Assembly (NCBI RefSeq): GCF_021654775.1
Contig: NZ_AP025343.1
Span: 4,865,501 to 4,929,500, forward strand
Source: Paenibacillus azoreducens
Lineage (GTDB): Bacteria; Bacillota; Bacilli; Paenibacillales; Paenibacillaceae
Reading direction: 5' to 3'
Length of the DNA stretch: 64,000 nucleotides
Below are positions 1-64,000 of this stretch, one piece after another. The notes below the pieces were generated by a model. It was given only the letters and a program-made list of their open reading frames with translations, ran no database searches and was not told the origin of the DNA. Position 1 is the first letter of the stretch. Each line of letters begins with the position of its first letter. The position numbers and the translations under genes are program-made.

Positions 1-25
1 CTGTCGTGTCAAACGCCCATACTGC

Positions 26-66
26 AAACCGGCGTCGATTCTTCAAATCGACGCCGGTTTGTTTTT
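26..66. terminator. Intrinsic terminator
   Basis: A perfect 15-bp stem (26-40 with 46-60) with a 5-base loop is followed by a T-rich run on the plus strand. It probably ends a gene lying left of the window. Nothing else is visible in bases 1-101. Confidence 0.75.
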
Positions 67-101
67 GCTTTCACCTGGTTCGCGCGATTCTTCATTGCAA
101 T

Positions 102-275
102 TTATATCGGTTCGTAACCGTCCTTCAGCTTTTCTTTCTTTGTTTCAGCAATATTGCCCATTGAGCGGGGAAACTCCCTATTTTCATTTATCGATTTAAA
201 AATAAGAAACGGCAGGGCAATCACCGCAATCAATCCCAATAACAGTCCGAAAAGAAGTGCTTTCAAGTTATGCAT
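102..275 (-). CDS. Small single-span membrane protein, 57 aa
   Basis: I do not recognise a family. The ATG at 275 is preceded by a strong GGAGGT ribosome binding site, so I prefer it to the longer upstream reading, which lacks one. The protein starts MHNLKALLFG, has one hydrophobic helix at about residues 5-24 (rich in Leu/Ile/Ala), then a charged tail with many Lys and Glu. It is expected to sit in the cell membrane with one end in the cytoplasm. It stands alone, and 322 bases separate it from the divergent ytaF gene. Function unknown. Confidence 0.6.
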   Translation of the reverse strand: MHNLKALLFGLLLGLIAVIALPFLIFKSINENREFPRSMGNIAETKKEKLKDGYEPI

Positions 276-597
276 TTCGTCTACCTCCAGCTGCTTTTTT
301 CTACACTGTATTCGGCTGCAATAAAAAGGTGCAGGAAATGCAACAAAGCATTGAGCAAATCTCAACAATAACCGTCCAGATCATTAATATGATTCTCGGT
401 GAAAGACAGCCGCCTAAAGCATTTCTCCCCGTCTGCCGGGAATGGGGACGGTCAGAGCAAATGCATTTTTGGCTCTGCGGAAATGAAGTGTCTTGTTGCA
501 ATATTTTCAACAATTTAAAATCGGAAAAGCACTTTTTCTCAACGCCCCTATATACTGTCGTATGAACTGAATTTGCATGAGAGAGGAGCTTTTGCAC

Positions 598-1230
598 ATG
601 GTTTGGCTTATGGTCCTTGGCTTAGCGATTTCATCCAGCATCGACAATCTGGGAGTAGGGATTACTTACGGCATTCGGGGGATTCGGATACGTTTTCTAT
701 CCAATGTAGTCATATCCGTCATTTGTTTCTTATTCAGCGCGGCCGGCATCTATTTCGGTCAATGGGTCTCCAAGGTTCTTCCGGGAATTTTTCCGATACT
801 GCTCGGGGCTTTTCTGCTTGCGATCATCGGTATTCGCATCATTTTGCTGGCGGTTCCACGCCGTCCGAAAAATGTACAGCAGCCTGAAAACGGCGAAACA
901 ACCAAGAAAGGATGGCGCGGAATACTTAAAAACCCCGAGCGGGTGGATTGGGATCAATCCGGAGACATCGGCTGGGCGGAAACCATTGTTCTCGGGATCG
1001 CCCTCTCCGCCAATGCGCTTACCAGCGGGCTCGGGGCAGGACTGCTCGGATTGCCGCCGCTTTATATCGCCATTACCGCTTCGATTGCCAGTTTCGTAAC
1101 GGTGTGGCTCGGAGTTATCCTTGGCGCCAAGGTAGCCCATATCCGGATCGGCTCCTTTTCGGTCGGGCAGTTCGGTACGCTGATCAGCGGGGTTTTGCTG
1201 CTCGTTATCGCTGTGAACACATTCTTTTAA
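598..1230 (+). CDS. ytaF: Sporulation membrane protein YtaF (MntP-like fold)
   Basis: A 210-residue multi-span membrane protein resembling YtaF, a conserved protein of spore formers related to the MntP manganese exporters. Two internally similar halves are visible: the first begins GLAISSSIDNLGVG and the second GIALSANALTSGLGAG, each with the Asp/Asn-containing helix typical of the family. A hydrophilic, charged linker at about residues 90-130 separates them. I chose ATG 598 because AGAGGAG lies 9 bases upstream; the in-frame ATG at 577 lies ahead of that site. Family members are found in sporulating Firmicutes; the transported substrate is not established. The gene appears monocistronic and ends just before a family A repeat. 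Confidence 0.85.
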   Translation: MVWLMVLGLAISSSIDNLGVGITYGIRGIRIRFLSNVVISVICFLFSAAGIYFGQWVSKVLPGIFPILLGAFLLAIIGIRIILLAVPRRPKNVQQPENGETTKKGWRGILKNPERVDWDQSGDIGWAETIVLGIALSANALTSGLGAGLLGLPPLYIAITASIASFVTVWLGVILGAKVAHIRIGSFSVGQFGTLISGVLLLVIAVNTFF

Positions 1231-1246
1231 GAACGGGATTAAATAA

Positions 1247-1362
1247 CCCCACAAAGAGTATCGGAAAGAAGTAAGGGCGCCTCTCACAGAGGGGCGCTTT
1301 TGCGAAGCAAAAGTACTGAGTGGAGCCTATGCTTCGATGCTTGTTCCAAATACTTTGCGGGG
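1247..1362 (+). repeat. Family A MITE-like element, copy 1
   Basis: 116 bp bounded by CCCCACAAAG (1247-1256) and CTTTGCGGGG (1353-1362), which are inverted repeats with similarity continuing about 9 bp inward. The core has two adjacent hairpins: CGCCTCTC/GAGGGGCG and CTTTTGC/GCAAAAG. It lies just after the ytaF stop codon and codes for nothing. Confidence 0.85.
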
Positions 1363-1398
1363 ATTCCAAACAACCATAAATTCTATCATCTAAAAAAC

Positions 1399-1454
1399 AA
1401 AAGAGGTCGGCAGGGAACAACGCAAACTTACGCGTTTCCCGCCAACCTCTTTTT
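1399..1454. terminator. Bidirectional terminator between ytaF and the ABC exporter
   Basis: An interrupted stem AAAAGAGGT...ACCTCTTTT with a second pairing GGC-GGGAA/TTTCCC-GCC inside lies between convergent genes and has A and T runs on the two sides, so it can act in both directions. Confidence 0.75.
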
Positions 1455-1540
1455 TATTGATATCATTGCTCAATCCAGTTTCAAATAATAAATTCAATGG
1501 CTTGATTGGACGCTCTTCAATTGGATCGCTCTACTCCAAG

Positions 1541-3289
1541 TCATACTTCGAGATGCTGAACGTTAAACAATCTGGCATAGCTGCCGTCCATTGCCATCAG
1601 CTCGGCGTGAGTCCCCTGCTCGGTGATCATGCCATGTTCCATGACCACAATCTGGTCCGCATGGGTAATGGTCGATAAACGATGGGCTATAATCAGGGTC
1701 GTCCGGTTTGCGGACAACGACTGCAGCGCCTGCTGAATCAAATGTTCCGACTCCAGGTCAAGCGCCGAGGTTGCCTCATCCAGGACGAGGATATCCGGAT
1801 TCTTGAGAAAGACGCGGGCAATCGCGACCCGCTGCTTTTGGCCGCCTGAAAGTTTGACGCCCCTTTCCCCTACTTCCGTCTCGTAACCTTGCGGGAGGCC
1901 TATGATAAATTCATGGGCATTGGCTGCCATCGCCGCTTTCTCAACCTCTGCATCCGTTGCTCCCGGGTTGCCTATCAGAATATTTTCCTTAACGGAACCG
2001 CTGAAAAGAAAGTTGTCCTGCAATACCATGCCGATCGAACCGCGGACACTTTCCAGCGTCAGTTTCCGCACGTCCATGCCGTTGATGGACACGCTGCCCT
2101 GCTGGATATCATAAAACCGGGGAATGAGCGAAACCAGACTGGATTTCCCGCCGCCGCTCATGCCGACAAAAGCCACGGTCTGGCCGTGCTTGATCTCCAG
2201 ATTCACATCTTTTAGCACCCATTCCGCCTGGTCATTGTATTTAAACCATACTCCGTCAAACGTGATGCTTCGTGCCGGCGCATTCAGCTTCTTGGCATCC
2301 TGCGCATCAGTGATATCGTACGGCTCGTTCATGAGTTCCAGCACCCGCTCCAGTGACGCGCTGGCCTGGGTCAGCGATGTCGAGGAGTTAATCAGTCGTT
2401 TGAGCGGCGCATACAACCTGTCCAGATAACCGAAAAAGGCTACAAACGTGCCCAATGTAAGACTGTGATGAATAACCCGGTATCCGCCGTAGCCGATAAC
2501 CAAAAGCGGAGCAATATCAGTTAATGTATTGATAATTGAAAATGTCAGCGCATTCCAGCGGGTCTGGGCCAGCGCTTTATTCAGGAAATTCCCGTTGATT
2601 TGTTTGAACTTTTCATGATCATGACGCTCAAGCGTAAAGCTGCGGATGACGGAGATACCTTGAATCCGTTCATGCAGGTAAGCCTGAATGCCGGCGAGAG
2701 CCTGGGAACGATCTTTGGTCAGCTTTTTCAGCCTTTTGTACAGCATCTTGACGGCGATGCCGTATAAAGGCAGAACCGCAATCGACACCAGCGTCAACAC
2801 CGGATTCAAATACAGCATCGCACCCAGCACAAACAGCAGCGTAAACATATCCAGCCAGATGTTCATCATGCCGACTTCCACAATATTTTTCGTTTGCTCG
2901 ACATCGTTGATAAAACGGGATATAACTTCCCCGACTTTGGTATTCTGATAATACCGCAGCGACAGACGCTGCAAATGGGCATAAAGCTTGTTCCGCATAT
3001 CAAACAGAATCCGGCTGGTAATCAGCTGCGCAAAATATTGCCTTAAATATTCAACCGGTCCACGGATAACGACGAATAAAATAAGCGCTCCGCCCAGAAT
3101 GAGAAACAGCCGCGATACCTGCTCCGAAACCGTCATAGCCGGATTCAGCAGCAGATCATCGACGACATATTTCAGAATCATCGGCAGCGTAAGCGGGATT
3201 CCGAATTTCACCATGCCGATGATAAGCGTTAACACGATCCATTTAGCATAAGGTTTTACGAATTGAAAATAAGCTTTCCACTGATTCAA
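1541..3289 (-). CDS. ABC exporter half-transporter (fused membrane and ATPase domains)
   Basis: A multidrug/lipid-type ABC exporter half-transporter, expected to work as a dimer in the membrane. Six hydrophobic segments fill roughly residues 15-310. The ATPase domain follows, with Walker A GMSGGGKSS near residue 375, signature LSGGQKQR near 476 and Walker B LVLDEATSALD near 495, so the catalytic Glu is present. I chose the TTG at 3289 because AAAAGGGGAG lies 10 bases upstream and the protein then starts MNQWKAYFQF, as usual for the family. A GTG at 3376 would add 29 residues without homology. It is a single gene, divergent from the plus-strand gene at 3504. The substrate cannot be told from the sequence. 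Confidence 0.88.
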   Translation of the reverse strand: MNQWKAYFQFVKPYAKWIVLTLIIGMVKFGIPLTLPMILKYVVDDLLLNPAMTVSEQVSRLFLILGGALILFVVIRGPVEYLRQYFAQLITSRILFDMRNKLYAHLQRLSLRYYQNTKVGEVISRFINDVEQTKNIVEVGMMNIWLDMFTLLFVLGAMLYLNPVLTLVSIAVLPLYGIAVKMLYKRLKKLTKDRSQALAGIQAYLHERIQGISVIRSFTLERHDHEKFKQINGNFLNKALAQTRWNALTFSIINTLTDIAPLLVIGYGGYRVIHHSLTLGTFVAFFGYLDRLYAPLKRLINSSTSLTQASASLERVLELMNEPYDITDAQDAKKLNAPARSITFDGVWFKYNDQAEWVLKDVNLEIKHGQTVAFVGMSGGGKSSLVSLIPRFYDIQQGSVSINGMDVRKLTLESVRGSIGMVLQDNFLFSGSVKENILIGNPGATDAEVEKAAMAANAHEFIIGLPQGYETEVGERGVKLSGGQKQRVAIARVFLKNPDILVLDEATSALDLESEHLIQQALQSLSANRTTLIIAHRLSTITHADQIVVMEHGMITEQGTHAELMAMDGSYARLFNVQHLEV

Positions 3290-3503
3290 ATGATTGCTAC
3301 TCCCCTTTTTCAAGTTGTACACATGCGGATAATCCGCCCGCTCTTCCCTTCCGGCGAAAGAAGCGGCCCGGTTCACCCGGTTGACATTTCCCCTTTACAA
3401 TGATTAGATAATTTTAAGTTGCAAGAAAATTGAATCTTGGACCCAAAACTACTGAAACCAAAAGTCCTGCCTCAAAGTGGCATGGATCTTTAGGAGGCCC
3501 CAA

Positions 3504-4019
3504 ATGTCAAGACAATTCGTTACGGAAGCGGTCATGCTGGCCATATACGGAGAACTGCTGCTGACTCCCGTGCCGGTTGAATATATGGTACCGTATACCA
3601 GTCTGCTTGAGCTTTATGATTTTATATCAAGCGACGAGCCATTGATGAGCAATCCCGAAGATGACCAGCACGTAAAAGAAAAAGTTCGGGAACTGATCGA
3701 CTATCTCGAAGAGCCGCTGAATAAGAAAAAAATCCAGAAGGCTCTGAACATGCCATGGGCAAAAAGCTCTTACATCCTCATCGGAGAAACGACGCGGGTC
3801 ACAGTCGTTAATGCGATGGACACCGCTCCATACGGCGAATTTTTCGATCCGGTCGAAACCGAACTGCTGCTCGTTTCCCAGCGGGAGCAAGTGCCGCTTC
3901 TGACGGACCAGCCTGAGCTGATCCACCGCATTATCGACGCTTCGGTGCCGGTACATGTATTTGATATCGATGACTTTCAATTCGCCGTCGAATCAGGCCC
4001 ATTCTCGCACCATGTTTAA
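3504..4019 (+). CDS. Conserved protein of unknown function, 171 aa
   Basis: The ATG at 3504 has a near-perfect AGGAGG site 8 bases upstream; the reading extends further up but without a ribosome binding site. The protein starts MSRQFVTEAVMLAIYGELLL, is acidic, soluble and has no signal peptide or membrane helix. I see no catalytic motif. The codon use and strong start signal show it is real. From memory, similar Paenibacillus proteins carry the label ADP-heptose synthase, but nothing in this sequence supports that activity, so I do not adopt it. It is monocistronic and ends before a nest of repeats. Confidence 0.65.
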   Translation: MSRQFVTEAVMLAIYGELLLTPVPVEYMVPYTSLLELYDFISSDEPLMSNPEDDQHVKEKVRELIDYLEEPLNKKKIQKALNMPWAKSSYILIGETTRVTVVNAMDTAPYGEFFDPVETELLLVSQREQVPLLTDQPELIHRIIDASVPVHVFDIDDFQFAVESGPFSHHV

Positions 4020-4043
4020 GACGGGGCCGCGGCGGTTTTTAGC

Positions 4044-4300
4044 AGTAAGAAAAACGTCTATCGACGTACATTCTAAGAAGACAGACCGCATTTAGCGAAT
4101 GTTTTCCTTAATAAATTTTTTGGTCCCCGCAAAGTATTTGGAATAAGCATCGAAGGATAGGTTCCACTCAGTAATTTTCCTTCGCAAAAGTACCCCCCTT
4201 TGAGAGGCGCCCTTACTTCTTTCCGATACTCTTTGCGGGGTTATTTTACGATTATAGAATGACTTAAGCTCCGCTTAAAACTAATGAATTCTATAATCTT
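4044..4300 (+). repeat. Family B repeat split by a family A element
   Basis: Left part 4044-4112 carries the B signature (TAAGAAAAACGTCTATCGAC, then a hairpin around ACCGCATTTAGCG). After the A element at 4125-4240, the B right half resumes with GATTATAGAAT ... ATTCTATAATC (about 4250-4299), the stem that closes the intact B copy at 27101-27222. Confidence 0.75.
4125..4240 (-). repeat. Family A element, copy 2 (reverse orientation, nested in B)
   Basis: CCCCGCAAAG at 4125-4134 and CTTTGCGGGG at 4231-4240 bound a 116-bp element of the same length as copy 1, in reverse orientation. It carries the GAGAGGCGCCC hairpin half and the TTACTTCTTTCCGATAC segment that all full copies share. Confidence 0.85.
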
Positions 4301-4333
4301 AAAAAACTCCTTTCCTGCGGAAAGGAGTTTTTT
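4301..4333. terminator. Bidirectional terminator
   Basis: A perfect 15-bp stem (AAAAAACTCCTTTCC with its complement) and a 3-base loop lie between two convergent genes; A and T runs flank both sides. Confidence 0.9.
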
Positions 4334-4342
4334 GCGGCATAC

Positions 4343-4807
4343 CTACATTTTGAACTTTATTCCGCCATCGTTCGGGAGACGCTCCAGCAAAATCCGCGAA
4401 ACGGAATCCACGGGAGGCGACGGTTCACCGAAGAAACGCAGCGCCTTGTTCACGTCTGCCTTGAAGTTCAGCTCGCTTTGCAGCCCTGCGGCTTCATACA
4501 GTGCAATCACAAAAAACTCTTCATCTTCGCCTTGGGTCACCTTTTTAAATTCCGGACCGGAAAACATGCTGAGCAGAGTCATGTCCTTTGCGGTTAGAGA
4601 CGTCTCCTCCCAGAGCTCCCGGCGGGCCGCGTCTTCCAGCGACTCACCGGGTGTCAAGCTGCCGAAGGGAAGCCCCCATTCTTTTGCTCCCGCCCGCTGC
4701 TGCAGCAATATTTCCCCGGCTTTATTTTTGACCAGAATGGCTACCTGAACGGTAATTTTGGACTTTTTCTTGATATACTGGCGGAAATCCCGATTCAAAT
4801 GAGACAA
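4343..4807 (-). CDS. NUDIX hydrolase
   Basis: A 154-residue cytoplasmic NUDIX-fold hydrolase, expected to cleave a nucleoside diphosphate linked to another group. The Nudix box runs from about residue 47 (GSLTPGE) to RELWEETSL, with the metal-binding RE and EE residues present; the usual Gly near the end of the box is Ser here. The TTG start at 4807 is supported by AAGGAGGAG 5-6 bases upstream. The substrate cannot be predicted from the sequence. It lies 36 bases downstream of the HesB-like gene on the same strand, so the two may be co-transcribed. Confidence 0.85.
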   Translation of the reverse strand: MSHLNRDFRQYIKKKSKITVQVAILVKNKAGEILLQQRAGAKEWGLPFGSLTPGESLEDAARRELWEETSLTAKDMTLLSMFSGPEFKKVTQGEDEEFFVIALYEAAGLQSELNFKADVNKALRFFGEPSPPVDSVSRILLERLPNDGGIKFKM

Positions 4808-4843
4808 GCTTCTCCTCCTTTACGCAAACTTCTTCTCTTCTCA

Positions 4844-5164
4844 TTACCCGGCGTTTGAAGTCGTATTCTCGGTGTTCTCTTCATAAATATATTCAATATC
4901 ATCCTGGGATTCCAGGTAATGAACAACCAGGTCATAACCGCTCAAATACCAGCCGTCCTGCTCTTCCATAAAAAAGACGATCCCTTCCCGTTCTTCCTTA
5001 AGCAGCGGCCGATCCGGCGCTTCTACCGAGATCCCGAGGGAGAAGCCGGGATGGAGTCCCCCTCCCGAACTGTAACGGGGAAAGAAGCGCAATGCGCTGC
5101 CGCTTTGCAGCCCCAGTTCCCTGATGTACCATTTTGCCGCGTCATTACTGATCCGGAGTTTCAT
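4844..5164 (-). CDS. HesB/YneR-like small protein
   Basis: A 106-residue soluble protein resembling the YneR branch of the HesB/IscA fold. It begins MKLRISNDAAKWYIRELGLQ and has the family's FFPRYSSGGG and HPGFSLGI stretches. The three Cys that hold Fe-S in true IscA proteins are absent, as is typical of the YneR group, so an Fe-S scaffold role should not be assumed. I chose the ATG at 5164, which has AAGGGA about 9 bases upstream; two further ATGs precede it by 9 and 18 bases. It is followed by the NUDIX gene. Confidence 0.75.
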   Translation of the reverse strand: MKLRISNDAAKWYIRELGLQSGSALRFFPRYSSGGGLHPGFSLGISVEAPDRPLLKEEREGIVFFMEEQDGWYLSGYDLVVHYLESQDDIEYIYEENTENTTSNAG

Positions 5165-5254
5165 GAGCTTCATTCCCTTCATTCTTTTTTTGCGATATTC
5201 ATGCCTACATACAATATATCATAACATTAAGTACCTGATTCCTGAAAATATAAA

Positions 5255-5282
5255 TTGACAGAGTTGTGATGGCGGTGATAAA
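5255..5282 (+). promoter_or_regulatory. Putative sigma-A promoter
   Basis: TTGACA (5255-5260), then 15-17 bases, then a TGATAAAA region (-10 candidate at 5276-5283). It fits a short transcript that runs through a small ORF to the terminator at 5518-5549. Confidence 0.5.
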
Positions 5283-5337
5283 ATTCTCAGCATACGAGGT
5301 TGAAATTCAATTTATTACCAAGGAAAGGGTGAGCAAC

Positions 5338-5418
5338 ATGTTTAATATGATTGATGCGCATCAACTGCAAATGACAATTAAATATTTGCGCAGCCCTGCT
5401 GGTGGAACCGACTTTTGA
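5338..5418 (+). CDS. 26-codon ORF, possibly the start of a decayed gene
   Basis: The ATG at 5338 follows GGAAAGGGTGAG and gives MFNMIDAHQLQMTIKYLRSP plus six residues before TGA at 5416. The same frame stays open after the TGA for another 54 codons (DLETNFRESLNNFAIL...), into the terminator and the first bases of a family A element. It could be a tiny peptide gene or a pseudogene with an in-frame stop. I cannot name a parent family. Confidence 0.35.
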   Translation: MFNMIDAHQLQMTIKYLRSPAGGTDF

Positions 5419-5517
5419 GATTTGGAAACGAATTTCAGGGAGTCATTGAATAATTTCGCCATTCTTTCAGGCATGGTTGCGACTTTAACCGTGCACATGA
5501 TACTGGATAGGATTGCC

Positions 5518-5549
5518 AGGCATATCGTCCGTATACGGATGATATGCCT
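5518..5549 (+). terminator. Intrinsic terminator of the small unit
   Basis: AGGCATATC (5518-5526) pairs with GATATGCCT (5541-5549), with TCCG/CGGA extending the stem, followed by TTTTCTGTTCT. Confidence 0.8.
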
Positions 5550-5564
5550 TTTCTGTTCTGGGGC

Positions 5565-5805
5565 CCCCGCAAAGTAATCGGAGTCAACTTCGAAGGCCAC
5601 ACGTCACTCAGTACTTTTGCTCCGCAAAAGCGCCCCTCTTCGAGAGGCGTCGGACGTCTTTCCGATACTCTCAGTACTTTTGCTCCGCAAAAGCGCCCCT
5701 CTTCGAGAGGCGTCGGACGTCTTTCCGATACTCTCAGTACTTTTGCTCCGCAAAAGCGCCCCTCTTCGAGAGGCGTCGGACGTCTTTCCGATACTCTTTG
5801 TGGGG
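5565..5805 (-). repeat. Family A element, copy 3, with core expanded to three 63-bp units
   Basis: CCCCGCAAAG and CTTTGTGGGG ends enclose 241 bp. The twin-hairpin core is present three times in exact tandem, starting at 5607, 5670 and 5733 (period 63). Because 63 is a multiple of three, several frames stay open across it, but these are not genes. Confidence 0.9.
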
Positions 5806-5865
5806 TAATTTTATTTCTTTGCACTCCATAGTGACTTGCCGGCAGTGACTTAAGCATGAGAGGAA

Positions 5866-7644
5866 GTGAAAGATTTGTTTTCCGTTCTTAAAAACCTGGG
5901 TTGGTTTTTTCGCCAGGAAAAGAAACGTTATTTGATCGGTTTGTTTATGCTGATCATTTGCGGCGTCGGCGAGCTGTTTCCGCCGAGGCTGCTTGGAGCT
6001 GCGATCGATGAAATTGTCCGCGGTTCGATTACCTTGGCTTCGCTTGCGAAGTACATCGTTCTTATGGTCGTGACTGTGGCACTGATTTATATTTTCACGT
6101 ACATATGGATGCACAAGTTGTTTGGCGGAGCCAATCTCGTGGAACGTATCCTGCGTTCCCGCTACATGAACCATCTGCTGCGCATGACTCCCCCGTTCTT
6201 TGAACGGAACCGCACAGGCGACCTGATGGCCCGGGCGACCAATGACCTTCGCGCCGTAGCCAACACCGCCGGATTCGGCATGCTGGTGATGACCGATTCG
6301 ACAGCTTATCTGCTCGTAATCCTGTTCGCCATGGGATTTTTGATCAGCTGGAAGCTGACGCTTGCGGCTATTCTTCCGCTGCCGTTCATTGCGCTGGCCA
6401 TGAAAATCTACGGCAAGATGGTTCATGAACGTTATACGGAAGCGCAGGACGCTTTTGGCGACATGAATGACCAGGTGCTGGAATCGGTGGCCGGTGTGCG
6501 CGTCATCCGCGCTTATGTGCAGGAAAGATCGGATGAAGGCCGTTTTCGGGACATCGCTGCCGATGTGTACCGTAAAAATATGCGCGTTGCCAAAATGGAC
6601 GCTCTCTTCGAACCTACGATCCGCCTATGCGTTGGTCTCAGCTATGTCATCGGTCTGGCTTTTGGCATTTACCTCGTATTCAAAAACCAAATCACTCTGG
6701 GCGATCTCGTATCCTTTAATATGTACCTGGGGATGATGATTTGGCCGATGTTCGCCATCGGCGAGCTGATTAACGTCATGCAGCGCGGCAGCGCTTCTTT
6801 GGATCGCGTTGAAGAAACCTTGTCGGTCGCTCCCGATGTGCAGGATGTTCCCCATCCTTCACATGTTGACTCGCCGGAGTCGATCAAATTCCGGAATGTC
6901 ACCTTCCGTTACCCCACCTCTACGGTGGATAATCTGAAGCATGTCGATTTGACGCTCCGCCGCGGGCAAACCCTTGGCGTTGTCGGACGTACGGGAAGCG
7001 GCAAATCCACGCTTCTTAAACAGCTGCTGCATGAGTACCCGACGGGTACCGGCGAAATCCTGATTTCGGATACCCCGATCGAACTGATTGCCAAGCAGCA
7101 GCTGCACGGTTGGATTGGATACGTGCCGCAGGAGCAAATCCTGTTCTCCAAGTCCGTCCGCGAAAACATCCAGTTTGGCAAACACCAGGCGGATGATGAA
7201 ACGATTATGGAAGCGATCGCTACGGCCGCATTCGATAAAGACCTGCATACGCTCTCCGACGGACTCGACACTCTTGTCGGCGAAAAAGGCGTTTCCCTCT
7301 CCGGCGGACAAAAGCAGCGCGTATCGTTGGCGCGAGCCTTTATATCCGATCCTGAAATTCTGATTCTGGATGACGCCCTTTCGGCGGTTGACGCCCGCAC
7401 GGAAGCACGGATTGTCGAAAATATCCGCAACCAGCGCTCCGGCAAAACGACGCTGATTTCGACCCATCGTCTTTCCGCCATTGAACATGCCGACTGGATT
7501 GTCGTATTGGACGACGGAGACATCATCGAAGAAGGAACCCACAGCGAGCTTCTGGCTAGAGGGGGATGGTACCGCGAGCAGTATGAACGCCAGCAGGTCG
7601 AAAACAATTTGACTAACGAGGAGGAAGCATCTCATGACTCCTAA
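5866..7644 (+). CDS. yheI: Heterodimeric ABC exporter subunit, BmrC/YheI-like
   Basis: A 592-residue exporter subunit with about six membrane spans (residues 20-310) and a C-terminal ATPase domain with Walker A GRTGSGKST, signature LSGGQKQR and Walker B LILDDALSAVD. The Walker B has Asp where the catalytic Glu should be: a degenerate site, as in the BmrC half of the Bacillus BmrCD multidrug exporter. The GTG at 5866 has GAGAGGA upstream. The gene overlaps the next by 11 bases, giving translational coupling and supporting a heterodimer in the membrane. It begins about 60 bases after the triplicated family A element. The drug or lipid substrate is unknown. Confidence 0.88.
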   Translation: MKDLFSVLKNLGWFFRQEKKRYLIGLFMLIICGVGELFPPRLLGAAIDEIVRGSITLASLAKYIVLMVVTVALIYIFTYIWMHKLFGGANLVERILRSRYMNHLLRMTPPFFERNRTGDLMARATNDLRAVANTAGFGMLVMTDSTAYLLVILFAMGFLISWKLTLAAILPLPFIALAMKIYGKMVHERYTEAQDAFGDMNDQVLESVAGVRVIRAYVQERSDEGRFRDIAADVYRKNMRVAKMDALFEPTIRLCVGLSYVIGLAFGIYLVFKNQITLGDLVSFNMYLGMMIWPMFAIGELINVMQRGSASLDRVEETLSVAPDVQDVPHPSHVDSPESIKFRNVTFRYPTSTVDNLKHVDLTLRRGQTLGVVGRTGSGKSTLLKQLLHEYPTGTGEILISDTPIELIAKQQLHGWIGYVPQEQILFSKSVRENIQFGKHQADDETIMEAIATAAFDKDLHTLSDGLDTLVGEKGVSLSGGQKQRVSLARAFISDPEILILDDALSAVDARTEARIVENIRNQRSGKTTLISTHRLSAIEHADWIVVLDDGDIIEEGTHSELLARGGWYREQYERQQVENNLTNEEEASHDS

Positions 7645-9700
7645 TCCCGGAACGGGAAGGCGATTATTACAATATGCCCTGACCGCAAAAGGCATCTTCA
7701 TCGCCGCCTTTATCGCCCTCGCTATCGGCGTCGGGGCGGAGCTGGCCGGGCCGTTTATCGCCAAAACGATGATCGATGATCATATGCTGGGCATTGAACG
7801 CCCCTATTACGAAACGACGGCGGCTTCTCAAGCCGCCGAATATAAAGGACATTATTACAAACGGGAAGACCGCTTCGCGCCTGGCGAGACGAAAGGCGCC
7901 GAAATACGGGTGCTGCAGTCCGGCCGCAGTTTTTATATCATCAACCAGCCGGTGGCGTCAACGCAAGGCGAACGCAGCTTCGAGAACGGCCGGATGAAGA
8001 TTAAATACGGCGATAAAATATCGCAGTATCCGGCCGAAAAGCTGTCCGCCGCCGAGCTGTTTTCCTTTTATAAACCCGAAATTCCCAGCATCATGAAGCT
8101 GGTCGGATTATACGGCATTTTCCTGCTCATCAGCATCCTAACGGAATTCGGAAAAACTTACTGGCTTCAGTCTTCAGCCAATAAAGTCATACAAAAGCTG
8201 CGCAACGATGTGTATGCGCATATGCAGCGTTTGCCGGTTTATTTCTTCGATACGCTGCCTGCGGGGAAAGTCGTGTCCAGAATAACCAATGACACGGAAG
8301 CGGTCAAGGATCTGTTCGTGGCTGTACTGGCCAACTTCAGCTCCGGCGTCATTTATATCACTGGCGTTTATATTGCCCTCTTCCTGCTGGATGTGCGGCT
8401 GGGGCTGATCTGCCTGTTCGTCATTCCGCTCCTGATCGCCTGGATCATTTTGTACCGGAAGCTCGCTACCAAATACAATACGGTCATCCGGAGCCGTCTG
8501 AGCGAAATCAACGCCATTATTAACGAATCGATCCAAGGCATGGCCATTATCCGCATCTTCCGGCGCCAGAAGCAAACGCGTGATGAATTCGAAGCTCTGA
8601 ACGATGATTATATGAAGCATCAAAACAAAATGCTGAATTTGAACGCTTTTACATCACATAATCTGGTTAACGTATTGCGCAATGTATCCTTTGTGGTCGT
8701 GCTCGCCTACTTCGGCTTCGGTTCCCTTTCGGGCGGAACAGCCGTGTCGATCGGCGTGCTGTATGCGTTCGTGGATGTTCTCGGCCGCCTGTTCCAGCCG
8801 ATTACCGGCATGGTGAACCAGCTGGCAGCGCTCGACTCCTCCATGGTGTCAGCCGGCCGCGTCTTCGCGCTGATGGATGAACCCGGCGAGGACGTTACGG
8901 ACGGCACGATGCCCCGTTACAAAGGAAATGTCGAGTTTAAAAACGTGTCTTTTGCATATAAAAAAGAAAACTACGTGCTGAAAAATATCAATTTCGAAGC
9001 GATGCAGGGGCAAACCGTCGCGCTGGTAGGCCACACGGGTTCGGGCAAAAGCTCGATCATCAATCTCCTGTTCCGTTTTTACGATCCGCAAAAGGGTACC
9101 ATTACCATTGACGGGCAGGACGTCAAAGATCTGCCCAAACAATGGATCCGCCAGCATATGGGAATCGTACTGCAGGACCCTTACCTGTTTACCGGAACCA
9201 TCGCTTCCAATGTAAGCCTCGGCGATGAGAAAATATCACGCAAGCAAATCGAAAAAGCGCTGCGCGATGTCGGTGCCGAACGTATTTTGGCCCATCTGCC
9301 GAAAGGCTTCGATGAACCGGTCGTCGAAAAGGGAAGCACCTTGTCCGCAGGCCAGCGGCAGCTGATTTCCTTCGCCCGCGCGCTTGCCTATGACCCGGCC
9401 ATATTGATCCTTGACGAGGCTACGGCGAATATCGATACGGAAACGGAAAGTTTGATCCAATCGGCGCTGGAAGTGCTCAAAAAAGGCCGGACAACGTTTA
9501 TTATCGCGCATCGGCTGTCAACGATCCGCAGCGCGGACCAGATCCTTGTCCTGCACCGCGGAGAAGTCGTCGAGCGCGGTACGCATGATGATCTTATGCA
9601 GTTGGGCGGGCGCTACTTCCAAATGTATCAGCTTCAGCAAGGAGGAGCCCCGGCAAACGACGGCACGCAAGCCAAGCCGGCTGCCCCTTCGCTCGCGTAA
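7634..9700 (+). CDS. yheH: Heterodimeric ABC exporter subunit, BmrD/YheH-like
   Basis: A 688-residue partner of the preceding gene. Between the first two membrane helices it has an insert of about 100 residues (roughly 45-145, rich in Tyr, Lys, Glu), which matches the extracellular domain of BmrD. The ATPase domain has Walker A GHTGSGKSS, a signature reading LSAGQRQL and Walker B LILDEATANID with the catalytic Glu. Together the two genes thus supply one intact and one degenerate ATP site. GAGGAAG precedes the ATG at 7634. A terminator follows at 9752-9786. The tail after the ATPase domain is Ala/Pro rich. Confidence 0.88.
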   Translation: MTPNPGTGRRLLQYALTAKGIFIAAFIALAIGVGAELAGPFIAKTMIDDHMLGIERPYYETTAASQAAEYKGHYYKREDRFAPGETKGAEIRVLQSGRSFYIINQPVASTQGERSFENGRMKIKYGDKISQYPAEKLSAAELFSFYKPEIPSIMKLVGLYGIFLLISILTEFGKTYWLQSSANKVIQKLRNDVYAHMQRLPVYFFDTLPAGKVVSRITNDTEAVKDLFVAVLANFSSGVIYITGVYIALFLLDVRLGLICLFVIPLLIAWIILYRKLATKYNTVIRSRLSEINAIINESIQGMAIIRIFRRQKQTRDEFEALNDDYMKHQNKMLNLNAFTSHNLVNVLRNVSFVVVLAYFGFGSLSGGTAVSIGVLYAFVDVLGRLFQPITGMVNQLAALDSSMVSAGRVFALMDEPGEDVTDGTMPRYKGNVEFKNVSFAYKKENYVLKNINFEAMQGQTVALVGHTGSGKSSIINLLFRFYDPQKGTITIDGQDVKDLPKQWIRQHMGIVLQDPYLFTGTIASNVSLGDEKISRKQIEKALRDVGAERILAHLPKGFDEPVVEKGSTLSAGQRQLISFARALAYDPAILILDEATANIDTETESLIQSALEVLKKGRTTFIIAHRLSTIRSADQILVLHRGEVVERGTHDDLMQLGGRYFQMYQLQQGGAPANDGTQAKPAAPSLA

Positions 9701-9751
9701 AACCGATACGCCCAGCGACCCTCAAGTGCATCGGCAATAACAGCAAGATAC

Positions 9752-9786
9752 CCGCGGGGGAAAGCTCATTGAAGCCTTCCGCGGGT
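9752..9786 (+). terminator. Terminator of the exporter operon
   Basis: CCCGCGG pairs with CCGCGGG, with partial pairing of GAAAGC/GCCTTC within, followed by TTTTATTTTT. The rest of 9787-10100 is AT-rich with no gene I can support. Confidence 0.75.
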
Positions 9787-10118
9787 TTTATTTTTCATCT
9801 TGCAGATCTTATTCGTTGTTCAAGCAGCTATTGCTATTTCTTGATCATTCGATGCCGGTATCAGGTAATAAAAGTGAATTTATAACCGCATGTCTGCTCC
9901 CCGCTGACAATATAATGATATCGAATGATATGATGTTCATTGCAAATCGGATCATTTATAATCACAATATAGCAATAGCAATATTTTTCCTAATGCTGCA
10001 GTTCCCGCCATACCTTGACCGCTTTAACCTATCGTTTATCCCCACCCATCATGGAATCATTCAACTTTGCCGCTTTTCGAAAAATCTAATCGTAAACACG
10101 AAGGAGATGATGAAGCCG

Positions 10119-11117
10119 ATGAGCCAAAAATTAAAATGGGGTATCCTCGGTTGCGCGAGCATTGCCAGAAGATCCGTCATTCCCGGCATACAGCAGTCGG
10201 AGTTGAATGAAGTTGCCGCCGTCGCAAGCCGCGATATCGGCAAAGCCGAACAAACGGCGGATGAGCTGAACATTCCCCTTGCTTATGGAAGTTATGAGGA
10301 TATGCTTGCAGACCCCGCAATCGACGTCATATACATTCCCCTTCCTAACCATCTCCATAAGGAATGGACGATTCTTGCCGCCGAAGCCGGCAAACATATT
10401 TTATGCGAGAAACCTCTCGCATTAAACGAGGCAGAAGCGGCAGAAATGGCTGAAGCCGCCGCTAAGAATGGCGTATATTTGGCGGAAGCGTTTATGTACC
10501 GTTATCATCCGCGCTACGACCGGATCAAGGAACTCATCCATACCGGCGCCATCGGAGACATTCGGGGGATTCGAAGCGCTTTTACCTTCAATAATGCGGG
10601 GGATAAAGGAAATGTCCGCTACAAAAAAGAATGGGGAGGCGGCTCGATTTATGATATAGGCTGTTATCCCATCAGCGCCGCACGTTTGCTGCTCGATCAA
10701 GAGCCGGTTGCCGTTACGGTCCAAGCCTTTTTCTCCGAGGAGCATGGCGGCGTCGATATGATGGCTTCCGGCCTGATCGAATTCGATGGTCCGGCTGCCC
10801 TTACCTTTGACTGCGGAATGTGGACGGCGTTCCGGAACCCGCTTGAGATCGTCGGGACGGAGGGCATCATTGAAGTTCCTTCCGCTTTCGTTACGCCAAG
10901 TGCCGGCACCGGAAACTTCTATTTGATCACAGGCGGTGAGCGTCAAGAGATTGAAGTCCCCCATCTCAATGCATACTCGCTGCAAGCGGACCATCTGGCC
11001 GATGCCATCATAAACGGAAGCCCGCTCCGTTTCGAGCCGGCGGATGCCGTTCGGAATATGCGGGTCATCGACGCCTGCCTGCTGTCGGCCAGAGAACGCA
11101 TCAGGGTAACATTGTAA
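10119..11117 (+). CDS. Gfo/Idh/MocA-family oxidoreductase
   Basis: A 332-residue NAD(P)-dependent sugar or inositol-type dehydrogenase of the cytoplasm. The N-terminal Rossmann fold begins KLKWGILGCASIARR, followed by DVIYIPLPNHLH and the family signature CEKPLA, whose Lys is catalytic. The C-terminal half contains GGSIYDIGCYPI, the usual substrate-binding stretch. AAGGAG lies 12 bases before ATG 10119 and only 3 before ATG 10110, so the exact start is open between the two; the upstream extension to 9816 has no support. The aldo/keto reductase follows 86 bases on; the two may act in the same sugar pathway, which is inference. Confidence 0.88.
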   Translation: MSQKLKWGILGCASIARRSVIPGIQQSELNEVAAVASRDIGKAEQTADELNIPLAYGSYEDMLADPAIDVIYIPLPNHLHKEWTILAAEAGKHILCEKPLALNEAEAAEMAEAAAKNGVYLAEAFMYRYHPRYDRIKELIHTGAIGDIRGIRSAFTFNNAGDKGNVRYKKEWGGGSIYDIGCYPISAARLLLDQEPVAVTVQAFFSEEHGGVDMMASGLIEFDGPAALTFDCGMWTAFRNPLEIVGTEGIIEVPSAFVTPSAGTGNFYLITGGERQEIEVPHLNAYSLQADHLADAIINGSPLRFEPADAVRNMRVIDACLLSARERIRVTL

Positions 11118-11203
11118 CAAAAATCAAAACGTAAACCTTCAAGAATGCTTTGGCTTATCTCATATTTCTATCATGCGGAAGCGCAGATTCAAGGAGGAAA
11201 TCC

Positions 11204-12148
11204 ATGGAATATCTATCCGTGCAAGGCGTAAAAAAACCTGTGTCCCGGCTTATGAAAGGTACGGACTACTTTTTTCACCGCAGCTATGAGAAAGCCGCTG
11301 CGAATATGGATGCTTTTCTGGCCGGAGGCGGCAATTCTTTAGATACGGCGCATATTTATTGCGGGGGCGAAAGCGAGGAAGTCATCGGGCGCTACATGAA
11401 GGAACGGAATAACCGGGATCAATGGGTGATCCTGACCAAAGGCGCCCATCACGACCAGCATGGCCCGCGTGTCGACGAGGAGTCGATCCGCCATGACATC
11501 ACAACGAGCCTGGCGCGCCTGCAAACCGATTTTATCGACATGTACGCGCTCCACCGCGATGACCCTTCCGTGCCTGCGGGCGAGGTTATCGAAATCTTAA
11601 ACGAATATGTCAAATCCGGAATCGTCGGCGCGATCGGCGTGTCCAATTGGACTTGGAAGCGGATTCAGGAAGCCAATGATTACGCGGACGACAAAGGTCT
11701 GTCGGGCTTCACCTTCAGCAGTCCTAACTTGAGCCTGGCCAAAGCAAACGAACCGTTCTGGCCGGGCTGTGTCTCAGCGGATGATGAAACCTGCGCCTGG
11801 CATGAAAGCAAGCAATTCCCGCTGTTCTCCTGGTCTTCCCAGGCAAGAGGTTTTTTTACCGGCAGATTTACGCCTGAAATCCGCGATAATGCCGACCTGG
11901 TCAGAGTCTTTTACAATGACGACAACTGGGAAAGGCTTGAGCGGGCGAAACGGCTGGCGACAAAGCGCGGCGTCACGGTGATCCAGATTGCGCTCGCATA
12001 CGTCCTGAATCAACCGTTTCCGACCTGTGCCCTCATCGGCGCCCAATCCGCCGACGAGCTTCATTCCTGCCTAGAAGGCTCGCGTATCAGGCTCACCCGT
12101 GAGGAACTGGACTGGCTGGATCTTTCCTCGGATTCCCAAAAGGGCTGA
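11204..12148 (+). CDS. Aldo/keto reductase
   Basis: A 314-residue TIM-barrel NAD(P)H-dependent aldo/keto reductase. Visible features are the NSLDTAHIYCGGESEEVIG region with the Asp and Tyr of the catalytic tetrad, VILTKGAHH with the Lys, and IDMYALHRDD with the His. AIGVSNW and the C-terminal cofactor-binding region are also present. The ATG at 11204 has a full AAGGAGG 7 bases upstream; the reading from 11150 does not. It is followed by a strong terminator shared with the convergent kinase gene. Confidence 0.88.
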   Translation: MEYLSVQGVKKPVSRLMKGTDYFFHRSYEKAAANMDAFLAGGGNSLDTAHIYCGGESEEVIGRYMKERNNRDQWVILTKGAHHDQHGPRVDEESIRHDITTSLARLQTDFIDMYALHRDDPSVPAGEVIEILNEYVKSGIVGAIGVSNWTWKRIQEANDYADDKGLSGFTFSSPNLSLAKANEPFWPGCVSADDETCAWHESKQFPLFSWSSQARGFFTGRFTPEIRDNADLVRVFYNDDNWERLERAKRLATKRGVTVIQIALAYVLNQPFPTCALIGAQSADELHSCLEGSRIRLTREELDWLDLSSDSQKG

Positions 12149-12212
12149 GCCGCATTTCTTCACGGATTCCGCTTACTGCTGCACGAAAATACAAGGCCCA
12201 ACATGACGGAAC

Positions 12213-12260
12213 GCCCCGTCATCCCGGAATATCCATCCGGGGTGACGGGGCCGTCCTTTT
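12213..12260. terminator. Strong terminator between convergent genes
   Basis: GCCCCGTCA...TGACGGGGC with an inner CCCGG/CCGGG pairing and CCTTTT on the plus strand. Confidence 0.85.
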
Positions 12261-12298
12261 ATTGTCGATATCGGCTTATCTCTCAAATATCCCAAACA

Positions 12299-14140
12299 TT
12301 ATCCGGTCCATCTCGTATCCGGCGGCTCGGTAGATTGCTGCTGCTGGACATGCCGGAGCGGAATCCGGATGCGGACCGTTGTCCCGATACCTAGCCTGCT
12401 GAACAGCTGCACTCCGTATTCCTTGCCGAAATACAGCTTGATGCGTTCGTTTACGTTGCGGATTCCGTATCCCCTGCCTCTGCCGGAGCTGCGCACCGCC
12501 CCGGCGGAATCCATGGCGGAGTTGACCTGTTGCAGCGTATCCTTGCTCATGCCGTTGCCATCGTCCATAATTTCGAATTCGATCGAATCGGTCTCCGCAT
12601 CGTGCCATCCGCTGACCCGGATATAAATCCGGTCTCCACGCCAAGCATGCTGCAGAGCATTTTCCAAAAACGGCTGCAAAATCAGCTTTACGGTCACAAA
12701 CTTCACGATTTGCGGCTCAATTTGAAATTCGACCTCCATCCGTTCCCCGTACTTCACCTTTTGAATGTCCAGGTAAGCTTGCGTTTGCTCCAGTTCTTTA
12801 TGGATGGCGATAATCGTCTGCCCTTCATTCAGGGACAAACGGTAAAATTTCGCCAGATTCATCACCATCTGATGCTGCTTGTCCACTTGTCCGAACTTGG
12901 CCAACCGGCTGATCGAAGACAGCGTATTATACAGGAAATGCGGATTGATTTGCGCCTGCAGCGTCTCCAGCTCGGCTTCTTTTTTCTTCAGGTTCGTCGC
13001 GTATACTTCTTTGATCAAATGCTCCGTTTGCTCGCCCAGCTTATTCAGCGAAGCCGCGATCATCGTAAATTCATCATTGCCTTTGTAATGGAACCGTTTG
13101 TGGAAATCCCCCTGCTGAAACAGATTTAATATCGAAACCACTTTGGATACCCGCTTGGAAAAAAACCGCGATACGCCTAAAGCCACCAACGAAATGACCA
13201 CGAAACTGGCCAAACAAATCACGAGCGTCAGCAAGTTGACCCTCCGGGTTTCATGCTGAATGATCGTATCAGGCACCAGCGCCGTCAGTTTCCAATTCAG
13301 TTTGGGCACTTGTTCGCCGAGCACCGTAAACCGCGACGTATCCATCAGCCTGTAATCGGAATGCAAATCCGGGACATGATCGCCGGAACCATAAACAATC
13401 CGGTTGTCCTCATCCAGAATAAGCAGCATGCTGCCGCTGCCGATTTTGCGCGTATCTACGCTTTCGAATATTTCGGACAGATATACGCTGATCCGCATAA
13501 ATCCGATCGTCTCGAGCTTGGTCGGGTTCCGCGTATCTACCAGTCTGCGCAGCAAAGAGATTCTGCCGAACCTGCTGTCATCCTCCACCTGCTGCCATAT
13601 AACCGTTTTCCCATAATCCTCTTGCGGGAACTGCTTATACCAAGGTTTGTTCTCAATTCGCCGTAAATGAAACAGCTCCCAGTGTTTCCCTTTGGCAAGA
13701 ACATCTGTATCCGGTTCATCATTGTTATAGATTTCCGGCAGCGTTTCATTTTTCAAATACACGCTTAACCAAATTTTCCGGTTGGTCGAATCCACCGTTT
13801 GCCGAAATTTAGGAATGAGCATCTTTTTTGTGGTCTGGTAGCTGACCCAACCTTCTTCATATCTCATAATTTCAAGCGGCATATTCTCGTCAAAATAAAG
13901 GATATCCGACAGACGCTGGGTATCAGCAAGCTTGTAGTTGATGTTGTCGCGGATTTGTGCCAAAGTTCCGCTCAGATTGGAATTCATCTGCTTTTCGTAC
14001 ATATCTAACAGGATCGTATTGGCCATATATCCAAAAATAAAAATCGGAACCATAATCAGAACCAAATAGGAGATGAACAGCTTCATGCCAAATGGCAAAA
14101 ACATTTTCTTGCTCAGGCCAGTTCGGTTGTCATTGTCCAT
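12299..14140 (-). CDS. yesM: YesM-type sensor histidine kinase
   Basis: A 613-residue membrane kinase. There is an N-terminal helix at about 19-42, an extracellular sensing domain of some 260 residues, a second helix near 305-330, then a HAMP region. The phosphorylation box QINPHFLYNTLSSI near residue 395 carries the His, and the ATPase part has LQPFLENALQHAW and DDGNGMS with GYGIRNVNERI. This is the LytS/YesM class. It starts 2 bases after the yesN stop and is the last gene of the lpl-yes operon, so it probably senses the sugar imported by the transporter next to it or its polymer; the ligand is inference. Confidence 0.92.
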   Translation of the reverse strand: MDNDNRTGLSKKMFLPFGMKLFISYLVLIMVPIFIFGYMANTILLDMYEKQMNSNLSGTLAQIRDNINYKLADTQRLSDILYFDENMPLEIMRYEEGWVSYQTTKKMLIPKFRQTVDSTNRKIWLSVYLKNETLPEIYNNDEPDTDVLAKGKHWELFHLRRIENKPWYKQFPQEDYGKTVIWQQVEDDSRFGRISLLRRLVDTRNPTKLETIGFMRISVYLSEIFESVDTRKIGSGSMLLILDEDNRIVYGSGDHVPDLHSDYRLMDTSRFTVLGEQVPKLNWKLTALVPDTIIQHETRRVNLLTLVICLASFVVISLVALGVSRFFSKRVSKVVSILNLFQQGDFHKRFHYKGNDEFTMIAASLNKLGEQTEHLIKEVYATNLKKKEAELETLQAQINPHFLYNTLSSISRLAKFGQVDKQHQMVMNLAKFYRLSLNEGQTIIAIHKELEQTQAYLDIQKVKYGERMEVEFQIEPQIVKFVTVKLILQPFLENALQHAWRGDRIYIRVSGWHDAETDSIEFEIMDDGNGMSKDTLQQVNSAMDSAGAVRSSGRGRGYGIRNVNERIKLYFGKEYGVQLFSRLGIGTTVRIRIPLRHVQQQQSTEPPDTRWTG

Positions 14141-14142
14141 AT

Positions 14143-15705
14143 TTACATCTTTCTCCTGAATTCGCCCGGAGTCATTCCGAACACCTCTTTGAATTGGCGG
14201 CTAAAATACGGCATGTAGCGGTACCCTACCCGATCCGCCACTTCATAAATTTTAATCCGCGGGTCCTTCAGCAGCTCTCCCGCCTTTTCCATCCGCAACT
14301 GGATGACATATTCGCTAAAATTCGTGCCTGTAACCTCTTTAAACAACATGCCTAAATAGTTGGGGGAAAAGGACAGATGATCGGCTACTTCCTTTAACGT
14401 GATATTATCATGGATCTGCTGCTTGACGTAACGGATCATTTCCTCAACGATCTTCGCGCTTTTCTTTTGTTTTTTATTTTGGATGATTTCGGCGGCGCTG
14501 AACAACCTGTATCTTAACCACGAACGGATGTCATCCAATGTTTCATACTGCAGCATGATATCGGGTTTGCTTAATCCATCATGCTGAAGTGCCTGGAACA
14601 TATTGTCGCTGATCGATTTGAGCTGGCCCTCCAGCCTCATCCAAATATCCAAAACAAAAAACTGGATCTGTACCTTTGACCTCATCCCGGCGGCCACCGT
14701 AAACAGCTGGTCCACTTCATCGCTGATTTTGACCAGGTCGTAATGAAGAACAGCGTTCACAAGCGGTTCAAGCGGTAGTTCCGTCGTTTGTGTTTCCGTC
14801 TCGCCCTCGAACTCCAGCCGGCTGTGGTCAATAACCTTGCCCTTACCGACAATCAGTTTATACTCCAGTGCGGTAAGAGCCTCGCTGTAGGATTCGCGCA
14901 GCTTAAGCAGATGATCCGCTTTGCACCCCAGGCCAACGGTTACGGAGAACGGATGCAGCTCGTGCAGGCGCTGAATTACCGATTCAAGATTCTGCTCATT
15001 CATTCCGTTTTCGATTAATAAAAATATCCGTTGTTTGGAGGTTCTGCAAATATGCTCAATGCCTTCGGCCTTAAATACTGTTTGCGCCGATTCGTAAAAC
15101 CGGTTTATCCAATCCTGCTTCAAATGTTCGGGCAGAGGGTCCAGTTTCCAGGCCCAATCGTCGATTTCGAGCGCAGCGGCGCGGATCGGCCAATTCACAT
15201 GTTTCAATCCGTAATTTTCCAATAAAATTGAAGCCGTCTCTTCCGAGATTATTCCCTCAAGCAGCAGCAGCAGATATTCATTTTTGGCAATTTGCCTGTA
15301 TGCCTGCTCAGTTCGCTCGCGCTGTTTTTCAAGATCAAGCTCTTTGACCACTTTTTTTAAAGCTTCAATCAGTTCCATATCGTCCATCGGCTTCAAGACA
15401 TAACTGTACGCATTTAGCGATAACGCCTGCTTTACATAATTAAAATCCTGGTATCCGCTCACAAAAATCACTTTGATGCGCCCGTACAATTCTTTGGCCT
15501 TCTTGACGAGTTCAAGTCCGGTCATGCTGGGCATATGTACGTCCGTAACCAGGACATCGATCTTTTCTCTTTCCATGACATTCATCGCTTCGAAGCCATT
15601 ATTGACGGCACCCACGACCTCCATGCCCAGCTCATTCCAAGGTATGAAGGTCCGCATCCCCTCCAAATCGAGGATTTCATCATCGACAATTAAAGTTTTA
15701 TACAT
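14143..15705 (-). CDS. yesN: YesN-type response regulator with AraC DNA-binding domain
   Basis: A 520-residue cytoplasmic regulator. The receiver domain begins MYKTLIVDDE and has the phospho-acceptor Asp55 in VLVTDVHMPS and the Lys in YVLKPMDD. A long middle region follows, then two AraC helix-turn-helix motifs near residues 425-515 (LKEVADHLSFSPNYLGMLFK and IYEVADRVGYRYMPYFSRQF). I chose the ATG at 15705 because AGGAGATGATTTC precedes it; the reading from 15771 starts inside a hairpin. It pairs with the YesM kinase and probably activates the transporter operon upstream. Confidence 0.92.
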   Translation of the reverse strand: MYKTLIVDDEILDLEGMRTFIPWNELGMEVVGAVNNGFEAMNVMEREKIDVLVTDVHMPSMTGLELVKKAKELYGRIKVIFVSGYQDFNYVKQALSLNAYSYVLKPMDDMELIEALKKVVKELDLEKQRERTEQAYRQIAKNEYLLLLLEGIISEETASILLENYGLKHVNWPIRAAALEIDDWAWKLDPLPEHLKQDWINRFYESAQTVFKAEGIEHICRTSKQRIFLLIENGMNEQNLESVIQRLHELHPFSVTVGLGCKADHLLKLRESYSEALTALEYKLIVGKGKVIDHSRLEFEGETETQTTELPLEPLVNAVLHYDLVKISDEVDQLFTVAAGMRSKVQIQFFVLDIWMRLEGQLKSISDNMFQALQHDGLSKPDIMLQYETLDDIRSWLRYRLFSAAEIIQNKKQKKSAKIVEEMIRYVKQQIHDNITLKEVADHLSFSPNYLGMLFKEVTGTNFSEYVIQLRMEKAGELLKDPRIKIYEVADRVGYRYMPYFSRQFKEVFGMTPGEFRRKM

Positions 15706-15772
15706 GAAATCATCTCCTGACCTCAAAAATGTGAATTGCCAATGTACATGGATTTCGCCGCATAAACGCATG

Positions 15773-15822
15773 AGCCGCCCCTAGGGACGGCTTGCATGCT
15801 TGGTTTCATAACAATTATACCA
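15773..15822 (-). promoter_or_regulatory. Internal extended -10 promoter and hairpin ahead of yesN
   Basis: On the minus strand TGGTATAAT (about 15814-15822) is an extended -10 element just after the solute-binding gene. Downstream, 15773-15792 forms a hairpin AGCCGTCC/GGGGCGGCT in the yesN leader. Together they suggest separate, lower expression of the regulators. Confidence 0.4.
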
Positions 15823-15829
15823 TTTTTTT

Positions 15830-17512
15830 CTATTTCGCGCCGATCTTTTTCAAGTTCTCCTGCCATCTTTCGGTTTTAAACGCCAGCAGTTTATCGTAAC
15901 CTACGGCCATTGCGTCTTTTTCCGCTTTATCCAAAATGGCCAGCACTTCTTCATCGCTTTGCGCGTACAATGCTTTGGCTCTTGCTTCAGAGTAAACCTC
16001 ATCTACGCTTTGCTGGATAATGCCTTCTTCGGAATCCGGCATCGGGTTCAGGTTGACGAATGCCGTTGCGTTATATTGCGTTTTCCAAGTGATTTCCGAT
16101 TGATAACGGCTTTCCCAGTTTTGTTTTTCCGGCGGGAGCGTCTTTTCGAATTTCATTTTGGATTTGTCGATATAGACCGTGTTGCCGTTCCACTGCAGGT
16201 TAACCGTTGCGTCCATAATTTTCGCGCGTCTTTCAATGTCGTTCGTATACGTATCCGTAAAGATTGGATATCCCTCTTCGTCCGTTCCTTTCCAGAGGAT
16301 TCCTTCCGGTCCCCACATAATAACGCGGCTTCCTTCCTCGCCTGTCAGCCAGTCAAGGAATGCGAAGATTTTCTCAGGGTCTTTGGCCGACTTGGTAATC
16401 AAAGCGACGTTCCAGCCGAGCTGATTGTAGCTGCCCGTCCAAATCTTGTTTTTGTCCAGGCCTTCCTTATGCACCGGCCAGATCATTTCATAACCGGCGG
16501 TCGGATCTTTTTTCTTCAGCTCCACATCGCCTTTGCTTCCGTATTCGGTCGGGCTGGCGGCGGCGGCGATCGCAAACCGTCCCGTATATGCTTTTTCGAG
16601 CACCTGGTCTTTCGTTTGCGTCAGCGCGTCTTGCGCCATCAGCTTCTCGCGGAACAGCTTCGATGCAAACTGCATCGACTCGCGGAATGCCGAATCCTGG
16701 AAAATCGAAGTCAATTTATCGCCATTCGGTATCGCTCTTTCTCTTAAGAATACCGGAGGATGGTCTTCGCCAAATGCGCTGTAAAGAACATCGAGTCCTT
16801 GTCCGTCCTTGGCCAAATCCGGTTCAAACGGCACGACATTCGGATATTTGGCCTTTACGGCCTTCAAATAGTTGTATAAATCATCGGTTGTTTCAAGCTT
16901 CGGCGAGCCAAGCTCTTTATACATTTTACTATTCATCAGGTAACCCGCATTGCCTGCCGGCTGGGAAGTATACCAGTTCGGGAACTGATAAAGCTTGCCG
17001 TCGCTTGAGCGAAGCATGTTCAGCGTGGAATCGCCTGCCCATTTTTTCAAATTCGGATATTTATCCAAATACTCGTCGTATGATACCAGCATCCCTGCCG
17101 CGCGCAGCCGTTCGACATCGGTGCCGCGGTCCGTCCAAATCACGTCCGGAAGCTCTTTCGAAGCAATCATCGTGTTCAATTTTTGGGCTGCATTCCCCCC
17201 GGAATTGACGGCCGTAATATTCACCTTCTTGTTTTCCTTAATCCACTTGCTCGCTTCATCAGCGCCCCATGACGGCATCGTATACCAGTCGTAATGGCCG
17301 TAGAAGGTGAAATCAAGAGGTTCGCTGCCCAGCTCGAATTTGGAACCGGAGCCTTCTTTGTTTTCCGCTTTTTCTTCTGCTTTCACGTTATTGTTATTTG
17401 TCTCCCCGGCTGTTTTGTTCTCTTCTGTTTTACTGCCACAACCCGAAAGCGCGGCGGCCGTTGTACACAAGAAGACCAGTGTCACAATCAGCGATCGTCT
17501 CCAACTTTTCAT
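15830..17512 (-). CDS. Sugar ABC transporter solute-binding lipoprotein (LplA-like)
   Basis: A 560-residue extracellular binding protein anchored to the outer face of the membrane. The signal peptide ends in the lipobox ALSGC with Cys25 as the lipidation site, followed by an Asn/Glu/Lys-rich linker. Large family-1 binding proteins of this length are typical of the LplA/YtcQ type that deliver oligosaccharides to LplB/LplC permeases. AAAAGGGG precedes the ATG by about 10 bases. It lies 84 bases after the second permease gene. No ATPase gene is present, as usual for these systems, which borrow a shared MsmX-type ATPase; that last point is inference. Confidence 0.9.
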   Translation of the reverse strand: MKSWRRSLIVTLVFLCTTAAALSGCGSKTEENKTAGETNNNNVKAEEKAENKEGSGSKFELGSEPLDFTFYGHYDWYTMPSWGADEASKWIKENKKVNITAVNSGGNAAQKLNTMIASKELPDVIWTDRGTDVERLRAAGMLVSYDEYLDKYPNLKKWAGDSTLNMLRSSDGKLYQFPNWYTSQPAGNAGYLMNSKMYKELGSPKLETTDDLYNYLKAVKAKYPNVVPFEPDLAKDGQGLDVLYSAFGEDHPPVFLRERAIPNGDKLTSIFQDSAFRESMQFASKLFREKLMAQDALTQTKDQVLEKAYTGRFAIAAAASPTEYGSKGDVELKKKDPTAGYEMIWPVHKEGLDKNKIWTGSYNQLGWNVALITKSAKDPEKIFAFLDWLTGEEGSRVIMWGPEGILWKGTDEEGYPIFTDTYTNDIERRAKIMDATVNLQWNGNTVYIDKSKMKFEKTLPPEKQNWESRYQSEITWKTQYNATAFVNLNPMPDSEEGIIQQSVDEVYSEARAKALYAQSDEEVLAILDKAEKDAMAVGYDKLLAFKTERWQENLKKIGAK

Positions 17513-17596
17513 CCAATCTAACCCCTTTTCCCTTAAATTTCGATCTATGTCAGAATTCTAGCGAATCCTGATGTTTAAAGCGCAAGGCTCTAAACC

Positions 17597-18493
17597 CTAT
17601 TCTTTAAGTGATCCTACCAGCACGCCTTTGACAAAATACTTCTGCACGAATGGATACACCGCAATAATCGGCAGCGTCGCCACCATCATCGTCGCCATGG
17701 ACAAGGATTTGGTCGTCACGCTTTTCATCGCTGTCATCCGGCTCTGGGCCGCCGAATCCAATTTGGACATCTGCTCGGTCATGATATTGGTGCTGAGAAT
17801 TTGCTGCAGCATGGACTGGATCGGCAGCAGCTTCTCATTCGTAATATAAATGCTTGGCAGAAACCACTCGTTCCAGTGCGCCACGGCCGTAAACAGCCCA
17901 AGCGTGGCGATAACCGGACCCGACAATGGCAAAATGATTCTGAAAAAAGTCGACCAGTTGCCGCAGCCGTCGATTTTGGCCGATTCTTCCAGCCCGTCCG
18001 GCAGCCCCATAAAGAAAGTCCGGAAAATAATCATGTTCCATACGCTGATCAAACCGGGAATGATGAACACCCAGAAGGTATTCATCAGCCCGAGGCCTCT
18101 GATCACCAGAAATGTCGGAATCAGTCCGCCGCCGAAATACATCGTGACAATGCACATCACCATGTAGAACTTGCGGCCGACCAGCTCCTTTTTCGTCATG
18201 CCGTATGCGAAAATCGCGGTACAAAGCACGGACAAGATGGTCCCGAGCGCCGTTCTCGCGACACTGACCATAAAAGCGTTCATAATCCGATTATCCCGGA
18301 AAACGACGTAATAGTTTTCAAGCGACCACTTCCGCGGCCAAAAGGTAATGCCCCCAAGCGCGGTATCCATGCCGTCGTTCAGCGATATCACCAGCCCGTT
18401 CCAAAACGGATAAAAGGTGCTGAAACCCAGCAGGATCAAAAAACCGTATACAAACACATCGAGCATCCTGTCGCCAAAGCTTTTACTATGCAT
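17597..18493 (-). CDS. Sugar ABC transporter permease (LplC/YtcP-like)
   Basis: A 298-residue inner-membrane permease with six predicted spans. The cytoplasmic loop that contacts the ATPase reads EESAKIDGCGNWSTFFRIILP, a good EAA motif. The C-terminus YPFVQKYFVKGVLVGSLKE is characteristic of this subfamily. It starts 48 bases after the first permease and is followed by the binding protein, so the three form one importer for a complex carbohydrate. Confidence 0.9.
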   Translation of the reverse strand: MHSKSFGDRMLDVFVYGFLILLGFSTFYPFWNGLVISLNDGMDTALGGITFWPRKWSLENYYVVFRDNRIMNAFMVSVARTALGTILSVLCTAIFAYGMTKKELVGRKFYMVMCIVTMYFGGGLIPTFLVIRGLGLMNTFWVFIIPGLISVWNMIIFRTFFMGLPDGLEESAKIDGCGNWSTFFRIILPLSGPVIATLGLFTAVAHWNEWFLPSIYITNEKLLPIQSMLQQILSTNIMTEQMSKLDSAAQSRMTAMKSVTTKSLSMATMMVATLPIIAVYPFVQKYFVKGVLVGSLKE

Positions 18494-18541
18494 TTGCTTG
18501 CAGCCTCCCTGTCATCTGCCATATCTTCGAAATCATGAGTC

Positions 18542-19498
18542 TTACCACAGACTGTTGCCGGATCTCCGGGCAAACATATTGGCGAAAGTCAGCATTCCGA
18601 CGCTGATAACGGCTTTAAACAGACCGACGGCCGTCGCGTACGAGTATCGCTGATTCGTAATCCCCACCCTATAAACATAGGTATCGATTACGTTGGCCAC
18701 ATCCCGCAGCACCGGATTCGATCCGAGCAAGAGGATGTCTTCAAAACCTGCGCTGAGCAGATTTCCGATCGCCAAAATCATGAAGATGGAAATGACAGGT
18801 ATGATCGAAGGGATGGTGATCATGAATATTTGCTTGATCCGCCCCGCCCCGTCCATTGCCGCCGCTTCATACAAGCTCGGGTTGATCCCCGCGATGGCGG
18901 CCAAATATACAATGGAACCAAAGCCGATCTCTTTCCACACGTTCGTGGAAACCAGAATGCCCCAGAAATATTCGGCTTTGCCGAGGAAGCCGACCGGCTC
19001 GTTGATCAGATGCAGCTTTTGCAGCAAAATGTTCAAGCTCCCGTTATCTGTTGACAGGATCGACATCGTAAAACCTGCGACGATAACCCAGGACAGGAAA
19101 TGCGGAAGATAGCTGACGGTTTGGATCACCCGTTTAAACGCCATATGCCGCACTTCATTCAAAACCAGTGCCAAAAAAATCGGCGCCGGAAATCCGATGA
19201 CGAACTTCAATAAGCTGATGATAATCGTATTGCGGATGATGGACCAAAACTCCGGCGAGTGAAAAAACATGCTGAAATGCTTAAAACCTACCCATGGACT
19301 CGCCCAAAAACCTTCAAACAGGTTATAATCTTGAAACGCCATTAAAACACCGTACATCGGTATGTAGGAAAAAACAAAAATCAATAACAGTGCCGGAATG
19401 ACCATGAGCTGAATATCCCATTGTTTGATCATCCGGTAAGCGACTCCCCGCTTTTTTTTGACGGCTTTTTCTTTTGTAATCGCTGCGAGCTGCGCCAT
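18542..19498 (-). CDS. Sugar ABC transporter permease (LplB-like)
   Basis: A 318-residue permease, the first gene of the operon, with six spans after a basic N-terminal tail. The EAA loop reads YEAAAMDGAGRIKQIFMITIP. It would pair with the next permease. GCAAGGAGGGGAG precedes the ATG at 19498, and a cre-like box lies 23 bases upstream of the start. The C-terminus ends in a short basic stretch with RRSGNSLW, which is usual for LplB-type proteins. Confidence 0.9.
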   Translation of the reverse strand: MAQLAAITKEKAVKKKRGVAYRMIKQWDIQLMVIPALLLIFVFSYIPMYGVLMAFQDYNLFEGFWASPWVGFKHFSMFFHSPEFWSIIRNTIIISLLKFVIGFPAPIFLALVLNEVRHMAFKRVIQTVSYLPHFLSWVIVAGFTMSILSTDNGSLNILLQKLHLINEPVGFLGKAEYFWGILVSTNVWKEIGFGSIVYLAAIAGINPSLYEAAAMDGAGRIKQIFMITIPSIIPVISIFMILAIGNLLSAGFEDILLLGSNPVLRDVANVIDTYVYRVGITNQRYSYATAVGLFKAVISVGMLTFANMFARRSGNSLW

Positions 19499-19520
19499 AT
19501 GCTCCCCTCCTTGCTAAACA

Positions 19521-19535
19521 TTGTAATCGTTTGCA
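19521..19535. promoter_or_regulatory. cre-like catabolite control site
   Basis: TTGTAATCGTTTGCA fits the catabolite-responsive element consensus WTGNAANCGNWNNCW at every fixed position. It lies 23-37 bases before the lplB start and next to its ribosome binding site, a position that suits repression by CcpA or a local LacI-family protein. Confidence 0.55.
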
Positions 19536-19631
19536 AGGAGAAAAAACTATTTGCTTCGTCAACGAAATCTGATACATTTAACAGATTTTATAACATCGGA
19601 TGGCCAAAACGGGACTTCAGCCTCAAAATAG

Positions 19632-19748
19632 CCCCACAAAGAGTATCGGAAAGAAGTAAGGGCGCCTCTCAAAGAGGGGCGCTTTTGCGGAGCAAAAGTA
19701 CTGAATGAGGCCTATACTTCGATTGTTTATTCCAAATATTTTTGGGGG
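19632..19748 (+). repeat. Family A element, copy 4
   Basis: Starts CCCCACAAAGAGTATCGG and carries both core hairpins. The right end is degenerate (ATTTTTGGGGG instead of CTTTGCGGGG). It lies upstream of the lpl operon and downstream of the SLH gene terminator. Confidence 0.8.
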
Positions 19749-19766
19749 ACCCCAAAGCTCAAAAAA

Positions 19767-19798
19767 AGACCCGTTCCCCGCAACCGGAGAAAGGGTCT
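19767..19798 (-). terminator. Terminator of the SLH/PrcB gene
   Basis: AGACCC pairs with GGGTCT with inner GTTCC/GGAGA pairing; on the minus strand the stem is followed by TTTTTTTG. Confidence 0.75.
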
Positions 19799-19810
19799 CT
19801 TGCCCGTATG

Positions 19811-20761
19811 TTATTTGGAATTTATCGGATTGATCCCCGGAATGGATATTTGCGATCCATCCGGCCCGGAACTCTTTTTCACGCTGACTTTGAACTGGCT
19901 GTCCACATAAAATGAAGCTTTGGCGGTAGATATGACCTGCGGATACATCGTTCCCGGTTTGGGCGTCGTAAAATGATAATAAGCTATCGCTTTTTGCCCG
20001 GGCAAAAATTCGATGCGGTCAATCATGATCCCGTAACCCGGATTAGGCATGTCGGATTTGAACAACACGATTTTATTGACTTGATCGTTAACCTTTTCCA
20101 CCTGAACGGAAACATCGTCGTCCTGGCTTTCCGAGCCCTGCCCATCATCGGAGCCATGATAATACTTGATCGCATTGTACGTCATTTCGGCAGCCTCCAT
20201 ACGCGTAATATACCGTTTCGGTTGGAAACGGTCCTGCTCATCCGTCGCTGCGATTTGGGCCAGGAGCAGAGATTGAACCGCATTCCGGTATTCGGGGGCA
20301 ATTTGGCTTTCATCCGCCACAGCTGCAGATTTGTGGGCGACCGGGGATATTCCGGCTGCCGAAAGCGCCTGTTCCAGCAACCCGGCAAATTGCTCCCGCG
20401 TCAGCTTCATGTTCCAGTCGCGAATAGATTCGACAGTAAGGCCGTTGTCAGCGGCAATCCCCGCAGCTTCGGCATACCAGGCTTTCGGGGCTTCATGGCC
20501 GGAGGATACGGACGAGCTTTTATGTTTGGCCTGCAGGTTCATCGCATTGACGAGCATCTGAATCCCCTGTGCAGCCGTTAGCGAATCCGACGGGGCAAAT
20601 TTATCCTCGGATACACCGTGAATAATGCCTTTCGTTTGCAGGTATGTTGCGATTTGGTCCTGATTCGGGTCCAAAATATCCGAAAACGCATCGGCGTATG
20701 ATGCTGCCGTCAAGGAACCAACCGCAATCAGAAACGCCGCCCATTTCTTCTTGCTTCCCAT
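19811..20761 (-). CDS. Secreted SLH-domain protein with PrcB-like C-terminal domain
   Basis: A 316-residue secreted protein. The N-terminus is a signal peptide (basic start, hydrophobic run, AASYADA). Two to three S-layer homology repeats follow (about residues 27-205): FSDILDPNQDQIATYLQTKG, YAEAAGIAADNGLT and a more diverged YRNAVQSLLLAQI with RMEAAEM. After an acidic linker comes a domain with FKSDMPNPGYGIMIDRIEFL, which resembles the C-terminal PrcB domain. SLH repeats normally bind pyruvylated cell-wall polymer, so it is likely held on the cell surface. GGAGG lies 9 bases before the chosen ATG. The role of the PrcB-like part is unknown. Confidence 0.78.
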   Translation of the reverse strand: MGSKKKWAAFLIAVGSLTAASYADAFSDILDPNQDQIATYLQTKGIIHGVSEDKFAPSDSLTAAQGIQMLVNAMNLQAKHKSSSVSSGHEAPKAWYAEAAGIAADNGLTVESIRDWNMKLTREQFAGLLEQALSAAGISPVAHKSAAVADESQIAPEYRNAVQSLLLAQIAATDEQDRFQPKRYITRMEAAEMTYNAIKYYHGSDDGQGSESQDDDVSVQVEKVNDQVNKIVLFKSDMPNPGYGIMIDRIEFLPGQKAIAYYHFTTPKPGTMYPQVISTAKASFYVDSQFKVSVKKSSGPDGSQISIPGINPINSK

Positions 20762-20899
20762 ACTCACTCACCTCCATCCTCTCAGACGGGGATTATCTCG
20801 CAAAGGTTTCGTATGTTTGAGGATTTTGTAAAAATCAAATAAGCCACTCGAGAATCAATTTCATAATGTCACTGTTCAACTACCCGTGTGCCGCCCCCT

Positions 20900-21388
20900 T
20901 CAGACATCCGGCTGTTTGCCTGTCATATCCTCCGCTTCCTGATCGAGTCCGAGCTTGGCATACAATTCATTCGTGTATTTTTGCAGCTTGCGCTCCAAAT
21001 CCTGGGCCTGCCGCTTGAAACTGCTCAATTCGCGGATCATTCTCGACCGTCCTGCGGGACTGAAAGTTTCCTGAATCCGCTCCTTGAAATAATCATGGAC
21101 GATATAATTCCGCTGCTTCCATACATCTTTCAACTGTGCCGTCTCTTCCGGAGTAAAAGGGAAATGATGTTGTATTTCTTGGACCAGCTGCCCCAGTGAA
21201 TTGCTTAACTTCCGGTAATATATATCGACAAGGTCTTCCTCGGTAGGAATATCGCCTTGCGAAATTTTCATCAGTACCAGTAAATTGACCAACTGCTGCT
21301 CAAGCGCCTGCGAATAATACACCGCAAGTCCAAAATAGGCAAATAATTCTTTCGAATGATCGCTGTCCAAAATTCGCGTCTGTTTCAT
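20900..21388 (-). CDS. HEPN-like protein with RX4HXY motif, 162 aa
   Basis: A small, mostly helical soluble protein. At R93-N-Y-I-V-H98-D-Y100 it carries the RX4HXY motif that forms the active site of HEPN ribonucleases such as HepT toxins. The N-terminal helix LFAYFGLAVYYSQALEQQLVNLL resembles HEPN helix 1. No nucleotidyltransferase (MNT) antitoxin gene is adjacent, unlike HepT systems. The ATG at 21388 follows GGGAGGGG; the reading from 21418 starts ahead of that site. It lies 119 bases downstream of an ABC permease gene on the same strand. The HEPN assignment rests on the motif and length only. Confidence 0.55.
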   Translation of the reverse strand: MKQTRILDSDHSKELFAYFGLAVYYSQALEQQLVNLLVLMKISQGDIPTEEDLVDIYYRKLSNSLGQLVQEIQHHFPFTPEETAQLKDVWKQRNYIVHDYFKERIQETFSPAGRSRMIRELSSFKRQAQDLERKLQKYTNELYAKLGLDQEAEDMTGKQPDV

Positions 21389-21507
21389 ATACCCCTCCCG
21401 TCCATCACAACGTGACAATCTTCTACTTCCATGTTAATGGATGCACCGTAAATCATCAACCGTTAAAGGCCGGAAGAGTCTCTGGTTTCAGCAGTTCCCT
21501 TAAAAAC

Positions 21508-22218
21508 CTAAGTTCTAGCATCTCTGCGAACGGAAATTGCAGTATAAACAAGAACCAGGACCGCAAAGTAGAACAATCCGTAACCAAGCGTCCCCCAAAC
21601 TTCATAAGTCGGAATGGATTTTCTGTTCATTAAACCGTTCATCATCAGCGATACCGGAGGCAAAATCCAGCGCAGCCATGCCAGCGCTTCCGGAAGCAAA
21701 CCGGTAAGGGATTTCGCCGCGATCGACACAATAATCAGGATCAGCAAAATCGATGTCGCCCTCGTTCCGTTAGCCATCAGCCCCTTTTGGCAAAAAAGCG
21801 CCAGCGCAAAACCAAGGATCCCCATCACCAGATGTCCGCATATCGCAAGCATAAGCTCGTGAAAACGGACCGGCTCGCCAAACATCCGAAAAACAATAGG
21901 ATACAATATGAAAATGAAGGTAAGTAAAATAACGGGAATGATCAAAGCCGTAATCTGGCTGAGCAAATACTTTCTCATGCTTCCGATATGTATCATGTGC
22001 AGCTGTTCCTGCTGCGGACCGGCATGATTCAGAAAACTGAGCGCAATCCAAGCAGAACCGATAAACAAAAATACGGAAGTCACGGCATAACTGTCCATAA
22101 CCGGATTCGGCTTATAGCTATAAAGCAGGCCCATGGAGATCAAGGTTGCCGCAAATGCTGCGAAATAAGCATGCTTCCGCGTATAACTTTGCAGTAAAAA
22201 ACGGGTTAAAGCGAACAA
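21508..22218 (-). CDS. ABC transporter membrane subunit
   Basis: A 236-residue protein with about six hydrophobic segments and no ATPase motif. It lies 24 bases downstream of the ATPase gene, so it is most likely its membrane partner in a two-component exporter or ABC-2-like system. It begins MFALTRFLLQSYTRKHAYFA. I see no clear family signature beyond that. Confidence 0.75.
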   Translation of the reverse strand: MFALTRFLLQSYTRKHAYFAAFAATLISMGLLYSYKPNPVMDSYAVTSVFLFIGSAWIALSFLNHAGPQQEQLHMIHIGSMRKYLLSQITALIIPVILLTFIFILYPIVFRMFGEPVRFHELMLAICGHLVMGILGFALALFCQKGLMANGTRATSILLILIIVSIAAKSLTGLLPEALAWLRWILPPVSLMMNGLMNRKSIPTYEVWGTLGYGLFYFAVLVLVYTAISVRRDART

Positions 22219-22242
22219 TTAGTATTCCTCCTTCAGCTTGCC

Positions 22243-23148
22243 TCATTCGTTAGCCACTTCCGCCAGATGCACATCCATGCCTCCGGCGGGAATGACCGAA
22301 ATCACAGAGCCGCCGCTGTCCAAAATCCGGCGCAGCACCTCATCAACCGCATCGGACAAAACCTCTATCTCACATGTATCCAGATGTGCCGTGTAATGGA
22401 TAATGCCGGGATGCTCTGCAAGAAGTGCGGCCGCGCCGGGGTCGGGCCCAATCATAACGATTCGCGTAATGGTCACCTTTATATCCTGATCCCCGCGATT
22501 TTCCCTTATAACCTGACCGTCTTTCATCAACAACACTCTGTCCGCAATCTCTTCGATCAACTTCGACTCATGGACCGACATCACGATCGCGGTACCCTTT
22601 CGTTTCAAGGCTGCAAGCAAATAGAGCAGTTTCTCCTGCGCTTTCACATCCAAACCGGACAACGGTTCATCCAGCAGCAGCAAATCCGGACGTTGTAGCA
22701 TCGCCTGGATCAGGTTGATCTTTTGCAGCATGCCTTTAGAAAACCGGTTCATCCGCACATCCGCATATTGTTCCATATCAAGCTGCTGCAGCAAGCCTGA
22801 TACCTTTTGCTCGGCCGATGGCTTGTCCATTCCCCCTACCGCGGCCGCACTCATTAGAAACTCTCGAGGAGTAAAGGGTAGTTGGGGAAATCTTTCAGGC
22901 ACATAGCCGGTCGAAAGGTTCCCCTTTCGAACCGACCGAATGCCCGATGTCGGATGGGCAAGGCCTCCCAGCAGCCGCAGCAGCGTGCTTTTGCCGGACC
23001 CGTTTTTGCCCACGAGCGCGATGCACTCCCCGCTGCCTACCGTCAGTGAAATATCCTTCAGAACCTTGCGCCGTCCATATACTTTATCCGCATTTTGGAT
23101 TGTTACCAAACCTTCGGGTTTTTGAGGTTTGACCTCTTCAAGCACCAA
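22243..23148 (-). CDS. ABC transporter ATP-binding protein
   Basis: A 301-residue ATPase with Walker A GKNGSGKST near residue 44, signature FSKGMLQKINL and Walker B LLLLDEPLSGLD, all intact. After residue 215 comes an extension of some 85 residues with no catalytic motif, as in CcmA/NatA-type exporters. The TTG at 23148 follows AAGGGGAG. It is encoded 29 bases downstream of argS and just upstream of its membrane partner. The substrate is unknown. Confidence 0.85.
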   Translation of the reverse strand: MVLEEVKPQKPEGLVTIQNADKVYGRRKVLKDISLTVGSGECIALVGKNGSGKSTLLRLLGGLAHPTSGIRSVRKGNLSTGYVPERFPQLPFTPREFLMSAAAVGGMDKPSAEQKVSGLLQQLDMEQYADVRMNRFSKGMLQKINLIQAMLQRPDLLLLDEPLSGLDVKAQEKLLYLLAALKRKGTAIVMSVHESKLIEEIADRVLLMKDGQVIRENRGDQDIKVTITRIVMIGPDPGAAALLAEHPGIIHYTAHLDTCEIEVLSDAVDEVLRRILDSGGSVISVIPAGGMDVHLAEVANE

Positions 23149-23177
23149 TGAAGACTCCCCTTCCGTTATTCGTTCTC

Positions 23178-24872
23178 TTACATACGTTCCGGCGTCCCGA
23201 TTCCAAGCAATTGCATCGTCCGCGACAGGGACAATCCTGCCAGACGCGTCAAATTCAATCTTGCGGATCTGACTTGATCTTCGTCTGTTACAATTCTTTC
23301 CTTATTATAAAATTGATTGAAAGATTGTGCCACATCCAGCGCATAACGCGCCAAAACGGAAGGCTCATGGTTGCGGAGGCCACGCTGAAGCTGCTCCTGG
23401 AACCGGGTCAGCAACTTCAACAATTCCCAGCCTGAATCCCCGAGCACATCCGATCCGGGCAGGGCTGAATTCGCTGTGATGCCCGCCGTTCCAGCCATTG
23501 CCGCCCCCTTGGTCAGCACGCTTTGTGTTCTCGCATAGGTGTACTGCACATAGGGGCCTGTTTCCCCTTCAAAACTCAAAGCCTCCTCCAATGAGAAATC
23601 CACTTCGTTCAGACGGTGGTTTTTGAGGTCGCCGAAAATAATCGCGCCGATCCCTACGGCATTCGCCACCTGTTCCTTATTTTCCAGATCCGGATTTTTT
23701 TCATTTATAATCGCCAGCGCCCGGGCCACCGCTTCATCAAGCACTGTTTCAAGCACAACGATTTTGCCGCGCCGCGTGGACATCTTTTTGCCTTCGAATT
23801 TCATGAGTCCAAAAGACACATGGATGCAGCTGTCGGCCCAGTCCATCCCCATCTTCCGCAATACCGAGAACACTTGCTGAAAATGCAGCTTTTGCTCATT
23901 TCCAACCACGTACAGCAGGCGTTCTCCCTCCATCACATCATGTCTGTAGATCGCGGTAGCCAGATCCCTTGTCGGATAAATAGTGGTTCCGTCCTTCTTC
24001 AGGATCAGGCATGGCGGCATGCCTTCATCATCCAGACGGACCACCAGAGCGCCGTCGCTTTCCTCCAGCAATCCTTTTTCTTTCAAGCTTTCTACGACGG
24101 GCTGCATTTTATCATTGTAAAAGCTCTCCCCAAGCGTATAATCAAAGCTCACATTCAGCCGCTTATACATCCGGTTAAATTCTTTCAAACTGACTTCCAC
24201 AAAAAATGCCCACAGTCTCCGTGCCTCTTCGTCACCGGCTTCCAGCTTGCGGAACCACTCTCTTGCCTCCGGCTCCAACGTCTCGTCTTCAGCGGCTTCC
24301 TCATGAAAACGAACATATAATTTAAGGGACTCTCCAATCGGGTCTTCGGAAATAGCGTTGTCATCCCCCCATCTCTTATAGGCGGCAATTTGCTTGCCGA
24401 ACTGTGTCCCCCAATCGCCGAGATGGTTAACGCTGACAACATCGTAACCGGCGAGCTTATACATATTGTATATGGCCGCTCCAATCACGGTCGAGCGGAG
24501 GTGGCCGATGCCGAACGGCTTGGCGATATTCGGGGAAGACATATCGATGACGATCTTCCTCCCCTTTCCGGTATCCGGAATGTTTTCCGTGGCCAGTTCA
24601 TCCATGATCAGCGGAATGTAATGGGCACGATCAAATTTCAAATTGATGTACGGGCCTGCGGCCTCGGCTGTAATCGCAGGATGGCTGAAAGATCCGGCAA
24701 TGTCTTTGGCTACTTCCTGCGGGGCTTTTCGAAACTGTTTGGCAAGCATAAAACATGGAAAAGCGATATCCCCCATTTGCGCGGAAGGCGGAATCTCCAG
24801 CAGCCCCATAATTTGATCGGCTTCCAGCGGTACATAAGTTTTGAGCGCATCTGCGGCCCATTGTTGCAGCAT
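23178..24872 (-). CDS. argS: Arginyl-tRNA synthetase
   Basis: Charges tRNA-Arg with arginine in the cytoplasm. The class I signature is GIGHLRS (HIGH-type, about residue 125), preceded by SPNIAKPF, and the second signature is KMSTRRG. HLGDWGTQFGKQ is diagnostic for ArgRS. The C-terminal anticodon-binding DALR domain ends in LARYALDVAQSFNQFYNKERI and RTMQLLGIGTPERM. The start at 24872 gives 9 bases from GAGAGG; the alternative ATG at 24881 touches that site. It is controlled by the T-box leader immediately upstream. Confidence 0.96.
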   Translation of the reverse strand: MLQQWAADALKTYVPLEADQIMGLLEIPPSAQMGDIAFPCFMLAKQFRKAPQEVAKDIAGSFSHPAITAEAAGPYINLKFDRAHYIPLIMDELATENIPDTGKGRKIVIDMSSPNIAKPFGIGHLRSTVIGAAIYNMYKLAGYDVVSVNHLGDWGTQFGKQIAAYKRWGDDNAISEDPIGESLKLYVRFHEEAAEDETLEPEAREWFRKLEAGDEEARRLWAFFVEVSLKEFNRMYKRLNVSFDYTLGESFYNDKMQPVVESLKEKGLLEESDGALVVRLDDEGMPPCLILKKDGTTIYPTRDLATAIYRHDVMEGERLLYVVGNEQKLHFQQVFSVLRKMGMDWADSCIHVSFGLMKFEGKKMSTRRGKIVVLETVLDEAVARALAIINEKNPDLENKEQVANAVGIGAIIFGDLKNHRLNEVDFSLEEALSFEGETGPYVQYTYARTQSVLTKGAAMAGTAGITANSALPGSDVLGDSGWELLKLLTRFQEQLQRGLRNHEPSVLARYALDVAQSFNQFYNKERIVTDEDQVRSARLNLTRLAGLSLSRTMQLLGIGTPERM

Positions 24873-24969
24873 TATGATCATCCTCTCTGTCTATTTTGAA
24901 AAATAAGCGGTCTTACCCTGACTCAATACTGAAATTAGTCCTGGACAGTTGAGCCCTTTCCCTTACACA

Positions 24970-25250
24970 AAAAAGCCCCCGTCTCAATATTATAGAGACG
25001 AGAGCTTATATTCCCGCGGTACCACTCTAAGTAAACGAAACAAAGACCACATCAGTCCTTATTAGCATTTCCCTCAATAACCTGTAACGGGGTTATCCGG
25101 ACGAACCTACCGACTTTTATGCAACAAAAGTTTTGGACCCGCCATCTCCCGGGTGCGCTTCACGAAGGAAACATGTACCGGCTTCCACCAGCCCCGGCTC
25201 GCTGTTCATGTTCGCCCTTCCTTACTCTCCCGATCCCAGACATTCAATTT
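24970..25250 (-). promoter_or_regulatory. T-box leader (tRNA-Arg sensing) of argS
   Basis: On the minus strand the T-box sequence GGTACCGCGG lies at 25014-25023 and is followed by a terminator, stem GTCTC/GAGAC with CTTTTTTG, at 24971-25006. Upstream is a stem I region with GGTGGAAGCCGG and, at 25155-25157, a CGC triplet in GAAGCGCACC, the position of a specifier; CGC is an arginine codon. Uncharged tRNA-Arg would pair with both sites and favour read-through into argS. Confidence 0.9.
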
Positions 25251-25327
25251 TCAATATTATACACATCCCATGCTCTATAAATCAAGCCATGTTTTCGCGA
25301 AGAAAAACCCGAAAGCGGCTGGTCCTC

Positions 25328-26344
25328 TTACTGCTCCCTTTGTTCAAGTACCCGCATGCCCTCTTCCAGCTCCGATCTGGAAAAATGCTCCCCGATAAAA
25401 ACAACCACGTCCGGCACGTTTCCTTGCGGCGTAATCCGCAAAAAATCAGGTTCCCGAAAGGCGTATTGGAACAAAAAGCGGCTTGCGGTGTCGCTGAACG
25501 TCAACACGCCTTTGGCCCGGTAAACCTCCCGTGGAAGCTTCGCAATGAAGTTCTCAAATTCTCCGCTATCGACAGGACCATTTAAATAATGGGTATAGAC
25601 CATAACATGGTCATGCGTATGATGGTGCGTATGATCATGCGCCGGATGATGATGTTCTGCAGCGTTCTGCTCCAAACCATCCTCAGGGATCGAAAATGCG
25701 CCGGAGTTATTCCCAGCCGGGTTTTCTGCTTCAAGCGCCTCCAAAACCGCAGACAGATCGACATCGCAGCGGACGGCCGGAAGCACAGACGCATAGGCAT
25801 TCCACTGCGAAACGACGGTTCCGAGCAGCTGTTTATTTTCCGGGCTGACCAGATCGGTTTTATTTAATATAAGACAGGACGCGGTGCGGATCTGCTCCTG
25901 CATCAAGCGGAAGGTTTTTCCTTTCTGCTGTTGATACAATTCCAAAAGATGAGCCGAATCGACGACCGTAATAACGCCCTTGAGATCAATTTTCAAGTAC
26001 AAAGCCGCTTCGGTCACCCCATCCAAAATTTCCATCGGATTTGCGATTCCCGTCGCTTCGACGACGATCACATCCGGATCTTCCCTCTCAATCAGGCCGG
26101 CAATCTCCATGCTCAAATCGCCGCGGATCGAGCAGCAAATGCACCCGCTAAGCATTTCCGTCATGGGTACCTGCTCCTGAACAAGCAGCCCGTCCAGATT
26201 GACGTCCCCAACTTCGTTCATAATTACGGCCGGAAGCAGCCCCTGAGCCTGCCAATGGGATACCAGCTGCTGAAGCAGGGTGGTTTTCCCGCTCCCCAAA
26301 AAACCGGATAATATGTAAATGGGCGTTGTCTTTTGCTTCGTCAT
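25328..26344 (-). CDS. COG0523/CobW-family GTPase, probable metal chaperone
   Basis: A 338-residue cytoplasmic GTPase. The P-loop GFLGSGKTT is at residues 14-22, the metal-binding CxCC motif (C68-I-C70-C71) follows, and the NKTD guanine-specificity motif is near 170. Between the G domain and the CobW C-terminal domain is a His-rich stretch at about 228-245 with around ten His, as in zinc or nickel-handling members. The ATG at 26344 has GAGGAG upstream; the reading from 26377 does not. It probably loads Zn or another metal onto a client enzyme; no neighbour tells which. Confidence 0.85.
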   Translation of the reverse strand: MTKQKTTPIYILSGFLGSGKTTLLQQLVSHWQAQGLLPAVIMNEVGDVNLDGLLVQEQVPMTEMLSGCICCSIRGDLSMEIAGLIEREDPDVIVVEATGIANPMEILDGVTEAALYLKIDLKGVITVVDSAHLLELYQQQKGKTFRLMQEQIRTASCLILNKTDLVSPENKQLLGTVVSQWNAYASVLPAVRCDVDLSAVLEALEAENPAGNNSGAFSIPEDGLEQNAAEHHHPAHDHTHHHTHDHVMVYTHYLNGPVDSGEFENFIAKLPREVYRAKGVLTFSDTASRFLFQYAFREPDFLRITPQGNVPDVVVFIGEHFSRSELEEGMRVLEQREQ

Positions 26345-26508
26345 ATCGTTCTCCTCTAGATCGCTTTGATGAATCATCTGTTTTTAGCAAAGTGTACTAC
26401 ACCCCCGGCTTCGCCGCAACAGCAGCGGTTCAGGACCTGCCATTTGCATGATGGCGTGCAAAGGACTATCCTAAAAAGACACACTCAAAGGGAGAGGAGT
26501 ATAACAAG

Positions 26509-27021
26509 ATGAGATCAGTAGACCAGCACCGCAGCGAAGCGCCTGACACCGTATCCTGCATGGTGATCACCGTATCGGATACACGCACCCCGGAGACCGA
26601 TACCGGAGGCCGGTTGGCTAAATCCCTATTGGAAGAAGCCGGTTACCGGATTGCCGGTTATACCATCGTCAAAGACGATTATGAAGGCATCAGGGAGCTG
26701 ATTCATGAAGCTGCGGGAAATCCGGAAGTAGAAGCTGTCATATTAACGGGAGGAACCGGTATTTCCCCTAGAGATACCACCTACGAAGCCGTTTCTTCGC
26801 TGCTGGACAAGCATCTGCCGGGGTTCGGGGAAATTTTCAGATACCTGAGTTTTACGGAAGATATCGGACCTGCCGCGATCCTCAGCCGTGCTATTGCCGG
26901 AACATCCGGCAGCACTGCGGTTTTCTCCATACCGGGCTCCACGGGAGCGGTTAGACTGGCAATGGAGCGGCTCATCATACCCGAGCTGCGCCACGTGATG
27001 CGGGAGATCTACAAAAAATAA
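26509..27021 (+). CDS. moaB: Molybdenum cofactor biosynthesis protein MoaB
   Basis: A 170-residue MoaB/MogA-fold protein that adenylylates or handles molybdopterin. Key parts are VITVSDTRTPETDTGG near the N-terminus, the molybdopterin-binding TGGTGISPRDTTYEA and the C-terminal FSIPGSTGAVRLAME. GGGAGAGGAG precedes the ATG at 26509. No other Mo-cofactor genes lie nearby, so it is a stand-alone copy. A family B repeat follows about 75 bases after the stop. Confidence 0.92.
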   Translation: MRSVDQHRSEAPDTVSCMVITVSDTRTPETDTGGRLAKSLLEEAGYRIAGYTIVKDDYEGIRELIHEAAGNPEVEAVILTGGTGISPRDTTYEAVSSLLDKHLPGFGEIFRYLSFTEDIGPAAILSRAIAGTSGSTAVFSIPGSTGAVRLAMERLIIPELRHVMREIYKK

Positions 27022-27100
27022 CCCGAGAAAGTGACGCTCCAACACCCACTGAAAATCGGCAAGATCTTCCCCACAGAGCAGCACCATTTTATTTTTTTGT

Positions 27101-27222
27101 TAATAAGAAAAACGTCTATCGACGTACTTTCTAGGAAGACAGACCGCATTTAGCGGATGTTTTTCTTGCGATTATAGAATTGTTCAGCGTAGCAAGAAAA
27201 TTTATAAATTCTATAATCTTAA
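27101..27222 (+). repeat. Family B repeat, intact copy
   Basis: About 120 bp beginning TAAGAAAAACGTCTATCGAC, with a GACCGCATTTAGCGG hairpin and then GATTATAGAAT (about 27169-27180) paired with ATTCTATAATC (about 27208-27218). It lies directly before the terminator at 27225-27262. The other copies are at 4044-4300 and 58001-58326. Confidence 0.8.
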
Positions 27223-27224
27223 GA

Positions 27225-27262
27225 AAATAGCGGCGCAGGGTTCATTCCCTGTGCCGCTATTT
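27225..27262. terminator. Terminator between moaB and the lipoprotein gene
   Basis: AAATAGCGGC pairs with GCCGCTATTT with an inner CAGGG/CCCTG pairing; A and T runs on the two sides make it usable from both strands. Confidence 0.85.
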
Positions 27263-27326
27263 CTTTACAGGAGCATATTCGAGTGTCACATGAGACTTCC
27301 ATTCTAGATATAACCTCATTGGGCAG

Positions 27327-27833
27327 TTACTGCATGCGACCAATCAAGGAATTAAACACCTCGTGAACCTGTTTTTCGTAGATACCTTTGTCTTTTCCCG
27401 ATGACGTATAAATCAAGGACGCCCGACTGTGGCTATAAATGGTCGTGCGGGATTTCGGCGTATCTATCCGATGCTCTCCTCCATACCAGTTACGAATACG
27501 CGCGATCCGTTCCTCTTTACTGCTAAACACATGAAGGGTAATATACTGCCGGGGATTGCCCTTGAGATAAAAAATGTAGCTGATATTGCCGCGCCCGTCC
27601 TCGGCATAGGTTTCATGGGTCAGCGGAATTTTTTTGTCCCTGAATATCTGCTTCATCTCGTTGATCAGCTGCCCGTTCAGACCTTTACCCTGGGACTTCG
27701 CACGGATATTGCCTTCGGAATAAGAATCGAAATTATACAGTTTGGTTTCTTTCTTGATGACGGTATGTTTGTTACAGCCGGCCGTGGCAGCCAGCAGCAC
27801 GCAAGCCAGCAGCAGCGCTAACCGTTTGTTCAT
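27327..27833 (-). CDS. Small lipoprotein, unknown function
   Basis: A 168-residue lipoprotein: signal peptide MNKRLALLLACVLLAATAGC with Cys20 as the lipid site. The mature part is basic, with several Tyr and Arg and no motif I recognise; it resembles small DUF lipoproteins of spore formers in size only. It stands alone, expected on the outer face of the membrane. Confidence 0.65.
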   Translation of the reverse strand: MNKRLALLLACVLLAATAGCNKHTVIKKETKLYNFDSYSEGNIRAKSQGKGLNGQLINEMKQIFRDKKIPLTHETYAEDGRGNISYIFYLKGNPRQYITLHVFSSKEERIARIRNWYGGEHRIDTPKSRTTIYSHSRASLIYTSSGKDKGIYEKQVHEVFNSLIGRMQ

Positions 27834-27939
27834 GTTGGTTCATCCCTTCCCCTCACGCCGCTTCAAGCGGAAGACAGTATGATATGGGGTTAGAATACCA
27901 ACATTACAAACGCTTTATGCAGCAGACGGATATGCCGCT

Positions 27940-28935
27940 TTATGCCAGGCGAATAACCGTTCTGCCCACTGCTTTCCCCTGCAGGATGGTCTCAAGCACC
28001 TCCGGCAGGTCTTGCAGGGCGGCTTCATGGATCCCTTTGGCCAAAGCACGCTCAGGCTTCCAATCCCGCCCCAGTTTGCTCCAAATACGCTGCCTCCGCT
28101 CCTTCGGACAATACACCGAATCAATCCCAAGCAGCTCCACGCCGCGTAAAATAAACGGAAAGACGGTGCCTTCAAAGCCCGTGCCGCCAGTGAGCCCGGA
28201 AAGCGCAAGCGCGCCCCCGTACCGGATGCTTTTGAACAACTGTGCCAGATGCGGCCCGCCAACCGGATCAATGACACCGGCCCAGCGTTGTTTGCCGAGC
28301 GGACCTGCGATGGCGGCTTGGATTTCGTCCCGGCCAATTACGTCAGCGGCACCAAGGCTCAGCAGCCAGTCTTTTTGTTGTTCCAATTTGCCGCTGCTGG
28401 CCGTAACACTGTACCCTGCCTTGGACAAAATATCGACCGCAAAGCTGCCAACGCCGCCTGTCGCACCGGTAACCAATACGGGACCAAACTCCGGCGAAAC
28501 GCCGGAGTGCAGCAATCTATCGACGGAAAGCGCAGCTGTGAACCCGGCCGTACCGATCCCCATCGCTTCGCGCGGGTTTAAACCTTCCGGCAGCGGAAGG
28601 AGCCAATCAGCAGGAATACGCGCATATTCGCTAAAACCGCCGTCATGGGAAACGCCAAGGCCGTAGCCCGTACATACGACCAAATCCCCTTCCCGAAAAT
28701 CGGGATGATCGGATTTGGCCACTTCGCCTGCAAGATCGATCCCCGGCACGATCGGGTAATCCTTAACAACTTTCCCTTCCGGCGAAACGGCAAGCCCGTC
28801 CTTGTAATTGACGCCGGAGTAAAGGACTTTAACCAATACATCGCCCTCCGGCAAATCATCAAGCGTTCTTTTCTCAATCTGACCCGTTAACTCCGCTCCG
28901 TCGCGGCGAACCATATATGCTAAAAATTGTTCCAT
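27940..28935 (-). CDS. YhdH/AcuI-type quinone oxidoreductase (acrylyl-CoA reductase family)
   Basis: A 331-residue zinc-independent medium-chain dehydrogenase/reductase using NADPH. The N-terminal catalytic fold contains LYSGVNYKDGLAV and the cofactor fold has VLVTGATGGVGSFAVDIL. The motif GIDLAGEV and the C-terminal LQGKAVGRTVIRL match the YhdH subgroup, whose characterised members reduce acrylyl-CoA or quinones. No zinc-binding Cys cluster is present. The ATG at 28935 follows GAGAGGAGC; the reading from 28986 does not. It is monocistronic. Confidence 0.88.
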   Translation of the reverse strand: MEQFLAYMVRRDGAELTGQIEKRTLDDLPEGDVLVKVLYSGVNYKDGLAVSPEGKVVKDYPIVPGIDLAGEVAKSDHPDFREGDLVVCTGYGLGVSHDGGFSEYARIPADWLLPLPEGLNPREAMGIGTAGFTAALSVDRLLHSGVSPEFGPVLVTGATGGVGSFAVDILSKAGYSVTASSGKLEQQKDWLLSLGAADVIGRDEIQAAIAGPLGKQRWAGVIDPVGGPHLAQLFKSIRYGGALALSGLTGGTGFEGTVFPFILRGVELLGIDSVYCPKERRQRIWSKLGRDWKPERALAKGIHEAALQDLPEVLETILQGKAVGRTVIRLA

Positions 28936-29119
28936 TTGTAGACTGCTCCTCTCATGCATCGGATTTATGCTTATTATACAAAACAAAATGAATAAAGACT
29001 GTTAAAAACCGCAGACATGAACGTTTTTCTGACGGGTTCGAGTTCTGGCTTTTTTGCGCTTTCCCGGGAAATAATAAGTGCCTTCAGCTTTCCATAGGAT
29101 TTGAATCATCCAAGCAAAA

Positions 29120-29164
29120 AGAGACCCGGATGAAGAAGTCCATGCTCTCCATAACCGGATCTCT
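29120..29164 (-). terminator. Terminator of pncB
   Basis: AGAGACCCGG pairs with CCGGATCTCT, and on the minus strand TTTTTGC follows the stem. Confidence 0.75.
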
Positions 29165-29168
29165 TATT

Positions 29169-30620
29169 CTATTCCTCAACCTGCATGTATTCGGCCATCA
29201 GCTTTTGCTTTAGCTCCCATACTTTTTCGCTGATATTAATGCGATATATTTCCGGGTTGAGCTTGCGCAAATATTCCGGCCAAAAAAGATTCATCTGTTC
29301 ACGATGGTAGCTGCGGATTTCTCCCAAGGATGGCAGCGAGTAAACCTGCAGCCCGTTTTTGAAAATAGGCTCCAGCATCGGAATGGCGTCGTAATTTTTT
29401 ACGTATTTATGCAAATATGGATGCTGCGGATGAAACAGCTTTAACCGCATACCGTCATGCGGACGTTCTTCGTCCGGGAACATCACGTAGTCGGCGATCG
29501 CTTTCCCGCTGATGCGGTCCACGATACGGTAAACGTCTTTTTTGCCTGGCGTGGATACCTTCTCCGGATTGCCGGAAATTTTGATCGTGGGAATCATCTC
29601 GCCGTCAACCTCGCGTTCGACGAGTTTGTATACTCCCCCGAGAGCGGGCTGGTCCGCTGCCGTAATTAGCTGGGTGCCGACGCCCCAAGTATCGATTTTC
29701 GCGCCCTGGGCTTTCAGGTCCAAAATCGTATTTTCATCCAAATCATTGGAAGCAACGATTTTGACATACGGCAAACCGGCTTCGTCAAGCATTTTCCGCG
29801 ACTGTATGGACAGATATGCAAGATCGCCGCTGTCCAGACGTATAGCCGACATTTTCTTGCCTGCCTTCTCCAGCTTTTTCGCCGTAACAATCGCATGGGG
29901 GACGCCGCTTTTCAGCGTGTCGAACGTATCAACCAGCAGCGTTACGCCATCGGGCATCACTTTGGCATACGTATCGAACGCTTCCTGTTCTGAAGGAAAA
30001 CTTTGCACCCAGGAATGGGCATGGGTCCCCTTCGTAGGAATCCCGAACATCTGTCCCGCTAGCATATTGGATGTGGCGTCAAAGCCGGCAATATAGGCCG
30101 CACGCGCGCCCCATACCGCAGCATCTTCTTCTTGAGCCCGCCGGGTGCCGAATTCCAGCAGCGTATCTCCAACCGCCACCTGCTTCACGCGCGAAGCCTT
30201 GGTTGCAATCAAAGTTTGGAAGTTCATGAAATTCAAAAGTGCGGTTTCGACCAGCTGCGTTTCCATGATCGTTCCTTCCACGCGGATTAAAGGTTCATTC
30301 GGAAAAACAAGGGCGCCTTCTTTCATGGAGTAGAGATTGCCGCAGAACCGGAATTGTTTTAATTCCTCCAGAAAAGCCGTGTCATAATTCTCTTCCTGCT
30401 CGGAAAGATACTTCAGATCCTCGTCCGTAAACCGCAAACTTGCGATATAATGCACAATACGCTCGAGCCCCGCAAATACGGCATAACCGTTGCCAAACGG
30501 AAGCTTGCGGAAATAGGCTTCAAAAACCGCTTTTTTGTGATGCGACCGGTTGACCCAATGCGCATACATCATATTGATCTGATATTTGTCGGTATGTAAT
30601 GCCAGTCCTGCTGTCTGCAT
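29169..30620 (-). CDS. pncB: Nicotinate phosphoribosyltransferase
   Basis: A 483-residue enzyme that joins nicotinate to PRPP, the first step of NAD salvage. The N-terminal LHTDKYQINMMYAHW and the downstream EFGTRRAQEEDAAVWGARAAYIAGFDATSN contain the family's substrate-contacting residues; GTHAHSWVQSF holds the catalytic His region and LDSGDLAYLS the PRPP-binding part. Length is normal. It is encoded 30 bases after the NrtR-like regulator gene on the same strand, which suggests they form one operon with direct control of NAD salvage. Confidence 0.94.
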   Translation of the reverse strand: MQTAGLALHTDKYQINMMYAHWVNRSHHKKAVFEAYFRKLPFGNGYAVFAGLERIVHYIASLRFTDEDLKYLSEQEENYDTAFLEELKQFRFCGNLYSMKEGALVFPNEPLIRVEGTIMETQLVETALLNFMNFQTLIATKASRVKQVAVGDTLLEFGTRRAQEEDAAVWGARAAYIAGFDATSNMLAGQMFGIPTKGTHAHSWVQSFPSEQEAFDTYAKVMPDGVTLLVDTFDTLKSGVPHAIVTAKKLEKAGKKMSAIRLDSGDLAYLSIQSRKMLDEAGLPYVKIVASNDLDENTILDLKAQGAKIDTWGVGTQLITAADQPALGGVYKLVEREVDGEMIPTIKISGNPEKVSTPGKKDVYRIVDRISGKAIADYVMFPDEERPHDGMRLKLFHPQHPYLHKYVKNYDAIPMLEPIFKNGLQVYSLPSLGEIRSYHREQMNLFWPEYLRKLNPEIYRINISEKVWELKQKLMAEYMQVEE

Positions 30621-30650
30621 TGGCAGGCTTCCTCCTTTGTAGTTCAGCCC

Positions 30651-31448
30651 TTACGTGTAGATCGATAGAAGGGGCGCATAATCCGTGAAGCGGTACAATT
30701 GAGCCGGACGCTGGGAATATTGATTCGAGCTGAGCGGCTTGCCTTCCTCATCCCGTACCTCTTCCAGAATTCCTTGTCTGCTGCGCGTCGATGTTATTTT
30801 ACGAATAAAGTTGGGCTCGCTGAATTCAGGCACAACCGTCTGGATAACCTGGTACAGCTCACTAAGCGTAAATTGTTCCGGCAAAAACTGGCGGGCGATC
30901 GTGGAATGAAGCATCTGCTTCTGAATCTGGTGATAGGCATCCCGGATGATCTCCCTATGGTCAAATGCCAGCTCCAATCCGTTTAACACTTCCTCGATTC
31001 CAAACAGCCCTACTTCTCCCGCGTCATCCGCAGCTTGTCTGCTCTCAAGCATCCATTCTTCAACAAGGGCAAAAAACGCATGACTGATAATCCAGCCGCG
31101 CGGATCTCTTCCCGGCTTGCTGTATACGCCCAGGTATTCCAAATGGCCCCCATCGACGCCGGTCTCTTCTTTCAGTTCGCGTTTGGCGGCATCATAAATC
31201 GATTCGCTCTCTTGGCAAAACCCTCCGGGCAGCGCCCACATTCCAGCAAACGGCCAGGATTTGCGCCTGATAAGCATCACTTTCAGCTCGCGGATCGGAA
31301 GCGTTTTGGTCACCGTTTTCCGTTCTTTTTTGGTCAACGTAAACATGACGATATCCGCCGGCACCCCATCCGGTGTACGATATTTTTTAGCCTTAGCCGA
31401 ATATGCCATCGCTTCGGAACGTTCACCTTGTTTCTCTTGTTCGTCCAT
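30651..31448 (-). CDS. NrtR-like regulator: NUDIX domain plus winged helix
   Basis: A 265-residue protein. Residues 75-97 form an intact Nudix box (GGFCQESE ... RELKEETGV). The C-terminal part, about 190-260, resembles the NrtR winged helix: FTLSELYQVIQ, NFIRKITS, then RPAQLYRFTDY. NrtR proteins repress NAD-biosynthesis genes and let go when they bind ADP-ribose. The position next to pncB strongly supports this. An inverted repeat AGTATC-N5-GATACT lies 14-30 bases before the start. Since the Nudix catalytic residues remain, it may also hydrolyse a substrate; most NrtR proteins keep little or no such activity. Confidence 0.8.
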   Translation of the reverse strand: MDEQEKQGERSEAMAYSAKAKKYRTPDGVPADIVMFTLTKKERKTVTKTLPIRELKVMLIRRKSWPFAGMWALPGGFCQESESIYDAAKRELKEETGVDGGHLEYLGVYSKPGRDPRGWIISHAFFALVEEWMLESRQAADDAGEVGLFGIEEVLNGLELAFDHREIIRDAYHQIQKQMLHSTIARQFLPEQFTLSELYQVIQTVVPEFSEPNFIRKITSTRSRQGILEEVRDEEGKPLSSNQYSQRPAQLYRFTDYAPLLSIYT

Positions 31449-31461
31449 ATCATCACCACAT

Positions 31462-31478
31462 AGTATCTTTTTGATACT
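31462..31478. promoter_or_regulatory. Perfect 6-5-6 palindrome before the nrtR-pncB operon
   Basis: AGTATC (31462-31467) and GATACT (31473-31478) flank TTTTT. Position just upstream of the start codon suits autoregulation by the NrtR-like protein. A weaker ATTAT-TGATAAT palindrome lies about 10 bases further out. Confidence 0.45.
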
Positions 31479-31545
31479 TTCATTATGAATTATTGATAAT
31501 AAATGTCAAGCATTTTTGCAAAAATAACAGACGAAAATTTCCCTT

Positions 31546-31974
31546 TTATTTACGCTTTACGACTCTGAACGTGGCCGTCGCCAAACAGCCGAGTATCCCC
31601 TCGCCATTATGGATTCGCGCCTCCGTCGTCAATGATCGGCCCGCCATATGCAGAACCCGTGCGGTAACGATCAGCCTGCCTGTCGTCATCGGCGACATAA
31701 AGTGAACATTGATATTGGTTGTCACGCAGTTGTCCTGATCTTTGGCCGCAGTCGCCGCCATCCCCATTGCCTGATCCATCAGCGATGTCAAAACGCCGCC
31801 GTGTATGATTCCCATCGAATTGGTGTGGTGCTCCTTGGCATCGAGCGCAATCACGACTTCCTTTTCGTCAGCAGATACAAATTCACAGCCCAGATAAGAC
31901 CAAAACGTGTTTTCGCCCCGGGCAATCATCTCTTCCAATGCATTCAATTCTCTTCCCCCCAAAGCTGTCGTCAT
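31546..31974 (-). CDS. PaaI/YigI-type hotdog thioesterase
   Basis: A 142-residue hotdog-fold acyl-CoA thioesterase. The signature HTNSMGIIHGGVLTSLMDQAMGMAA holds the catalytic loop and helix, and TTNINVHFMSPMTTG follows as in PaaI proteins. The ATG at 31974 lies 9 bases after the GNAT stop but without a clear ribosome binding site; a TTG at 31947 has GGGGGGAAGAG upstream and would shorten the protein by 9 residues. It is likely co-transcribed with the acetyltransferase gene. The natural acyl-CoA is unknown. Confidence 0.85.
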   Translation of the reverse strand: MTTALGGRELNALEEMIARGENTFWSYLGCEFVSADEKEVVIALDAKEHHTNSMGIIHGGVLTSLMDQAMGMAATAAKDQDNCVTTNINVHFMSPMTTGRLIVTARVLHMAGRSLTTEARIHNGEGILGCLATATFRVVKRK

Positions 31975-31983
31975 ATGTCAGTT

Positions 31984-32454
31984 TTAAATATTAAAAGTAC
32001 ATTCCAAAATCACCTGGTCCCGGCACTGAATCCCGTTTTCAAAAATCGGTTCAGGATAGTTATTCACAAAATAATCCCGCTCAATCCGGATCATCCGAAA
32101 TCCGCATTTTTGATACAAGCCCAACTGATCCAAGCTGGAGTTCCCTGTACGAACAATAACCTTCTTATACCCATCCGTTCTTGCCTGTTCCAAAGCGCTT
32201 AGAATCAACCGTTTGCCGTAACCTTTGCCTTGATACGCCGGATCAACCGCAGCGTTCATGATTTCGGCTACCGCTGGCTCCAAAGGCATCAAACCGCAAA
32301 CGCCAATGATCATCCCATCAAGTTCCGCAACCGTCCAGCTTGATTGGTCCAAATATTTCCCGATTTGCTCCCAGTCCGGATCGGCCAGCAGCAGCAATTC
32401 TTTCGGAAGCTCCTCTTGGGGATGCTTCAGTCTGAGCACTGCACTCTCTCCCAT
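31984..32454 (-). CDS. GNAT-family N-acetyltransferase
   Basis: A 156-residue acetyltransferase. Acetyl-CoA motif A is NAAVDPAYQGKGYGKRLI (Q-x-x-G-x-G/A pattern present), and motif B is YQKCGFRMIRIERDYF. GAGAGGGAG precedes the ATG. It is encoded directly before the thioesterase, 9 bases apart. Substrate unknown. Confidence 0.87.
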   Translation of the reverse strand: MGESAVLRLKHPQEELPKELLLLADPDWEQIGKYLDQSSWTVAELDGMIIGVCGLMPLEPAVAEIMNAAVDPAYQGKGYGKRLILSALEQARTDGYKKVIVRTGNSSLDQLGLYQKCGFRMIRIERDYFVNNYPEPIFENGIQCRDQVILECTFNI

Positions 32455-32494
32455 TCTTTATCTCCCTCTCTACCTCTTCGTATTCACAAAATAA

Positions 32495-32547
32495 TCCCAC
32501 AAAGCGATGCCTATGCTTCGATACTTCATTCCAAATACTTTGCGGGG
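32495..32547 (+). repeat. Family A element, copy 5: deletion derivative
   Basis: Both ends (CCCACAAAG and CTTTGCGGGG) are present, but the twin-hairpin core is missing, leaving 53 bp with the GCTTCGATAC segment. Confidence 0.75.
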
Positions 32548-32582
32548 ACCCCAAAAAATTATAAATTCTATAATCACAAAAA

Positions 32583-32612
32583 AAGGCGCGGATACATGAT
32601 CCACCGCCTTGA
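32583..32612 (-). terminator. Terminator of miaB-ricA
   Basis: On the minus strand AAGGCGGTGGAT pairs imperfectly with ATCCGCGCCTT, followed by eight Ts. Confidence 0.7.
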
Positions 32613-32622
32613 ATGTTTCATT

Positions 32623-33069
32623 TTATCCACAGCTTGAAGGAGGTTCATCCGCTCCCGCTACCACGTTAATTTTTTCCGATACGGTGTCACGAATCACCGA
32701 CATCACCAGCTGCAGCAAATAGTTGATATCGCTTTGGGTTTGCTGGAATTCGGTGACGAGCGGAATGCTGTCGATTTCATCCTGAATGGCTTCCATTTCT
32801 TTCTCAATCTTCGCTACCATTTGCGGATTTTGAAAAGACTCAAACGCAACAATCTCTTTTTGCCGCTTCTTAAGCGTGGCAATCAGGCTTTGAACATGCT
32901 CATGGTCGCGGATTTTTTCTTCCGCCTTTTGATATTGCTGAACTTCTTCGCTGCTTGAAATCAGCTCCGCCAGTTCTTTGGCTTTTGCCATAATGTCGTC
33001 ACGGATGATTAGATCCTTTGTGTCGTAAGACATCATGCCCAAACTGTTGATACGACCCTTTTCTCTCAC
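32623..33069 (-). CDS. ricA: YlbF/YmcA-family regulator RicA
   Basis: A 148-residue, largely helical protein of the YlbF/YmcA family. In Bacillus, RicA (YmcA), RicF and RicT form an Fe-S complex that guides RNase Y-dependent mRNA processing. The position directly after miaB is the same as in B. subtilis and supports this identity over YlbF. The conserved core is at about residues 30-125 (LAELISSSEEVQQYQKAEEK, EEIDSIPLVTEFQQTQ-type segment), and a C-terminal Cys (PPSSCG) matches the Cys-containing tail of RicA. RNase Y itself is encoded 8 kb away. The GTG at 33069 has AGGGG upstream; a shorter start near residue 12-13 is possible. Confidence 0.82.
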   Translation of the reverse strand: MREKGRINSLGMMSYDTKDLIIRDDIMAKAKELAELISSSEEVQQYQKAEEKIRDHEHVQSLIATLKKRQKEIVAFESFQNPQMVAKIEKEMEAIQDEIDSIPLVTEFQQTQSDINYLLQLVMSVIRDTVSEKINVVAGADEPPSSCG

Positions 33070-33101
33070 TATACATTACCCCTATTTTCGTTTAATTGGT
33101 T

Positions 33102-34664
33102 CTAATGAGTTAGTGCATGAGCTTCATTTTCTTCCTTAACGATCTCGCCTTTGATATACCAGGTCATCGCATCGGTTATTCTGACTTTTACGAAAGAGCC
33201 GATCAGCTCTTTACCGCCTTCAAAATGAACCAGCTTATTGGTGCGCGTCCGTCCTGCCAGCACAGAGGCGTTATTTTTGCTTTCGCCTTCGACCAGCACT
33301 TCGACGATTTGTCCGCGCATTTGTTCATGGCTCTTGCGGCTATGTTCCTCAATCGCCCGGTTGAGGCGCTGCAACCGCCGGCTTTTGGCTTCCATCGGCA
33401 CGTTGTCCTCCATAACCGCAGCCGGCGTTCCCTCGCGCGGAGAATAGATGAAGGTGTACGCCGAATCAAATCCGACTTCATTTACAAGCGCCAGCGTTTC
33501 TTCGAACTGTTCTTCCGTCTCGCCCGGGAAACCAACGATAATATCCGTGGTCAGTACAACGTCCGGAATAGCGGCCTTAATTTTGCGGACAAGTTCCAGA
33601 TAGGTTTCTCTTGTATATTTTCTGCCCATGATTTTCAGTATTTCATTGCTACCCGACTGCACAGGCAGATGGATATGCTCAACCAAATTTCCGCCTTTGC
33701 CGAGAACTTCGACCAAATGATCATCAAAATCTCTCGGGTGGGATGTCGTGAAGCGAACACGCGGAATATCGATTTTGCGGATATCATCCATCAAATCGCC
33801 AAAGCCGTACGAAATATCCGTAAAATCTTTGCCGTAAGCATTGACGTTTTGGCCAAGCAGCGTAATTTCCTTAAATCCTTGCCGTGCCAGTTCGCGCACT
33901 TCCGCAATGACGTCCTCAGGGCGGCGGCTGCGTTCTTTGCCCCGGGTCACCGGAACGATGCAATAGGTGCAGAACTTGTCGCAGCCGTACATGATGTTCA
34001 CCCATGCCCGCAGGCCTTCACGCTTCTTCGGCAAGTTCTCGATGATATCGCCTTCTTTGGACCAGACTTCAACCACCATTTCCTTGCTGAACAAGGCTTC
34101 TTTAATCAAATGCGGCAATCTGTGCACATTATGAGTACCGAAGACCAAATCCACAAAACCATGTTTGCGCATAATGCGGTTGACCACATTTTCTTCCTGG
34201 GACATACAGCCGCATACGCCGAGCAGCATGTCGGGTTTTTCCTTCTTGAGATGTTTCAAGTGCCCAAGTTCGCCAAATACCTTGTCTTCCGCATTTTCAC
34301 GGATCGCGCAGGTGTTCAGCAAAATAATATCGGCTTGCTTCCGGTCTTCTGTTGGCATATAACCCATCTGTTCCAGCATGCCCTTGATCGTTTCCGAATC
34401 ATGTTCGTTCATCTGGCAGCCGTACGTATAAACAATATAGTGTTTTCCTTTTCCGATCTCACGCAGTTCCGCTGGAATTTCGGTATCATACAGAACCTGT
34501 ATGTCCTCCCGCCGGCGTTTTTTGCTTTGTCTATGGTTAGGCTCCGAAATAATATGAATCTCCCGGCCACGAATACGTATGGTCTTGCCGTTCTCATCTT
34601 CGGACAAAACCTTGGCATCGGAAAAATCAAAATATTTGGAGTAATCCTTTGTTTCCTTCGCCAT
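33102..34664 (-). CDS. miaB: tRNA methylthiotransferase MiaB
   Basis: A 520-residue radical SAM enzyme that adds the 2-methylthio group to i6A37 of tRNAs. The N-terminal UPF0004 domain has the first Fe-S Cys residues ([29 protein letters not shown]). The radical SAM motif is [10 protein letters not shown]-terminal TRAM domain ([16 protein letters not shown] ... [11 protein letters not shown]) binds RNA. AAGGAGTGATC precedes the ATG at 34664. The extra N-terminal region of about 70 residues is usual for Bacillales MiaB. Confidence 0.95.
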
Positions 34665-34728
34665 GCTTGCTGATCACTCCTTCAATTCCCTTAGGACAAA
34701 CCTAAGCCTAAAAAGGCATTTCCAATAA

Positions 34729-34737
34729 ATTATAACA
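34729..34737 (-). promoter_or_regulatory. Extended -10 promoter of miaB
   Basis: On the minus strand TGTTATAAT gives an extended -10 element about 65 bases before the miaB start. A clear -35 is not visible. A small hairpin (CTTAGG/CCTAAG type) lies in the leader. Confidence 0.4.
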
Positions 34738-34783
34738 TGAACTACTTATGTTTAGCTACTTTCCTTGCTGGCTGAATACTCCA

Positions 34784-35012
34784 AATTAGTCCTTGACATT
34801 ATGCGAGGTGACCGCTGCGGTTACGGATCGTTCTTCCGATCGCTGCCCGCCTCCAAATTTCTTGAATATAGCCTTTCATAAAGGTAGCAATTCGGAGACT
34901 GCTTTTGCTTCCGATGCTAGCTTTCCTTCGGAAAGCTTTTAGGCGAGCGCTGCCGCTTCTACAGATCGATTCCGTCCCCTCCGCTACTTTCGCTTTTTGT
35001 CAATCACTAATT
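34784..35012. repeat. Family C element, 229 bp with 15-bp inverted ends
   Basis: AATTAGTCCTTGACA (34784-34798) is matched at 13 of 15 positions by the reverse complement of 34998-35012. The inside has hairpins (for example AGCTTTCC/GGAAAGCT at 34919-34937) and no gene. One end alone recurs at 24933-24947 with 14 of 15 matches. This accounts for most of the 490-base gap between miaB and pduL. Confidence 0.6.
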
Positions 35013-35104
35013 ATGATGTTAAGCCTACTTGCTGTACAAAAAAATGAGAAAACTCTATCGGAAATCCTCTCACAGAAGACAGCATTCTGATATGTAAACT
35101 AAAA

Positions 35105-35132
35105 CGGGAGAATTCCTTTTGGAATTCTCCCG
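35105..35132 (-). terminator. Terminator of pduL
   Basis: A perfect 12-bp stem (CGGGAGAATTCC and complement), loop TTTT, then TTTTAG on the minus strand. Confidence 0.9.
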
Positions 35133-35157
35133 CTCTATGGAACGTTTGCAAAACGTA

Positions 35158-35730
35158 TTAGTCGATGATCTCGGCGGTATCTCCGGTTTTAACCCCGGAT
35201 GCATTTGCTTCATCCGTATCGATATGCATGTCCAGCGCAAAGGAATCCGAGACTCGGGCGATGACGTTTTCGAAAACAACGCCGCGTTCTCCGCCAACAC
35301 GGACTTTCAGCTTTTGCTGATCGGCAATTCCCCATTTTTCTGCGTCGGAAGTGTGGAAGTGGATGTGGCGCGCAGCAACGATCACTCCCTGCTCAAGTTC
35401 GATTTCGCCTTTAGGTCCTGTTACCTTGATGCCTGGCGTTCCTTCGATGTTGCCGGATTCGCGAACCGGTGCTTTGACGCCGATGGCGAATGAGTCGGTG
35501 CGGGAAATTTCCAGCTGGCTTGCTTTGCGGGCTGGGCCCAAAATTCTCACCTTATCGAATTGTCCTTTCGAACCGATCACGGCAACCGTTTCATTGGCTG
35601 CAAATTGGCCCGGCTGGGACAGTGGTTTAAATTCGGTTAATTGATAACCTTCTCCAAACAAAGCCTCAATATGTTCCTGGGTAAGATGGATATGTCTAGC
35701 CGACACGCCTACAGGTACAGTTTTACTCAC
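35158..35730 (-). CDS. pduL: Phosphate propanoyltransferase PduL
   Basis: A 190-residue phosphotransacylase that swaps CoA and phosphate on acyl groups. The two metal-binding His motifs are visible: GVSARHIHLT near the N-terminus and VAARHIHFHTSDAE around residue 120. No shell-targeting extension is present at the N-terminus, so it is not directed to a microcompartment and likely acts as a free acetate or propionate enzyme. The GTG at 35730 lies 8 bases after AAGGAG; the GTG at 35739 touches that site. Just downstream of korAB on the same strand, it could turn acyl-CoA made by that complex into acyl phosphate; this link is inference. Confidence 0.9.
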   Translation of the reverse strand: MSKTVPVGVSARHIHLTQEHIEALFGEGYQLTEFKPLSQPGQFAANETVAVIGSKGQFDKVRILGPARKASQLEISRTDSFAIGVKAPVRESGNIEGTPGIKVTGPKGEIELEQGVIVAARHIHFHTSDAEKWGIADQQKLKVRVGGERGVVFENVIARVSDSFALDMHIDTDEANASGVKTGDTAEIID

Positions 35731-35805
35731 GTGGATCACTCCTTATTTTTTCTCTATGATCTATCTGTACGCCAAACCATTATACATCCTTTCACCTCAA
35801 AATTA

Positions 35806-35835
35806 AAAGGCGCTGCCGCATTTGCGGGCGCCTTT
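35806..35835 (-). terminator. Terminator of korAB
   Basis: AAAGGCG pairs with CGCCTTT, with an inner CCGCA/TGCGG stem; a T-rich stretch follows on the minus strand. Confidence 0.8.
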
Positions 35836-35843
35836 CAAAGCAT

Positions 35844-36710
35844 TTATTTAAATTCCGCTACAAGATTGTCAAAATGTTCACGCGATAATGACATTTCCTG
35901 CCGGACAAGCGCCTCTTTGCGGAAGCCCGGCACCGAATCTTCATAACTCTTTTTCGTTTTGTCCTGATAGATGAGGCCGGTAACCATGCCGCTTGTTTCC
36001 ATCAGCGTCGTCATTGCCGCGATCCGGTTCGACGGATCATACTCCGGAAAGGAACTAAGCGGAATAATGTTGTCTTTAAACCATTCATAGGTATTCACCT
36101 TATTAAACGTTACGCAAGGGCTGAATACATTGATAAAGGAAAACCCCTCATGCTTGATCGCTTCCTCCACCAGCGTCGTCAGTTCTTTGATATCGCTGGA
36201 GAACGACTGCGCGACAAAGGTCGCGCCGGCAGACAAAGCCAGCTCTAGCGGCGAAAGCGTCGTTTCCACGGAGCCTTGCGGCGTGCTTTTGGTCACGAAC
36301 CCTTCCGCGCTCCGCGGGGAGGTCTGTCCTTTGGTCAATCCGTAAATCTGATTGTCCATTACGATATAGGTAATGTTGATATTTCTGCGGATGGCATGGA
36401 TGGTATGGCCCAGACCGATGGCAAAACCGTCTCCGTCGCCCCCGGTCGCAATGACCGTCAGATCGCGGTTCGCCAGCTTGACGCCTTGCGCAATAGGCAA
36501 GGAACGGCCGTGAATGCCGTGAAATCCGTATGCATGGATATAACCGGAAATCCGGCCCGAGCAGCCAATTCCCGAAATAACGGCCAACTGCTCGGGTTCA
36601 AGCCCCGAATTGGCGGCAGCGCGCTGGATAGCAGCCTGAATGGAGAAATCTCCGCAGCCCGGACACCAGTTGGGTTTGATTTGATTGCGAAAATCTTTAA
36701 ATGTTGCCAT
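35844..36710 (-). CDS. korB: 2-oxoacid:ferredoxin oxidoreductase, beta subunit
   Basis: A 288-residue subunit that binds thiamine diphosphate and an Fe-S cluster. The CPGCGDF motif holds two cluster Cys, GIGCSGR the third region, and GGDGDGFAIGLGH...NITYIVMDNQIYGLTKGQTSP is the thiamine diphosphate/Mg site. It works with the alpha subunit to convert 2-oxoglutarate or another 2-oxoacid to acyl-CoA while reducing ferredoxin. It starts 2 bases after the alpha stop codon. Length is normal for the two-subunit type. Confidence 0.93.
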   Translation of the reverse strand: MATFKDFRNQIKPNWCPGCGDFSIQAAIQRAAANSGLEPEQLAVISGIGCSGRISGYIHAYGFHGIHGRSLPIAQGVKLANRDLTVIATGGDGDGFAIGLGHTIHAIRRNINITYIVMDNQIYGLTKGQTSPRSAEGFVTKSTPQGSVETTLSPLELALSAGATFVAQSFSSDIKELTTLVEEAIKHEGFSFINVFSPCVTFNKVNTYEWFKDNIIPLSSFPEYDPSNRIAAMTTLMETSGMVTGLIYQDKTKKSYEDSVPGFRKEALVRQEMSLSREHFDNLVAEFK

Positions 36711-36712
36711 GA

Positions 36713-38467
36713 TTACACCAGCTCCTTACTTGCCTGACAGACTTTTCTGCATTCATCGGCCACGATGGACGGCAGGAACGGGTTGCCGTCGTATTTGAGC
36801 ACGCTCGATATTTTCTCTTTGCCGCCGACATGCAGCTTGATCAGATTCGCCAGTTGACCGGTTGCGTTATGTTCAAGCACAACCACCCGTTTCGCCTGTT
36901 CAACATAAGGCTTCACAGCCTCCGCCGAGAACGGATGCAGCAATCTTACCATCATCTGGCCTGTCGTAATGCCTTCCCGCTCAAGCTGTTCACGAGCCTG
37001 CGCAATCGTACCGCCCGTTGATCCCATGCTGATAATCAATAGATCCGGATGCTCATGCGGCATTTCGGCATGAATCGGATGTTCCACCGTAATTTGCTCC
37101 ATTTTGGAAAGGCGTTTATCCATCATCCGCTTGCGGTTTGCCGCATTTTCCGACGGGCGGCCGCTTTCGTCATGTTCAACGCCGGTAACATGATGGATAC
37201 CATGTTTCTGGCCAGGCAGGACTCTAGGCGATACGCCGTCCTCCGAAAGTTCATAACGCTTGAACAATCCCCCTGCCTCGATTTCGGGAGCTTCTTCCAC
37301 CAGCTTGCCGCGATCGATGCTGATCCGGTCATAATCAAGCTGCTCGCAGGATTGCTTGCCAAGGGACAGCTGCAGATCCGTTACGACAATAACCGGCAGC
37401 TGATATTTATCCGCCAGATTAAAAGCTTCAATCATATCGTAGAAGCATTCTTCTATCGAGCTTGGAGCCAGCACGATCTTCGGAATTTCCCCATGCGTAC
37501 CGTGAATCAGCGCATTAATATCGCTTTGCTCCTGCTTGGTCGGCAGGCCGGTGCTTGGCCCGCCGCGCTGCGTATCGACGATGACGACCGGCGTTTCCGT
37601 CATCCCGGAGAGTCCGATGGCCTCCATCATCAGCGATAGACCCGGGCCGGCGGAAGCCGTCATCGAACGGACGCCCGCATAGTTCGCGCCAACCGCCATC
37701 GTAATGGCGGCAATTTCATCTTCGGTCTGCACGACAGTACCGCCGAATTTCGGCAGCTTTTTGATCAAATATTCCATGATCTCCGAAGCCGGCGTAATTG
37801 GATAGGCGCTCATAATGCGGCAGCCGGCGGCTATTGCCCCGAGTCCGATGGCGTCATTGCCAATCATAAACAGCTTCTGCTTGCCGTCCGCCGGTTCCAG
37901 TTTAAAATCTTCAAGCGGTCCGCCGGCCAGTTCCAGCACATAATCGGCTCCACGTTGTACAGCTTCGATATTTTTGGCTACAACGGCAGCGCCTTTGCGT
38001 CCGAATTCCTCTTCAACCGCCTTGTTGAATACTTCCATCGGCAAGCCGAGCAGCGCCCAAGACGCGCCGGAAGCAACCATATTTTTCATCAACGACGTTC
38101 CGAGTTCTTCCGCAATGGATGTAATTGGAACCGGAAAAAGCCGCGCATCAACATGATCCGGCAGCATCGGTCCGAATTTGGCATCGGCAACGACGACTCC
38201 TCCCCGGCGCAATTCATGTGCGTTCAAATCGATGCTTTCCTGGTCAAACGCAACCAGAATATCCAAATCATCCGCAATCGCGCGAATAGGCTGCGTGCTG
38301 ATCCGGATTTTATTATTTGTATGTCCACCCTTAATTCGTGAAGAAAAATGGCGGTAACCGTAGAGGTAGTACCCAAGCCGGTTCAGAGCCGTCGAAAAGA
38401 TCCGGTCCGTGCTTTCTACGCCTTCCCCTTGTTGCCCGCCTATTTTCCATGACAATTGACTGATCAA
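36713..38467 (-). CDS. korA: 2-oxoacid:ferredoxin oxidoreductase, fused gamma-alpha subunit
   Basis: A 584-residue protein. The N-terminal third is the gamma domain (GGQQGEGVESTDRIF). The alpha part follows from about residue 200 with GNDAIGLGAIAAGCRIMSAYPITPASEIMEYL and QTEDEIAAITMAVGANYAG, then the domain with GSTGGTIAQARE. The TTG at 38467 has AAGGAG 8 bases upstream. A hairpin (TGCCAG/CTGGCA) lies in the 5' leader. Together with KorB it forms the ferredoxin-linked 2-oxoacid oxidoreductase found at this place in many Bacillales. Confidence 0.92.
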   Translation of the reverse strand: MISQLSWKIGGQQGEGVESTDRIFSTALNRLGYYLYGYRHFSSRIKGGHTNNKIRISTQPIRAIADDLDILVAFDQESIDLNAHELRRGGVVVADAKFGPMLPDHVDARLFPVPITSIAEELGTSLMKNMVASGASWALLGLPMEVFNKAVEEEFGRKGAAVVAKNIEAVQRGADYVLELAGGPLEDFKLEPADGKQKLFMIGNDAIGLGAIAAGCRIMSAYPITPASEIMEYLIKKLPKFGGTVVQTEDEIAAITMAVGANYAGVRSMTASAGPGLSLMMEAIGLSGMTETPVVIVDTQRGGPSTGLPTKQEQSDINALIHGTHGEIPKIVLAPSSIEECFYDMIEAFNLADKYQLPVIVVTDLQLSLGKQSCEQLDYDRISIDRGKLVEEAPEIEAGGLFKRYELSEDGVSPRVLPGQKHGIHHVTGVEHDESGRPSENAANRKRMMDKRLSKMEQITVEHPIHAEMPHEHPDLLIISMGSTGGTIAQAREQLEREGITTGQMMVRLLHPFSAEAVKPYVEQAKRVVVLEHNATGQLANLIKLHVGGKEKISSVLKYDGNPFLPSIVADECRKVCQASKELV

Positions 38468-38669
38468 AAAGGCCCACTCCTTCTCCCACTCATCGTGCCA
38501 GTGATTTGCTCTGGCATCACATTGACATTTAACGGCTTTATAGTCATGTAAAGTTTATGAGCAACCGGGACAAATAGCAAGCGTTTTTTATGATACAAAA
38601 AAAGTATAAACTTCAAGAAACCTGTATCCTTACATTCCAAGAAAAATTACCACGTAAACGTTCCATCGA

Positions 38670-39680
38670 TTATATCTGCCCGGCACCTGAAGTCCCTTTT
38701 TCCGGCAGATGGGTATTCAGATAGGACAATGCATTGCCCGCAAACCATTTCCGTACCGATGTTTCCGCATAATGTTTGCACAGCAGTTCCGCAAAAGCCG
38801 GATAACGGCCGGGATGCTCCAAATGTTCTATCCATGAATCGATCCCGTCGAAATCGGAGCCAAGCATCAGGTGATCTTCCCCGCCCAACGAGCAAACATG
38901 CTCGATATGCGGCAGCAGATCTTCCGGCCGTACAGCTGTCCCTTTGCCTTCCCTTACAAACCATGGTACAAAAGTTAATCCGATTCGTCCGTTCATAGCC
39001 ACAATCGCCCGGATCTGATCGTCCGTCAAATTCCGCGGATGCGGGCAAATCGCTTTGGCATTGGAATGAGATGCGATAAAAGGGCGAGCGGTCCGTTCCG
39101 TCAATTCCCAAAATCCCGCCTCGGATAAATGGGAAACATCCAGCAAAAGCCCGATTTCATTGCATAAATCGATCAGCTTTTTGCCTTTTTCGGTAAAACC
39201 GCCATTTCGGCTCTCCAGCGCCCCGTCCGCCGCCCAGTTTGCGTAATTCCAGGTAATGCCCAGAAAACGGACACCCAGTTCATGACACATCCGCACATAA
39301 TACAAATTGCCCTCAAAACCATCCGCGCCTTCGACCGAAAGCAGTCCCCAAGGACGCCGACGGGGCATAGTTGCTTGGTTAGCGTTCTCTATCGCCTGTC
39401 GGAGCTCCGCAGCGTCTTCTTTCCATCTCAGCCAACGGACGCCTTCTCCGGCCGTCATCACCCGCGATTTAAATGCGTCGATCTGATCCAAAATATATTC
39501 GTAACGCGGGATGCCCCAGTGCTCGGACAAATAAATAGCAAAACACTGCAGCGATACTTCTCCCTGCCGCAGCCGTTCATAGGTTACATCAAGCTTTGGA
39601 TCATTTTGAAAGGATATCCTCGAATCCTCCCTCATTTTACTTAACACGTCACAATGAAAGTCAATCACAGGTATGCTCAC
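38670..39680 (-). CDS. Membrane-type dipeptidase (peptidase M19)
   Basis: A 336-residue zinc dipeptidase of the renal dipeptidase family. Metal ligands are visible in DFHCDVLSKM (His-x-Asp), SVEGADGFEG (Glu), DVSHLSEAGFW and SHSNAKAICPHPRN (His). I chose the GTG at 39680, which has GGGAGG 7 bases upstream. The reading continues upstream through family A copy 6 to 39950, but that part encodes only repeat DNA. There is no signal peptide, so despite the family name it is probably cytoplasmic and cleaves small dipeptides. Confidence 0.9.
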   Translation of the reverse strand: MSIPVIDFHCDVLSKMREDSRISFQNDPKLDVTYERLRQGEVSLQCFAIYLSEHWGIPRYEYILDQIDAFKSRVMTAGEGVRWLRWKEDAAELRQAIENANQATMPRRRPWGLLSVEGADGFEGNLYYVRMCHELGVRFLGITWNYANWAADGALESRNGGFTEKGKKLIDLCNEIGLLLDVSHLSEAGFWELTERTARPFIASHSNAKAICPHPRNLTDDQIRAIVAMNGRIGLTFVPWFVREGKGTAVRPEDLLPHIEHVCSLGGEDHLMLGSDFDGIDSWIEHLEHPGRYPAFAELLCKHYAETSVRKWFAGNALSYLNTHLPEKGTSGAGQI

Positions 39681-39762
39681 TTTGGATCCTCCCTCTTTTG
39701 AACATCCGATGCCCACGAAAACCTTAAAATTAAGCTTCACTTCCGTAAAGGATGCAAAATAA

Positions 39763-39934
39763 CCCCGCAAAGTGTATCGGAAAGAAGTCCGACGCCTGAA
39801 GGGCGCTTTTGCAAAGCAAAAGTACTGAGTGGATCGGAAAGAAGTAAGGACGCCTCTCACAGAGGGGCGCTTTTGCGAAGCAAAAGTACTGAGTGCAGCC
39901 TGTGCTTCGATGCTTACTTCAAATACTTTGCGGG
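39763..39934 (+). repeat. Family A element, copy 6, with two core units
   Basis: CCCCGCAAAG to CTTTGCGGG, 172 bp. The core appears twice (about 39775-39830 and 39834-39895), the first with a shortened hairpin. It lies upstream of the dipeptidase gene. Confidence 0.85.
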
Positions 39935-39969
39935 ACCCCAAAAAACTCATGAATTTAATAATGTCAAAA

Positions 39970-40065
39970 AAACCTGTCTATCCCATATAAACTGAATGCA
40001 AGCCCAAGGACAATCGCTGCCCCGAAAATCCCGGCTTTATTCAGCTTATATCAATAAACAGGTTT
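39970..40065 (-). terminator. Large stem-loop/terminator after spoVS
   Basis: Two arms of 28 and 27 bases (39970-39997 and 40039-40065) are near-perfect inverted repeats around a 41-base loop. On the minus strand the stem ends ACAGGTTTTTTT, so it can end the spoVS transcript. The loop side also gives a short open frame without a start codon. Confidence 0.65.
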
Positions 40066-40094
40066 CAACAACAAGTGCTTTTCCGAAAATCATA

Positions 40095-40355
40095 TCATCT
40101 TGGTTCCACAATCAATTTGATTGCGGTTCGGTCCTCCCCATCAATCACGATATCCGTAAAAGCGGGGATACAAATCAGATCAACTCCGCTTGGCGCAACG
40201 AATCCCCGGGCAATGGCAACCGCTTTAATGGCTTGGTTCAGCGCACCCGCTCCGATCGCCTGCAGTTCAGCAGCACCACGTTCGCGAAGCACGCCAGCTA
40301 GAGCACCGGCAACAGAGTTTGGATTGGACTTTGCTGAAACTTTTAATACTTCCAT
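40095..40355 (-). CDS. spoVS: Stage V sporulation protein S
   Basis: An 86-residue protein nearly identical in pattern to Bacillus SpoVS (MEVLKVSAKSNPNSVAGALA...). It is a small Alba-like, probably nucleic-acid-binding protein needed for normal spore coat assembly and engulfment-stage progress. GGGAGG precedes the ATG. It follows ymdB on the same strand with a 206-base gap, as in Bacillus, but likely has its own promoter. Confidence 0.97.
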   Translation of the reverse strand: MEVLKVSAKSNPNSVAGALAGVLRERGAAELQAIGAGALNQAIKAVAIARGFVAPSGVDLICIPAFTDIVIDGEDRTAIKLIVEPR

Positions 40356-40561
40356 AGTAAGTACCTCCCCTGGGAATGGTGATGGATAGCTTCCACATAC
40401 TAGATGTTATTCGGGAGTGGCAAAATAATTCCTTCTTTTTGTCAATTTCGCCCTTAAAAACAGATCGATAGTCTTACGCTTCCCCATCTCATTCCCTATA
40501 AGAGGTTGTTCAAATAGTCCGCTTTCGAAGTATAGATTTCTATAATCTCAAAGAAGTTTCC

Positions 40562-41356
40562 TCAGTTCATAATCCAATCGTCCTCGAGCAGACGAATTTT
40601 CTCCATCTTTTTCGCTTTGCCTGTGGCATCATCCAATTGGACAAACAGTCCATGAAACTGCCATTTTCCTTTATCCACCTGGAACCGTACAGGCAGTTGC
40701 GTTTTGAATTTGCGCAGCACCGCTTCCCGCTCCATGCCGAGAATCCCTTCCCTGGGACCAACCATGCCGGCATCGGTCAAATAAGCGGTTCCTCCAGGCA
40801 AAATCGTATCGTCATTGCTTTGAACATGCGTATGCGTGCCTACAACGATGGAAGCTCTGCCATCCAAATGCCAGCCCATGGCGATTTTTTCGGAAGTGGC
40901 TTCCGCATGAAAGTCGACCAGAATGAATTTATGCTTTTTGCGCAACTGATCGACGATTTCATCGCTTATGCGGAACGGGCAGTCGATGGCCGGCAAAAAC
41001 GTACGTCCTTGCAAATTGACGATCGCCAGTTCCTTGCCACCCGCTTTGATTACCGTATGCCCGAGCCCCGGTGTCCCCGGAGGAAAATTCGCCGGACGAA
41101 CCATACGCGGTTCATCGTCGATAAAATCAAAGATTTCCTTGTTATCCCAAGTATGGTTGCCCATCGTAATGCCGTGAACGCCCCATTCAAAAAAATCCTT
41201 GGCGATCGACTCGGTAATGCCCCGGCCGGATGCGGCATTTTCTCCATTTACGATGATGATGTGGGGATCATACTTCGATTTGAGAGAAGGCAGCGTATCC
41301 TTTAACGCTTTTCTGCCTACGCTTCCTACGATGTCTCCAATAAATAAAACGTTAAT
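40562..41356 (-). CDS. ymdB: YmdB metallophosphodiesterase, ATT start codon
   Basis: A 264-residue cytoplasmic phosphodiesterase that acts on 2',3'- or 3',5'-cyclic nucleotides and affects biofilm and motility decisions in Bacillus. The metal ligands are in VLFIGDIVG, VNGENAASG, TMGNHTWD, DFHAEATSE and VGTHTHVQ. No ATG, GTG or TTG exists in frame between an upstream TAA and the internal ATG at 41164, which would remove the first 64 residues and two metal-binding motifs. ATT at 41356 aligns with the Bacillus start, gives the normal length of 264, and has AAGGAGGGG six bases upstream. It follows rny, as in Bacillus. Confidence 0.93.
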   Translation of the reverse strand: MNVLFIGDIVGSVGRKALKDTLPSLKSKYDPHIIIVNGENAASGRGITESIAKDFFEWGVHGITMGNHTWDNKEIFDFIDDEPRMVRPANFPPGTPGLGHTVIKAGGKELAIVNLQGRTFLPAIDCPFRISDEIVDQLRKKHKFILVDFHAEATSEKIAMGWHLDGRASIVVGTHTHVQSNDDTILPGGTAYLTDAGMVGPREGILGMEREAVLRKFKTQLPVRFQVDKGKWQFHGLFVQLDDATGKAKKMEKIRLLEDDWIMN

Positions 41357-41473
41357 AACGTTCCCCTCCTTGTATTCAAAACGTCGAATGACGTATATCT
41401 CCGCTTGTTGTGTATGAATTTCTTATTGGCCAAGCTCTTGAAGAAAGCACTCTATTCGTATATCCGAAAAGAT

Positions 41474-41503
41474 GAAAAGTGGCCCTTATTCCGGCCACTT
41501 TTC
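41474..41503 (-). terminator. Terminator of rny
   Basis: GAAAAGTGGCC pairs with GGCCACTTTTC around an 8-base loop, right after the rny stop on the minus strand. Confidence 0.85.
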
Positions 41504-41509
41504 AAATCA

Positions 41510-43051
41510 TTATTTAGCGTATTCAACAGCTCGGGTCTCACGAATGACGGTAACTTTAATATGTCCCGGATAATCCAGTTCATTTTCGATCGTCTTCGTA
41601 ATATCCCGTGCCAAACGGAAAGCTTCCGCGTCATCAATCTTCTCAGGCTGCACCATAACGCGAACCTCGCGTCCGGCTTGAATCGCAAACGATTTTTCCA
41701 CGCCTTCGAAGGACTCGGAGATTTCCTCCAGTTTCTCCAGACGTTTGATGTACGTTTCAAGCGTCTCGCGGCGTGCTCCAGGTCTTGCTGCAGATAACGC
41801 GTCAGCCGCGCCAACCAGCATCGCGATAACCGAAGTCGCCTCGACATCCCCGTGGTGCGACGCAATACTGTTAATAACCACCGGATGTTCCTTGTATTTC
41901 TTCGCCAGTTCCACGCCGATTTCAACATGCGATCCTTCCACTTCATGATCCAGCGCTTTGCCGATGTCATGCAACAATCCGGCACGTTTGGCGAGAACAA
42001 TGTCTTCTCCAAGTTCCCCGGCCATCAGACCGGTGAGATACGCAACCTCCATGGAATGCTTCAGCACGTTCTGACCATAGCTGGTACGGAATTTCAGGCG
42101 GCCCAGGATCTTGATCAGATCCGGATGCAGTCCGTGAACTCCCACCTCGAAAGTCGCTTGTTCGCCATACTCGCGAATCCGTTCATCGACTTCTTTGCGT
42201 GATTTTTCCACCATTTCTTCAATCCGAGCCGGATGAATTCGGCCATCCGACACAAGTTTTTCCAATGCGGAACGGGCAATTTCCCTGCGAATCGGATCGA
42301 AACCTGACAGAATAACAGCTTCAGGCGTATCATCAATAATGAGATCAATACCAGTAAGGGTTTCCAGCGCGCGAATATTCCGGCCTTCACGGCCGATAAT
42401 CCGCCCTTTCATTTCCTCATTTGGCAATGTGACTACAGATACCGTGGTTTCAGCGACATGGTCGGCAGCGCAGCGCTGAATGGCAAGAGTGACGATTTCC
42501 CGCGCCTTCTTGTCCGCTTCTTCTTTGGCCTGCTGCTCAATGTCCTTGATCATTTGTGCGGTTTCATGTCTTACTTCCTGTTCCACGTTGCTCAAAATGA
42601 TGCTTCTTGCATCTTCCATCGTGAGGTTGGAGATCCGCTCCAATTCGGCGACCTGAGTCTTGTAAATCAAATCAATCTGCTGTTGTGTCTCTTCAATGCG
42701 TTTCTCTTTGTTAGCCACCTGTTCTTCTTTGCGTTCCAGCGATTCAATCTTTTTATCCAGCGACTCTTCTTTCTGCAACAATCGTCTTTCCTGCCGTTGA
42801 ATTTCATTTCGACGCTCACGAGTGTCTTTTTCAGCTTCGGTACGGATTCTGTGGACTTCATCCTTCGCTTCCAGTACCGTTTCCTTTTTCAGTGCTTCAG
42901 CTTCTTTCTTCGCATTTTCAACTATTTGTAATGCAGCGTGTTCAGCACTAGAAATTTTAGCTTCTGCAAGAGATTTGCGAATAAAATATCCAATCACGAA
43001 CCCCAAGAACAATCCGGCAACAACGAGAATGACCGATAGCCACCAAGGCAT
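41510..43051 (-). CDS. rny: Ribonuclease Y
   Basis: A 513-residue membrane-anchored endoribonuclease that starts mRNA decay. An N-terminal helix ([20 protein letters not shown]) is followed by a long coiled coil rich in Glu/Lys/Arg (about 30-200), a KH domain ([17 protein letters not shown]) and an HD domain with [12 protein letters not shown] and [12 protein letters not shown] holding the metal-binding His-Asp. The ATG at 43051 has GAGGGGGTG upstream; the reading from 43108 has none. RicA, its helper in Bacillus, is also encoded in this window. Confidence 0.97.
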
Positions 43052-43266
43052 CTTTTCACCCCCTCGTTGGTTCCTCCAAGGTATTCCTTGGGATTTTTTA
43101 CTGTTCATTCAACACGTTCATCATCATACACAAATCGCAAATCAACGATTCTAATCACCCGTGAAAAACGGGCATTATCCATATGAATTGGCGCTCATGA
43201 ATCTTATGGAAATGAGGCTTTTTTGGAAGGAAAAAGGGACTCTTTTCAATACAAGATTCATATTCC

Positions 43267-43296
43267 ATTTTAGTATTTGTGAAAAGATATTGTCAA
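43267..43296 (-). promoter_or_regulatory. Sigma-A promoter of rny
   Basis: On the minus strand TTGACA (43291-43296), 18 bases, TAAAAT (43267-43272). It lies between recX and rny, and arms AAAGGGA-TCTCTT / AAGAGTCCCTTT on both sides form a broad stem that may end recX transcription. Confidence 0.6.
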
Positions 43297-43327
43297 GAGA
43301 ATCCCTTTCATAATATGTTAACTTCTC

Positions 43328-44056
43328 TCAATCGAACGGATAAGGTTCCTCATTCTCCTGCGCCTCATTGTTTTCCCGTATGCATTCGTTAATGACCTTC
43401 CTGGCCATTTCGCCGGAAAAGCCTCTTCTCATTAAAAAAGCCCCGGTTTTTCTTTTTCTGTCCATGATTTCGCCGCGTGTCTGATGCCATTTTTTTCTTC
43501 CGACAATCAAACAGCTCTCAAATTCCTGCTCCCGGCTCACTTCCGCCAGCGCTTCACCGATCAGCAGGTTGTCCACGCCTTTTTGGCGCAGTTCCTGCTT
43601 GACCCAGGCTCTTCCCTTGCGCTGGCCCGAAATGCGCTGCTCCGCCCACTGCTTTGCGTACAGTTCATCATTAACCAGCCCCTCCTGCTCGAGCCGCTGC
43701 AGGGCCTGCTCTATAACAGCATACCCGAATTCCTTTTGCCGCAGTCGGTCTTCCAGTTCCTTTCTTGTGCGCTGTTTCCTTTCCAAATATTTAAGTGCCT
43801 GGACATAAGCCCGCTGCTTTTCGTCTGCAAGCACGATCTCCTCCAGCTCCTGCTTCGTAAAGACTTGACCTTTCATCATGCGGAATTTGATCATCACGTC
43901 CTCATGAACAGACAGCTTATATTCACCAAAAGAAATAAGATACCGCCCTTTTTGCTTAGGCTCCCGCTCCACGGCCGTTATTGTCAGGTCTATGCCGCCT
44001 GGGAAAAGCGAAATATCCGTTAATTGATCCTGCTTCCGTACATCTTCCTCCTGCAT
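43328..44056 (-). CDS. recX: RecA regulator RecX
   Basis: A 242-residue regulator that binds the RecA filament. Three helical repeats are seen: ALKYLERKQRTRKELEDRLRQKEF, VIEQALQRLEQEGLVNDELYAKQWAEQR and a third near GFSGEMARKVINEC. An N-terminal beta extension of about 70 residues (ITAVEREPKQKGRYLISFGEYKLSVHEDV) is typical of Firmicute RecX. CAGGAGTG precedes the ATG. It lies 231 bases downstream of recA on the same strand, separated by recA's terminator. Confidence 0.92.
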   Translation of the reverse strand: MQEEDVRKQDQLTDISLFPGGIDLTITAVEREPKQKGRYLISFGEYKLSVHEDVMIKFRMMKGQVFTKQELEEIVLADEKQRAYVQALKYLERKQRTRKELEDRLRQKEFGYAVIEQALQRLEQEGLVNDELYAKQWAEQRISGQRKGRAWVKQELRQKGVDNLLIGEALAEVSREQEFESCLIVGRKKWHQTRGEIMDRKRKTGAFLMRRGFSGEMARKVINECIRENNEAQENEEPYPFD

Positions 44057-44239
44057 GTCTGCACACTCCTGGCAATCAGCTTATATAGTTGTGTTTCAAT
44101 AATATTTCAACGCTCTATTTAATTGGATATCTTCATCTTCTGATATGCTTATTGCGGTTGTGATTTTCATCGGAAATGCGGCGCGGAACAAACCTTCCAT
44201 TACGAAATCCCCTCACAAACCTGCAATCCTCACAAAAAA

Positions 44240-44270
44240 GACGCCCCTGTCCGGTTCACCAGGGCGCCTT
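44240..44270 (-). terminator. Terminator of recA
   Basis: GGCGCCCTG pairs with CAGGGGCG(T)C on the minus strand, followed by TTTTTTG. Confidence 0.85.
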
Positions 44271-44287
44271 CATCATTAGGCTAATGA

Positions 44288-45349
44288 TTATTCAAGCTCC
44301 AACAATTCCTGCTCTTCCTGCTGCTCGGCTTCCAGCTCGCTGGCTGTAGGAGAAGGAACTAAAGTCGTAAGATTGCTTGCTTCCCGAATCTTGTTTTCAA
44401 TCGTTTCGGAAATTTGCGTGTTTTCTTTCAAAAACTGCTTGGCATTTTCACGTCCTTGACCCAGACGCTCGCCTTCATAGGAATACCAGGCGCCACTTTT
44501 ATTGACGATATCGAGTTCAGTACCAATATCGATAATGCTGCCTTCCTTGGAAATGCCTTCTCCATACATGATATCAATTTCAGCTTGTTTGAACGGAGGA
44601 GCGACCTTGTTCTTTACAACCTTGATCCGTGTCCGGTTGCCTACCACGTCATTGCCCATCTTAATGCTTTCAACGCGGCGCACATCAAGGCGCACAGAAG
44701 AATAGAATTTCAGGGCGCGGCCGCCAGGCGTCGTTTCCGGATTGCCGAACATAACGCCCACCTTCTCGCGAAGCTGGTTGATGAAGATGGCAATTGTCTT
44801 GGATTTGGCAATGGCGCCGGACAGCTTACGCAATGCTTGAGACATCAAGCGTGCTTGAAGGCCCACGTGGGAATCACCCATTTCGCCTTCGATCTCCGCT
44901 TTAGGAACGAGCGCCGCTACTGAGTCCACAACGATAATGTCCACGGCACCGCTGCGCACAAGCGCCTCGGCGATTTCCAGCGCCTGTTCGCCTGTGTCCG
45001 GCTGTGAAAGCAGCAGTTCGTCAATATTAACGCCCAGCTTGCTGGCATAAAGCGGATCCAGCGCGTGCTCCGCATCAATAAACGCTGCTTGTCCGCCAAC
45101 TTTCTGCACTTCCGCAATGGCGTGAAGAGCCACTGTCGTTTTACCGGATGATTCCGGACCATATACTTCGATTACACGGCCTCTTGGCAGGCCGCCAATA
45201 CCTAATGCTATATCTAAAGCCAAGGAACCGCTGGGAACAACTTCCACCTGCATGTGAGTGGACTCACCCAGTTTCATGATTGAACCTTTACCGAATTGTT
45301 TCTCTATCTGACGAAGCGCGACTTCCAGCGCAGCACGACGATCTGACAA
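44288..45349 (-). CDS. recA: Recombinase RecA
   Basis: A 353-residue DNA strand-exchange ATPase central to repair and the SOS response. Walker A is GPESSGKTT, Walker B region [12 protein letters not shown], and DNA-binding loop L1/L2 segments ([35 protein letters not shown]) are intact. I chose the TTG at 45349 because the protein then begins [20 protein letters not shown] as in other Bacillales RecA, with GAAGGA 10 bases upstream; the GTG readings a few codons earlier are less suitable. The C-terminus is acidic with a Glu-rich tail, as usual. Confidence 0.97.
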
Positions 45350-45399
45350 TAAACTCACATCCTTCACCGTTTATAAGAGGTTGAACTTTCATTACTAGT

Positions 45400-45451
45400 A
45401 TCATACCTTGTTTTGGAACGTTTGCCAAGCATTTTTTCGAACATACATTCG
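45400..45451 (-). promoter_or_regulatory. recA promoter with SOS (LexA) box
   Basis: On the minus strand TTGGCA (45423-45428), exactly 17 bases, TATGAT (45400-45405). Just upstream, CGAATGTATGTTCG (45438-45451) matches the Gram-positive LexA box CGAAC-N4-GTTCG with one difference. Confidence 0.7.
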
Positions 45452-45510
45452 TTTTTTTATTCCGTTCATTCTCCTCCCCCACAGGCTGCCGCAGTTCCAT
45501 GGGAAAAGAA

Positions 45511-45546
45511 AAGAACCGCAGCAAATCCAGATTTGCACGGTTCTTC
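45511..45546 (-). terminator. Terminator of cinA
   Basis: AAGAACCG pairs with CGGTTCTT with an inner GCAAAT/ATTTGC stem; TTTTCTTTTCC follows on the minus strand. Confidence 0.85.
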
Positions 45547-45614
45547 CGCATATCTATAATTATACCTTTTTCAGAGTTGCAGCACAACTTCGCCCGGGTG
45601 AAAGCCCGAAAGGC

Positions 45615-46865
45615 CTATGCGGCAAGTCTCTGCCAGAGACGGTAAAGCAGCGTTTTAACCGTCCGGATCCGGATCGCATCCCGGTTTCCGCTTAATCTAA
45701 GCTCGAACACTTCGGTTTGCTTCCCGCGTTCCGCGAGTCCGATATAAACCAGACCGACAGGCTTGCGTTCGGAATGCGCCGGACCCGCAACGCCAGTTAC
45801 GGAGAGCCCGAAATCGCTGTCCGCAATCATTCGGACGTGTTCGGCCAGAACCTCCGCCACTTCATGGCTGACAGCCCCCGGAGCCCCCTCGCCTTCAAGC
45901 AGGGCGTGAGGCACATGGAGAAGCTTTTCTTTCATTTGATTCGAATAGCATACGATACCTCCAAGGAACATCGAGGAGCTGCCGGGTATCGCCGTGATGC
46001 TTTCCATCAGCAGTCCGCCCGTGCAGCTTTCAGCCGCGCTGAGCGTCAGCCCGCGGCTTGCCATCATATCCACGATCACTTTCTCGATCGGCACATCCGT
46101 GCTGGCATACATATTTTGGGAAAGCCGCTTTTGGATTTGCTCTTCGAGCGCGTCAAGCTTTCGCATGGCTTCGGATTCGCTTTTGGCTTTCGTTGAAATG
46201 CGGACCGAAACCTCTCCTTCTTTGGCATACGGCGCGATCGTCGGGTCGTTTTGCGCCTGAATTAAATCAAGCAGCTTATCCTCCAGAAGCGATTCGCCGA
46301 TCCCCGCAAATTTCAGCATTTTGGAGTAAATCGGCAATTCGTTCGTCAAGGCATGCAGCTGCAGCCACGGTTTCGCCTGCGCTTCAAACATCGGCTTCAT
46401 TTCTTTGGGCGGCCCCGGAAGAACGATGTAAAATCTATCGTTTTGGGCAATCGCGATGCCTACCGCCAGGCCGGTTTCATTCGGAAGCGGCGTGCTTCCG
46501 TCGATGACAAGCGCTTGGCGGCGGTTGTTTTCGGTCATGACGACGCCGCGGCCCGCAAAAAACTTCTCCACTTGGTCCATAGCCTGCTGGTCAATATGCA
46601 AAGAGCGGCCCAGAACGGCCCCAAGCGCGTCTTTGGTCAGGTCATCCTGGGTTGGACCTATGCCGCCGGTCAAAAGCAATATATCCGCCCTTTGAGCCGC
46701 ATGCTCGATGGCATGCCGAAGCCGCTCCATATTATCGCCGACAACGGTTTGAAAATAAACGTCAATCCCCATGCCGGCAAGCTCCTGGGATAAATACTGC
46801 GCATTCGTGTTCAAGATTTGGCCCAGCAGCAGTTCGGTCCCCACTGCGATGATTTCCGCTTTCAT
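45615..46865 (-). CDS. cinA: CinA-like competence/damage-inducible protein
   Basis: A 416-residue, two-domain protein. The N-terminal MoaB/MogA-like domain (MKAEIIAVGTELLLGQILNTN, LLLTGGIGPTQDDLTKDAL) acts on nicotinamide or ADP-ribose-linked compounds in studied members; the C-terminal CinA domain (LTLSAAESCTGGLLMESITAIPGSS, GVAGPAHSERKPVG) is a nicotinamide mononucleotide deamidase in those that keep it. GAGGGGGAA precedes the ATG at 46865. In Bacillus it is co-transcribed with recA under competence control; here a terminator and recA's own promoter separate the two. Confidence 0.93.
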   Translation of the reverse strand: MKAEIIAVGTELLLGQILNTNAQYLSQELAGMGIDVYFQTVVGDNMERLRHAIEHAAQRADILLLTGGIGPTQDDLTKDALGAVLGRSLHIDQQAMDQVEKFFAGRGVVMTENNRRQALVIDGSTPLPNETGLAVGIAIAQNDRFYIVLPGPPKEMKPMFEAQAKPWLQLHALTNELPIYSKMLKFAGIGESLLEDKLLDLIQAQNDPTIAPYAKEGEVSVRISTKAKSESEAMRKLDALEEQIQKRLSQNMYASTDVPIEKVIVDMMASRGLTLSAAESCTGGLLMESITAIPGSSSMFLGGIVCYSNQMKEKLLHVPHALLEGEGAPGAVSHEVAEVLAEHVRMIADSDFGLSVTGVAGPAHSERKPVGLVYIGLAERGKQTEVFELRLSGNRDAIRIRTVKTLLYRLWQRLAA

Positions 46866-46970
46866 GCTGTTATTCCCCCTCAAATTAGCCCACTTTATTC
46901 GCTTTGTGTACGCGTTATATAACCTGTTTCAAACTTGGCACAGCCAAAAACACTAATAATGGAAAGAAAA

Positions 46971-46994
46971 GGCAATAGGATTAATCCTATTGCC
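46971..46994 (-). terminator. Terminator of pgsA
   Basis: A perfect 24-base palindrome (GGCAATAGGATT and complement) followed by TTTTCTTTCC on the minus strand. It starts 2 bases from the pgsA stop. Confidence 0.85.
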
Positions 46995-46996
46995 GT

Positions 46997-47584
46997 TCAT
47001 GCATTGGATAGCCGAAGCAAATGCTTGTTTTTTACGAAATAGTCGATTCCAGAGTAGATCGTTATCAAAGCGGCCGCCCATGTTGCAATCGTATCAAGCG
47101 GAAGCCCGATCAGTTCAAACGGGAAGTTGTTAAGCAGCATCAACACAATGGCGATAATTTGAACCACCGTTTTGGCTTTCCCCCATTTGCTGGCTGCTAC
47201 TACGGATCCGTCAAGAAGCGCAATTTGACGAAGCCCGGTAACCGCAAATTCGCGACTGATAATAACGACTGCGATCCAAGAATCGCATTTGCCCATCTCG
47301 ACAAGCGAAATCAGGACCGCCGCCACCAGAAGTTTATCCGCCAAGGGGTCCAGCAGCTTTCCTAAATTGGTTACCATGTTGTTCTTGCGTGCCAAATAAC
47401 CGTCTATACCGTCCGTACTGGCTGCCAAAATAAAAACGATCGCCGCAATCAGCTGGTTCAGTGGCAGCTGGTAAGAATTCCAAACCAAAGGTTCCGGATA
47501 GAAGCTAAAGTCCACCAGCAGAAACACCATCATGATTGGAATCAGACATATTCTTGCAATGGTAATACGGTTGGGCAAATTCAA
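46997..47584 (-). CDS. pgsA: CDP-diacylglycerol-glycerol-3-phosphate 3-phosphatidyltransferase
   Basis: A 195-residue integral membrane enzyme for the first committed step of phosphatidylglycerol synthesis. The CDP-alcohol phosphotransferase motif is complete (DGIDGYLARKNNMVTNLGKLLDPLADK, covering the D-x2-DG-x2-AR-x8-9-G-x3-D-x3-D pattern). Four to five hydrophobic spans surround it. The start MNLPNRITIARI is the family standard. It lies between yajQ and cinA. Confidence 0.95.
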   Translation of the reverse strand: MNLPNRITIARICLIPIMMVFLLVDFSFYPEPLVWNSYQLPLNQLIAAIVFILAASTDGIDGYLARKNNMVTNLGKLLDPLADKLLVAAVLISLVEMGKCDSWIAVVIISREFAVTGLRQIALLDGSVVAASKWGKAKTVVQIIAIVLMLLNNFPFELIGLPLDTIATWAAALITIYSGIDYFVKNKHLLRLSNA

Positions 47585-47766
47585 TGTACACCCTCCCCGG
47601 TGAAAACAAACTTGAAGTATAAAATCATATGATTAGTACATTGTATCGGAACATACATATGTAAGCAACGTTCTTCCCATACTTCTTCACAAGTATAATA
47701 TAACGTTTTATTTTCTGTCAAAAACATGCATGCAGCCGTTTCAGCGGAAAATCCCCCGGCAAAACG

Positions 47767-48258
47767 TCATTTGAAATTGGTAAATTGCAGATCAAGCGGA
47801 AGATCGGCTTTGCGCAAAAGCTGCATAACCGCCTGCAGGTCATCTTTGCTTTTGCCTACTACCCGGATTTGATCTCCTTGAATCTGGCTCTTCACCTTCA
47901 ACTTGGAATCACGGATCAGCACGTTTATTTTTTTGGCGTTATCCTGATCGATCCCCTGTTTCAGCCCAATGCGCTGGCGGACCGTTCCCATAGAGGCAGG
48001 TTCGATTTTGCCATAATCCACGTTTTTAAGCGATAAACCCCTTTTAACCATTTTGCCCTGCAGAATATCAATAACCGATTTCAGCTTGTATTCATCGTCT
48101 GAAACGATGATCAGCGCTTCCTTTTCGAGCTTCAGGCTGCTTTTGCTGCCCTTGAAGTCAAAGCGGTTAGCAATCTCCTTCTCTGCCTGATTGATCGCAT
48201 TATTCATTTCCTGCAAATCAAATTTAGAAACGATATCGAATGAGTTTTCCGAACTCAT
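47767..48258 (-). CDS. YajQ-family nucleotide-binding protein
   Basis: A 163-residue soluble protein with the YajQ pattern: [31 protein letters not shown] and, at the end, [11 protein letters not shown]. YajQ proteins have two RNP-like folds and bind nucleotides; in some Proteobacteria they sense cyclic di-GMP. The activity in Firmicutes is not established. GGAAAGGACGTGAGG precedes the ATG. Monocistronic by the look of its flanks. Confidence 0.92.
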
Positions 48259-48359
48259 TGCCTCACGTCCTTTCCTTAAAAAACTTCATGTCATATTATA
48301 TGAAAATGTTGCAGACAAGTCTAATCGATTTTGCGAAGCGCGAATAAGGGCACCAAAAA

Positions 48360-48398
48360 AGACATTCCTGACCGAAGCTCGGCTTTTCAGGAATGTCT
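48360..48398 (-). terminator. Terminator of the 53-aa membrane protein gene
   Basis: AGACATTCCTGA pairs with TCAGGAATGTCT around a short loop, and TTTTTTGG follows on the minus strand. Confidence 0.85.
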
Positions 48399-48423
48399 CT
48401 TATGGGCAAATAAATTCTCCGTG

Positions 48424-48585
48424 TTATTGTTCATGTACAGGTTGTCTGAACATGTTCACAATTCCCAGTACGATACATGCCAGTCCAAAGCCCAATATTC
48501 CGTATCCCCATGGATTAGGGGTCAGATAGTACCCGAGAAGGCTGACAACGACGCCGAGACCGGTTACGATCCAGCTGATTGCCAT
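48424..48585 (-). CDS. Small two-span membrane protein, 53 aa
   Basis: The ATG at 48585 opens a frame of 53 codons: MAISWIVTGLGVVVSLLGYY, a TPNPWGYG turn, a second helix GILGFGLACIVLGIVNMF and a short polar tail ending HEQ. GAGGTG lies about 9 bases upstream and a perfect terminator follows 25 bases after the stop, which together argue for a real gene. I do not recognise a named family. Confidence 0.7.
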   Translation of the reverse strand: MAISWIVTGLGVVVSLLGYYLTPNPWGYGILGFGLACIVLGIVNMFRQPVHEQ

Positions 48586-48717
48586 CTTCCATGCACCTCA
48601 TTTCATTGAGATTCATAAGACCGAGTTGCAATAAAACTAGTCCTATTATCTCCGCAAGGCTGCAGGTTTATTCACCTTCTAACAGTCTGAACACGGCGGA
48701 TAAATGGATGGACTTTT

Positions 48718-48903
48718 TCTAACGGACACCTTTGCGGTTATTTCGCTAAAAACGGCAACTTTTAAAATGTAACGGTCACCACAGCGCTTATCTGCTCCCA
48801 AAACAACCTCAATAGGGGATTTTCCGCAAAATAGCCGCATTGTGTCCGTTAGAATTCAAAACGCTCGTTTTTACTCTCTATAACAGCCGCTGTGTCCGTT
48901 AGA
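48718..48903. repeat. Repeat cluster around TCTAACGGACAC
   Basis: TCTAACGGACAC occurs at 48718-48729 on the plus strand and twice on the minus strand (about 48842-48852 and 48892-48903), plus a diverged AACGGTCACC at 48771. The first two copies extend into an imperfect inverted repeat of some 34 bp with a shared TGCGGYTATTTYGC stretch. It fills the gap between the rodZ-like gene and the 53-aa gene; no gene is visible here. Confidence 0.65.
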
Positions 48904-49013
48904 AGCTCACATGACCTCACGGTCACCACCAACGATGAAAATGTTATGGGTTTTGTCTCAAAACGCAAAAGCACATTTTCGTATAAATTCAGACGCTCGG
49001 TGCACGGCGGAAA

Positions 49014-50090
49014 TCAGCCGTTATTGTTGGTGGAACCGTCGGTATTCGTACCGTTAGCATCGGAGCCGCCGGATGATTCTCCGCTGGTGCTCATACTGCC
49101 GGGATCGGCGAGCTTCAGTCGGATGCGGGACGTTGATTTTCCATCTTCAACCGTCTGACCGCCTACCGTAATTTTCGTGGCCGGAGAATACCCGGATTTA
49201 ATGTACAGACCTGTAGAATCAAGCGGGAAGCTTAGAGTATCGCCTTCTTTGGTGTTTCCGAAAGAAAGCTTCTCCCCATGGATATTTTCGCCTTTGTACA
49301 CTTCAAGCCAGCTTTTGCCGGTCGCTTTGATTTCCACGTTAACCGTCGTACCTTGAGGAGCGGAAACCTTAAAGATTGTATCTTTGCCTTTTTTGCCGTC
49401 CTGCTGAACCGCAACGGATTGATTGTCCGCAGGAGTGGTAGTCGTTGTGGTTGTACCGTTATCCGTCGTATTGCCGGATGTGTTATCGGTCGTTTCACTG
49501 CTCGTACCGTCTTTCGCTGGAGGAGTCGCGGTCTGATTGCCGCCTGCATTCCCTCCGGCCGTATCTTTTTGATCCGGCTTGTTGGTATTGCCTTCGGCGG
49601 TTTTGTTCGTATTATCCGTTGGCGGAGTGGTCTCAGCCGTCTTTTGCGTCGGATCCTGCTGTTTCTCGGTAACCTTCGACGAATCAACCTTTTCCGACTT
49701 CGGATGACTCGCATTGTTCGCATACAGATAAATAACCGCGATAATCAAAATCGGGAAAATCCACATGAGCGTGGTCGACAACCATTTGACATTGCGCTCC
49801 GAGGAACGCGCGCTGCTCCGTTTCTGGATAACCGGTTCCATCGTCGGTTCGGGTTCGGCCGGCGCTTCCTGCTTATGGTCTTCAAGCAGAAGATCCGGGT
49901 CCAGACCTACCGTTTCAGCATATGTTTTAATAAAAGCCCTCACATAAAAGCTCCCGGGGAGCACCTTGTAATCCCCTGCTTCGATGGCTTCCAAGTATCT
50001 TTTGCGGATTTTTGTCATTTCTTGTACGTCGTCCAGACTCATGCCCTTTTGCAGTCTGGCTTCTTTTAGCTGTTGCCCCAGTTCGGACAT
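49014..50090 (-). CDS. RodZ-like protein (helix-turn-helix, membrane span, DUF4115)
   Basis: A 358-residue membrane protein. The cytoplasmic N-terminus is an Xre-like helix-turn-helix (LGQQLKEARLQKGMSLDDVQEMTKIRKRYLEAIE), followed by one helix at about 105-125, an extracellular Thr/Asn/Lys/Gly-rich linker of about 100 residues and a C-terminal DUF4115 beta domain (FKVSAPQGTTVNVEIKATGKSWLEVY). This architecture is that of RodZ/YmfM, which links the MreB cytoskeleton to cell shape. The very low-complexity tail rich in Ser/Gly/Asn is strain-variable in such proteins. It follows ymfK, as in Bacillus. Confidence 0.88.
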   Translation of the reverse strand: MSELGQQLKEARLQKGMSLDDVQEMTKIRKRYLEAIEAGDYKVLPGSFYVRAFIKTYAETVGLDPDLLLEDHKQEAPAEPEPTMEPVIQKRSSARSSERNVKWLSTTLMWIFPILIIAVIYLYANNASHPKSEKVDSSKVTEKQQDPTQKTAETTPPTDNTNKTAEGNTNKPDQKDTAGGNAGGNQTATPPAKDGTSSETTDNTSGNTTDNGTTTTTTTPADNQSVAVQQDGKKGKDTIFKVSAPQGTTVNVEIKATGKSWLEVYKGENIHGEKLSFGNTKEGDTLSFPLDSTGLYIKSGYSPATKITVGGQTVEDGKSTSRIRLKLADPGSMSTSGESSGGSDANGTNTDGSTNNNG

Positions 50091-50117
50091 GCCATCACCT
50101 CCTCATCCAAAGTTATA

Positions 50118-50903
50118 TTATATGTCGTCATTATAAGAAGTGGTAAAATTATCATATATGATTTCTTCATTCGGGTTATTGCGGAGCTCGACTATGATGT
50201 TGAAATCATCGTACGTGTATTCCGATTCCTGCACAAATACGTCCGGATGTTCGATGACCTTCGTGCAAGGCATTCCCATAATCTCCTGAAGCAAATTATA
50301 GTGGCGCTCATTGGAGCGGATCGTGCTGACAATGCCGTCGATGATAAACACGTTGCCAGGATTCATTTCATCCTCGGAGAGCTGGCTTCTTACCGTCTGG
50401 CGAAGCAGCGTCGAAGAGACGAAAGTCCATCGTTTCATGGCGCATACGCTACCGGCAATAATGGACTCGGTTTTTCCGACCCGCGGCATTCCGCGAAGTC
50501 CGATCACCTGATTACCGCTCTTCTTAAATAATTCACCCAAAAAATCGACAAGCAATCCGAGCTCGTCTCTGGTAAAGCGGAATGTTTTGCGATCATCCGA
50601 ATCCCTGTCGATGTAGCGCCCGTGGCGAACGGCCAAAATATCGACAAGTTTAGGTTCACGCAGCGCACAAACCGTAATGTTGTCCACCTTTTTCAGCATG
50701 GCGCCCATGAGGGCGATCTTTTCGTCGTCATCCGTTTCCAGCAGCATGCCGCGCGTTTTGCCCTCGACACCGTTAATCGTTAATATGTTAACCTCCAGCA
50801 TACCAAGCAGGGAGGCAATATCCCCGAGCAGCCCCGGACGATTTTTATGTATCCGGTACTCCATATACCACTGTTTCGTTTGCTTCTTCTGATTTGCTTC
50901 CAC
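50118..50903 (-). CDS. ymfK: YmfK, DUF3388 protein
   Basis: A 261-residue cytoplasmic protein of the DUF3388 family. The first 80 residues resemble an ACT-like domain (YRIHKNRPGLLGDIASLLGMLEVNILTINGVEG), followed by a part with a P-loop-like GMPRVGKTES. Function is unknown, but the gene is conserved in this position between ymfJ and rodZ in Bacillales. TGGGGTGTCAAGGTGG precedes the ATG. Confidence 0.88.
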   Translation of the reverse strand: MEANQKKQTKQWYMEYRIHKNRPGLLGDIASLLGMLEVNILTINGVEGKTRGMLLETDDDEKIALMGAMLKKVDNITVCALREPKLVDILAVRHGRYIDRDSDDRKTFRFTRDELGLLVDFLGELFKKSGNQVIGLRGMPRVGKTESIIAGSVCAMKRWTFVSSTLLRQTVRSQLSEDEMNPGNVFIIDGIVSTIRSNERHYNLLQEIMGMPCTKVIEHPDVFVQESEYTYDDFNIIVELRNNPNEEIIYDNFTTSYNDDI

Positions 50904-51060
50904 CTTGACACCCCATCTGAGCTTTTCCCCTGCATTTCGACAAAATAAACCTGCTGCCCTTTCGGGAGAGGCTTGAATTGAAAACTGCCGTAATGTTGGG
51001 TCACGTTAATGATATATAAAATGTCGGTGAAAAACAAGTTCAATACTGTAACCATTGGAG

Positions 51061-51084
51061 AAAAGCCCCCGATTGGGGGCTTTT
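51061..51084. terminator. Terminator after ymfJ
   Basis: A perfect 10-bp stem (AAAAGCCCCC and complement) with loop GATT; usable on both strands. Confidence 0.85.
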
Positions 51085-51139
51085 TCCTGAATCATTCAGA
51101 CTTCTTGCGAATGGTTCGTTCTTCGGGAAATTGAACCGG

Positions 51140-51391
51140 CTATACGTTTTTCTTGGCCAGTTTTATCATCAGGCGGGCAATGGTGCGCCGCTCTTCCTTG
51201 TTCCCGACGTCCCATAACTCTTTAAGAGCGCGATTTGACGAGTTTTGCGGATCGACCTTGGCCTCAAGGAAATCACCGATCTCATAAGCGAGGTTCGTGA
51301 TCGTCTCTTCGCTCATCCCCATCTTTTCAGCCTGTACAACGCGTTCCCCAAGAAACTTTTTCCAGGTATCGAAATTTTTGATTACGGTCAT
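51140..51391 (-). CDS. ymfJ: YmfJ, DUF3243 protein
   Basis: An 83-residue soluble helical protein of family DUF3243 (NFDTWKKFLGERVVQAEKMGMS). Function unknown. The position after ymfI is conserved in Bacillales. GGGAGGATTC precedes the ATG. Confidence 0.88.
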   Translation of the reverse strand: MTVIKNFDTWKKFLGERVVQAEKMGMSEETITNLAYEIGDFLEAKVDPQNSSNRALKELWDVGNKEERRTIARLMIKLAKKNV

Positions 51392-51497
51392 TGATGAATC
51401 CTCCCTTGGCTATGGCGCATGAGATTAATGATCAACATCTGTAATATAACCTCAGGTGCCTAAGCCTATACAAGGCGGATTCCTCCAGCTTTAGCCT

Positions 51498-52271
51498 TCA
51501 GGTAATCCAACCGCCGTTAGGGCTGATCACCTGACCGTTGATATATCCGGATTCAGGCAGTGCCAGGAAATAGACCAGGGAGGATATCTCATCCGGGGTC
51601 GCAAGCCTTCCGGCAGGGATTTCATCTTCAAGCATCCGCTTCTCCTCCGCGTCGAGATGCTCAAGCATTTGCGTGTCCACCGCGCCCGGCGCAACCGCGT
51701 TAACCGTAACGCCCGACCGGGCCAATTCCTTGGCCAATGCTTTGGTAAATGCGTTGATGCCTCCTTTGGTCGTGGAATACAACACTTCACATGAAGCGCC
51801 GGATATTCCCCATACGGAGGAAATATTGATAATGCGGCCGTACCGCTGGGAAATCATGTGCGGCATAAACACCTGGGTGCAAAGAAACGCACCTTTGAGA
51901 TTAACGGCCATCACTTCATCCCACTGCTCCTCCGACACATCCGCGAGCATTCCGTAATGGGATATGCCGGCGTTATTGATCAGGATGTCAGGCATCAACC
52001 CATGGCTTTCCAGTTTTTCATACATACGGATAATCTGCTGTTTGTCTTTGAGATCCGCCGCAACCGTCAGCACTTTGGCGCCATGCTGCATGCAGCGGCG
52101 GGCCACGTCATTGGCAGCCTCATGCGAGAAGCCGTAATGGATAATGACATTCATCCCGGCCAATGCAAAACGCTCGGCAATCGCCGCACCGATCCCCCTG
52201 CTGGCGCCTGTAACCAAAACCGTTGTGTCGCTTAAAGCTTTTTCGAAACGTTCCTCTCCCGTTATGGTCAT
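51498..52271 (-). CDS. ymfI: SDR reductase YmfI (EF-P 5-aminopentanone reductase)
   Basis: A 257-residue short-chain dehydrogenase. Cofactor motif TGASRGIG, NNAG, and catalytic Ser (NISSVWG), Tyr and Lys (YSTTKGG) are all present; NPNGG-type end is ISPNGGWIT. In B. subtilis YmfI reduces the 5-aminopentanone group on Lys32 of elongation factor P. Identity rests on that gene context with ymfH and ymfF. Its ATG overlaps the ymfH stop by one base, so translation is coupled. Confidence 0.88.
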   Translation of the reverse strand: MTITGEERFEKALSDTTVLVTGASRGIGAAIAERFALAGMNVIIHYGFSHEAANDVARRCMQHGAKVLTVAADLKDKQQIIRMYEKLESHGLMPDILINNAGISHYGMLADVSEEQWDEVMAVNLKGAFLCTQVFMPHMISQRYGRIINISSVWGISGASCEVLYSTTKGGINAFTKALAKELARSGVTVNAVAPGAVDTQMLEHLDAEEKRMLEDEIPAGRLATPDEISSLVYFLALPESGYINGQVISPNGGWIT

Positions 52272-53551
52272 TAAGGATTCACCACAATCGATACTGCCAG
52301 TTGATTCCAATCCACATGTTCCTTAAGGCGGTCATTGACCTCCTGCAGCGTAATGGCTTCGTATACCTGAACCACGGAGAAGAAATCGCAGCCGCGGAAT
52401 TGGTAACGGGTAAACTCATGAGCGATATTTTCCGGCGAATTCAGCAGACGAAGATAACCGCCGATTTTCTTTTTACGCGCACGTTCAAAGTCATTTTCAT
52501 TAAATCCGGTTTGCAAGATCCGGTCGACTTCCTCCCGCACTCTGGCCAGCAGCTTATCGGGATCCGGCGTATCGCCGCCTGCGGCCGAAAATGCATACTG
52601 ACCCGAGCTGTTGTATTCATGGGAGAAGCTGTCAGAAATCAGATCCTCGTCATACAGCTTCTGATAAAGCTCCGTACTGGAACCAAAAAGCAGGTCCAAC
52701 ATCAATTTAGTGGTCAGATCGCGGCGCAGCAAATCGCAACCGGCGGCTCCAACCTGCTTTTCCTTAAAGCCGAACAGGCATTTTGGCATGGAAACGGCCA
52801 GCTTGGCAATGCGGCGCTTCTCGGCAACCTCCACCGGCTCGGGAGCGAAAATACGCTCGATATTCCCCTGTGGCTTATAGTTTTTGGCTGCCTGGTTAGC
52901 GCGGACCAAATCAAATACTTCTTGCGGATCAACGCCACCCACCACAAACAAGAGCATGTTGCTCGGATGGTAAAATGCGTTATAGCAGGTATAAAGCGTT
53001 TCCTTGGTAATCGTGCCGATCGACTCCACGGTGCCAGCGATATCGATATGAACCGGATGAATTTTGTACATCGCTTCAATCAAGCCGAAATAAACCCGCC
53101 AATCCGCATTATCGAGATACATATTGATCTCTTGGCCGATGATGCCCTTTTCTTTTTCTACATTCTGATCCGTAAAATAAGGATTTTGCACGAAATTGAT
53201 CAATGTTTCCAAATTCTTTTTTACATGTTCCGTAGCCGAAAACAGATAAACCGTCTGCTCAAAGCTGGTAAACGCATTGGCGGACGCTCCGTTCGAGGCA
53301 AAAGTCGCGAAAATATCGCCCTCCGGTTCTTCGAACATTTTGTGCTCAAGAAAATGGGCGATTCCGTCAGGTACGGTAATCTCTTCCTGCCCTTCGACGC
53401 GAAAATGATTATCCACCGATCCGTATTTCGTTGCAAATGTGGCATACGTCTTCTGAAACCCCGGTTTAGGCAGCACATACACATGAAGTCCGTTGTCCAT
53501 GACTTCCTTGTAAAGGGTCTCCTGCAAGTTGTCGAACTGAAGTTTTTCCAC
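52271..53551 (-). CDS. ymfH: YmfH, M16-family zinc peptidase
   Basis: A 426-residue M16 peptidase with the inverted zinc motif HFLEH (GIAHFLEHKMFE) near residue 71 and the downstream Glu within NEL-type EKEKGIIGQEINMY. It is the active half of the YmfF/YmfH pair. Starts 3 bases after the ymfF stop. M16 pairs act as heterodimers on small peptides or unfolded segments; the substrate here is not known. Confidence 0.92.
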   Translation of the reverse strand: MEKLQFDNLQETLYKEVMDNGLHVYVLPKPGFQKTYATFATKYGSVDNHFRVEGQEEITVPDGIAHFLEHKMFEEPEGDIFATFASNGASANAFTSFEQTVYLFSATEHVKKNLETLINFVQNPYFTDQNVEKEKGIIGQEINMYLDNADWRVYFGLIEAMYKIHPVHIDIAGTVESIGTITKETLYTCYNAFYHPSNMLLFVVGGVDPQEVFDLVRANQAAKNYKPQGNIERIFAPEPVEVAEKRRIAKLAVSMPKCLFGFKEKQVGAAGCDLLRRDLTTKLMLDLLFGSSTELYQKLYDEDLISDSFSHEYNSSGQYAFSAAGGDTPDPDKLLARVREEVDRILQTGFNENDFERARKKKIGGYLRLLNSPENIAHEFTRYQFRGCDFFSVVQVYEAITLQEVNDRLKEHVDWNQLAVSIVVNP

Positions 53552-53554
53552 CGG

Positions 53555-54838
53555 TTATTCCTCCTTCTGGCCCTTCAGGAAATAGATCGTGTCCAGCTCA
53601 AATGTTTCTGCAGCCGCTTGAACATCCTCGATCCGGATCGTCTCCACCTGCTTAAGCAGCTCCGCGCGCGAACGGTCCTTGCCGGAAAATTGGCGGTTAA
53701 AATCATATGCGATCATTTCAAATGCGGAATCATCGATTTCAAGCAGCAGATTGCGGATCATCGCCTTGGTCTGCGACATTTCGAGATCGGTAATATTGCC
53801 CGCACGCATTTCTTCAAGCTGCTTTTTGATGATCTCCAGCGCTTTTTCATAATTTTGGATCTCGATGCCGGATTGGATCGTGCCGATACCTTTATGGCCG
53901 TCATAACGGGAAGAAGCATAATACGCCAGGCTTTCTTTTTCGCGAACGTTCATGAACAGCTTGGAATGCGGATAACCGCCCAAAATTCCATTGTAAACAA
54001 GCGCAGCCGCATATTGCTCATCTGCATATCGAATGGAAGTGCGGAGCCCCATGTTAAGCTTGCCTTGGCTAACCTCCATTTTTTCGACTACCGTGCGGAC
54101 CTCATCCACAGTGCGTGTTGATTTTTCCTGCACATACATAACCTCGGCAGCATCAGGATTCAGATCAAAATACTTATTAACAAGTTCTTCCACTTCTGCA
54201 AGACTCGTGTCCCCTACAACATAAAGATCCATGCCGGCCTGGCTCAGCCAATCCCGATACGAGCTGTACAGACTTTCCGGCGTAATGCCGTCCAAATCGC
54301 CGCGTTGTCCAAGCGGATGCAAACGGTACGGTTCATTGCGGCACATTTCCTCAATGCATCGCTCTGAAGCATATCTGATTTTATCGTTTACGATGGCATC
54401 CATCTTTTTACGCACATTTTCTTTCTCAGCCTGAACGTAGCTGCTCCGAAATTGCCCGCCTTGAAGTGCAGGGCGCGTCACGACTTCGCCTAGGAAAGCA
54501 AAGGAAGACTCCAGCAGGCTTTCCTGGCTTTTCACAAAAGAATCATTGATCGTGTCCATGCGGAATTGAACGATCTGATAGTTGCCTCTTTTATATACGT
54601 CAAAACCAAAACCGGCTCCGTACATTTGCTCCAACCGTTCCCGGAATTGCCTTGTTTCGGGATGAGATGCGGTTCCGCGTCTCAGAACGAACGGAGTTAA
54701 AGCTGTTGCCGTTACGGTTTCCTCCGCAAGCGGAATCCCCGCATAAAGCGCTACGGCAAACGTCTTAAAGCGTCTCGAAGGCAATACGTGAATCCGCATA
54801 CGCCCGGCTTTACCATGTTGGAATGCTGTTTTATTCAA
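53555..54838 (-). CDS. ymfF: YmfF, M16-family partner lacking the zinc motif
   Basis: A 427-residue M16-fold protein. Where active members have HxxEH, this one has LTPFVLRRGTASHPETRQF, so it cannot bind zinc and is probably the structural partner of YmfH. The later Arg/Tyr pair used by M16 partners for substrate binding is in the region with SLAYYASSRYDG. I chose the TTG at 54838, which has AAAGGAG 9 bases upstream and gives nearly the same length as Bacillus YmfF; the reading from 54934 is not supported. Confidence 0.9.
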   Translation of the reverse strand: MNKTAFQHGKAGRMRIHVLPSRRFKTFAVALYAGIPLAEETVTATALTPFVLRRGTASHPETRQFRERLEQMYGAGFGFDVYKRGNYQIVQFRMDTINDSFVKSQESLLESSFAFLGEVVTRPALQGGQFRSSYVQAEKENVRKKMDAIVNDKIRYASERCIEEMCRNEPYRLHPLGQRGDLDGITPESLYSSYRDWLSQAGMDLYVVGDTSLAEVEELVNKYFDLNPDAAEVMYVQEKSTRTVDEVRTVVEKMEVSQGKLNMGLRTSIRYADEQYAAALVYNGILGGYPHSKLFMNVREKESLAYYASSRYDGHKGIGTIQSGIEIQNYEKALEIIKKQLEEMRAGNITDLEMSQTKAMIRNLLLEIDDSAFEMIAYDFNRQFSGKDRSRAELLKQVETIRIEDVQAAAETFELDTIYFLKGQKEE

Positions 54839-54919
54839 GGTCCAAAACTCCTTTAGCCATGAATTTATATAACGATGCAACGTGAATATGTTCCATTCTA
54901 TACCATTACAAAGTGAAGA

Positions 54920-54948
54920 AGCAACCGAAGACAAACCCTCCGGTTGCT
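54920..54948 (-). terminator. Terminator of sleB
   Basis: AGCAACCG pairs with CGGTTGCT around a 13-base loop; a T-rich run follows on the minus strand. Confidence 0.75.
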
Positions 54949-54970
54949 GTTTGGCGGACCAGGAAAAAGC

Positions 54971-55774
54971 CTACATACAGAAGATGTGCTGTCCGATGGT
55001 TTTTACTTGCGGGCGCGACCAAATCCATTTCGAGGTGGCCGTTTTCGGGTTGAAATAATACAGGCAGCCACCCGACGGATCCCAGCCGTTTAAAGCCTGC
55101 TGAACCGCTTTCCGGGATTGTTCGTTCGGAGTGAGCCAGATTTGTCCGTCGGCAACCGCCGTGAAAGCGCCCGGCTGGAAAATAACGCCGTGCACCGTGT
55201 TCGGAAAACTTGGCGATTTAACCCTGTTCAGGATAACGGCAGCCACCGCCACCTGACCCTCAAAAGGTTCGCCGCGCGATTCCCCATACACCGCATTAGC
55301 CATAATTTTCAAGTCGTTCTCCGACAATCCCATCGTGTTGGCCGATGCCATAGGCTCGCTTTTGTTCGCTGCAGCGCCGCCGGCAGCCGCCTGTCCGGCT
55401 GTTTCTGACGGCTGCCAGTTCTTCGTGGCATTATACAATTTGAGTTTGGTTTTAGCGCCAACCGTACCGTCGGCTTCCATGCCAAATTCCTTTTGAAACC
55501 CTTTCACGGACTTTAATGTGCCCCAGCCATATTGGCCGTCGATTTTGCCGCCATAAAAGCCGAGAAATTTCAAGCGTCCCTGCAGCTCGTACACATCCTG
55601 ACCCGAGGAACCGTATTTCAGAATGCTTGTTCCAAATGTCGGAACAATCTCTTCGGCAGTTTTTGCCGGCTTTTCGGATGCCTTTTCCTCGGTTCGGGAC
55701 TGAAGCCCGGCAAATAATGCAGCTAACAAAAGGACCGGAAGTCCTAACATAATCCACAGTTTTGCTTTTTTCAT
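54971..55774 (-). CDS. sleB: Spore cortex-lytic enzyme, SleB-like
   Basis: A 267-residue secreted wall hydrolase. Signal peptide/anchor MKKAKLWIMLGLPVLLLAALFAG, peptidoglycan-binding domain at about 50-115 (LKYGSSGQDVYELQGRLKFLGFYGG ... FGMEADGTVGAKT), an Ala/Gly linker, then the hydrolase_2 (SleB) domain at about 150-267 with LKIMANAVYGESRGEPFEGQVAVAAVILNR, where the Glu in YGESRGE is catalytic. SleB cleaves muramic-delta-lactam cortex during germination. The usual sleB partner ypeB is not adjacent, so this may be a paralogue such as CwlJ/SleB-like hydrolases used elsewhere. Confidence 0.87.
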   Translation of the reverse strand: MKKAKLWIMLGLPVLLLAALFAGLQSRTEEKASEKPAKTAEEIVPTFGTSILKYGSSGQDVYELQGRLKFLGFYGGKIDGQYGWGTLKSVKGFQKEFGMEADGTVGAKTKLKLYNATKNWQPSETAGQAAAGGAAANKSEPMASANTMGLSENDLKIMANAVYGESRGEPFEGQVAVAAVILNRVKSPSFPNTVHGVIFQPGAFTAVADGQIWLTPNEQSRKAVQQALNGWDPSGGCLYYFNPKTATSKWIWSRPQVKTIGQHIFCM

Positions 55775-55940
55775 ATGGCAGCTCTACCTTTCTCTTGTGA
55801 GTTTGACTAGGATGGCTACGGTTATTATGACTAGAGCCACCAATAACTATGCACATTTCAAAAGAAAGGCTTGAGACTGCAGGCAAAGCCGCAGAGAAGT
55901 CCTTTTTCGGCCGAAACGGGTCTCTAAGCATGCAAAATAA

Positions 55941-56042
55941 CCCCACAAAGTGACGTGTATCCTTTGAAGCTTATTCCGATTACTTTGCGGGGACCCCGGA
56001 AGTTTTTAATACCCCCACAAAGTGATGCATTACCTTGCGGGG
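55941..56042 (+). repeat. Family A derivatives, copy 7 (two short end pairs)
   Basis: Two core-less elements in a row: 55941-55992 (CCCCACAAAG ... CTTTGCGGGG, 52 bp) and 56013-56042 (CCCCACAAAG ... CCTTGCGGGG, 30 bp). Both are followed by ACCCCGGAAGTTT. They show successive loss of the inner hairpins. Confidence 0.75.
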
Positions 56043-56080
56043 ACCCCGGAAGTTTATTCTTGATATGTCAAAAAACCGGC

Positions 56081-56115
56081 CCCAGTACAAAGGATGGTGT
56101 ACGTGAGGCCGGCTT
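56081..56115 (-). terminator. Terminator of the HxlR gene
   Basis: CCGGCC pairs with GGCCGG with an inner GTAC/GTAC stem; TTTTTTG follows on the minus strand. Confidence 0.75.
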
Positions 56116-56147
56116 CTTCATCTTTTTAAGCTGGCTTATATTCAATT

Positions 56148-56543
56148 CTATTCATCATATGCTCGCGTTGATGCAACCGGTTCCTCGGGTCTATTCAGAA
56201 TGTTATCCTCAAGGACCAAATATTTGTCCCCATACTCCCGGATGATATGCTGCTCCCCCCAAGAACACAGAGAATCCAAGATCGTCTGCAAACTCCAACC
56301 GTATTCGGTAAGCTCATATTCAACCTTAGGCGGGACTTGGTTATAAACAATGCGGTTGACTATTCCATCTTCCTCGAGTTCTCTCAACTGCTGCGTGAGC
56401 ATTTTCTGGGTGATGGCCGGCATCAGTCTGCGCAAATCGCTTGTCCGCTTTTTGCCGTGTGTCAAATGGCATAGGATGACGCATTTCCACTTTCCACCGA
56501 TGACTTCAAGCGTTGCTTCTACGGAAATATTGTATTTCTTCAT
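56148..56543 (-). CDS. HxlR-family transcriptional regulator
   Basis: A 131-residue winged-helix regulator (VEATLEVIGGKWKCVILCHLTHGKKRTSDLRRLMPAITQKMLTQQL). Two Cys in KCVILC near residues 20-25 could serve redox or electrophile sensing, as in YodB. It is divergent from the MFS gene and probably represses it; a palindromic operator lies between the two starts. The C-terminal tail is acidic. Confidence 0.9.
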   Translation of the reverse strand: MKKYNISVEATLEVIGGKWKCVILCHLTHGKKRTSDLRRLMPAITQKMLTQQLRELEEDGIVNRIVYNQVPPKVEYELTEYGWSLQTILDSLCSWGEQHIIREYGDKYLVLEDNILNRPEEPVASTRAYDE

Positions 56544-56569
56544 CCAATTTGCCTCCCAAATGTTCTATA

Positions 56570-56603
56570 GGTACTTTTTAGTGCCAATAGTACTTTAAAG
56601 TAC
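56570..56603. promoter_or_regulatory. Operator between hxlR and MFS gene
   Basis: A perfect palindrome GTACTTTAAAGTAC at 56590-56603, preceded by a related half (GGTACTTTTTAGTGCC, about 56570-56585). TACT/AGTA halves are typical of HxlR-family sites. Position suits control of both divergent genes. Confidence 0.6.
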
Positions 56604-56676
56604 GTACTGTTCATTTTGTCGTTCCGCCTTCATAATAGCATTTACCGGCCGGGATGACTAGAACAGAGGTGAAAAA

Positions 56677-57942
56677 ATGCCGCAAAATAACAGAAAAAGC
56701 ATATTTGCGCTTCTGGCTTTAGCCATCAGTGCATTTGCAATCGGAACGACCGAATTTATCAGTGTAGGATTGTTACCGCTCATCGCAAGGGATTTGCATA
56801 TATCTGTTACGCTTACGGGTTTGACAGTTACTTTGTATGCCCTCGGGGTCACGATCGGCGCTCCCGTCTTGACCTCGCTTACAATAAATATGTCCCGCAA
56901 AAAACTGCTGCTCGGAATCATGCTTGTATTTATTGCAGGCAACAGCACAGCCGCTCTGGCAGGAGGAATCGCCATGCTGCTGGCGGGACGGGTTATATCG
57001 GCGTTTGCGCACGGCGTGTTTATGTCCATCGGCACCACGATTGCCGCCGACATCGTTCCAGAGAACCGGCGGGCAAGCGCGATCGCCATTTTGTTCTCAG
57101 GTTTGACCATAGCTACCGTGACCGGCGTGCCTCTAGGCACTTTTATTGGTCAGCAATTGAGCTGGCGTACCGCATTTTTATCGATCGCATTGATCGGCGT
57201 AATTGCATTCATCGCCAACATGATATTGATTCCTTCCCATCTAAGAAAGGGAAAGAAGACGCCGGTACGGGAACAAATCAAACTTGTCACCAATGGGCGG
57301 CTGCTGCTTGCCTTCCTCATGACAGCACTGGGGTACGGGGGAACTTTCGTCGTCTTTACTTATTTATCCCCGCTCCTATATCATGTTACAGGTTTCAAGG
57401 AATCAACCGCCGCGTTCATATTGCTTCTTTATGGCATCGCCATCGCAATCGGCAATATTATTGGCGGAAAAACAGCCAATCGAAATCCTTTGTCGGCACT
57501 GCTCGTGATGTTTTCGCTGCAAGCCGTCGTACTGCTGCTGCTGACCTTTACGGCTCCCTATAAGACGGCAGCACTGATAACCGTTTTTCTGATGGGACTG
57601 CTCGCTTTTATGAATGTGCCCGGGCTGCAGGCTTATGTCCTCGTCCTTGCGGAACGCTTTGTTCCCAAAGCCGTAGATGTCGCTTCAGCCGTCAATATCG
57701 CTGCTTTTAATGCCGGCATTGCGCTGGGTGCTTATTTGGGCGGAGTCGTTACGGAGACAATAGGCCTTGTTCATACCGGATGGGTCGGGGCCGTCATGGT
57801 CACAGCCGCTGCCTTGCTTACAGTCCGGAGCCAGTTATTGCAGAGAAAAGAATCCATCTCACCGGAACAAAATAACAAGATGCCAACTCAGGGAGAAAAA
57901 GTTCATGACATTGCATCTGCAAAACGCAACCAGGCTTGCTAA
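56677..57942 (+). CDS. MFS transporter (AraJ/YdhP-type drug:H+ antiporter)
   Basis: A 421-residue, 12-span major facilitator. The first helix reads LAISAFAIGTTEFISVGLLPLIA, typical of the AraJ/Cmr-like DHA1 group; motif A-like SRKKLL follows in loop 2-3, and motif C-like GVPLGTFIG in helix 5. The ATG at 56677 has AGAGGTG 8 bases upstream. It is likely regulated by the divergent HxlR protein. Substrate unknown: drugs, sugars or nucleobases are possible in this group. Its 3' end overlaps the start of a truncated reductase gene. Confidence 0.9.
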   Translation: MPQNNRKSIFALLALAISAFAIGTTEFISVGLLPLIARDLHISVTLTGLTVTLYALGVTIGAPVLTSLTINMSRKKLLLGIMLVFIAGNSTAALAGGIAMLLAGRVISAFAHGVFMSIGTTIAADIVPENRRASAIAILFSGLTIATVTGVPLGTFIGQQLSWRTAFLSIALIGVIAFIANMILIPSHLRKGKKTPVREQIKLVTNGRLLLAFLMTALGYGGTFVVFTYLSPLLYHVTGFKESTAAFILLLYGIAIAIGNIIGGKTANRNPLSALLVMFSLQAVVLLLLTFTAPYKTAALITVFLMGLLAFMNVPGLQAYVLVLAERFVPKAVDVASAVNIAAFNAGIALGAYLGGVVTETIGLVHTGWVGAVMVTAAALLTVRSQLLQRKESISPEQNNKMPTQGEKVHDIASAKRNQAC

Positions 57943-57976
57943 CGGAGTAGAAATCAGCTTGAAGCATTCCTGCTAA
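57905..57976 (+). pseudogene. Truncated aldo/keto reductase, first ~17 residues only
   Basis: ATG 57905 with GGGAG 8 bases upstream opens MTLHLQNATRLANGVEIS, which matches the usual start of AKR5-type reductases (...LxNGVExPxxGLGVF). The frame then diverges and stops at 57974. The rest of the gene is gone; 24 bases later the family B array begins. The fragment overlaps the MFS gene by 38 bases, suggesting that an MFS-reductase operon existed before a deletion linked to the repeats. Confidence 0.6.
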
Positions 57977-58000
57977 TCACGATGCGGAAGAACTGCATGA

Positions 58001-58326
58001 TAAGAAAAACGTCTATCGACGTACTCTCATAGAAGACAGACCGCGTTTAGCGGTAATTTTTCTTGCGATATAAGGATGCGAGATCTCCGAAGTTTATACT
58101 TTCTTATATCTTAAGAAAAACGTCTATCGACGTACTCTCATAGAAGACAGACCGCGTTTAGCGGTAATTTTTCTTGCGATATAAGGATGCGAGATCTCCG
58201 AAGTTTATACTTTCTTATATCTTAAGAAAAACGTCTATCGACGTACTCTCATAGAAGACAGACCGCATTTAGCGGTAATTTTTCTTGCGATATAAGGATG
58301 CGAGATCTCCGAAGTTTATACTTTCT
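58001..58326 (+). repeat. Family B tandem array, three 111-bp units, last one interrupted
   Basis: Units start at 58001, 58112 and 58223 with near-identical sequence. Each has an ACGTC/GACGT hairpin, an ACCGC/GCGGT hairpin and a GATATAAG...CTTATATC stem. The third is cut at 58326 by the IS110 element and resumes at 59885 (TATATCTTAAG). Confidence 0.92.
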
Positions 58327-58428
58327 GCCCTGAAAATTATCAGCTCGTAGTATCGTTAGAAAAGCCGTTTTTGGCAATACGAAACTAACCCCAGTAACTT
58401 GCTTTTTTAAAAAATGGGTTTGAACCGC

Positions 58429-59649
58429 TTAAGCCGTTTGTTCTTGAATGCTGACTGTAAGTCCAAGGGACTCTAGTCTCTTAATCGAGTTGTTAATCAA
58501 GATGTCACGCTTTCGCTTATCAAAGTAATCAAAGCCAAGCTCCACATATTCTTGTTTTCGCGTTAACAAGATATGTACGATCGTTAGAATGGTATGTCCT
58601 ACGGCGACTGCGGCTCTATTTTTTCCGCGTCGTGCAGCAATACGATGATACTGGGCTGCCAGGTACGAATTTTTTTTACGTGTCACCGCCCGCGCCGCCT
58701 CAGTTAGGGCACTTCGCAGTTTTTTGTTTCCTTTTCGTGTTTTGGCTGACCTTTTCTTCCCCGCGCTTTCATCGTGACCTGGAGTCATCCCTGCCCAGGA
58801 ACATAAATGGCCAGGGGTTGGAAACCGCGACATGTCCGTACCGATCTCTGCCAAGATTTGTTCGGCAGTTCGTTTACCGACACCGGGGATCGAATCCAAT
58901 AACTTCAGGTCCTCAGCAAAAGGGGCCATACGTTTATCGATCTCTGTATCCAATTCGGTGATCAATTCGTTCAGATAATCGATATGGGCGAGCTGCTTCT
59001 CGATCATGAGCAGTTGATGAGGGCCAAGTCGCCCTTCCAGCGCCAGTTTCAACTGTTCTTTCTTCAGCTTTAGTTTCTTTTGGGCGAAATCGGCCAAGAC
59101 AGAAACATCGGTTTCACCGTTAATTATGGCTCCCAACATGTTTCGTCCGGAAACCCCGAGTACGTTGGAAGCGACTGAGGATAGCTTGATGTTGCCGCCT
59201 TCGAGCACCTTTTGAAGCCGATTCGCTTCACGCGTTCGTTCTTCAATAATGCTTCGCCGGTAACGAATCACCTCTCGCAGTTCCCTTTGATCTCGGTCCG
59301 GAATATAGCTTCCTTGCACCAAACCATGCCGCAGCAGCTTGGCAATCCATTCAGCATCCTTGACATCCGTTTTACGTCCAGGGACAGATTTAATATGTTG
59401 CGCATTCACGACCATGGGCTTGAGTTCTTCCAATTCCAACAGGTTATATATCGGTTTCCAGTAGTCTCCGGTGCTTTCCATCGCGACATGGGTGCAACGG
59501 TGTTGTTTGACCCAGTCTACCAATTCAATCAGGTTTCGGGTCATTGTAGCAAATGTTCGAATCTCCTTTCCTTGAGGGGTGATAATGCAGGCGGTGATGC
59601 TCTTCTTGTGAACATCCAGACCGCAGCAACGTTCGATTAACACTTCCAT
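58429..59649 (-). CDS. IS110-family recombinase (DEDD transposase)
   Basis: A 406-residue recombinase. The N-terminal RuvC-like DEDD domain has CGLDVHKKSI (first Asp), VAMESTGDYWKP (Glu) and RKTDVKDAEWIAKLL (last Asps). A coiled-coil middle follows. The C-terminal transposase_20 domain has LLDSIPGVGKRTAEQILAEIG and GMTPGHDESAGKKRSAKTRKGNKKLR, which holds the Ser nucleophile region. Length is normal and no stop or frameshift is seen, so it could be active. GGAGAAG precedes the ATG at 59649. It would act with the RNA encoded just upstream. Confidence 0.96.
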   Translation of the reverse strand: MEVLIERCCGLDVHKKSITACIITPQGKEIRTFATMTRNLIELVDWVKQHRCTHVAMESTGDYWKPIYNLLELEELKPMVVNAQHIKSVPGRKTDVKDAEWIAKLLRHGLVQGSYIPDRDQRELREVIRYRRSIIEERTREANRLQKVLEGGNIKLSSVASNVLGVSGRNMLGAIINGETDVSVLADFAQKKLKLKKEQLKLALEGRLGPHQLLMIEKQLAHIDYLNELITELDTEIDKRMAPFAEDLKLLDSIPGVGKRTAEQILAEIGTDMSRFPTPGHLCSWAGMTPGHDESAGKKRSAKTRKGNKKLRSALTEAARAVTRKKNSYLAAQYHRIAARRGKNRAAVAVGHTILTIVHILLTRKQEYVELGFDYFDKRKRDILINNSIKRLESLGLTVSIQEQTA

Positions 59650-59699
59650 ACGTACTTCTCCTTACGACTGGGTGATTTTAAGGCTGGTGCAACTACCAA

Positions 59700-59880
59700 A
59701 AAGGGTTATTCTGCCCTGCGTGCTTCCCGAAGGAGCAACAATCTGCGATGCACCGGGTCGTTGTGGTCCGTCTTATATACGGGTTCGAGACACCAAGAAA
59801 GTACGACCTACCTTCGCCAGCCATAGTAGCAGTATGGACAAAATTTTCATCCATCAGTGGTGCCGCGAAGCGGCATGGAA
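59700..59880 (-). ncRNA. Predicted IS110 bridge RNA
   Basis: In the left-end non-coding region, read on the minus strand: TACTTTCTT (59803-59795) equals the left half-target plus core; ATATAAGA (59778-59771) is the complement of the right half-target; GGTC/GACC (59765-59768, 59805-59808) can close this loop. Further 3', the complement of the IS right end (TTCTGCCCTG, 58323-58332) recurs at 59709-59718, with GGAAG nearby matching the left end. The order of target loop then donor loop is that of known bridge RNAs. Exact ends are not determined. Confidence 0.65.
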
Positions 59881-59897
59881 GTCTTATATCTTAAGAG

Positions 59898-59942
59898 AAA
59901 ACGGGCAGCTTGGGATTTAACCAATCCCTCGCTGCCCGTTTT
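59898..59942. terminator. Terminator of ftsK
   Basis: AAAACGGGCAGC pairs perfectly with GCTGCCCGTTTT; A/T runs flank both sides. The B-array remnant TATATCTTAAG directly abuts its left arm. Confidence 0.85.
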
Positions 59943-59962
59943 TTATGTTCCTCCGTTGCATT

Positions 59963-62596
59963 TCAAGAACTGATTCGGTTCTGCTGATACTGCTCAAGCG
60001 AAACCAAAACCTCACGCGGCTTGCTGCCTTCATAGGGACCGATAATACCTCTGGCCTCCATGGAATCAATCAGACGCGCCGCACGCGTATATCCGACCCT
60101 CATCCTGCGCTGCAGCAGTGACACCGAGGCCTGCTTGCCTTCCAGTACAATCTGAACCGCCTGATCATACAATTCGTCAAGCTCCTCATCGCCGCCCGTC
60201 TGGCTTTCGTCAACTTCAGGCACAAGTGTTTCATCATATTTGGCCTCGCCCTGATCGCGCACATAATTGACGATCGTTTCTACTTCTTGATCGGTCATAA
60301 AAGCGCCTTGCACGCGAATCGGCTTGGATGAACCCATTGGCATAAACAGCATATCGCCGCGTCCAAGCAGCTTCTCCGCCCCGGCCATATCCAAAATGGT
60401 TCTGGAGTCCACCTGGGACGATACGCCGAAGGCAATACGCGAAGGAATATTGGCCTTGATGACCCCGGTAATGACGTCAACCGAAGGCCGCTGAGTCGCG
60501 ATAATCAAGTGGATGCCCGCGGCACGCGCCATCTGCGCAAGCCTTGTGATTGCTTCTTCCACGTCATGGGCCGCAACCATCATCAAATCAGCCAACTCGT
60601 CCACGATGACGACAACATACGGCAGTACGGCTGCAGGGTTGTCCTTCATCAAATTGTTGTAGCCTTCAATATTTCTCGTGCCTGATTTGGAAAACAGCTC
60701 ATATCTTTTTTCCATTTCAACGACGATTTTTTTGAGGGCGAGCGATGCCCGTTTCGGGTCGGTCACTACCGGAGCCATCAGATGCGGTATACCATTGTAG
60801 ACATTCAGTTCGACCATCTTCGGATCGACCATCAGGAATTTAACCTCATCCGGCTTGGCTTTATACAAGATGCTCGTAATAATCCCGTTAATGCATACCG
60901 ACTTACCCGAGCCAGTCGCCCCCGCAACAAGCAAATGGGGCATTTTGGCCAGATTGCCGACGATGGTCTGCCCGGAAATATCCCTGCCGAACGCGATCGA
61001 CAATTTGGACTTTGCATCCTGAAATATCGGAGTCTCCATAACTTCCCGCATCGTTACGAGCGATACTTCATTATTAGGAACCTCGATCCCGATTGCGGAT
61101 TTCCCCGGAATCGGCGCTTCCATGCGAATATCTTTGGCCGCAAGCGCCAAAGCAATATCATCGGTCAAGCTGACAATCCGGCTGACCTTCACGCCGATAT
61201 CCGGCTGGATTTCATACCGCGTAACCGCTGGCCCCCGGACAACCTCCAACACCTTTGCCCGGACGCCGAAACTTTCGAGCGTCGCCTCAAGTTTGCGGGC
61301 CGTCTGCATATAATCATTTTGATCTCCGGCTTTTCCGCCGTTTTGCGGTTTAGACAGCAGTTTGAATGGCGGCAGCTTATAAGGTTTGGGCGGCGGAGCA
61401 GGCGGGGCCTGTTGCGCCGTATCGACCACTCCTCCGTTTGAAGTTGTCTCGTCTGCCGCTCCGTCATGCGTTATACCATCGCTGTGAGCACCGATGCTGC
61501 TCCGAACCTCATCCGCGGACATGCCGGGAAGCGAATCCGCTGCGGTTTCATGCTCATCCCATTCCTCTTCATCGCTTCTTTCTTCAGACTTTACCTGCTC
61601 GAAGAAATCGCGGATAATCGGCGATGGCGCATCAGACCCGCTGTGCTCCCGTTGCTCTGCCTCCAATTGAAGCTCTTCATGCTCATCATCATGCCTATAA
61701 ACCGTCTGAAGAGCTTCATTTCCGGAGTGCCTGTCCGTCGGCTCCAAGATATCGCTTCCATCAGGCTCATCCCCGGCGTATGCCGGATCATGTGCCGGTT
61801 TGGCGAATTTGCTGCCGAACAGCTGAAAGAAAACCGGTGCAGAACGTTTCGCTTTGGGCGGTGCAAAATCTTCAAGATCGTCCTCTTCATCTTCATCCGG
61901 CAGCATCGTGCGCTGGCGTCTGCGTCCGGCCGCTTTGGATGCGGATGCAGGCTGCTGCTTCGGGCCCGCCATTCTTTTTTGTACTTGGCTTCCCGCCTGA
62001 ACCATCCGCTTGCGCACGATCCGCATCAAATCCACATAAGAAAGATTGGTAATCAGCATAAAGCTGATAATGAACATCACGATCATAAGCAGCTTCGTTC
62101 CAAGGTTTCCGAACAACCAAAATAAAACCGCATATTGCAGCGCCCCGATATAACCTCCGCTGATATCCTTATTCAGCATAGAACGATCTTTGGAACCCTC
62201 GGATGAAAGGAGCGATCCCTCCAAGTCGTTATGTACCTGCGTAACGATGTGTCCGGCGCTTGCACCAGGCACATGAGCCAATTTTTTCTCCAATGACGAG
62301 ACGCTGCTCATCAAGGTCAGAGCCAGTACCAGCAGCACGATCCCGCTTTTGCGCGCGTTCCAGCGGCTAGGCCATTTCCGCTGAATCATGACGCTGAGTC
62401 CCAGATAAATGCCGATCAATGGAATGACGAAGTAAAATCGTCCGAGCAAAAGCCCGGACATTTTGGATAAAGACCATCCTACCGCCGCTTCACCGGATAA
62501 AGCAATGACGGACAGGGTGATCAAAATAATACCGTATATTTCGTATTTGAGAACATTGGTCAGCGAAGCCTTTTTCCTTTTTTTGCGTTTAGCCAA
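59963..62596 (-). CDS. ftsK: DNA translocase FtsK/SpoIIIE
   Basis: An 877-residue membrane-anchored DNA pump that moves chromosome DNA through the division or sporulation septum. Four hydrophobic segments lie in the first 190 residues; then comes an acidic, Ser/Gln-rich linker, the motor with Walker [14 protein letters not shown] and Walker [13 protein letters not shown], and the C-terminal gamma domain ([38 protein letters not shown]), which reads SRS/KOPS sites. The TTG at 62596 follows GGGGGTGA and gives MAKRKKRKK. Its position after tepA-ylzJ is that of spoIIIE in Bacillus. Confidence 0.95.
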
Positions 62597-62674
62597 AAAC
62601 GTCACCCCCGCATGCCCCATTATACCATATAATACCGTGGGGTACCTATGTTCTCTTTTTCTATTTTCTGTTTT

Positions 62675-62893
62675 TTACATCACCGGAACGAAACGAATAA
62701 TCTGGCCCGGGGCAAAGGCCGGATTCAAATAGCAATCGAGCGGCCCGTTTAGCAAACGGACAATTTCTACCCGGTTATTCTCCAGCGTCTTGACCTCCAT
62801 CAGCACGCCCTGAATCTGCATCTCCTGTGTAGGGCTTGCTTCCTCCCGCTGCTCCCATACGAACTCCAAAGGCATTACCGTATACAAAGTCAT
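62675..62893 (-). CDS. YlzJ-like protein
   Basis: A 72-residue small protein of the YlzJ family ([15 protein letters not shown] ... [14 protein letters not shown]), of unknown function, always found between tepA and spoIIIE in Bacillales. Its ATG overlaps the tepA stop by four bases (ATGA), so translation is coupled. Confidence 0.88.
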
Positions 62894-63654
62894 TGCTTGA
62901 TCCCCTCCGTCTCAGTTATGCCTTTGCGTTCGTCAATCAGTTTGTTGAGCTTGCCCAGCGCCTGCCCAATACCGCCCACTTCATCCATCAAGCCATACTT
63001 CACGGCATCAATTCCTCCGACCGCCGTGCCGATATCGCGATTCAGCTCGCCTGTACGGAACATCAACTCTTTAAATTGCTCTTCGGTAATACGCGAATGG
63101 GAGATGACGAAACGAACGACCCTCTCCTGCATTTTTTCCATGTATTCAAAGGTTTGCGGCACCCCGATAACCAGCCCCGTCAAACGGATCGGATGAATCG
63201 TCATCGTCGCGCTCTCGGCGATGATCGAGTAGGTTGAAGATACGGCGATCGGCACGCCGATGCTATGCCCGCCACCGACCACCACCGTTACCGTAGGTTT
63301 GGTCAGGGAAGCGATCATTTCTGCGATGGCCAGCCCCGCTTCTACATCCCCCCCAACCGTGTTCAAAATAATCAGGATACCGTCGATATTTTTATTCTGC
63401 TCCGCAGCCACCAGCGTCGGAATGATATGTTCGTATTTTGTCGTTTTATTTTGCGGCGGGAGCACCATATGTCCTTCGATTTGGCCGACGATCGTTAAGC
63501 AGAAAATGTTGGATTCATTCGCTGCCGGAACGTTCATTTGCCCAAACTGCTGAATCGCTTCGATTGCGGCTTTGGTTTGATTTTCCGGCTGCTGTTCCGG
63601 CTGCTGTTCCGGCGTCTGTTCTTCCATGCGGAATTGTTCCCGTTCATGCGTCAT
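62890..63654 (-). CDS. tepA: ClpP-fold protease TepA
   Basis: A 254-residue ClpP/crotonase-fold serine protease linked to protein export and spore development in Bacillus. The catalytic Ser is in [11 protein letters not shown], the His in [12 protein letters not shown], and [17 protein letters not shown] forms the substrate groove. A Gln/Pro-rich N-terminal stretch ([13 protein letters not shown]) with tandem repeats precedes it. GAAAGGAAGG precedes the ATG. No signal peptide is seen. Confidence 0.93.
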
Positions 63655-63774
63655 GCGGTAATCCTTCCTTTCCTTTTTAGCAAGAATGTTTTCATTCCCT
63701 TTAGTATGGCGGTTCGCAGAGTGGTATTATTCGGTATGGAATTTTTAATTGCGCATGAGCTTCTATAATCGGTA

Positions 63775-63801
63775 AAAAAGCACCCGGAAGGGGTGCTTTT
63801 T
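63775..63801 (-). terminator. Terminator of the CBS-domain gene or tepA region
   Basis: AAAAAGCACCC pairs with GGGTGCTTTTT around a short loop; it lies downstream of the CBS gene on the minus strand. Confidence 0.85.
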
Positions 63802-63839
63802 CACATTCTCATAAAATGCGCAGAATAGGCTTGGGTGAA

Positions 63840-64000
63840 TTAATGAAGCTGTTGTTCAGAGATGCGGCTTAAGGCTTCCCCGGCTTCATTCACATGGATG
63901 TTGATCGTAGCAAGATCGCCAATCGCACACATGCCAACCAATTCTCCCGAATCGACAACCGGAATGCGGCGGATTTGGTGATCAGCCATCATTTTGGCGC
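63840..64000 (-). CDS. CBS-domain protein, C-terminal part (cut by window edge)
   Basis: The last 52 residues of a CBS-domain protein: KMMADHQIRRIPVVDSGELV, then GMCAIGDLAT, typical of a CBS repeat (hydrophobic-Arg-Arg-hydrophobic-Pro-Val-Val-Asp). The end is NINVHVNEA-like and SRISEQQLH. CBS domains bind adenine nucleotides. The N-terminus lies outside the window, so the full architecture is not visible. Confidence 0.8.
   Translation of the reverse strand, partial: AKMMADHQIRRIPVVDSGELVGMCAIGDLATINIHVNEAGEALSRISEQQLH

Follow-up and report, generated by a model that had tools for sequence, protein, structure and literature searches.

A predicted upstream bridge RNA with its guides in reverse order relative to IS621 in an IS110-family element of Paenibacillus azoreducens

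Bridge recombinases are under development as programmable insertion tools. Among the closest described systems, IS621 (PMC11208160, PMC11208158) has a bridge RNA 5′ of the gene with a target loop and a donor loop, a DEDD recombinase, a dinucleotide core and a target that is a repeated palindromic sequence. PMC11187229 gives opposite guide orders for IS1111 elements, whose RNA is encoded downstream of the gene, and for one IS110 element, ISEc21, whose RNA is encoded upstream, and also notes exceptions in the position of the RNA region.

The element described here shares all of the listed features of IS621, its bridge RNA being a prediction. Its guides, however, do not follow the IS621 order. 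We assign a probability of roughly 0.7 to the reading that the IS110 branch with long recombinases (about 400-450 aa), to which it belongs, has a third bridge-RNA architecture. In this architecture, the RNA is 5′ as in IS621, both loops are reversed (the target loop as in IS1111), the core is AG or AA, and some members are re-programmed against the right ends of other IS110 elements.

The stretch of DNA that we analysed, called the window, comprises 64,000 nucleotides of contig NZ_AP025343.1. On its minus strand, it contains an element of 1,556 bp between two copies of an AG core (58327..59882), whose ends were derived by comparing genomic copies mutually and with intact repeat units. The recombinase (58429..59649, minus strand) has 406 aa and contains the DEDD_Tnp_IS110 and Transposase_20 domains (Pfam PF01548, E 3.6e-38; PF02371, E 2.1e-25). 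It scores 289.7 bits, against a cut-off of 140, with the NCBIfam model NF033542, “IS110 family RNA-guided transposase”, and can be aligned with the IS621 protein of PDB 8wt6, with the D, E, D and D positions and the serine in place. The DEDD RuvC-like domain and the Transposase_20 domain characterize the IS110 family in the broad sense, as does a structured RNA in a non-coding end with target and donor guides; judged by sequence, such an RNA is present here, with one donor guide not found. We take the aligned D, E, D, D and serine residues to be the catalytic ones.

The element splits one unit of a 111-bp tandem repeat (58001..58326; 2.9 copies, 99% matches), namely the next unit after two intact sites. 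The intact target, TACTTTCTTATATCTTAAGA, is found at 58097-58116 and 58208-58227, where 0 occurrences are expected in shuffles; as the first-pass annotation stated, the target is known from the neighbouring intact units. The repeat is partly palindromic and has at least 57 matches genome-wide. Uninterrupted, the 13-mer TACTTTCTTATAT has 41 exact genomic sites, compared with 2 for a reversed control pattern. An Rfam search yielded no bridge RNA match, and its sole hit was a sub-threshold match to a miRNA family on the target repeat. By eye, a T-run resembling the tail of a transcription terminator often occurs just before target sites (left flanks of L004, L006, L032, L033 and L064-L066). A second dispersed repeat family with a 63-bp unit (CTCAGTACTTTTGCTCC...) occurs in the window at 5607-5797 and 39771-39895 in opposite orientations, and a similar stretch adjoins the element copy L005.

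A DNA search of the host genome found seven full or nearly full copies of the element, and comparison of these shows that the AG core is common to both junctions. The left flank, consisting of the target half ATATA and the core AG (59883..59889, minus strand), is the same (...ATATAAG) in all seven. The right flank, consisting of the core AG and the target half AAAGTA (58319..58326, minus strand), is AGAAAGTA in five copies and has one mismatch in the other two. Given that the flanks beyond these common words differ between copies (e.g., L004, L005 and L006), the common words represent the target. When scored against the fixed guide described below, 7/7 full-length or nearly full-length copies are inserted at guide-matching sites, so the first-pass annotation's refuting condition of copies at unrelated sites did not arise. 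Based on sequence, we consider it very probable that this is an active-looking IS110-family element whose site is chosen by a bridge RNA encoded 5′ of the recombinase.

Other traces of the element are present in the host genome. A decayed copy (L009, about 1480-1610) consists of ~60 nt of the left end joined straight to the target repeat; it has no gene, RNA or right end, and its left flank is the same as in full copies. Further candidate left-end fragments, also short, are at L008, L010 and two other places. Near the core, the left end has a hairpin, CATGCCGC...GCGGCA (59861..59877, minus strand), and the arrangement core-N5-CATG recurs in relatives, where it served as a search anchor. An 8-nt inverted repeat near the ends is unequally placed: TGAAAATT (59842-59849) lies 33-40 nt inside the left end and AATTTTCA (58331-58338) 4-11 nt inside the right end. 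Relatives contain similar words.

The predicted bridge RNA core (59682..59822; all features of the RNA are on the minus strand) has a closing stem, GGCTGG/CCAGCC, and two stem-loops. It is derived from an alignment of 30 sequences (A1), its consensus fold and pair counts, and from the covariance model R1 that was built from these 30 RNAs. The predicted target-binding loop (59765..59808) is closed by GGTC/GACC and contains two candidate guides. The 5′ target guide, TACTTTCTT (59795..59803), contains TACTTTCT, the complement of the flank at the right end, AGAAAGTA, with the core included. The 3′ target guide, ATATAAGA (59771..59778), has the same sequence as the flank at the left end together with the core. 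The predicted donor-binding loop (59691..59762) has a stem, AACGACC/GGTAGTT, and an inner hairpin, GCTCC/GGAAGC, which are helices 4 and 5 of the pair counts. Its putative donor guide, CAGGGCAGAA (59709..59718), is identical to a 10-mer at the right end of the element, including the core (58323-58332), as the first-pass annotation had observed for its second loop. The half matched by this guide is the right end CAGGGC plus the core AG (58325..58332), as defined by the copies and the sequence match. A fourth guide, for the left donor, was not found, and a column-by-column search gave scattered weak signals only.

We compared these matches with those arising when the non-coding region (221 nt) was put through 20,000 dinucleotide shuffles. 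The 8-nt match to the left flank was obtained 123 times, the 9-nt match to the right flank 77 times and a 10-nt donor match five times. Both target matches were never obtained jointly, so their joint occurrence is not due to chance. This result and the sites of the seven copies uphold the earlier proposal that the guides of the target loop match the actual insertion site.

A two-loop fold conserved in relatives, which had been named as a check, was recovered by RNAalifold, with the same five helices that we had drawn and one pair shifted. In the 30 sequences, 12 of the 26 pairs of the shared fold have two-sided changes, 96.8% of cells are paired, and none of 500 shuffles had pair counts as high on any of five measures. 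The GGTC/GACC helix at the ends of the target loop, already noticed in the first reading, is kept in 99.2% of cells. Given that it has no two-sided changes, this helix is conserved, not proven by covariation. In the consensus fold, one target guide lies on each side of the first internal loop, and the 3′ side of the second loop holds the donor guide. The fold of the single sequence is no better than that of shuffles (z +1.47). A sigma-70 promoter scan of 59640-59960 gave no match, and a search of the host genome for orphan RNAs with the covariance model, in which 150 of 911 candidates were scored, found the seven known copies only.

It could be argued that the matches are relics at the level of DNA, i.e., captured pieces of the flanks or repeats shared with the host, and that there is no guide RNA. 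Such relics would be consistent with the fact that the 3′ guide directly repeats the left flank and with the weak fold of the lone sequence. However, the guides occupy fixed places in a two-loop fold supported by the above two-sided changes, the 5′ guide corresponds to the far flank in complementary form instead of copying its neighbour, and the guide columns vary in the relatives' alignment while the adjacent scaffold columns AGGTCG, TGGT and AGCAC are conserved. We therefore regard this alternative as extremely improbable, and continue to treat the matches as guides.

On the gene strand of the window's element, the guide complementary to the right flank comes first (5′), and the one identical to the left flank comes second (3′). 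The real IS621 copies L141 and L142 show the converse on their own gene strand: their 5′ guide, ATCGGGCCT, agrees with the left flank (ATCAGGC-CT in L141), and their 3′ guide, GTAG, is complementary to the right flank (CT-AC). Thus, the window's element has the opposite of the order found in IS621 and ISEc21, and the core on its recombinase strand, as well as in its copies, is AG and not the CT of these types. The first-pass annotation had correctly located two guide stretches that match the target, but on the recombinase strand the 9-nt stretch complements the right flank and the 8-nt stretch equals the left flank. The IS621-type order and the CT core that it reported apply only to the strand opposite the recombinase.

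To measure guide-flank agreement beyond one genome, we used relatives. A search within the genus had matches in 31 of 100 genomes, including the window's own. From a scan of genome contigs, which gave 509 relatives, the best 80 were kept. There were 111 oriented loci (110 and the window), of which 80 passed our anchor rules and 31 were dropped because of a missing guide or end anchor, a contig end or a distant relationship. Three further rows were left out (L031 and L034 as duplicates, L137 for a wrong right-end anchor), which left 70 unique combinations and 46 unique guide pairs. The RNA is upstream of the recombinase gene in the window and in the 80 loci that passed the rules. The searches for relatives and for the held-out set below were anchored on the core AG and the end motifs, whose constancy there arises by construction.

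The 3′ guide agrees with the left flank at 5.41 of 8 positions in the 46 guide pairs, compared with 2.83 when permuted (z 13.9), and the 5′ guide agrees with the right flank at 3.54 of 6 positions, compared with 1.89 (z 9.4). The donor guide agrees with the right end at 5.83 of 6 positions (z 12.1). None of 5,000 permutations reached the observed guide-flank or donor matches. When permutation was confined to groups of relatives, z is 11.3 for the left flank (8 nt), 7.0 for the right flank (4 core-proximal nt) and 10.1 for the donor. All five core-proximal bases of the 3′ guide match the left flank in 35/46 pairs versus 10% of mismatched pairings, and at least three of four core-proximal bases of the 5′ guide match the right flank in 33/46 versus 17%. 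Exceptions number 11 for the left flank and 13 for the right flank. The right-flank match is loose, with 4 of the 46 pairs matching at 0/4 core-proximal bases.

The IS621 order gains no support in the same 46 guide pairs, with z -0.5 and -1.9. We initially considered a bridge RNA of the usual IS621 type, in which the guide for the left flank comes first, given that the order of left guide, right guide and donor loop on the plus strand and the core CT resemble IS621. This candidate was dropped on the basis of the permutation tests, where on the gene strand the reverse order reaches z 13.9 and 9.4, and of the IS621 control loci, which show the other order. We now consider it highly improbable, and retain the reversed order.

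For a held-out set, R1 was searched against 398 genomes sampled from the phylum, with matches in 47, including the window's own. We read 29 loci, of which 13 passed the rules and gave 11 new guide pairs; the other 16 were dropped (nine for lack of guide anchors and seven because the end motif was missing or the contig was cut). In these 11 pairs, the left flank reaches z 5.9 and the right flank z 2.8, with 29 of 5,000 permutations as high in the latter case. The IS621 order has z -0.2 and 2.9. The second of these values, in which the second guide complements the right flank, was reached in 17 of 5,000 permutations and compares with z -1.9 in the 46 pairs. This alternative pairing speaks against a clean reading in the small held-out set.

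Some copies of single elements depart from their guides or change together with them. One element has six copies in Paenibacillus sp. HW567 (L066-L070 and L072), with a constant left flank, ATATAAG, and varied right flanks, five of six of which depart from the 5′ guide. It seems that right-side recognition is looser in this element or that the guide has drifted. Among six copies within a single genome, G007 (L156-L161), the right flank matches the 5′ guide in four, and two (L157 and L160) have a mismatch. In L161, which is one of the four, the 5′ guide is GCCTTT in place of GCATTT, and the right flank is AAAGGC in place of AAATGC; its 3′ guide is also changed, with a matching left flank.

In four loci (L073, L074, L091 and L122; 4/70 unique combinations and 4/46 guide pairs), the six core-proximal letters of the left-target guide are the same as the donor guide of a different member, and the left flanks resemble an IS110 right end (TTTTC-N5-AG). 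Another recombinase, 66% identical, is upstream at L091, and none was found at the other three. The sequences suggest that re-programming has directed these four members at the right ends of other IS110 elements as insertion sites.

More distantly, we considered six multi-copy groups that are 39-48% identical, two of which (G066 and G085) bear nearly the same element. By eye, their 3′ guide resembles the left flank. Their core was read as AA, although runs of A leave some doubt. A longest-match rule applied to 11 copies from five of the distant groups called nine right-first and two left-first; the left-first calls are based on matches of 4 nt and 6 nt, and one right-first call (L164) on 4 nt only. 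A second IS110 family of the host genome (L167-L171; five copies, 46% identical, core read as AA) has a 3′ guide, TTAGAA(TC), that matches the left flank. A similar repeat of the left flank occurs in the RNA region of ISArsp3, of a Caballeronia element and of a Peribacillus element. At E up to 1, R1 had matches at 10 of the 31 distant or control loci; the right-first relatives that it failed to match include L145, L147, L156 and L183.

In a recombinase tree, the window's group of 28 rows has support 99/99 and is apart from IS621-type and IS1111-type rows; the tree has a midpoint root only and flagged long branches, and the distant groups fall inside the 28-row group. One row, “LeptoPiv”, was wrongly labelled as the window family through its name, which touches the label count and not the tree. 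The relatives covered suggest that reversed loops hold across a clade of recombinases of about 400-450 aa.

The guide order of this clade, with the top-strand complement preceding the bottom-strand match, is that of the IS1111 group. In PMC11187229, this order is given for the seekRNAs of IS4321, IS5075 and other IS1111-group elements, and by eye we see it in IS4321 (L186), where the right-flank complement AAAACGGAA comes first and the RNA is downstream of the gene. We therefore weighed an IS1111-group element whose RNA has moved to the 5′ side, a reading that the 8-nt inverted repeat near the ends might favour. However, the offsets of this repeat are unlike the 7 bp/3 bp given for IS1111 in PMC11187229, the window's recombinase belongs to a clade apart from IS4321, IS5075 and their relatives, and R1 has no match at the IS4321 or IS5075 loci. 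The candidate was dropped on the basis of the recombinase tree and R1, and we judge it very unlikely.

The most likely explanation, on our analysis, is that RNA and recombinase act as in IS621 (PMC11208160, PMC11208158), with the cassette turned relative to the polarity of recombination. The recombinase would bind the bridge RNA and pair it with both target strands, as judged from the IS110 family; in a circular intermediate, the RNA would also pair with the right end. Strands would presumably be exchanged at the AG/CT core, which would leave the left end beside ATATA-AG and the right end beside AG-AAAGTA. Given that both loops are reversed in terms of the recombinase strand, the cassette of RNA and recombinase would be opposite to that of IS621 relative to recombination polarity. 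With guides in reverse order, a machine of this kind would place its cargo in the opposite orientation.

In the open-licence PMC text that was covered (including passages of PMC11208160, PMC11187229, PMC11208158, PMC12045711 and PMC12500396), we found no statement of an upstream RNA combined with the IS1111 guide order. If our reading is correct, the position of the RNA and the polarity of recombination are separable in evolution, and a rule based only on IS621 predicts the wrong insertion orientation for the long-recombinase branch. For this clade, insertion with a polarity opposite to that of IS621 is a directly testable prediction. The clade also contributes many naturally re-programmed pairs of guide and target (46 collected and 11 held out).

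Finally, we compare the element with individual known systems. Unlike IS621, it has the right-end guide on the 3′ and not the 5′ side of the donor loop, a gene-strand core of AG (AA as read in distant relatives) in place of CT, and a recombinase of 406 aa in place of 326. The clade adds an RNA model, R1, that matches neither the IS621 loci L141 and L142 nor the IS4321 and IS5075 loci tested. The element resembles ISEc21 in having its guide RNA in the upstream non-coding region, but ISEc21 is reported in PMC11187229 to have the bottom-strand match 5′ of the top-strand match, while in the window the top-strand complement comes first. By contrast, it shares this guide order with IS4321, IS5075 and the IS1111 group, whose RNA is downstream of the gene, not upstream as here. 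It lacks the downstream RNA of that group, and its recombinase is outside the IS1111 clade, the IS4321/IS5075-type recombinase being ~22% identical and in another clade. The clade separates RNA position from guide order, two features that are coupled in the elements tested in PMC11187229.

Among named elements, ISArsp3 of Arthrobacter, an IS110-like element with 45% identity, has an RNA-region word, AAGTGAGTTT, that equals its left flank, and this region has a weak R1 match (E 0.076). It differs in its diverged sequence and other target, and it was read from a single copy with ends placed by eye. Judging by the protein length given in PMC11187229, the founding IS110 may belong to the same clade as the window's element.
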